Of a stretch of DNA of 25,301 bases, positions 1 to 25,301 are shown piece by piece. Source of the stretch: a virus. Under the pieces are notes generated by a model. That model was not told where the DNA came from. It ran no database searches and worked only from the letters and a program-made list of their open reading frames with translations. Each line of letters starts with the position of its first letter. Positions within the stretch are counted from its first letter, which is position 1. The stretch is from positions 1-25,301 of IMG/VR virus record IMGVR_UViG_3300038454_000007, one strand, 5' to 3'. A program made the position numbers and the translations under genes.

Positions 1-704
1 TTGCCGCTCGTGCACACCACGAACACTTTCCGCGCATCGTCCGATAGCGCCTTGATACCGGGCAGAATCGCGTCGGCGCAGATCTCGACTTGTTCCGTCA
101 GTCCGACCTCGTTCGTTTCAACGAGCTCCGGGTGGATATTGCCGGAGATAAGATCCCCATTGAGATTCAGCAGATGATCATCGCAAGTCGTGTGTCGCTT
201 CCAGTCGGCCCGGAGCCACAGGACGTTATCCCAGTAGTTCCCCATACGGCGCTTGAATTCCTCGATCCCGTAGGTATTGCGCCCCAGTGTTTCCTCAGCC
301 GTCACTACTTCGCCGCAATGAAGGTCGCTGCACATGGTGACTGGGGTGCCGGGTCGCATGCCGTTTTTCGGCCGACTCCTTGCTGCTACGATCGCCGGAA
401 CCGCCTTAATCCGAGAAAAGAAGTCGGACTCGCGTCGAGCCGCAGCGATCTCTTCCTGCAATCTACGGATCGTGGCCGATGCCTCGCTTCTCTTCTGCCG
501 CTCTACTGCGGCGTCGGGATCCCAAGCCGGACGCGCGCGCGGTTTCAGATGCCGCCCGGCGGTGTCGCCGATCTTGCTGAACCACTCTGATAGCGTTCTC
601 CACGGCATACCGAGCTTGAGTGCTGCCTCGTTGATCGTGTGACTTTCAGAGAGAGCCTTACGGGCCGCGCTCATCTGTTTTTCGCTTGGTCCTGCTTTCG
701 GCAT
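1..704 (-). CDS. HTH plus calcineurin-like metallophosphoesterase (partial, 3' end outside window)
   Basis: Open from an ATG at 704 to the window edge (234 complete codons) with no stop, by manual translation. Residues 11-45 look like a helix-turn-helix (TINEAALKLGMPWRTLSEWF). Residues 65-95 are a charged helix. From residue 122 the calcineurin-like phosphoesterase pattern begins: CSDLHCGE (D127, H129, metal ligands), then NLNGDLISG (G183-D184), and the last visible residues CTSG followed by a codon starting AA, as expected for the GNH motif. The family cleaves phosphoester bonds using two metal ions; the substrate here is unknown. A GAGG ribosome-binding site lies about 10 bases before the ATG. 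It follows the membrane-protein gene after a 64-base gap. Family assignment is fairly sure; the role in the phage (DNA-end, nucleotide or RNA processing) is not. Confidence 0.72.
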   Translation of the reverse strand, partial: MPKAGPSEKQMSAARKALSESHTINEAALKLGMPWRTLSEWFSKIGDTAGRHLKPRARPAWDPDAAVERQKRSEASATIRRLQEEIAAARRESDFFSRIKAVPAIVAARSRPKNGMRPGTPVTMCSDLHCGEVVTAEETLGRNTYGIEEFKRRMGNYWDNVLWLRADWKRHTTCDDHLLNLNGDLISGNIHPELVETNEVGLTEQVEICADAILPGIKALSDDARKVFVVCTSG

Positions 705-768
705 GTTTTTGAGCCTCAATACCGTTGATCGCGCCGGGGAGCCGGGAGCAGCCGATCCCCCGACGCGA

Positions 769-1284
769 TCACCGGAAACCTTCGCGCTGCGGCCACTCAG
801 CCGTCGTGCGCCATGACTGGACGCCTTCTAGCGGCGTTTTGATCCATTCCCCTGCCGCGTCGCAATCGACACCACGCGCGAACGGTCGACCACCATTCAG
901 CCGACAGATCGCGCCGCTAGAGATCTCCCAACGGGCTTCGTTCTCGGCTTCGGCTTTTCGTCTCGCCGCGCGCTCGTCTCGAACATCGGATCGCAGGCCC
1001 CGGACCTCCGACACGATCTCGTCGAGCCGCGGCGCCGGATCGGTCGGCTTGTGGCGCAGAACCTCGAAAGCGCCCACACCGCCCAGGGCTGCAATAATCG
1101 CGATCACGCCTGACGCCCAGGCCGGCACGGTTGCTTTAGCGTGCGCGGCGGGCTGCAGAGCCGCGATCTGAAGCTTCAGGGCGCCGATCTGGCTCCGGGC
1201 TTCGGTCAACGCCCGCTCGTAGTGCGCGGACGGATCCGTCCGATCGCGGTAGTTCCGCGGCCGTTCGCTATAGCCGTCGTTCAC
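769..1284 (-). CDS. Single-pass membrane protein with coiled coils, function unknown
   Basis: 171 residues with a GTG start that overlaps the upstream stop (GTGA). Visible parts: a charged N-terminus, a heptad-like helix at about 20-45, one clear membrane segment at about 53-76 (VPAWASGVIAIIAALGGVGA), then a strongly charged helix at about 85-118 and a C-terminal domain with two cysteines (C127, C141) that could form a disulfide outside the cytoplasm. It lies after the fibre module and next to a coiled-coil gene, where lysis genes (holin, spanin) often sit. The topology resembles an inner-membrane spanin, but no diagnostic motif is visible and no endolysin is in the window. I therefore leave the function open. 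Confidence 0.6.
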   Translation of the reverse strand: MNDGYSERPRNYRDRTDPSAHYERALTEARSQIGALKLQIAALQPAAHAKATVPAWASGVIAIIAALGGVGAFEVLRHKPTDPAPRLDEIVSEVRGLRSDVRDERAARRKAEAENEARWEISSGAICRLNGGRPFARGVDCDAAGEWIKTPLEGVQSWRTTAEWPQREGFR

Positions 1285-1607
1285 TTACCGGACTTTGGCG
1301 AATCGTCCCCGATTCGTGTCGCCTTCTCTAGGCGTTGCTGCTCCAGCGCCGCTTCATGCTTATCGACCATGAGCCTTAGGATCTGAAGATCGGAGCGGAG
1401 CCCGATCACTTCGCTTGCACAGTGCTGTGCGGCGGTTCGCGCCAGATCGGCCCGCCCGCTCGATTCCTGTACGATCCCTTTGAGGTCGGCGACTAGGCCC
1501 TTGATCCCTTGTAGTTCTGCTAGCACTAGCTCGAGCGTCGAGCGCTCGCCGGGAAGCGAAACTGGCTCTAACTGAAGCGGCTTAGCGGCCGACTTACTAC
1601 GGCTCAT
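1281..1607 (-). CDS. Small coiled-coil protein, function unknown
   Basis: 108 residues, starting at an ATG that overlaps the end of the esterase gene by 4 bases and ending in a 4-base overlap with the membrane-protein gene. The region from about 24 to 97 is almost entirely helical with heptad-like spacing of Leu, Ile and Val (for example LELVLAELQGIKGLVADLKG), which predicts a coiled coil. There is no signal peptide or membrane segment. I do not recognise the family. Tight coupling to both neighbours suggests co-expression with the membrane protein; a partner role to it, or a small fibre-associated chaperone, are both only possibilities. Confidence 0.6.
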   Translation of the reverse strand: MSRSKSAAKPLQLEPVSLPGERSTLELVLAELQGIKGLVADLKGIVQESSGRADLARTAAQHCASEVIGLRSDLQILRLMVDKHEAALEQQRLEKATRIGDDSPKSGK

Positions 1608-2449
1608 TGGGGCCTTACAGTTTGTGCGACGGCGGATGCGACAATCGATACTCCTAAGGCATTATAGTGCAAGGCGTCGCCTTGTATGCCGCTAGGCCCG
1701 ACAGCCGCGTCTACCAGGTAAGCGTTAGGATCCGAAGCAACGTAGCTCACAAGCTGATCTCTTACGGTTGATCGAAAAGCAAGCGAAGTAAACTGATCTG
1801 AAAGCTGCAGTATGTAAGCTTTCATTCCAGCGCCGTATAGCGCTCTTTGCTCGGCTAAGAGAAACTGGAAGTTTGCTGCAGTAGCATTCGCTCCGGCTGA
1901 ACTGGCTGCGTTCGACTCGCCGATCGACCATATCTGATAGATGTTTTGCTTACCCCCGAACGCAGCGCGAGCTGCGGCGACAGTGTCACGGAAGTCATTA
2001 TAGAGCACGCCTCCGCCTTGGTTCGAGTGCCATGTAGCAATAGTCGTCGCGCCCTGCGAGAACATGATCACTAGTAGCGGCCGCTCGAATCGGTCGCGAA
2101 TCATCTTTCCTGCTAGGCACCAAGGCCCGTAATGCAGCGTGCCGGCAACGTCCTTAGGGCCCAGAAACTCTATAGCACTCGAAGCGTAAACGTAGTTATT
2201 GTTGCTCTTAACCCAATTATAGACAAGCGGAGTTGGAAGCCCGGGGAGAGGCCCAATAACATTATGTGTCTGGTTATTGCTTTGGCCTGCAAAAACCGCA
2301 ACGTCTACTGGATAGTCTGCACCGTAGGGCGGACCGGGGCGCGTATAGCTAGCGTCGTAGGGGATCTCCATCTCAGTCCCACAGCCCGCGATCACTATGG
2401 CGACAGTCAACGTCAGCCACTGTTTCACGCGATCACCCTGACAGCCCAT
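1604..2449 (-). CDS. SGNH-family (sialate O-acetylesterase-like) esterase lipoprotein
   Basis: 281 residues from the ATG at 2449 (TGATG overlap with the upstream gene). A GTG at 2428 preceded by AGGGTGA is an attractive alternative, because it leaves a classic lipoprotein signal: VKQWLTLTVAIVIAGC, with lipobox IAGC and lipidated Cys23. SGNH blocks are visible: FAGQSN at 53-58 (nucleophile Ser57), WSIGESN at 174-180, and DALH at 258-261 (catalytic Asp258 and His261). GQSN and GESN are the form seen in the SASA/sialate O-acetylesterase group of carbohydrate esterases, which remove acetyl groups from sugars. It follows receptor-binding-type genes. A role in deacetylating a surface polysaccharide is likely from context. 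The lipobox is odd for a virion part and suggests an exported, membrane-anchored enzyme. Confidence 0.75.
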   Translation of the reverse strand: MGCQGDRVKQWLTLTVAIVIAGCGTEMEIPYDASYTRPGPPYGADYPVDVAVFAGQSNNQTHNVIGPLPGLPTPLVYNWVKSNNNYVYASSAIEFLGPKDVAGTLHYGPWCLAGKMIRDRFERPLLVIMFSQGATTIATWHSNQGGGVLYNDFRDTVAAARAAFGGKQNIYQIWSIGESNAASSAGANATAANFQFLLAEQRALYGAGMKAYILQLSDQFTSLAFRSTVRDQLVSYVASDPNAYLVDAAVGPSGIQGDALHYNALGVSIVASAVAQTVRPQ

Positions 2450-3210
2450 CAGACCAAGCCTGCTCCGTAGCGAGCGGTCACGTAAGCGTCTAGATCCGTC
2501 GTCTGCGCCCCGCTAGGCTGAGCATCGAATATTGCGAGGTCGCTGATTCGGAAGTTGCCAGGAAGCCCGCCCACCGGGTCTGTTCCGAGCGAGAAGCCGG
2601 CTGCCGGATCGGTGTTGCCGGCGCTTGTTCCGGCTGCGACGTTGGTGGCGATGATTTTGAGATAGTCTGACGTGGTGCCGAGGAAGCCCGCCTCTACACG
2701 TCCCCAAGCTCCAATGGTGAGAGCCGCATTCGTATTGACGAGCACAGTGTTCAGCATACGCCACTGCGGCGTCACTGGGTTTTGCGTCAGACTCATATGC
2801 GACGCGGCCGCGCCGAAACCGCAGATACGGTCGCCGTTCGTCCACGTAACCTGACTCACTACCATCCAGATAATCGTGGGTGTCGTCGCAGGCGCCGGAC
2901 GATCGATCGCGGCATTGATCAGTCGATCATTGGAGCCATCGAACAGAATCGAGGGAGTCGAATTGGGACCGCCTGAAGCTTCGAAGGTTGGCTGATTCGC
3001 CCCTGTGCCCTGCGCCAGATGAAACCCATTACCACTCTGATCGCTCCACTGGGAGACTCCCGTCCCGATCGTGACGCCGAGGTCGGCGCGCCACCAAGCG
3101 ACCGTATTAGCGCCCATGATGGTTGCGGGCGTAATAGGAGGCGGCGGGCTACCGACGACGATCCGATCGTCGTCTAGTGCTGCAGCGAGTAACATCATGT
3201 GCGGGATCAC
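2449..3210 (-). CDS. LamG/concanavalin-like fibre or receptor-binding protein
   Basis: 253 residues. The first codon is a GTG overlapping the previous stop (TAGTG); an ATG at residue 5 (3198) is an alternative. After a Pro-rich linker (SPPPPITPAT, 21-30) comes a pattern typical of laminin-G/concanavalin-like domains in phage tail and surface proteins: VAWWRADLGV, then VSQWSDQSGNG, an ILFDGSNDRL strand pair, and a final DLDAYVTARYG. These domains bind carbohydrates. Its position in the fibre module, directly before the esterase gene, supports recognition of a glycan on the host surface. The domain call rests on motif appearance only. Confidence 0.62.
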   Translation of the reverse strand: MIPHMMLLAAALDDDRIVVGSPPPPITPATIMGANTVAWWRADLGVTIGTGVSQWSDQSGNGFHLAQGTGANQPTFEASGGPNSTPSILFDGSNDRLINAAIDRPAPATTPTIIWMVVSQVTWTNGDRICGFGAAASHMSLTQNPVTPQWRMLNTVLVNTNAALTIGAWGRVEAGFLGTTSDYLKIIATNVAAGTSAGNTDPAAGFSLGTDPVGGLPGNFRISDLAIFDAQPSGAQTTDLDAYVTARYGAGLV

Positions 3211-3470
3211 TACTCGTCCTCGCTCTCGAAGATCACTGTCGTCGCATCCTGATCGACACTCTCGGCCCGCAGCGCGTCATCGATCACGTAGAGCGGGAAG
3301 CGCTGCAAAAGATCCGTTCGTTTCGCAAGCCCTGCCGCGATCGCCTGCCGTAACGTCACAGGCCCTGATACGACCTCTTGAGTCGCGGCGAAGTAGCCTC
3401 CGATATCGATCGACGTGCTAGAAGAGTAAGAGCCCGGCGAATCGGGGGCGTGCCCAGGAAAGTCAGCCAT
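3210..3470 (-). CDS. Small fibre-module protein, unknown function
   Basis: 86 residues, ATG start, ending in a TAGTG overlap with the LamG-like gene. The N-terminus is Ser/Gly/Pro rich (PGSYSSSTSIDIGGYF), followed by a short helical part (TLRQAIAAGLAKRTDLLQRF) and an acidic tail. There is no membrane segment or cysteine motif. It sits between two fibre-type genes and is translationally coupled to the next one. It could be a fibre assembly protein or a connector between fibre subunits, but I do not recognise it. Confidence 0.5.
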   Translation of the reverse strand: MADFPGHAPDSPGSYSSSTSIDIGGYFAATQEVVSGPVTLRQAIAAGLAKRTDLLQRFPLYVIDDALRAESVDQDATTVIFESEDE

Positions 3471-3474
3471 TGGA

Positions 3475-4524
3475 TCACGCTGTTAGGACGATGGTGGATC
3501 GATTCCACGGCAGAATGAACCGATCGAACTGCATAAACTGCCGTACGTTACCGGTGCTCGGGTATCCGGAGCCGATCGAGATATTGTTACGCCCAACCCA
3601 CATGTCAGGAATGAATGCGTGATCGCCTACGAAGTTTGCGGTGTTGGACACGGCGCGGGTTCCCCACAGAGGATTATCGTTATCGGGATCGGCCGTTGTG
3701 ATCGCGGCTGTGCCGCCAGTATTACCGAAGCCCACGTGTCCGAGGCGCACATTGAAGTTCGACGCGCCGCTACGCCCCTGTAGGAACGTCGCACCGGTAG
3801 TGTCGGTCCAGTCTGCGGGCGCGGGTGTGCTCGACGCCGGGGCAGCCGTTGCGGTCCCTAGCGCCCCAATGAGAATTGGTGTGGTCCACCACGACTTGAC
3901 TTGCTGCGGCTTGACGAAAACCCAAGCTCCGCAGACGAAGTTGTTCCGCATGAACACGATCACGGTATAGGTTCCGTCTGAAGACAAAACTAGGTGCATA
4001 ACCGTATTGTTGCTCGCGTTCGAGGTCGCCCCCCACGTTGACCCGGCGTTTACCAGCGTAGTTGAATTGAGGGCTGTGGGGGCAGCTGTCGCCGTCCCAT
4101 CGGCGCCACCGTTAGCCGCACCAAAACCGGTCGGGCTAAAGACCATCGTCAGGTTATTGACCGTTGCACTATTGCAGTCGAGCAGTAGCGCCGCGTTAGA
4201 CGCCAGCCCGGTCTGCCGCAACACGATCCAGCTATGGTTGTTGCCGGCGGTGTTATGAACGATATCACCGATCGCCGACCATCGATCGACGCCGTCGCCG
4301 TTTCCGAAGGCACCCGCACCGTTATTCGAACCCCAAACGGTCCAGCCGCCAGTCGGCGAGGGCAGCGAGCTTCCGTCGCTGGCCGTGAAGCCAGACGTGG
4401 ACGCCTTCATTCCGTTTTTGACACCGAGCAGGAAGTTATCGGTTTGGGTCTCGAGCGTTCCGCTCAGAGCCAACGTCTGATTGACTAGAAACTGCTGTGT
4501 CAGGGTGAGACTAGGAAGTGCCAT
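3475..4524 (-). CDS. Tail fibre/appendage structural protein
   Basis: 349 residues with an ATG start 6 bases after the upstream gene. The protein is rich in Ser, Thr, Asn, Gly and Ala with short beta-strand-like stretches (for example HSWIVLRQTG, HLVLSSDGTYTVIVFM), low in charge, and lacks signal peptide or enzyme motifs. This composition is usual for beta-rich phage fibre or appendage proteins. Its place between the fibre-adaptor-like gene and the LamG-like gene supports a virion surface role. No specific family is recognised. Confidence 0.55.
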   Translation of the reverse strand: MALPSLTLTQQFLVNQTLALSGTLETQTDNFLLGVKNGMKASTSGFTASDGSSLPSPTGGWTVWGSNNGAGAFGNGDGVDRWSAIGDIVHNTAGNNHSWIVLRQTGLASNAALLLDCNSATVNNLTMVFSPTGFGAANGGADGTATAAPTALNSTTLVNAGSTWGATSNASNNTVMHLVLSSDGTYTVIVFMRNNFVCGAWVFVKPQQVKSWWTTPILIGALGTATAAPASSTPAPADWTDTTGATFLQGRSGASNFNVRLGHVGFGNTGGTAAITTADPDNDNPLWGTRAVSNTANFVGDHAFIPDMWVGRNNISIGSGYPSTGNVRQFMQFDRFILPWNRSTIVLTA

Positions 4525-4530
4525 CGATCC

Positions 4531-5172
4531 TCACGTTAGACTGATGATCATGCGCGCGCCGGTAACGAGCAGTCCGGTTTGCGAGTTGGCGCCACTCTCA
4601 CCAATGAAAGAGAGATAGTAGCTGTCGCTCGTCGTAAGTGTGTGATTGAGGCCGCTAACTGTGAGGGTTCGAAGTGCTTCGTACGCTACGACGTTGGCAG
4701 CGTTATCTTGAGCGTTCGAGCCCAGCTGAGTGAGCGCGCTCGCAGCCGAATAGCCCTGACGAAAAACCTGCAGGATCGGCTGGCTTGCCGGCAGCGCGCC
4801 GTGGCCGTTCGACGGACGGTATGAGATCGAAACGCTCTTGAGCTTGAGGGTTCCGTTTCCCATGCGGACCGGAAGCGGGAGCATAAAGCTCGCTGAGGTC
4901 GTCGACTGATTACACCCCGCCGCGTTCGCGCCCGGACCCTGTCCAAGCAAAAAGCTAAAGTTAGTCGCGACCAGCATGGTCAGCGGAACCGCGATATCGG
5001 CGTCAGGCTTCCAACCCTCAACCGCCAGATCGAGAGTGTCTTTGATGTATCGAGTGCGATTCGAGAGCGCCTGGAAGCCGACTTCGACTGACGCCGCAGT
5101 GCGTGCATCCCCCGGGTCAGGTACAGTAACACTGGAAGTATATGTGCTAACTTCAGTTAGAGTATGTGACAT
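4531..5172 (-). CDS. Tail fibre protein with phage adaptor-like N-terminus
   Basis: 213 residues, ATG in a TAATG overlap with the HNH gene stop. The first 45 residues (VTVPDPGDARTAASVEVGFQ, then ALSNRTRYIKD) match a segment common at the N-terminus of phage fibre and appendage proteins, where a short strand is followed by a helix that precedes trimeric shaft or head domains. The remainder is beta-rich with no enzyme motif. It lies downstream of the baseplate module, interrupted from it by the HNH gene. The assignment as a fibre component is inference from this N-terminal segment and position. Confidence 0.6.
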   Translation of the reverse strand: MSHTLTEVSTYTSSVTVPDPGDARTAASVEVGFQALSNRTRYIKDTLDLAVEGWKPDADIAVPLTMLVATNFSFLLGQGPGANAAGCNQSTTSASFMLPLPVRMGNGTLKLKSVSISYRPSNGHGALPASQPILQVFRQGYSAASALTQLGSNAQDNAANVVAYEALRTLTVSGLNHTLTTSDSYYLSFIGESGANSQTGLLVTGARMIISLT

Positions 5173-5732
5173 TAGCTGATCTCACGATGCGCTTCGATGT
5201 AATCGGCTGCGGTTCGCATAAGCTCCGGATCGTCTTTAAAAGCACCGAGAGCCCCATTGCAAAGCCCGCACAAGAGCTTTCTACGGCGTCCAGTGTCGTG
5301 GTCGTGATCTGCTACCAGCTGGCCAGAGGCGCCCTTAACGAACGATTTCTGATCTCCCGACACACCGCACAGGAAACACTTACCGTTTTGCTGTCGAAAG
5401 GCTTTCAGGTAGTCTGAGCTTGTCCAGCCTGTAGTATCGAATCTATGGCGCACCGTGCGCCGGCAGTTCGAACATAGGATATCGTCACTGTAATCAGCGC
5501 GCGCGCTGAACTGACCTTGCGTACCGCGCATGCAAAATTCAGAACCGCATAGCTCACAATCCAAATAGAGCGGTATTTTCAGAGATGGGCCACCCTCGCC
5601 ACGAATGAATCTATAGTGCTGTTTAAAGCAAGTGCGAGAGCAAAACTTCCGCTGATTGCCAAACGGTGGCTCGATCGTCGCCCTGCACCATGCGCAGATG
5701 CGATATCTTGTTTTGGTCGCCACATGTATCAC
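5172..5732 (-). CDS. Endonuclease VII-family HNH endonuclease with extra zinc fingers
   Basis: 186 residues, GTG start with AGGAG about 10 bases upstream. The C-terminal domain carries the recombination-endonuclease-VII signature: NGKCFLCG (C119, C122), VADHDHDTG (141-148), LLCGLCNGALG (C155, C158, N159) and DDPELMRTAADYIE. The N-terminal part adds two more cysteine pairs sets, CAWC with FCSRTC (C13, C16, C31, C35) and CELC with CSNC (C59, C62, C87, C90), likely zinc sites for DNA recognition. Members nick or cut DNA, either as junction resolvases or free-standing homing endonucleases. It interrupts baseplate and fibre genes, and a copy of the TCAGTTCCTTAG repeat lies 13 bases before its start. 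Mobile-endonuclease behaviour is plausible but not shown. Confidence 0.82.
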   Translation of the reverse strand: MIHVATKTRYRICAWCRATIEPPFGNQRKFCSRTCFKQHYRFIRGEGGPSLKIPLYLDCELCGSEFCMRGTQGQFSARADYSDDILCSNCRRTVRHRFDTTGWTSSDYLKAFRQQNGKCFLCGVSGDQKSFVKGASGQLVADHDHDTGRRRKLLCGLCNGALGAFKDDPELMRTAADYIEAHREIS

Positions 5733-5741
5733 GGTGTCAAG

Positions 5742-5757
5742 GCTCCTAAGGAACTGA
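5742..5757 (-). promoter_or_regulatory. Repeat element copy D, TCAGTTCCTTAGNAGC
   Basis: Exact 12-base core TCAGTTCCTTAG (5746-5757, minus strand) plus the AGC extension. It lies in the 33-base gap between the baseplate gp48-like gene and the HNH gene, 13 bases before the HNH GTG start. The extension merges with the AGGAG ribosome-binding site of the HNH gene. Non-coding, so sequence conservation here cannot be explained by protein constraint. Confidence 0.75.
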
Positions 5758-5765
5758 AGTCAACC

Positions 5766-6500
5766 CTAATCCACGCTGATCGTGATCGCTTCCTCCTCGC
5801 CCCACACACCGGGATCCGACCACAGGCCGTCCGGCGGCTCGTCCCAAAGCTCGGTGCCGGGCTGGAGCAAGATCACGTAACCGAATGGGTGCTGCGAGTT
5901 CCACTCCGACGGCACGAGCCGAAGATCGGCAACGTCCTCTGTCGAGAGATCGGTGTCCCACGTCCCGCCGTCGCTCCACACGCCTCCCGAGCCCCAGGTG
6001 CCATCGCGATCGACGTGTACGGGCCAGAAGTAGTATAGAAACCAACGCGCCCACAGAAGGGGATCGCCAGGCGGCGCGAATTGCGTCCCGGATACCGAGA
6101 TCGTTCCGTCCGGGTCGCGGCGATACCGTTTTCCGTTCGCGTATGTGAGATCCATCCTAAAAGGGGTTGTGGCCCAAAAAGCGCCGGCTTGCTGGAGCAG
6201 CGCGTACGGCCCGCCCCTAATACGATGATGGTCGAGGTACGGGATCAGGCGCGCGGCATAGGATACATCGAGCTCGTTTCGGCCGCGGCGGATGCGCCGT
6301 TCGCGACCGATGAGGCCCAACGAGTCGTATTCGCCATCGTGGCCGGGTAAGCGTCGTTTGACGCCCTGCACCGCCATCGTGCCGAGCTCATCGAACATGA
6401 GGCCGATCGCCTCAAGTAACTTCGCGCCCAGAGTGCCACGAAGCCACCACGGCACTAGACGCGGTAACAGTTCGCGGAACGTGAAAACGGTATCGGCCAC
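5766..6500 (-). CDS. Baseplate protein, Mu gp48 / P2 gpI-like
   Basis: 244 residues, GTG start right after the baseplate J gene stop. Visible: an N-terminal helical segment (LPRLVPWWLRGTLGAKLLEA, 13-32, then LMFDELGTM) and later YFWPVHVDRDGTWGSGGVW, a Trp/Gly-rich part often seen in tail proteins of this position. In P2- and Mu-type phages the protein following baseplate J (gpI, gp48) completes the baseplate wedge and attaches the fibres. Gene order gp46-gp47-gp48 is preserved here, which is the main support; sequence similarity is weak by eye. Confidence 0.62.
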   Translation of the reverse strand: MADTVFTFRELLPRLVPWWLRGTLGAKLLEAIGLMFDELGTMAVQGVKRRLPGHDGEYDSLGLIGRERRIRRGRNELDVSYAARLIPYLDHHRIRGGPYALLQQAGAFWATTPFRMDLTYANGKRYRRDPDGTISVSGTQFAPPGDPLLWARWFLYYFWPVHVDRDGTWGSGGVWSDGGTWDTDLSTEDVADLRLVPSEWNSQHPFGYVILLQPGTELWDEPPDGLWSDPGVWGEEEAITISVD

Positions 6501-6502
6501 GG

Positions 6503-7696
6503 CTACACCGTCCCGAATGGGGCGATCTGAGTCACGGTGCCCGTAACTGCGCCGAGCACGGGCACGTCCGAGATCGCAAGATCAAGATTGGAGGCGGGCA
6601 GGATTACGTCGACTCGGACGATCGGAAGCTTTACGCCGTTCGCGCTCGCGCGTCCGATCGCAGCTTGAATCGCGCTGATGTAGATCCGCCCGACCTCAGG
6701 CGAGATCACATCGCCCCCAATCGGCATCGTGCGCGTGAAGGTAGCGAGCTCGGTTTCGATTGCGGTTTTGATCTGGGCGTCAGTAAGAGCGATCGAGCTA
6801 TAGAGCCAGACCTGGTAGGTATACGCGACTACTACGGGCGTAGCGCTGACTAGCGCGGCGTTTACGGCGAGCGGTTCGGCCTGCTTATTCACGGCGTCTT
6901 GCAGAGCACCGAGATCTGTCGCGGGGTCTGAGGCCGTGCCGGTAACACCTCCGGTCGCAGTCGCGACATAGACCGTAACGTTACCGAAGCCGTCTTTGGT
7001 CATTCTCACGCGCGTGACGCCGATCGCGGTGCCGTCGAGCCGCGTCGCGTTCTTGCAAACGAACGAGTAAGCGTCAGGCGGACCATTCGGGCTAAGGCTT
7101 CCTAGTTTTTCGTCGGCGCGCGCTTGTAGCTCGGGGTCTTCTTCGGCGTCTAAGCCGATCAGAGCCGTCGCGTTCGTCACGGTCAGGCCGGCGATTGGCG
7201 GTACGAGCGTATCGATCTCGCCCACGAATGCGGTCGAATCCGAACCCTGCTCGAAAGCCTCAGTCGGCACCGGCACGTCTATCTCGAGAGCGTCGATGTG
7301 CACCGCGGCGGTGTTTCGATACTGCTTCTTGGTCGCACTGTTCTCGAAGACGAGCTCGTCGGGGTCGAAGTCGTAGATCCCCGGTGTCGAGTTACTGATC
7401 TCGACTTGTCCAGACGCGAACCGGGCCTCTATGCGCTCTACATTGCGCGTGTAGCGCGCGACGAGTGTAAGCCAATCGCCCGACGACAGCGCCAGAAACC
7501 CTGACTTGTTAATCAGCGCGATGAGCTGGCTAAGCGCCGATCCCACGATCGCTGTTCCGGCGATAATAGTCCGCACAACGGCGCCGGGTTTCCAGTTCGT
7601 GGTTGCGACACCGTTTGCGGCTAGCGTCGAGTAGATCGATTCGCGAACTTCGTCGACGGTTAAGGGTTTAACGAGATCTTCTACAGACGCAGCCAT
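6503..7696 (-). CDS. Baseplate J-like wedge protein (Mu gp47-like)
   Basis: 397 residues, ATG in a TAATG overlap with the wedge gene. The family layout is clear: an N-terminal helix region ending in SGDWLTLVARYTRNVERIEA (about 72-91), a beta-rich middle with TPGIYDFDPDEL and AFEQGSDSTAFVGEIDTL, then the characteristic ATALIGLDAEEDPELQARAD and a C-terminal domain with a VRVDVI strand. Baseplate J proteins form the wedge ring around the hub and transmit the contraction signal. Length is close to the usual 350-400 residues. Neighbours gp46-like and gp48-like agree. Confidence 0.9.
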   Translation of the reverse strand: MAASVEDLVKPLTVDEVRESIYSTLAANGVATTNWKPGAVVRTIIAGTAIVGSALSQLIALINKSGFLALSSGDWLTLVARYTRNVERIEARFASGQVEISNSTPGIYDFDPDELVFENSATKKQYRNTAAVHIDALEIDVPVPTEAFEQGSDSTAFVGEIDTLVPPIAGLTVTNATALIGLDAEEDPELQARADEKLGSLSPNGPPDAYSFVCKNATRLDGTAIGVTRVRMTKDGFGNVTVYVATATGGVTGTASDPATDLGALQDAVNKQAEPLAVNAALVSATPVVVAYTYQVWLYSSIALTDAQIKTAIETELATFTRTMPIGGDVISPEVGRIYISAIQAAIGRASANGVKLPIVRVDVILPASNLDLAISDVPVLGAVTGTVTQIAPFGTV

Positions 7697-8178
7697 TAAG
7701 CCGACTCCAGTATCGCTTCTAAGAGCGCACTACCCGACGTGACTACCACGATTAGGACGAAAGGCTTGAGGTTCGGGAGCTCCGGATCAACCCTAATCGT
7801 GATATTGAGCGTTTTTAGGTCCGGCGCGATAACAGTCACTTCGACCTTTACGACGCGATCATCTTTCTCGCATTCGGAAGCGATCCGGCCGGCCATCGAA
7901 AGTAGATCGCGCTGTGTCATTCCCTGCGACAGGTACGCGCGCACGTCTTCACCGTAATCGGGGTCGTCGGGCAAAGTCCCGCGCGGAGTCGTGATACGAT
8001 GGTAGAGATCTTGCGCCAGCGACTCGATCGTGTCCGGATCAGTCTCGTCGAGTCGGTCGGTTAGGTCGTCTGTGCAGATCAGATCGACGCCGTAGCCAGT
8101 AGCAGCAGTCGGTGTGCGAACGATCTGCTGGACCTTGGCCAGTTCTGCCGCGATCGTGTCTCTGACAATATCAGCCAT
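7696..8178 (-). CDS. Baseplate wedge protein, gp25/gpW (Mu gp46)-like
   Basis: 160 residues. I chose the ATG at 8178, just after the upstream stop, because residues of the longer frame upstream only shadow the neighbouring gene. The middle contains LYHRITTPRGTLPDDPDYGE and DVRAYLSQGMTQRDL followed by a VVKVEVTV strand, the usual pattern of T4 gp25-like/Mu gp46 wedge proteins, which form the inner baseplate and start sheath polymerisation. It is coupled by TAATG to the baseplate J gene, the canonical order. Confidence 0.82.
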   Translation of the reverse strand: MADIVRDTIAAELAKVQQIVRTPTAATGYGVDLICTDDLTDRLDETDPDTIESLAQDLYHRITTPRGTLPDDPDYGEDVRAYLSQGMTQRDLLSMAGRIASECEKDDRVVKVEVTVIAPDLKTLNITIRVDPELPNLKPFVLIVVVTSGSALLEAILESA

Positions 8179-8179
8179 G

Positions 8180-8812
8180 TCAGCGCTCACACCAATGCAT
8201 GGTGTAACTGTAGAGCCAAGTTTGGGTCGCGGCCATGGCGACGATCGTGCGAAGTGCGATCCCGTCACCAGCATTAAGCACGATCGGTGTTGAGGGCTCG
8301 AAGATCCACTCAAACCACATAGCGCCGGAACTGATAAACAGCGGTATCACGGTCGTTCCGATCACAGTACCGAACGTCGGCGCGGTGCCCGTGAGGGCCG
8401 CGTTGCTGTCGCGAACGTCGGTCATATCGGTCGCGCTGCCGAGCGCTTCATACTGTCGATTGACGGTGCGAGCCGTTCCACCGGTCGGGGTTTGCGCCGT
8501 AAAGCGCTGCAGGCCGATCGTGCCGGGAACCCCAGCCGCGGCTCCGAGCGTCGACGCTGCGACAATAAGCCGATACCGAGAGACGTATGCTTTGCGCGTC
8601 GAGCTCGGATTGAACCGGGCGCTCATCAGCATGGTGTTCGCGGCGAGAGCGGCCGCGACTACAGCGCTCGTCTGTCCTGTCACGGTATAGTGGCCGCCAG
8701 CGGACGGAACAACGATCGGCCCCGGAGTAGTAGGAACGTTCCCATTAGCGTCGACTAACAGGACTTGCGAAGGTGCGTTAGGGTTCTGTAATACGGCCAC
8801 TGAATCACCCAC
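8180..8812 (-). CDS. Beta-rich structural protein, unknown, within baseplate module
   Basis: 210 residues. The frame opens with a GTG at 8812 that overlaps the collagen-like gene stop; a second GTG at 8800 (residue 5) is also possible. Apart from an Ala-rich strand region ([20 protein letters not shown]) the protein is beta-rich, with [18 protein letters not shown] and a C-terminal [10 protein letters not shown]. There is no enzyme motif, signal peptide or membrane segment. The style resembles phage surface/appendage proteins. It sits with the collagen-like gene between spike and wedge genes, so a virion decoration or baseplate appendage is likely. Confidence 0.55.
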
Positions 8813-9422
8813 TTACTTGATACGCAAACTTGAAGTTACCAACAACGGGCCCAGACGATTGCCAGAAGCACTCGATCTGAGTCGTCGAGATCGTCTTAGC
8901 GCTGACCTGGATCTGATCCATCTCAGCTTCATCTGCGAGATCCCCTTTGCCGGTATAGGGCCCGTTCGCTTGAACGATCTGGACATGCTTTCCGGCTGTG
9001 AGGCCCGTCGTGGTGATCACGAACCTCCCCGAGGTCGCTGCGACGGAGCCAAGATCCTTCTCGACCTCAATCAGAGTCAGGGATCCGGCAGGCCCAGCGG
9101 GCCCTTGTGGGCCGGTAGCTCCGTCAGCACCGTCGGCGCCGTCTACGCCATCGACGCCGTCGGCACCCGGCGGTCCTTGTGGTCCAGCTGGGCCTTGCGG
9201 TCCGGTCGCGCCTGTTGCGCCCGTGGCGCCAGTAGCACCGGCGGCGCCCGCCGGGCCCTGAGGCCCTTGAGCCCCCTGGGCTCCGGCAGGCCCTTGCGGT
9301 CCAGTCGGCCCTTGCGGCCCAGGAGGCCCCCCGGCAGGCCCTGTCGCGCCCGCGGGACCAGGCGGGCCGGGGACTCCCTCGAATCGAATGATGATTGGAC
9401 GTGTAGCGGCCGCGCGTGCCAT
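8805..9422 (-). CDS. Collagen-like (Gly-X-Y) virion appendage protein
   Basis: 205 residues from the ATG at 9422 (TGATG overlap; a GTG one codon upstream is possible). Residues about 16-112 are Gly-X-Y repeats rich in GPQ, GPA, GAT and GAD/GVD triplets, predicted to form a trimeric collagen-like stalk. The register breaks once near the start, at [10 protein letters not shown], where one extra glycine intrudes. The C-terminal ~90 residues (from about [13 protein letters not shown]) form a compact beta-rich head ([38 protein letters not shown]) that could nucleate the trimer. Collagen-like stalks are well known in phage fibres. Its location among baseplate genes points to a baseplate-attached fibre. 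Confidence 0.82.
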
Positions 9423-9940
9423 CACGTCACCCCAAAGAAGGTATTAAGGGCCGCCGTCGCCGAAGGCGTCGCAGCCGCCAAAAAGACCCCTGACACCTGT
9501 TGCGACGGCACCACACCCGGAAGCCCTCCCGCGAGTCCGGTCGCAAAAGCGGCGCTCAGAGAGGCCGAATCACCAGAGTAGGTGTAGACATGGATCCCCG
9601 CTGTACCGAGGTTCATGTCGAATGCCGCTGCGACCGACAGCTGCGCGAACTGGACTTGAAGCTCAGCTAGTAGCGACGCTAGCAGCGCGACCTGGACGTC
9701 GATCACCGGAGGTGCCAACTCGAGCGACGCGACAATATCTAAGGCGATCTGAAGGTTCGTCGCGATCGACGGAGGAGTAATCGAGAGTCGTACCTGGGCC
9801 TCTAGCACGCCTGCGATCTTGGCCTGGATATCCGGCAGCGAGACGTTAACGGCGATCCCCAGTTGCGCCTCAGCCGCGAGCGCAAGCGGCATCGCTCCGC
9901 CGAGCGTCATACTGCCCTGATATGCGAGATCGCCAGCCAT
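9422..9940 (-). CDS. Hydrophobic Ala-rich protein, unknown, after the spike gene
   Basis: 172 residues from the ATG at 9940, which overlaps the hub-spike stop (TGATG); the longer open frame upstream is a shadow of the hub gene. The sequence is Ala/Leu-rich with periodic helix-like repeats (for example [38 protein letters not shown]), very low charge, then a [20 protein letters not shown] segment and a hydrophobic C-terminus. No clean membrane segment with flanking charges is evident. Family not recognised. It is coupled to both the hub-spike and collagen-like genes, so a baseplate or appendage-attachment role is plausible. Confidence 0.55.
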
Positions 9941-11112
9941 CAAGCTTTCACTTTCGTCGCCCCAGACTGGATGATCCCGACGGTAGATAGTGGGGGTGCG
10001 AATGTAATCACACCGGTTGCAGGCGATCCGCCTACGGTCCCGGCGAACGCGGCTGTAGCGGGCAAAAACACAGTGATCGTATCTCCGACCCGCGCAACCG
10101 GAGCCGAGCCGCCGCACAGCGCGATCTCGATCGGCACGTGGCCGATCCCGTCTTTGCCGGCGAAGTGTGTGATCACCGGCTGCCCGCGATCTCCCTCGAT
10201 AAACTGGACTAGTACCTCGGCGCCAGGCGTCAGAATCGTATCGAGGCCAGGGATCCCAGGGAACAAGCTCACAGCAACCAGATCCGGGTTGCCGCCTGCT
10301 TTTTTGACGACTTGTAGATTCGCCCGATCGCCTTGCATGCTCAATACGCGGTAGCGATAGATCCCGTGGAGCTTCCGATCTGTCAGTCTTCCGACAACGG
10401 CGCGCAGCGTATCGGCTAGATCGGTCTGTCGCCCGTCGCCGCAGCTTGCGCGGAGTCTAATTCCTTCTTTCGAGCAATCGATCTCTAGCGCGCGGATCGT
10501 AGTGGGCTCCGCCAAGCGCTCGGATAGAATCGACCCGATTCCAATCGCGTCTACGCGATCGACAGCTAACGTCACATTGCGCTGCAGTGGATCGAAGTCG
10601 AGAACATCGTAGTCAGCGGCTTTCGCTGTTACAGCCGGTCGCGTTCCGACATGTGTCACGCCGCTATAGTCAACCCACCAAGCTGCATCACGAGCAGCGT
10701 CTTCAATCACTCGCGAGGCCAATCCCACATGCCGCGCGTAGTCTTTTCCCAAGCGCTCGGAGCCACCCACAAAAGTTCCCAGCGTCTCTCCCACAGCCGA
10801 TGCAACGTCTCTGGCGACCGTAATCGCCTTGACGCCCGCGTCGTTGTGATAGTCCTTCGCTTTCACGAGTGAGCTCCAGCCGCCCGCACCCGCGACGAGC
10901 CGCGCCGAGAAGGATCCGCCGAAAGTTCCGATTCGGGACGGCGCCGGAGTCGCTATGAAGCTGGCTTCGCCGACTTTTAGCGTGACTTTAGTGGTAGGGA
11001 GCGCCGTCTCTTCAACCAACTCGACGTCGGCGAACCACGGTCCGATCCCCGGGACGTAGATCTTGGCCCGAATCGCGATCCGGCCGTTCACTGTGACGTG
11101 AGCTGCAGTCAT
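9940..11112 (-). CDS. Baseplate hub fused to spike (gp44/gp45-like)
   Basis: 390 residues, ATGA overlap with the upstream gene. The N-terminal ~240 residues resemble a hub protein (beta-rich, with HVGLASRVIEDAARDAAWWV at 128-147). Residues about 250-320 have the OB-fold pattern of gpV/gp45 spikes: YRYRVLSMQGDRANLQVV, then LTPGAEVLVQFIEGDRGQPV. The C-terminus (DTITVFLPATAAFAGTVGGS and then TVGIIQSGATKVKA) is like the beta-helix tip of phage spikes. In Mu these are two proteins (gp44, gp45), so this looks like a fusion. The complex sits under the tube and pierces the outer surface of the host cell. Confidence 0.7.
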   Translation of the reverse strand: MTAAHVTVNGRIAIRAKIYVPGIGPWFADVELVEETALPTTKVTLKVGEASFIATPAPSRIGTFGGSFSARLVAGAGGWSSLVKAKDYHNDAGVKAITVARDVASAVGETLGTFVGGSERLGKDYARHVGLASRVIEDAARDAAWWVDYSGVTHVGTRPAVTAKAADYDVLDFDPLQRNVTLAVDRVDAIGIGSILSERLAEPTTIRALEIDCSKEGIRLRASCGDGRQTDLADTLRAVVGRLTDRKLHGIYRYRVLSMQGDRANLQVVKKAGGNPDLVAVSLFPGIPGLDTILTPGAEVLVQFIEGDRGQPVITHFAGKDGIGHVPIEIALCGGSAPVARVGDTITVFLPATAAFAGTVGGSPATGVITFAPPLSTVGIIQSGATKVKA

Positions 11113-11678
11113 CGGCTAAGGTTCTCTGCCAAAGGCGCGAGCGCCTTCGAGACGTCGCCTTCGCCGCCGTTTTTCAGAATCTGAGTGAGATTCTCGATCG
11201 TACGATCGGCCGGATCAGTCGACTTCTTCTGTTCACTCGCAGTCGGTTTTAGGAGTGTCAGCTTCGGGCGCCGGAACTCGACGAACTTGATCGGGATCAC
11301 GAAGCCGCCCGTCTCGTCTGGCTCCGGCTGGCCTACATCTTCGACTACAACCGACTTGATCTTGAGCATTACAAGCCAGGGGTGCCAGATATCGAGCGCA
11401 CGCGGGCGTTGACCGTAGGGAGTTCGCTCGACGAGAGGTCGCCAATCGTGCCAGTCGACCCAATCTTGATTGGTATAGAGCCGGATCTTCACTGTGAAGT
11501 GCGAGAGCCTATTGCCGCCCCCGACCAGAAACGCGCCGCTCAGATACGGCCCACTCTGCTCGTCCCACTTACGTGGGTTACCAGCTCCGACAACTTCTGC
11601 GATCCCAGGCGACGGCCGGCCTGCGAGCAGGATGAAGTCGATCGGATTCGTAAGCGGATTGAAGTTCGTATCAGCCAT
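11109..11678 (-). CDS. Probable tube/hub adaptor tail protein
   Basis: 189 residues from the ATG at 11678, which overlaps the tape-measure stop (TGATG); a GTG one codon earlier is an alternative. The core is beta-rich with LSHFTVKIRLYTNQDWVDWH, then LVMLKIKSVVVED and GGFVIPIKFVEFRRP; the last 45 residues are a charged helical tail. Position between tape measure and hub is where Mu has gp43 and P2-like phages have gpU/gpX-type adaptors. No family motif is clear, so the role is from context. Confidence 0.55.
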   Translation of the reverse strand: MADTNFNPLTNPIDFILLAGRPSPGIAEVVGAGNPRKWDEQSGPYLSGAFLVGGGNRLSHFTVKIRLYTNQDWVDWHDWRPLVERTPYGQRPRALDIWHPWLVMLKIKSVVVEDVGQPEPDETGGFVIPIKFVEFRRPKLTLLKPTASEQKKSTDPADRTIENLTQILKNGGEGDVSKALAPLAENLSR

Positions 11679-13519
11679 CACACAGCCGCTCCTAAGTGGA
11701 CCGCGACGGCCTGGAATCGACGCTCGATCTCGACACCGATCTTGTCCGCGAGTGCTGCCGGATCGCTCGTCTGAGCGTTGACGATGATCTGCTCGATCGT
11801 GAGTGTGACTCCGCCGCGTGCGGCCTGAAGCGCTCCCTTCGCGCTATCTTCTGCCAAGATCTTATTCGGGATCGAGATCATGCCCTGAGTCGCGCGCTCG
11901 ACTTCGGGCGAACCGGACTTGATTCCAAGCGCCACACCGCGAGGGAACTCGATCGCGGCTCTCATCGCGACGCGGCTCGGGCTCTTGATATCCAGAGCGC
12001 GCTTGAACGAGCTCAGTACGAAGTTGCCGAGCGATTCGACCGCGCGCCCGACAGTCTGCATTCCTGACAAGATCCCGTTCACGAGTCCGTCAATCCAACT
12101 ACGGGCGATCTCACCCCAGCTCATTGTTTTGAGCTTGTTTCGCACGTTTTCGATCGCGGCAACGATCAGCACGAACGGCGCAACGATCGACGCAACTAGA
12201 GTCCCGCCAATCGCCGTGACTACCGCCATCGCGAACCCGAGTCCGACGAATGCGGCAGCCAGTAATCCCACTGCTACTACGCCGGCCATGAGCGCCGTTT
12301 TTTGGAGGTCCAAGTTTTTAAGGAAGTCGCCGGAGCCGAAAGCCTTATTGAACTCCTTCGCCAGTCGCTGAAACGCGATCACTGCGAGCAGAGCGCCGAT
12401 CACCATGCCTTGGAAGAAGCGCTTAACCGCGACCCCTACCGGCCCCGATACCTGATCCATCAGCGGCTGGAAGATCGTCTCAAGGATCGCCTTCAGTGCG
12501 CGTCCAGTCGCAGTTGACTGTGAGAGTAACTCGAGCGAACCGCTCAAACCCTTCAGAAAGTTCTCGATCTTGATGTCTTTAAAGAGTGCTGCAATGTTCT
12601 CTTTCGCTTTCGCGAATTGGACGTTCAGACCGAGCCTCATCAGATCGTTAATCCGACCGAAGCGCGCCCGGGCATCATCCGCGACCCGTTTCAGATTCCC
12701 GCCCATTAGTCCGGCGCCCATGGCCATCGCCTTGAATTGCGCGACGGCTTCCTCGCCTCCAGCCGATAGCGCGATCGACGCGCCTTCTACCGCCTGCTGA
12801 AGGTTGCCGCCTCGAAGCCCGGCACGATAGAACTCGCTCGTCAGTTTCGCGACCTCGTCTCGGGACGCCGCGACCTTCGACGCGACCTGATCGATCGTGC
12901 CCTGCAGAAACTCGGCCGAGTCAGCTGCACGCGGTCCAAAAAAGCCGCCGAACATGAAACGCCGGACCTTAGTCAGACCCTCGAGACGTAGAAGCTCCGA
13001 GCGTCGAGCATCGGCCTGTTTTAGCGCGTACGCGCCGAGCGATGCCGCAGCGCTAACCGAAGCCGCTGCCAGTGCTGCCAAAGCCGCGACAATGGCCAAG
13101 ATCCCGCCGGCAATAACGCCGGCCCCCACGAGCCCCCGCATTGTGGCGAGCTTGTTTAGGAGCCCTGCGAGCGGACCTCCGGCGACTCCGACAGCTTGGG
13201 CCAGTGCCTGTAGAGCTTCGTTCGTCTCGCGCGCGCCGCCTCTGACACCCGAGAAGGTTCCACCGAGCGAGATGTATTGGCTCTGGGCCGCAGCGATCGT
13301 TGCTTTTTGGGCCGCGATCCTGTCCCGAAGCTCCTTTGCGACGGCGATGTTAACGACACCGCCCGATTGAATCGCACGCATTGCAGCTTGCATCTCGCGG
13401 AGTGCCGCAACGTCACCCTGGATCTTTTGCTTTAGCTGTTCGAGCGCTCCGGCTGAGGCTTGTGCTACGCCGGCTATGTTGGATTCGAGATCCAGGACGA
13501 AAGTTGCGGTGTCGGCCAT
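11678..13519 (-). CDS. Tail tape measure protein
   Basis: 613 residues, ATG overlapping the frameshifted chaperone stop (TGATG). The layout fits tape measures: N-terminal helical region (1-110), a long Gly/Ala hydrophobic stretch at about 130-168, a helical middle, a second strongly hydrophobic block at about 408-456 (AGVVAVGLLAAAFVGLGFAM and following), and a C-terminal segment with ALDIKSPSRVAMRAAIEF, the SPSR motif common to these proteins. The tape measure sets tail length and is later ejected; at about 0.15 nm per residue this would give a tail near 90 nm. It lies directly after the chaperone pair as usual. Confidence 0.93.
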   Translation of the reverse strand: MADTATFVLDLESNIAGVAQASAGALEQLKQKIQGDVAALREMQAAMRAIQSGGVVNIAVAKELRDRIAAQKATIAAAQSQYISLGGTFSGVRGGARETNEALQALAQAVGVAGGPLAGLLNKLATMRGLVGAGVIAGGILAIVAALAALAAASVSAAASLGAYALKQADARRSELLRLEGLTKVRRFMFGGFFGPRAADSAEFLQGTIDQVASKVAASRDEVAKLTSEFYRAGLRGGNLQQAVEGASIALSAGGEEAVAQFKAMAMGAGLMGGNLKRVADDARARFGRINDLMRLGLNVQFAKAKENIAALFKDIKIENFLKGLSGSLELLSQSTATGRALKAILETIFQPLMDQVSGPVGVAVKRFFQGMVIGALLAVIAFQRLAKEFNKAFGSGDFLKNLDLQKTALMAGVVAVGLLAAAFVGLGFAMAVVTAIGGTLVASIVAPFVLIVAAIENVRNKLKTMSWGEIARSWIDGLVNGILSGMQTVGRAVESLGNFVLSSFKRALDIKSPSRVAMRAAIEFPRGVALGIKSGSPEVERATQGMISIPNKILAEDSAKGALQAARGGVTLTIEQIIVNAQTSDPAALADKIGVEIERRFQAVAVHLGAAV

Positions 13520-14150
13520 CAGCTACTAAACACTATCGAGAGCATCATCCTGATCGTGCGAAGCTCTACTAGCCCTTCGGCTATGAGCACCGCTCCGGCA
13601 TGCGCTTCCGTATCTTGCCGATCGCTCGACGGCGCGTGCCCGAGCGCCGCCAGCAGAAGCTCGGCCGCGATCCCGAGATCGTCTCGCCCTGCCTGGCGCA
13701 GGGCCGTTATTTTTTTGCGAGCTCGCCCTTGCGCGCTCCGGCGAGATAGCAGACCGCATCGGCACACCGGTTCAAGGTCCCCGGTAGCTCCTCGAGGATC
13801 TTGTCAAGCGCCGATGCGTCGGGGTAGACCACACACGGCCGGATCAACTTGTCCAGATCGGCTGACTTGATCTCTTCTAGATCGGTGAACGCCTTGTAGG
13901 CGACATGGTGCGGCCGCTTCACGATCACAGCACCCATATCGGTCAAGATTACTGCAATCTTTTTGCCCTGACGGCCATGTTTCGCTTCGGCCGTCGCGAT
14001 CGCTTCAGCATCTTTCGCTTCGCGCTCCGCCGTCTCGACCTCTAGGAGTAGATCGCTCTCAGCGCGCGCGGCGAGAGCCGAGCTTTCAGCCGCAGCCCTA
14101 CGAGCCTTAGCGGCTTCGAGGCGGGCCTTGAGATCCTCTACAGCGCTCAC
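13519..14150 (-). CDS. Tail assembly chaperone, -1 frameshift fusion product (GT-type)
   Basis: Programmed fusion of two overlapping frames. The first frame (147 residues, ends at 13707) finishes GELAKK-stop; the sequence is GC A AAA AAA TAA. A -1 slip on the A-heptamer (13716-13710) continues as KK-ITALRQAGRDDLGIAAELLL and ends at 13519, adding 63 residues for about 210 in all. The extension has no convincing own start, which supports expression by slippage. In lambda gpG/gpGT and many myophages the two forms coat the tape measure during assembly. The extension ends exactly in the TGATG start of the tape measure gene. Confidence 0.78.
13707..14150 (-). CDS. Tail assembly chaperone, unshifted form (G-type)
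   Basis: 147 residues, GTG start in a GTGA overlap with the small membrane-protein gene. Residues 1-55 form an Ala/Glu/Arg-rich helix, followed by a globular part with KKIAVILTDMGAVIVKRPHH and the segment VVYPDASALDKILEELPGTL, close to the usual YPD...L..YPG..D pattern in tail chaperones of Mu-like phages. It sits between tube and tape measure genes and ends at a slippery A-heptamer, all expected for this gene. Confidence 0.82.
   Translation of the reverse strand: MSAVEDLKARLEAAKARRAAAESSALAARAESDLLLEVETAEREAKDAEAIATAEAKHGRQGKKIAVILTDMGAVIVKRPHHVAYKAFTDLEEIKSADLDKLIRPCVVYPDASALDKILEELPGTLNRCADAVCYLAGARKGELAKK
13710..13716 (-). promoter_or_regulatory. Programmed -1 ribosomal frameshift site, A AAA AAA
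   Basis: Seven consecutive A on the minus strand, in the canonical phase (zero frame GCA AAA AAA TAA). The stop follows immediately, and the -1 frame stays open for 63 codons to the tape-measure start. An in-frame terminator after the heptamer favours pausing. I did not identify a convincing downstream stem-loop by eye. Confidence 0.78.
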
Positions 14151-14338
14151 TTGGCCACCGGTGAAACGCGCGAGCGCGCAAGCAGATCGAGCACTGATCC
14201 AGCCGTCGCCAAGATCACTGCCGTCTGGACGTCGGTAATCCGGAGCCCGAACGCCGCTGCGAGAAGCATAACGTTACGCAACGCACCAATGAACATCACA
14301 GGCTCACTATCGAGCCGTTCTTTCAATCGCTGCCACAT
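14147..14338 (-). CDS. Small membrane protein, holin-like
   Basis: 63 residues, ATG preceded by TAGGAG at good spacing. Two hydrophobic helices are visible, about 14-32 (VMFIGALRNVMLLAAAFGL) and 37-55 (DVQTAVILATAGSVLDLLA), joined by a short RIT turn and followed by a basic end RSRVSP. Small phage proteins with two such helices and a (S/T)R.RVTP-type end are common and sometimes annotated as holins. The position between tube and tail chaperone is unusual for lysis and leaves a tail-related membrane role open. Confidence 0.62.
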   Translation of the reverse strand: MWQRLKERLDSEPVMFIGALRNVMLLAAAFGLRITDVQTAVILATAGSVLDLLARSRVSPVAK

Positions 14339-14362
14339 GATAGCTGCTCCTATCGCGGGATC

Positions 14363-14842
14363 TCAGGGCGATCCCTCACTGTTATCGAAAAGCACGAGGC
14401 CGTTTCGGCGAATCTTCATCGGCAGACACGAGAACTCTTCTTTCAGGGCCTCGGAACTCTCTTCCTCACTAGAAGTATTCTCTTCCCACGTGCAACCTTC
14501 GATGTTCACTTGCATCGGGAGCTCATTCGCCTCGATATACTGAAGGTCGATCTCGAACTCGACGTCGCCGTAGCTGACTCCGTCGGAGCTCAGTGCCGCA
14601 AGTTGCTCGCGTGCGGCTTGTACAGACGACTTAGGTCCGCCGATCTTGACCGGCTGAACGGTGTACTTGCCGCGGCTCTTACCGCGCGGGGCTTGATGCT
14701 TACCCATACCATATTGGTGTACGCGCTCACGCTTGTCGCCGTAAGAGATCGACGTGAAGCCGTGGAAGCGATCGGAGCCGATCTTCAGGACGATCGATCC
14801 CCAGCTGACTACGTTTCCGTTCACTCTGACTTGGTCGGCCAT
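14363..14842 (-). CDS. Tail tube protein
   Basis: 159 residues, ATG start 16 bases after the sheath gene. It opens MADQVRVNGNVVSWGSIVLK, a beta-hairpin N-terminus typical of tube proteins of Mu-like phages, then DRFHGFTSISYGDKRERVHQ and later YGDVEFEIDLQYIEANELPM, with a basic Gly-rich loop at about 47-60 (KHQAPRGKSRGKY). The tube is the inner cylinder through which DNA passes. The order sheath-tube-chaperone-tape measure is canonical, so the call is firm even without a search. Confidence 0.87.
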   Translation of the reverse strand: MADQVRVNGNVVSWGSIVLKIGSDRFHGFTSISYGDKRERVHQYGMGKHQAPRGKSRGKYTVQPVKIGGPKSSVQAAREQLAALSSDGVSYGDVEFEIDLQYIEANELPMQVNIEGCTWEENTSSEEESSEALKEEFSCLPMKIRRNGLVLFDNSEGSP

Positions 14843-14858
14843 GATCTTACTTTCACAC

Positions 14859-16325
14859 TCACACTGCTACGACTTGCAGCGCGGGATTGCGGAACCCGAG
14901 GTCGAGATTGATCACCTTCGGGTATGCGAGCGGAACGATCGCGCCCTGAACAGTGAGGGTTTTGGTCGAGAGCAGATTGTCGGTACGCGATAGCGAGACG
15001 AAGCGGCCCTTCGCGAAGCCGCCGCCCGAGGCCTTGGGCGTGGCCATCAGGACCGCGCGTACCGCGGCATCGGCGCCTTTCTCGATCTCGAGGGCTTCGC
15101 TCTCGAGGATAAAGCCCGTCGCAGTCGCGACTCGGATCGGCTTCGAAAGTCGCCGCGTGAAGTAGAGCCGGAGCGCCTTGCGCGCGAGGTTCATAACGCG
15201 GCGATGCTGAAAGAACTCGAAGTCGGAACCGGCAGCCGACAGGATCCTGGGGTTATTGCAGAACACACCCTGGATATCCGACCACGTGCGCAGCACCGCC
15301 GCGCGCGAATCGTCCAGGCCGGGGTTGACGTTCTCATCGTGTTCAACCGGGTTACCGTTCGCGTCGCGGATATCGACGCCAGGAAGCGCCGGATCGTTCG
15401 GGCTTGAGATATCGACTTCTTCCGAGACGAATGCCTGGCGCGCGCCGATCGAGAACAGCGCCGGACGACGATACTGCCGGAACGTGATCGCCGAGGTCGT
15501 GCGCGCAGCACCGGCGCAGATCATCGGATAGTTGTTGGCCTTCGCGCTGAATGCAGTATCGAAGGCCGTTCGGTAAGTCGATTCGCTCTCGCCCACGTTC
15601 GGCATACGGAAGTGCGCCATCCAGGCTTTCTCGAGCATAATCCCCGATCCGAAGTTCGTGACGATCGTGTCGAAAGCCGAAGCGTCGATGTTGCCGACGA
15701 TCATCGCGATCTCCCACGAGATCGCCGAATTAGCTAGCGCCGTCAGGGCCGTTCCGAGCTCGGTCGTATTCCAGTTCGGCGCCTTGGCAACCGAGAACGC
15801 CGTATCACCGGCAACGAGGGTACCGGCCGCAAAGCTGTAGCCGATCCCACCCGAGCCAGGGAAAACGAAACTAGTCGCAGTCCCGAGCGCTGTGATCGGG
15901 CTCAGAGTCCGGCCGTTATCGAGCGACCACTGAAAGAGGATCCCCGCCACGCCGATCGTTCCACCGGTCGTGACTTTGAAGTACGGCTCGTAGTCATCGT
16001 TCGGATTCGTGTCGCCGCCGGAGATCGTCACTACAGACGTTCCGGTAACGCCTGCGACATTGAGATCGCCATGCGTCCCGACTGTCGAGTTACCGGTTCG
16101 AACGAATACGACCGGTCGGCCGTAGTTCTTGATGAAGTAACAAGCAGCTTCGACCGTGTTTGACTGCCCGAAGGTCGCAATCACGTCTTTCGTGCGCGCG
16201 TACGCGGCCGGAGTCGCTACCGGGCCTGACTCCGCCGGACCTACGACAGCAAGCGCCGAAACCCCTGCCGGAAGCGTCCCTAACGCGCCATCGAGCTCCG
16301 TGATATTGACTACCTGTAGTGACAT
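14859..16325 (-). CDS. Contractile tail sheath protein
   Basis: 488 residues, ATG preceded by AAAGGG. The N-terminal region (LPAGVSALAVVGPAESGPVA, then YARTKDVIATFGQSNTVEAA and YGRPVVFVRT) is the usual start of phage sheath proteins. The C-terminal part includes NNPRILSAAGSDFEFFQHRR, then VMNLARKALRLYFTRRLS, matching the conserved sheath C-terminal domain (cave/N-C handshake region). The sheath contracts to drive the tube through the cell envelope. Length is in the 450-500 range for Mu-type sheaths. Confidence 0.93.
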   Translation of the reverse strand: MSLQVVNITELDGALGTLPAGVSALAVVGPAESGPVATPAAYARTKDVIATFGQSNTVEAACYFIKNYGRPVVFVRTGNSTVGTHGDLNVAGVTGTSVVTISGGDTNPNDDYEPYFKVTTGGTIGVAGILFQWSLDNGRTLSPITALGTATSFVFPGSGGIGYSFAAGTLVAGDTAFSVAKAPNWNTTELGTALTALANSAISWEIAMIVGNIDASAFDTIVTNFGSGIMLEKAWMAHFRMPNVGESESTYRTAFDTAFSAKANNYPMICAGAARTTSAITFRQYRRPALFSIGARQAFVSEEVDISSPNDPALPGVDIRDANGNPVEHDENVNPGLDDSRAAVLRTWSDIQGVFCNNPRILSAAGSDFEFFQHRRVMNLARKALRLYFTRRLSKPIRVATATGFILESEALEIEKGADAAVRAVLMATPKASGGGFAKGRFVSLSRTDNLLSTKTLTVQGAIVPLAYPKVINLDLGFRNPALQVVAV

Positions 16326-16337
16326 GCGATCGGCCCT

Positions 16338-16913
16338 TTACGGTGCGGGAACGATGATCACCACGTCGGACGTGGGATTCGGGGGGTCCCCGTTAGAGTC
16401 CAGTTTTGGTGTGATGTGCGCTGCGGTGTCGATCGGAGCCGAAGTTTGCTCGGTGTCCGGGATCATCGCTTCTAAGGAACTGACAACGATTAGCGTCGCC
16501 CCATACCGGCGCTCGTTGTGATCAACAGCCCAACGAACTTCGCGGATCGTCATAGTGCCGTACGCGGCGAGGTAAACGGCACGCCGCCAGACGTCGTATA
16601 GCAGCCGAGTCGCTTTCCACTGCGCGCGCTCGCTCTCTTTTAGGTTGGGTGTCAGATCCGCGCCGGTAATGTAGACCGTGAAAAGCTCGCGCAGCGTCGC
16701 AAGCGGGCGCGGGTTACGACCTGGATACTTGGGAGGCGCGTCTTCGCCGGCCGAGCCGGTCGGATCCCCAGGCACCCAACAGATCCTTGACGTAGGGCCG
16801 TGGCGCGGCGGCTCGCGCCAACCGAACGTATTGGGAACAGCGACGCCTTCGGCCGTGAAGCGCGCGACGACGTCGTCAAAGAGCTTTTCGAGCGCTAGCG
16901 TGTCAGCCACCGA
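16338..16913 (-). CDS. Probable tail terminator/completion protein (Mu gp37 position)
   Basis: 191 residues from the GTG at 16913, chosen because AGGAG lies 7 bases upstream; a TTG 15 bases earlier would give 196. Mixed alpha/beta: an N-terminal helix (VADTLALEKLFDDVVARFTA), strands (SRICWVPGD, RELFTVYITGADL), a helix (ESERAQWKATRLLYDVWRRA), then RYGATLIVVSSLEAMIPD and a Pro/Asp-rich tail. Position between the gpG-like gene and the sheath is that of Mu gp37, the tail terminator that stops tube growth and joins tail to head. One copy of the 12-base repeat lies inside this gene and encodes SSLEA. Confidence 0.55.
   Translation of the reverse strand, partial: SVADTLALEKLFDDVVARFTAEGVAVPNTFGWREPPRHGPTSRICWVPGDPTGSAGEDAPPKYPGRNPRPLATLRELFTVYITGADLTPNLKESERAQWKATRLLYDVWRRAVYLAAYGTMTIREVRWAVDHNERRYGATLIVVSSLEAMIPDTEQTSAPIDTAAHITPKLDSNGDPPNPTSDVVIIVPAP
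16468..16483 (-). promoter_or_regulatory. Repeat element copy C, TCAGTTCCTTAGNAGC
   Basis: Exact 12-base core (16472-16483, minus strand) with the AGC extension, inside the coding sequence of the probable tail terminator and 146 bases before the sheath start. It is read as SSLEA. An ATG follows five bases after the core but would give only a 42-residue peptide, so the nearest meaningful downstream start is the sheath gene. Confidence 0.65.
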
Positions 16914-17295
16914 AACGCTCCTCGACAACCCTACGGATCGCGGCGATCACGCGCTCGGGCAGCTTGGTTGACGGCAACACCTGGCGCTTGATCCGGCCGC
17001 GCGCGATCCCGAGATGATGGCGTACCGCCGGACCGGTGAGCCGCGCCACGATCCGAGATCCAAGAGCGCGAACCGTCAGCCCGGCAGCCGCGTTCTGAAG
17101 CGGCTTCTCACCTTTTTTCGTCAACGGCCACTTCGAACCGTCCGGAGCTTCGCCGGCTGCGATCTGGCGTCGAAGCTCACGATCGAGCTCGATCGCGATA
17201 GCCGGCGCTACGCGCTCGGGGATCAGACCGATCTCGCGGATGCGCTTGACCATCGCATCAAGAGCCGCAAAGCCAGCGGCGGCGCTTCGTGCCAT
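16903..17295 (-). CDS. Mu gpG-like virion morphogenesis protein
   Basis: 130 residues; starts at the end of the connector gene. The motif APDGSKWPLTKKGEKP (about 54-69) is characteristic of the phage virion morphogenesis (gpG/tail completion) family, flanked by an N-terminal helix with a basic face and a C-terminal HHLGIARGRIKRQVLPSTKL segment. In Mu, gpG lies upstream of the protease and acts in joining heads and tails; here it has moved after the connector. Function as a head-tail completion protein is likely. Confidence 0.72.
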   Translation of the reverse strand: MARSAAAGFAALDAMVKRIREIGLIPERVAPAIAIELDRELRRQIAAGEAPDGSKWPLTKKGEKPLQNAAAGLTVRALGSRIVARLTGPAVRHHLGIARGRIKRQVLPSTKLPERVIAAIRRVVEERFGG

Positions 17296-17765
17296 CAGCT
17301 TTCGGCCTCGGCGGCTTCAAGCTGGATCTGCGTCCAAGTGTAGGGTGAAGCTTCCGAATAGCCCTGTACGAAGCCCTTCGAGATCCCATCGGCCGACGTG
17401 TCGTCACGTAGCGGGAGCTCGAATAGGCCCTCCTTCGAATCAGCCGCTTCGCGGATCTCGGCCAAGGCCAGCGTCGCGCGCTCTTTGATCTCTGCTGTCT
17501 GCTGATCGGTCGGATCGCAGCCGCGCTTCAAGAGCACCGCCCACGACGCAAGCCGTTCGAGCCAGTCGAGGATCACCGGCGGAATCGGCGCGACGAACGG
17601 GACTGCGTACCGCTTCGCAAGACGAGCGTTAATGTAGCCGCTGAGAAAGGTCAGCTTCGCGAGCGTCCAGTCGGCCTCGGATGCTTCGACAGCGTCCGCG
17701 TAGCCTTCGGGGAGTACCGTCGCGTCTTTGAACTCAGCGAGAGTGAGGTACGAAGTAGTCGCCAT
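17295..17765 (-). CDS. Head-tail connector protein, gp36/DUF1320-like
   Basis: 156 residues, ATG with GAAAGG upstream. Pattern: SYLTLAEFKDATVLP at the start, a helix region, then LSGYINARLAKRYAVPF, followed by PIPPVILDWLERLASWAVLL and an acidic helical stretch EIKERATLALAEIREAADSK. This YLT..F...INARLAKRY.VPF..IPP.. layout matches the Mu gp36 (DUF1320) family, a connector bound beneath the portal. The gene lies right after the major capsid gene, as expected. Confidence 0.78.
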   Translation of the reverse strand: MATTSYLTLAEFKDATVLPEGYADAVEASEADWTLAKLTFLSGYINARLAKRYAVPFVAPIPPVILDWLERLASWAVLLKRGCDPTDQQTAEIKERATLALAEIREAADSKEGLFELPLRDDTSADGISKGFVQGYSEASPYTWTQIQLEAAEAES

Positions 17766-17786
17766 GCGGGGCCTTTCGGCGCCGCA

Positions 17787-18857
17787 TCAAGTCGCGTCGG
17801 CGCGGAACAGAAGGTAGGGGTGACCGTATCCGACCACGTTGCGGCCACGAGTGACCCACTGGAGCTCATTCGCTCGCTGGAGATCTGCGTCCGTCATGCC
17901 GGTGTTGTAGACGATCTGGAAAGGCTCACGGTTGACGTAGGTCAGTGCGCCGAGGGAATCGGACGTGATTCCTTCCGTCAAGATATACCAGGACGTATCC
18001 GAGCCGTTCGTGAAGCCCGCACCGAGCTCGTCGGCGACGATTGGCTCTGCGAGATTCCAGGATCGTACGACCGCCTCGACGTCTGAAGAGCCGCCGCCAG
18101 ACGCCGCCGCTTGCGCAATGAACTTGGCATTCGTCAGCTGTGCAACGCGAGTTGAGAGGGCCGGCGGTACGAGCAACGCCGATGCGCGCAGCATGCGGGG
18201 ATCTTCGCCTGAGGCCATCTTGATCGAGCGGATGTAGGTCAGCGCCTTTTGAAGGTTCTGGAATGCAACGTCCAACGTCACAGCACCGGCGCCGGATTCA
18301 TGAATCGGCAATGCGCCGGGGTAAGCGCCCGAAGCCGCGCCGGTGAACAGATTCGCGTAGGTGCCGAGCGAAGTATCGAACGGGTTGAGGGGATGCGTGG
18401 AAGAGTTGTTCTTGAAGAAGACGATCCCATCGTACGCGAGGCTTGCGGCCTGCGACCCGTCTCGGATCGCTTTCATGACCTGCTTTTGAGGCCAGTAGGC
18501 CGCATACGCACCAGCCTGACGCGCCCATTCCGAAGCTAGCTGGACTCCGCCGCCATCGTGGTCTTCGAGCTGGAATCGATTCAGCTTGAGGCCACCGGTG
18601 GCCGCCTGCGACTCGTATTCGGTCGTCAGGGCGATCTGATCTTCGAATTCGACGTATGACCCGAGCCGGCTCGGAACGTACTGAATCTTGAAGGCGTCGA
18701 GCAGCCAGATCAGGCGCTCTTTGCGCCCGGTCGAAGGCATCTCTTTGGCGATTCGCTTCCAGACGAGGTTATTCGACAGGCGTTGATACTCGCCGTTGGC
18801 GATCACCTTCATTCGTGATTCGACGTCGAAAGTGAACTGAGGAGTAAGAGCGGGCAT
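17787..18857 (-). CDS. Major capsid protein, Mu gpT-like
   Basis: 356 residues, ATG with CAGGAAA upstream. Recognisable parts: an N-terminal arm (VIANGEYQRLSNNLVWKRIA), the IWLLDAFKIQYVP and YVEFEDQIAL segments, DGIVFFKNNSSTHPLNPFD at about 124-142 (the F(F)...HP motif of gpT-like capsid subunits), then LRASALLVPPALSTRVAQLT and the closing VVGYGHPYLLFRADAT. HK97-fold subunits of this family build the icosahedral head. It follows the decoration-like gene and protease/scaffold, the usual order. Length is near that of Mu gpT (about 305) but longer. Confidence 0.85.
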   Translation of the reverse strand: MPALTPQFTFDVESRMKVIANGEYQRLSNNLVWKRIAKEMPSTGRKERLIWLLDAFKIQYVPSRLGSYVEFEDQIALTTEYESQAATGGLKLNRFQLEDHDGGGVQLASEWARQAGAYAAYWPQKQVMKAIRDGSQAASLAYDGIVFFKNNSSTHPLNPFDTSLGTYANLFTGAASGAYPGALPIHESGAGAVTLDVAFQNLQKALTYIRSIKMASGEDPRMLRASALLVPPALSTRVAQLTNAKFIAQAAASGGGSSDVEAVVRSWNLAEPIVADELGAGFTNGSDTSWYILTEGITSDSLGALTYVNREPFQIVYNTGMTDADLQRANELQWVTRGRNVVGYGHPYLLFRADAT

Positions 18858-18874
18858 GTGTCAGGTTTCCTGGA

Positions 18875-19327
18875 TCAGCCGTCGAGGCCAGAAACGGTTG
18901 CGTCGCCTGCGGACTGCAAGAATTCGACGAGAACGCCTTTCGCGGTGTCGAGCGCCCAGACGCGACCGGCGGTAGAGAGCGTGTTCGTGTCGTCATCGAC
19001 GCCGATCGTCTGATCGTCGCGGAGGTAACCGAGGCCACCGATGCTCGCCGAAGTCACGGCCTCGCCGGCGGTCGCATTCGGGAACCACATGGCCTGGACT
19101 TCGCGGAACAGTTCGACTTCGACCTGTTTGCCGGCGCCAGCTCCGGAGCTTTCCACGAACGTCCCGATCGGGATCAGCGTCGTCGAGACGAACGCTTTCG
19201 CGACCAGACCCGTCGACGTGTCGAAGCAGGCGATACCGCCCTGAAAGACAGCTTCGTTTTTTGCAGCCAGCTTGATCCGGCTGAACCGGACTACGCGGCC
19301 AATTCTCTTGTCGGTAAGGGCGGCCAT
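18875..19327 (-). CDS. Head decoration / structural cement-like protein
   Basis: 150 residues, ATG 3 bases after the protease-scaffold stop, with AAAGG upstream. The sequence is beta-rich: AVFQGGIACFDTSTGLVAKA, then LIPIGTFVES, VEVELFREVQAMWF and RVWALDTAKGVLVEFLQS. This repeated short-strand pattern (initial value, then property, then value) is typical of small head decoration or cement proteins placed between scaffold and major capsid genes. Mu has gp35 in a nearby slot. The call rests on position and composition. Confidence 0.65.
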   Translation of the reverse strand: MAALTDKRIGRVVRFSRIKLAAKNEAVFQGGIACFDTSTGLVAKAFVSTTLIPIGTFVESSGAGAGKQVEVELFREVQAMWFPNATAGEAVTSASIGGLGYLRDDQTIGVDDDTNTLSTAGRVWALDTAKGVLVEFLQSAGDATVSGLDG

Positions 19328-19330
19328 GGA

Positions 19331-20011
19331 TCAGCCTTTGGCCGGCACGCTGGCCGGAGGGGCGTAGGGCTTGAAGGTCTTCACGCCGAAGGTTTGAACG
19401 GCGCCCGAGTCGATCACCGCATCGGAGACGCTCGCGAGGCCCATCAGGCGATCGAGGTCGACGTTCGGCGACATGGCGACCGGTTGCCCGGCACCAATCG
19501 CGGCGCTTGCGGCGGCGCTTGACTCGGCCGCAGCCGGATTCACGAAGGCTTTCGGGATCGCGGCGATGATCGCCGTTGCTTGCGCCAGAGGCGTCGAAGC
19601 GAGCGAAGCCTTCAGGGCCTCAGAGAGATCCGGGCGCGAAGCAAAGAGCGCGGCGCGCGCAGCGGCATCGGCCGCTTTGGCGTCAGCGTCGGCTTTGGCC
19701 TGAAGCGCGGCGATCTTGGCATTCGCGGCCGCGAGATCAGCGGCAAGAGCGGCGACGGTCGCCAGAGGCGCAGAAGCAGACGCGGCGCGCGCGTCTTCCT
19801 TCTTGTCGTCTTTCTTCTCGTCGTCGCTTTCGGCCTTGCGCGCGTCCTTCTTGTCGTCTTCCGATTCGGCCTTGGACTTCTCTTCGTCCTTGTCCTCGTC
19901 GTAAGCGGCCAAGGCGCGCTTGGCTCGAGCAGCCTTTTCCTTGTCTTCCGAATTCGCGGCGTTCACCAGCGAGGCTCGGATGGCGTCTTTATCGTCGCTC
20001 TTGTCGGCCAT
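19331..20011 (-). CDS. Capsid scaffold protein from internal in-frame start
   Basis: 226 residues in the same frame as the protease, beginning at an in-frame ATG (MADKSDDKD) located just where the protease domain ends. The protein is highly charged (two near-repeats, KAESEDDKKDAR and KAESDDEKKDDKK), then Ala-rich and coiled-coil (LATVAALAADLAAANAKIAA), ending in PKAFVNPAAAES and a Gly/Pro tail: the composition of phage scaffolds. A TCAGTTCCTTAG repeat lies 14 bases before this ATG, without a strong Shine-Dalgarno. In Mu (I/Z) and lambda (C/Nu3) the scaffold is likewise made from an internal start. Separate expression here is inference. Confidence 0.6.
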   Translation of the reverse strand: MADKSDDKDAIRASLVNAANSEDKEKAARAKRALAAYDEDKDEEKSKAESEDDKKDARKAESDDEKKDDKKEDARAASASAPLATVAALAADLAAANAKIAALQAKADADAKAADAAARAALFASRPDLSEALKASLASTPLAQATAIIAAIPKAFVNPAAAESSAAASAAIGAGQPVAMSPNVDLDRLMGLASVSDAVIDSGAVQTFGVKTFKPYAPPASVPAKG

Positions 20012-20788
20012 GGTATCACCGGCTGCTAAGGAACTGAACGCGCCGGTGTCTACAGCCCCCAGAAACTCTTCCCACGACATGATCGCGTCGCAGAGGCCGA
20101 CCGACCTCGCACGCTCGCCAACGTAACAGGATGCCTGAAGGGGTTCGGGATCGAAGCTCCGGTGATCCTTGATCAGCTGAAAGAAGACGGCGGCAGTGTC
20201 GTCAACGGTGCGCTGGATCGCTTCTAGCGCGTCGTCTGAGAACGGAACGTGAAGGTTACCGTCGGCTTTCCGCGCGCCGCTCTTGACCATGTGGAAGGCA
20301 ACGCCCATCGCAGCGTCAGCCTTCGAAGCATCGATCACGGCGTGGATCACACCAATCGAGCCGAGCCCGGCTGAACTTGACGCAACGATCTTCGATGCAG
20401 CTGAGATCAGGGCGTAAGCGCTAGAGTGTACGCCCGAGTCGGTGTAGCCGAGCAGCGTCTTGCCGGCCTTCGCCGCCATCGCGCGGAGTGCTCGCGCGCA
20501 ATCGAACGCGCCTGCGACCTCGCCGCCGGGCGACGAGACCTTAAGGATCACGTACTGAGCGGGAGACGCGAGCGCAGCGGCGACACGGCCCTTGATCGCA
20601 GAGTAGGAATCAAAGAGCCCGCCGGAGTAGGTCAGCGGGCCACAGATATCGACGACAGCTGCTTTCTCGTTCGCGACCAAACAGAACGGTTCGCCAAAAG
20701 CTCGAAGGATCACATACTCGAGCCCGAACGCGCTCGGCTCGATCCCCAGCAGGCCGGGTTGTTGGAACTTACTCTTTTCCTGCGCCAT
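19331..20788 (-). CDS. S49-family head maturation protease fused to scaffold
   Basis: 485 residues from the ATG at 20788, overlapping the portal gene by 20 bases; the longer open frame upstream is a shadow of the portal. Residues 40-250 carry an S49 (SppA-like) fold: YVILKVSSPGGEVAGAFDCA, then GYTDSGVHSSAYALISAASK (nucleophile Ser122 or Ser123) and GLGSIGVIHAVID, followed by MVKSGARKADGNLHVPFSDD. Phage S49 proteases mature the head by cleaving scaffold and capsid. From residue 260 the protein becomes the charged and Ala-rich scaffold domain, so the protease and scaffold share one frame, as in Mu gpI and lambda C. Similar length to those proteins. Confidence 0.85.
   Translation of the reverse strand: MAQEKSKFQQPGLLGIEPSAFGLEYVILRAFGEPFCLVANEKAAVVDICGPLTYSGGLFDSYSAIKGRVAAALASPAQYVILKVSSPGGEVAGAFDCARALRAMAAKAGKTLLGYTDSGVHSSAYALISAASKIVASSSAGLGSIGVIHAVIDASKADAAMGVAFHMVKSGARKADGNLHVPFSDDALEAIQRTVDDTAAVFFQLIKDHRSFDPEPLQASCYVGERARSVGLCDAIMSWEEFLGAVDTGAFSSLAAGDTMADKSDDKDAIRASLVNAANSEDKEKAARAKRALAAYDEDKDEEKSKAESEDDKKDARKAESDDEKKDDKKEDARAASASAPLATVAALAADLAAANAKIAALQAKADADAKAADAAARAALFASRPDLSEALKASLASTPLAQATAIIAAIPKAFVNPAAAESSAAASAAIGAGQPVAMSPNVDLDRLMGLASVSDAVIDSGAVQTFGVKTFKPYAPPASVPAKG
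20022..20037 (-). promoter_or_regulatory. Repeat element copy B, TCAGTTCCTTAGNAGC
   Basis: Exact 12-base core (20026-20037, minus strand) with the AGC extension, 14 bases before the internal scaffold ATG at 20011. It is read in the protease frame as SSLAA. It sits in the linker between the protease and scaffold domains, which places it at a translation start rather than in conserved protein. Confidence 0.72.
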
Positions 20789-22127
20789 TCTCGTCGTCTT
20801 TCTCTTCCCCGTCTTTCGCTTCGAGCAGTGCCGGATCCGGTGTCGCACCTTCGACCATCGGGGCCCCGAACCGATTCGCGAGCTCGGCCACGTCAAGCAC
20901 GAGCCCAGCTCGAGCTAATTGCTCTTGCAGCGGCGCGAGCGCCGTCGCGAGCGCACCGAGCGCTTCACCTTCGGCCTTGCGGTCCGACGGGCGGCTAATG
21001 TCCCAAGCGACTCGCACACATTCTTCAAGCGAGTCGGCACCGAAGTTCGCAAACATCCAGGCCGGTAGCCCCTGGGTGTTCATGGTTAGCGCCAGGCCGT
21101 CGGCCGTCTCTTGAATCAGATCCGCCCGGATCGTCTCGTGGATATCGGCATTCGCGAATCCAGTTCCACCCGTGGTGGTAACAACTTGGCCCGCGAGCTG
21201 GATCATCGCCTCATGATCGGCCGTCTCGATCTCTTCGGCGAAGACTTCCCAGCCGCGACCGTTCGACTCGAGCAGCTTCGCGTCCCATCCAGGCGGTAGT
21301 TCGAAGACAGAGTTCAGCCCCCACGAGATCAGCCTAGACAGAAACCCAGCTCGCTGTGCTTCGGTGCCGCCTTGCGGTGCGTACGCGACTCGAGCGGGGT
21401 TTGCGAGCTTGCCGCTGAAGTTCGCCCGATGCAGAAGCGCATGCTCCTTCAGGATGAAAGCGCGTCCGACTGCTTCTACGCACCCGCTCTGCCACGGGCA
21501 CATACGCGCGCCTGGGACGTGCAGTATCCAACGCCCGTCGCCGGGAGTGATCGGCAGCTGGCCGGCGACAGACGTGTAGTACCAACGCCCCTCACTCCAG
21601 CGATACTGAAGGAACTCCGGCGACAGTGTGACCATCATCGGATGCTCGCGGCCCTTGACCGGCACGAGCTCCGCGACCCCAACACCACACCCAATCCCAT
21701 CAGCAGCTAGCCGAGCAAGCTCGGGTGACGGAAACATCTCGTCGAAGATCGAACGCGATCGGTTCGTGTCCTTTAGTACCTTGATCGCTTCTTCGCGGCC
21801 GCGGAAGATCTTCGGTAGCGCGACCAGCCCCGAAGTTCTGGTTTTGGTCAGTCCTGAGATTACCCCATCGCGTCGAGTCGAGCGCCAAAGCTGACCGAGC
21901 ATTCTCAGATCGCCCTGATCGGCGAGGCGCTGAGCGTTCTCGAGATCGGCTAGCAGCCATCGCGTTCGAGTTTGGGGAACCGGCTGTAGCGCCCCGCCCA
22001 TCGAAGCCCGAATCCGCTCGACTAGCTGATCGTCGAGCTCGACATGATAAGGAAGCTGATCCGGCTGAAGCGCGGGGATCCCCACTAACGCAAGCGCAGC
22101 GTTACGGAAACGATCGGATAGTTTCAT
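20769..22127 (-). CDS. Portal protein, Mu gp29 / DUF935-like
   Basis: 452 residues, ATG start. Features of the family: RTRWLLADLENAQRLADQGD near 53-72, LGQLWRSTRRDGVISGLTKT with R/G-rich turns (83-102), FDEMFPSPELARLAADGIGC with GVGVAELVPVKGREHPMMVT following, PCHW-like LHVPGARMCPWQSGCVEAVG, then SGKLANPARVAYAPQG, and a NADIHETIRADLIQETADGL stretch. The portal is the dodecameric ring through which DNA enters. It directly follows the terminase gene and precedes the protease, without the MuF-type gene that usually sits between in Mu. A repeat element lies 24 bases before the ATG. Confidence 0.88.
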   Translation of the reverse strand: MKLSDRFRNAALALVGIPALQPDQLPYHVELDDQLVERIRASMGGALQPVPQTRTRWLLADLENAQRLADQGDLRMLGQLWRSTRRDGVISGLTKTRTSGLVALPKIFRGREEAIKVLKDTNRSRSIFDEMFPSPELARLAADGIGCGVGVAELVPVKGREHPMMVTLSPEFLQYRWSEGRWYYTSVAGQLPITPGDGRWILHVPGARMCPWQSGCVEAVGRAFILKEHALLHRANFSGKLANPARVAYAPQGGTEAQRAGFLSRLISWGLNSVFELPPGWDAKLLESNGRGWEVFAEEIETADHEAMIQLAGQVVTTTGGTGFANADIHETIRADLIQETADGLALTMNTQGLPAWMFANFGADSLEECVRVAWDISRPSDRKAEGEALGALATALAPLQEQLARAGLVLDVAELANRFGAPMVEGATPDPALLEAKDGEEKDDENGAGKE

Positions 22128-22151
22128 TAGTCGCCTGAGGGATCTCAGACT

Positions 22152-22163
22152 CTAAGGAACTGA
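22152..22163 (-). promoter_or_regulatory. Repeat element copy A, TCAGTTCCTTAG
   Basis: Exact 12-base core on the minus strand in the 47-base gap between the large terminase stop and the portal ATG, 24 bases before the ATG. The following bases are AGTC rather than NAGC, so this copy shares only the core (and the preceding G seen in copy C). It is non-coding. Confidence 0.72.
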
Positions 22164-22174
22164 CGCGGCGGCGA

Positions 22175-23836
22175 TCACCTGAAAAGGTCCGCCCCGCCGT
22201 AGGGATCCAGCTCGACCTGATCGACGGCGTCGAACTGGGATCCGGTCGCCTGGACATGGGCTGAGGCAGGATCATTCGCCTCGATACGGAGCGAGATCGG
22301 CTCCCAGCAACTAACCGCGAAGGCGTCGCCCAGATCCGTCGAGCGCCCAAGCATCTTCCGGAGATCTTTCTTCTTCGTGAGCTCGAGTCGGCCACGTAGG
22401 TTCGACTTGAACTCGGGTGCGTGAAGATCTTTCTCGAGCTTGGTGTTTTCGGGAATCGCGCCGCCCGATCGCATCCACTCCCGCGCGCATGCGTAGATCT
22501 CGTCTCGGACCAGCTGATAGATCCCCGGCTGGCGAACTGCGCGCTCCGAGGTTCGGACGCGGACTACTTCAAACTCGCTCGTTCGTTCGGCGTGATCGCG
22601 AATCGCGCAATAGACCTTCCAGCCGACTTCACCTTCAGACTCGATCAGTACCGCCGGCAGAATCGGTCGGAACTTGCGATCGGGCTGATGAGTCGCGATC
22701 AGATCCTGGATAATCTCTATGTGCTGATTCGGCGAGATTCCCGAACGGGCTCGGAGCTCGAGTAACTTCTGTCCGCGCCGTGCAGCAAATCCCGACTCGT
22801 CGCCGCCGTCGCCATCGCCGGCCGGATCGCAACCGATCCACAGCCGCCCCGACGCGGCCGTATCAGGCCAGCGCTTCTCGGCTTCGAGGATCAGAGCGAG
22901 CTGAAACACTTTCGCTTCTTCGGCGACTACGAACAGACCCGCAACGCGGACCTTGAACAGGGCTCCGTCTTCGCCCCACTCCGCTGCCTTCTCTTCCACC
23001 CAGCCCAGCGTCGCGAGGCCGGGGATCGGCTTAGTGCGCGGGGTCCAGGCTTCCTTTCTCCAATCCCACTCTTTCAGGGTCTTCCACTCGCCGGTAATGT
23101 TCGGGCTCTCGCGCGAGTCGATGTGCAGCGTCAGATAGCCGGCCGTGCCTAGGATCTCGCGCGACTTGGTATGGTGCGCGTCGAAGAACTCGCCTTCAGC
23201 GCGCGTAGGGTTCGAGATCAAAAAGACCCAAGCGTTGCCGCCGGCCCGGTTACCTTCGATTGCCTGAAAGATATGGTCTTCGACGCCCGAGGCCTCGTCG
23301 ACGAGATACAGGATGTAGTCGCCCGAAACGCCGGCGATCGCTTCGGCCTCTTTGGCGGTGTAGCCACGGATCTCCGAGTCGGTGATAGGATGCGTCAGTC
23401 CGGTCCGGGCCTTGATGCCCATGTCCGGCGTGCCGGGAATCTCGAAACCTGCGCGGCGCGCGCGCTTAATGAGCCGCTTGATCTCACGCCAGATGATCCC
23501 GTTGACTTGATTGTCAGTAGTCGCAGTGATCACCACGCGCGCATTCGGGAATGAGCAGTAGAACCAGAGCGCTAGGATCGCTAGCGCGGTCGACTTCCCG
23601 ACCTTGTGCCCCGAAACCGTCGCAACGCGCATGCAACGCGCGACACCTTCGAGTATGTCTCGCTGGCGCTTCCACGGGAGAAGCTTGCAAATCTCTTTCG
23701 CGAAGCCGACCGGGTCGGGCGGATCGGCGAACTTGGTCAGTAGATCGTTGATCGACTTCGGCGGCTGGATCTGGTTCAGGAGCCGGAAGGCGCGCCGCGA
23801 AAAGTTCTGGCCTAGCTGGTCCTCGTTACGCGGCAT
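22175..23836 (-). CDS. terL: Terminase large subunit
   Basis: 553 residues, ATG, overlapping the sigma gene by 11 bases. ATPase motifs: adenine-binding KRQRD (56-60), Walker A SGHKVGKST (75-83), Walker B YILYLVDEAS (D180-E181), coupling FLISNPT (205-211). Nuclease motifs: IGCDPAGDGDGGDESG (D337 and D346) and STDLGDAFAV (D501, D504). TerL cuts concatemeric DNA and pumps it into the head through the portal. The portal gene follows after 47 bases. A dedicated small subunit is not obvious; the helical protein at the start of the operon is a candidate. All catalytic residues appear intact. Confidence 0.95.
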   Translation of the reverse strand: MPRNEDQLGQNFSRRAFRLLNQIQPPKSINDLLTKFADPPDPVGFAKEICKLLPWKRQRDILEGVARCMRVATVSGHKVGKSTALAILALWFYCSFPNARVVITATTDNQVNGIIWREIKRLIKRARRAGFEIPGTPDMGIKARTGLTHPITDSEIRGYTAKEAEAIAGVSGDYILYLVDEASGVEDHIFQAIEGNRAGGNAWVFLISNPTRAEGEFFDAHHTKSREILGTAGYLTLHIDSRESPNITGEWKTLKEWDWRKEAWTPRTKPIPGLATLGWVEEKAAEWGEDGALFKVRVAGLFVVAEEAKVFQLALILEAEKRWPDTAASGRLWIGCDPAGDGDGGDESGFAARRGQKLLELRARSGISPNQHIEIIQDLIATHQPDRKFRPILPAVLIESEGEVGWKVYCAIRDHAERTSEFEVVRVRTSERAVRQPGIYQLVRDEIYACAREWMRSGGAIPENTKLEKDLHAPEFKSNLRGRLELTKKKDLRKMLGRSTDLGDAFAVSCWEPISLRIEANDPASAHVQATGSQFDAVDQVELDPYGGADLFR

Positions 23837-24758
23837 TCGGATCGCCGTCCGGGCCGTTCGGGCCTAGGGAGCCGCGCAGCTTCCGCAGTGCGACCGAATG
23901 GATCACCGAAACCCTCTGAAACGAGACCCCGGCGCGTTCCGCGATCTCCCGCTGTGTCGGCTCCGAATAGCTGAAACTCTCTTGTAGCACCTGTCGTTCG
24001 CGCGCTGTCAACTTCCAGCGCTCGCCGCGGAAGCGACGAACCGCCGCGGCTGTGTCGATCTTCGAGATCAGCTCGTCTTCGTAGTCTTGCGCTAGCGCGT
24101 AGCACTCTGCCTGCTTGTGCGTCGACACCGCGCGCGGGGGCTCCTCACCGGATCGCGCCGAGCTCGAGAAGGTCGGCTCGCCGGAGCGATCGGTCGCGAT
24201 CTGGCCCAGAGCGTCAACCTGTCTGAGCCCCGGCTCGTGTAGTGCCTGCTCGACGAAGTCGCCGCTCTGAGGCTGGCCGGCGAAGGTTCCGTACGCTTCT
24301 CGAATCTCTTCCGTGTCGGGGTCGCGCCCGAGCTCCGACTGTAGCTTCTCGGCGATCTTCTTCACACGCTTCTGGCGCCGAACGTGCAACCGACTGCAGC
24401 GGTAGACCTCTAGCGCAACCATGCTGGCGACTGCGCCGCGCATCCAACGAAAGGCGAACGCAGAAAACTCTTCCCCCGACACGTCGAGCCGCGTTGTCGC
24501 GATCGCATGGATCAAGCCGCTCTCGATCTTCGCTCCGCCGAACAGCCCGGCCATAACCGCGTCTTCGATTAGGTCGCGCCGTCGAACGGCAAGGCAAGCC
24601 TCCCGCGCGAACTGGACGCATGCCGGCCGGTAGTAGAGGATCAGCCTATTACGCGCAGTGACGTCACCGACGCGCGCCGCGCGTAACAGCGTCACGATCT
24701 CGTGCCCCGCGAGAGCGTAGGTTCTGGTCTGGGCCTTTCGATCTTTCCTGCAGCTCAT
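23826..24758 (-). CDS. Phage RNA polymerase sigma-70-family factor
   Basis: 310 residues; ATGA overlap with the upstream gene. Region 2 spans about 35-120: a helix RNRLILYYRPACVQFAREAC, the linker DLIEDAVMAGLFGG, then the characteristic FSAFAFRWMRGAVASMV (98-114; compare F.TYA..WIR.AI). Region 3 is at about 120-158 (RLHVRRQKRVKKIAEKLQ and ELGRDPDTEEI). Region 4 is at 248-296: LTARERQVLQESFSYSEPTQ then REIAERAGVSFQRVSVIHSV and ALRKLR, the -35-binding helix-turn-helix. A Ser/Pro linker joins 3 and 4. Such factors redirect host polymerase to phage promoters. Its place in the packaging operon, where a small terminase is expected, is unusual; a divergent DNA-binding packaging role cannot be excluded. 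Confidence 0.85.
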   Translation of the reverse strand: MSCRKDRKAQTRTYALAGHEIVTLLRAARVGDVTARNRLILYYRPACVQFAREACLAVRRRDLIEDAVMAGLFGGAKIESGLIHAIATTRLDVSGEEFSAFAFRWMRGAVASMVALEVYRCSRLHVRRQKRVKKIAEKLQSELGRDPDTEEIREAYGTFAGQPQSGDFVEQALHEPGLRQVDALGQIATDRSGEPTFSSSARSGEEPPRAVSTHKQAECYALAQDYEDELISKIDTAAAVRRFRGERWKLTARERQVLQESFSYSEPTQREIAERAGVSFQRVSVIHSVALRKLRGSLGPNGPDGDPNAA

Positions 24759-25201
24759 CCGTCCGCCTTCAGAACGGCTGTCGCTTCTGCCACGGCGCGC
24801 AATGCGTCAGGATAGGGGGCCAGCGCCCCCAATACCCTGTCGCAAACATGTGCCCAGTTCGGGCTGGCTAGAATCGCCCGGGTTGAGAGCGTGAGCCCGA
24901 CTCCAGCCGTTTTCCCGAGTCGAGCCGTGATCATAGAGAGGTCGCGAAGAAGCTTCACGCGCGTCTCTATGTCCAGTAGCACTGGATTATTCTCCGAGTC
25001 GATTAGCATCTTCTCGAGCGCTTTCGCCTGGTCGAGCAGGCGCATAGCGATCTGCTTCGCACTCTCGGCGATCTCGCCCATCTCTTTTTTTTCGGCTTCT
25101 TCCGGGGAAGTCGACTCGAGCTTCGGTGCGACGAAGCGCGCCGGCTCTCGAGACGGCCGGTCGTCTTCGGGGTCTAGAGCCCCCGTCATCCAGTCGTTCA
25201 T
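24755..25201 (-). CDS. Small helical protein, candidate small terminase subunit
   Basis: 148 residues from the ATG at 25201 (MNDWMTGALDPED). A GTG at 25231 would add 10 residues, but it sits in the loop of a strong hairpin, so I prefer the ATG. Residues about 35-100 are a long charged helix region (EEAEKKEMGEIAESAKQIAM, LLDQAKALEKMLIDSENNPV), suitable for oligomerisation, followed by a second helical part (VCDRVLGALAPYPDALRAVA). No clear helix-turn-helix. Being the first gene before sigma and TerL, and coupled to sigma by ATGA, it may be the small terminase, but this is from position only. Confidence 0.5.
   Translation of the reverse strand: MNDWMTGALDPEDDRPSREPARFVAPKLESTSPEEAEKKEMGEIAESAKQIAMRLLDQAKALEKMLIDSENNPVLLDIETRVKLLRDLSMITARLGKTAGVGLTLSTRAILASPNWAHVCDRVLGALAPYPDALRAVAEATAVLKADG
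24815..24830. repeat. GC hairpin GGGGGC-CAGC-GCCCCC
   Basis: A 6-base perfect inverted repeat with a 4-base loop, inside the 3' end of the helical-protein gene and about 57 bases before the sigma start codon. The same stem (GGGGGC/GCCCCC, 4-base loop) occurs at 25222-25237. There is no T-run after it on the minus strand, so it does not look like an intrinsic terminator. Confidence 0.6.
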
Positions 25202-25221
25202 GCCGTAGCCTGACACATTCC

Positions 25222-25237
25222 GGGGGCGCACGCCCCC
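25222..25237. repeat. GC hairpin GGGGGC-GCAC-GCCCCC
   Basis: A perfect 6-base stem with a 4-base loop, ending 21 bases before the ATG at 25201, in the leader of the operon. It has the same stem as the hairpin at 24815-24830. In the mRNA it would sit close to the ribosome-binding region and could affect initiation. No T-run follows. Confidence 0.6.
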
Positions 25238-25244
25238 ATTGCGA

Positions 25245-25265
25245 CATTACACATATGGTGTAATG
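25245..25265. promoter_or_regulatory. Operator-like inverted repeat upstream of the terminase operon
   Basis: Perfect 8-base arms CATTACAC and GTGTAATG separated by 5 bases (ATATG). The spacing and arm length are typical of a site for a dimeric repressor or activator. It lies about 45 bases before the first start codon, in the only stretch here that could hold a promoter for the operon. No clear -10/-35 pair is visible. The 36 bases to its right (to the window edge) hold another partial inverted repeat (GGGG, TTTCTAG, CCCC) and no gene. Confidence 0.55.
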
Positions 25266-25301
25266 GGGTTTCTAGCCCCCAGAGCCGGATCAACGGAAGA
25301 C

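Follow-up and report, generated by a model that had tools for sequence, protein, structure and literature searches.

Gene order at the terminase end of the window

The analyzed window comprised 25,301 bases of the uncultured virus record IMGVR_UViG_3300038454_000007, which originates from a virus of bacteria. Its minus strand encodes a TerS-like protein, a sigma factor, the large terminase, a Mu-type portal protein, a protease with scaffold, the major head protein, the tail sheath, the tape measure protein, and more genes. Its features include the following:

25245–25265, no strand: perfect 21-bp palindrome CATTACACATATGGTGTAATG upstream of the TerS candidate, occurring once
24755–25231, minus strand: candidate small terminase TerS (158 aa), assigned by homology and position upstream of terL
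23826–24758, minus strand: sigma-70-type factor of 310 aa with regions 2, 3, and 4, assigned by Pfam, PHROG 351, and PDB sequence and fold matches
22175–23836, minus strand: large terminase TerL (PHROG 2, terminase large subunit, 1.1e-35)
20769–22127, minus strand: portal protein of the Mu type (PF06074 Portal_Mu, 1.6e-38), downstream of box 1
19331–20896, minus strand: head maturation protease with a C-terminal scaffold (PHROG 53, 3.7e-53)
14859–16325, minus strand: tail sheath (PHROG 907, tail sheath, 1.3e-17), downstream of box 3

The gene order was terS-sigma-terL. The TerS candidate overlaps the start of the sigma gene by 4 bp, and the end of the sigma gene overlaps terL by 11 bp (23826–23836), as an earlier sequence-only reading of this DNA had stated for the large terminase. 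Inside the protease gene, an internal scaffold start is located at 20011, and its start MADKSDD is kept in relatives. The contigs of many relatives start no more than about 280 bases upstream of terS; therefore, a genome terminus is probably not far from the right end of the window. The gene at 8805–9425 encodes a collagen-like tail protein that is rich in Gly-X-Y repeats. In annotated phage records, the best matches of the portal protein were 25–30% identical and came from Meiothermus, Thermus, and Myxococcus phages, a resemblance that may give a weak hint at the host.

The sequence-only reading had placed the sigma gene in the slot of the small terminase. This placement was not upheld: a conserved candidate TerS of a helix-turn-helix family is encoded directly upstream of the sigma gene instead. 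The candidate was 33% identical to the protein encoded at 277–828 of the relative L002 and was homologous to 23 other proteins encoded upstream of terL. The family was present at that place in phages with and without the sigma gene, and a separate candidate was found in every sigma phage. The sigma gene as the sole candidate TerS upstream of terL was thus ruled out by this conserved gene family. A Foldseek search with the TerS candidate of the window gave no TerS match; its position and conservation suggest that it is a candidate TerS.

Other members of the family begin with a helix-turn-helix, and the window candidate lacks most of this N-terminal part, which is present in 24 relatives. The place where the missing part would be encoded is occupied by the perfect palindrome and a GC-rich hairpin (GGGGGCG-CA-CGCCCCC, 25222–25237). 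The palindrome is exact; when up to three mismatches were allowed, 3 of 100 shuffles reached as many matches. It was rejected as a repeated late element because of its single occurrence, and it is a possible operator of the first late messenger.

The sigma-70-type factor and its relatives

A profile search bore out the proposal that a sigma factor is encoded in the packaging operon. The profiles Sigma70_r4 (PF04545, 5.9e-12) and Sigma70_r3 (7.5e-6) both matched the window protein above the cut-off, whereas Sigma70_r2 (0.055) was below it. Thus, of the three regions described as visible in the sequence-only reading, regions 3 and 4 stood, and region 2 was weak. In relatives, region 2 exceeded the cut-off in L002 (2.1e-8) and also in L152, L154, and L155, and it could be aligned in all nine sigma carriers. 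The segment EEFSAFAFRWMRGAV and the helix-turn-helix of region 4, both pointed out earlier, are present. PHROG_351, “RNA polymerase sigma factor,” matched the protein at 1.2e-10, and nearly all of its PDB sequence matches were sigma factors, the best being FliA (2.3e-6). A sigma fold was also found by structure prediction: the AlphaFold2 model (pLDDT 78) was matched by Foldseek to sigma-S (5ipl_F, 1.3e-7) in an alignment spanning the whole length, with low TM-scores (about 0.3) owing to a low-confidence linker between the domains. The product of 23826–24758 is a real sigma-70-type factor, which would be expected to bind RNA polymerase.

Assignment to the ECF factors (group 4), which have regions 2 and 4 without region 3, was ruled out by the region 3 match above the cut-off (7.5e-6). 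The absence of region 4, a trait of the phiEco32 gp36 or T4 gp55 type, was not found in the window protein either; as it keeps region 4, it would by analogy work like a single-element late sigma factor rather than being one. In known sigma factors, region 2.2 is where the core polymerase binds. The window protein has an insertion in this region, which is common to six of the nine carriers, is absent in L025, L154, and L155, and is absent from ordinary sigma factors.

Used as a direct query, the window sigma factor had no relative in viral contigs, the genomes of 84,980 species, or phage records, and a TerL alignment run against genome contigs found none. About 100 relatives were gathered through TerL and the portal protein. 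A sigma gene in the slot between terS and terL was present in nine distinct records (the window, L002, L034, L037, L038, L025, L152, L154, and L155), which are uncultured contractile-tailed phages; most other relatives had no sigma gene there. The sigma factors of the carriers were 20–29% identical to that of the window, and TerL identity was 46–61% (window, L002, L034, L037, L038, and L025). The sigma factors of L025 and L154 end before region 4, and that of L037 is devoid of the helix-turn-helix. On the TerL tree, which was obtained by a quick method, the nine carriers formed one clade (SH-aLRT 95); thus, one gain of the sigma gene appears to be the simplest history.

Small region-4-like proteins without region 2 are encoded between terS and terL in L157 (704–1186), L164 (2189–2782), and L086 (1242–1790), and no repeated box was seen in L157, which has the region-4-like protein only. 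The TerL of L003 (1246–3819) is 857 aa long, with an insert in the Walker A motif (GHKIGK...HNSTVL) that by eye resembles an intein. No report of a sigma gene between terS and terL was found in the open-access papers searched.

Repeated boxes before the late genes

The presence of a repeated DNA element in the downstream late genes, as noted earlier, was confirmed. The 12-mer TCAGTTCCTTAG occurred in four exact copies, all on the coding strand of the late genes and none on the other, with 0.0006 copies expected under a Markov-3 model. The sites were as follows:

22152–22163, minus strand: box 1, exact copy of TCAGTTCCTTAG, putative late promoter upstream of the portal gene (ATG at 22127)
20026–20037, minus strand: box 2, exact copy within the protease gene; the internal scaffold ATG follows after 14 nt
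16472–16483, minus strand: box 3, exact copy within the gene preceding the sheath gene; the sheath start lies 158 nt downstream
5746–5757, minus strand: box 4, exact copy upstream of an endonuclease VII-like gene and the next tail gene
1375–1386, minus strand: weak variant TCAGATCCTAAG with two mismatches, a possible fifth site that could be due to chance

Loose matches to the box (a 9-mer with two mismatches or a 12-mer with three) did not exceed the chance level; therefore, only the exact copies and the one copy with two mismatches were named as sites. There was no box before the window's own terS or sigma gene. A site equivalent to box 1 was found in seven other sigma phages. The endonuclease VII-like gene (5172–5732; PF02945, 2.1e-17) is located between box 4 and the tail gene at 4531–5172. 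Since a box directly precedes the ortholog of this tail gene in L037, L038, L025, and L154, the nuclease gene looks as if it had been inserted behind a putative promoter.

Among the nine sigma phages, seven have a comparable single box of about 12 bp in front of the corresponding genes, with six different sequences in all. The box is AGGCGCTAGAC in L002, GGCGCTA[GC]CCTA in L037 (resembling that of L002), [TC]CGGTGGTATAC in L038, TCGCACTCCAGT in L025 and its close relative L154, and GGGGCTATACTA in L155. One copy in L002 lies 14 nt before the ATG of its own sigma gene, as would be expected for self-activation.

The first test took, for each genome, the longest word common to the stretches upstream of the portal and of the scaffold, with pairs of stretches from different genomes as the comparison. 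The top three of 77 loci were sigma carriers, and after enlargement to 98 loci the top five were all among the nine carriers (hypergeometric, 1.9e-6). The carriers L152, L154, and L155 had been recognized by their sigma genes before any box was sought; the box was found as predicted in L154 and L155, and weakly in L152, which failed this test.

In the second test, a 12-mer common to six orthologous upstream regions was sought in each genome, and its score was compared with those of 15 shuffles. The score and the shuffle maximum were 12.0/6.6 for the window, 8.2/6.2 for L002, 12.0/8.6 for L037, 16.2/6.2 for L038, 22.0/8.2 for L025, 20.0/6.2 for L154, and 16.0/4.8 for L155; L152 (7.0/7.6) and L034 (2.2/4.0) did not pass. 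The 11 sigma-less genomes scored 4.4–7.8, with shuffle maxima of 5.2–9.2; G018 (5.6/5.2) and G024 (7.8/7.0) exceeded their own maxima of 15 shuffles by a narrow margin and were counted as negative. The margin of L002 was also small, yet its word is an exact 21-nt repeat. In total, seven of nine sigma phages were clearly above the shuffles versus none of the 11 sigma-less genomes (Fisher, 5e-4). Because the carriers form one clade, these statistics measure association and not independent gains.

No 12-mer was found in L152. The 9-nt word GCGGAATAG lies at two expected sites there, with a one-mismatch count no higher than chance, and may be regarded as a weak, suggestive candidate. The candidate CGGGGCCACTA at 4464, 5231, and 9474 of L034, a 10-kb fragment, was not convincing. 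These two tests took the place of a near-match statistic on the portal and scaffold words, which was too coarse and picked up low-complexity words in genomes without a sigma gene. For L002, a loose weight matrix was discarded because it had drifted to 54 coding sites.

A putative late-gene switch and comparison with known systems

The window, L038, L155, and L152 have a box at the same codon of the gene preceding the sheath gene although the box sequences differ, and the site follows a conserved Gly-Ala-Thr by a few codons. The sequences are GTC AGT TCC TTA GAA in the window, GTC GGT GGT ATA CAG in L038, GTT GGG GCT ATA CTA in L155, and GTC TGC GGA ATA GAA in L152. The first three boxes were defined by copies elsewhere in the respective genome, and the sole other copy in L152 is before the portal gene. 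A TA dinucleotide is common to all four sites and may mark the -10 core; near-canonical -10 hexamers are contained in the boxes of L155 (GGGGC-TATACT) and L038 (TGG-TATACT). No column was conserved over the 45 nt preceding the boxes in the window (four sites), L002, L037, or L025, and one was conserved each in L038 and L155, which is near the false-positive rate of the test. Since no conserved -35 columns were seen, the boxes would fit single-element promoters without a -35 element, in agreement with the loss of region 4 in L025, L154, and L037. The box starts 16–20 nt before the portal start codon in seven carriers; if transcription began 6–8 bp past the box, by analogy with phiEco32, the portal messengers would be leaderless or nearly so.

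Taken together, we consider it likely that the protein is a late sigma factor with private single-element promoters, and that its specificity and these promoters diverged together. A messenger starting upstream of terS, with the palindrome at 25245–25265 as its candidate operator, would yield TerS, sigma, and TerL. The sigma factor would then join the host core RNA polymerase, read the box itself, and direct the polymerase to the single boxes (TCAGTTCCTTAG in the window) before the portal, scaffold, sheath, and tail block. The box would act as a -10 element without a -35, and starts a few bases downstream would leave very short leaders or none at several genes. The internal box would increase the production of scaffold over that of the protease, and the L002 sigma factor would also drive its own gene. 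A late-gene switch made of the sigma factor and the repeats had been suggested in the sequence-only reading, and the idea appears well supported by the comparison, as the boxes lie before late genes, are strand-specific, and are comparable in the sigma relatives and not in the sigma-less ones. The chances are about even that one inherited late sigma factor repeatedly changed its specificity, with the late promoters of each phage following in step at fixed positions, and that the loss of region 4 in some members left single-box promoters, several of which would give nearly leaderless late messengers.

Several observations stand against the late-sigma reading: the weak region 2 of the window protein together with its region 2.2 insertion, the retention in this protein of region 4 although its boxes appear to do without one, the absence of a box before the window's own terS and sigma genes, the weak box of L152, the unconvincing one of L034, and the scores of G018 and G024 marginally above their shuffles. 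In addition, because the carriers form one TerL clade, a single gain underlies the association of sigma gene and boxes, which some other feature of these phages could explain. Such dependence on one clade would suit boxes that are sites of another clade-specific phage regulator, an activator or a repressor, with the sigma factor driving other promoters, and the TerS candidate and other helix-turn-helix proteins could bind DNA. We regard this as rather unlikely, however, because the boxes are in one orientation, are not palindromic, and stand a short distance before the starts, some contain near-canonical -10 hexamers (L155 and L038), and the preceding 45 nt showed no second conserved element that would indicate a separate promoter.

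The probability that the boxes act in the messenger, as a translation-start or RNA-processing signal, is small. Many boxes are indeed followed by a start codon within 2–25 nt, and all are on the coding strand. However, there are only four to six sites per genome, at the heads of gene blocks, and those before the sheath and tape measure genes are 72–158 nt from the start codon. The box sequences are also wholly unlike between relatives, with no resemblance to ribosome-binding sites, and a messenger signal gives no reason for the boxes to track the presence of the sigma gene. Least probable of all is a sigma-derived packaging protein, moonlighting or partly replacing the terminase, that has lost polymerase binding: it would accord with the position and overlaps between terS and terL, the weak region 2 of the window copy, the loss of region 4 in some relatives, and the region-4-only proteins in the same slot of L157, L164, and L086, but every sigma phage has a separate TerS candidate, most relatives have no sigma gene in the slot, region 2 and not region 4 is kept by all nine carriers, and the boxes go with the sigma gene. 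On balance, no result spoke for the packaging or moonlighting role raised in the sequence-only reading.

A phage late sigma factor as such is of an already known kind; what appears to be new here is the place and the lineage in which one with putative private promoters occurs, together with the six unlike forms that the box takes. If the late-sigma reading is right, this phage lineage allows a late sigma factor to be compared directly with its promoters at equivalent positions, in six or more unlike versions, and a joint change of specificity in a sigma factor and all its promoters becomes directly testable. The clade would form a natural series of matched pairs, providing candidates for mutually independent sigma-promoter pairs, and the late promoters of uncultured phages could be found from sequence once the sigma gene is seen.

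Among known systems, SPO1 gp28 and gp33/gp34 are sigma factors by which a phage switches between gene classes; the promoters of SPO1 consist of two elements, and its sigma genes are located elsewhere. In contrast, no second element was seen here. Small late regulators of the ArpU/Xpf type are encoded beside the terminase genes, upstream of terS, and act at a late promoter. RinA and Ltr of staphylococcal phages are small late activators encoded upstream of or next to terS (PMC13123087). As in both of these groups, a putative late regulator gene adjoins the terminase genes in the sigma phages; unlike those regulators, which act at a late promoter, it encodes a larger sigma factor, follows terS, and is accompanied by several boxes across the late genes.

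T4 gp55 is a reduced sigma factor for late genes that needs gp33 and the sliding clamp gp45 and serves about 50 sites, and T4 late promoters are without a -35 element (PMC2988020). The same lack was seen for the boxes described here; however, they number four to six per genome against about 50, and the window sigma factor keeps region 4.

The late sigma factor gp36 of phiEco32 has no region 4 and reads a single element (tAATGTAtA), with starts 6–8 bp downstream; its distant relative, the late sigma factor gp47 of phage 7-11, recognizes a bipartite element, with promoters at similar positions in the genome (PMC8948821). The 7-11 promoters predicted from sequence in 2015 (PMC4331800) differed from those mapped later (PMC8948821), which by analogy may serve as a warning for the present boxes too. 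Both phages are podoviruses with the sigma gene outside the packaging genes, and the 7-11 promoters are bipartite, whereas here the sigma gene is located between terS and terL, the phages are contractile-tailed and have a portal of the Mu type, and a single clade contains six unlike boxes. They nevertheless resemble this clade in that the promoters of relatives are unlike yet at similar genome positions, and in the use of a phage sigma factor that reads late promoters with the host core polymerase, as it would here. By this analogy, phiEco32 gp36 appears to be the nearest working model.
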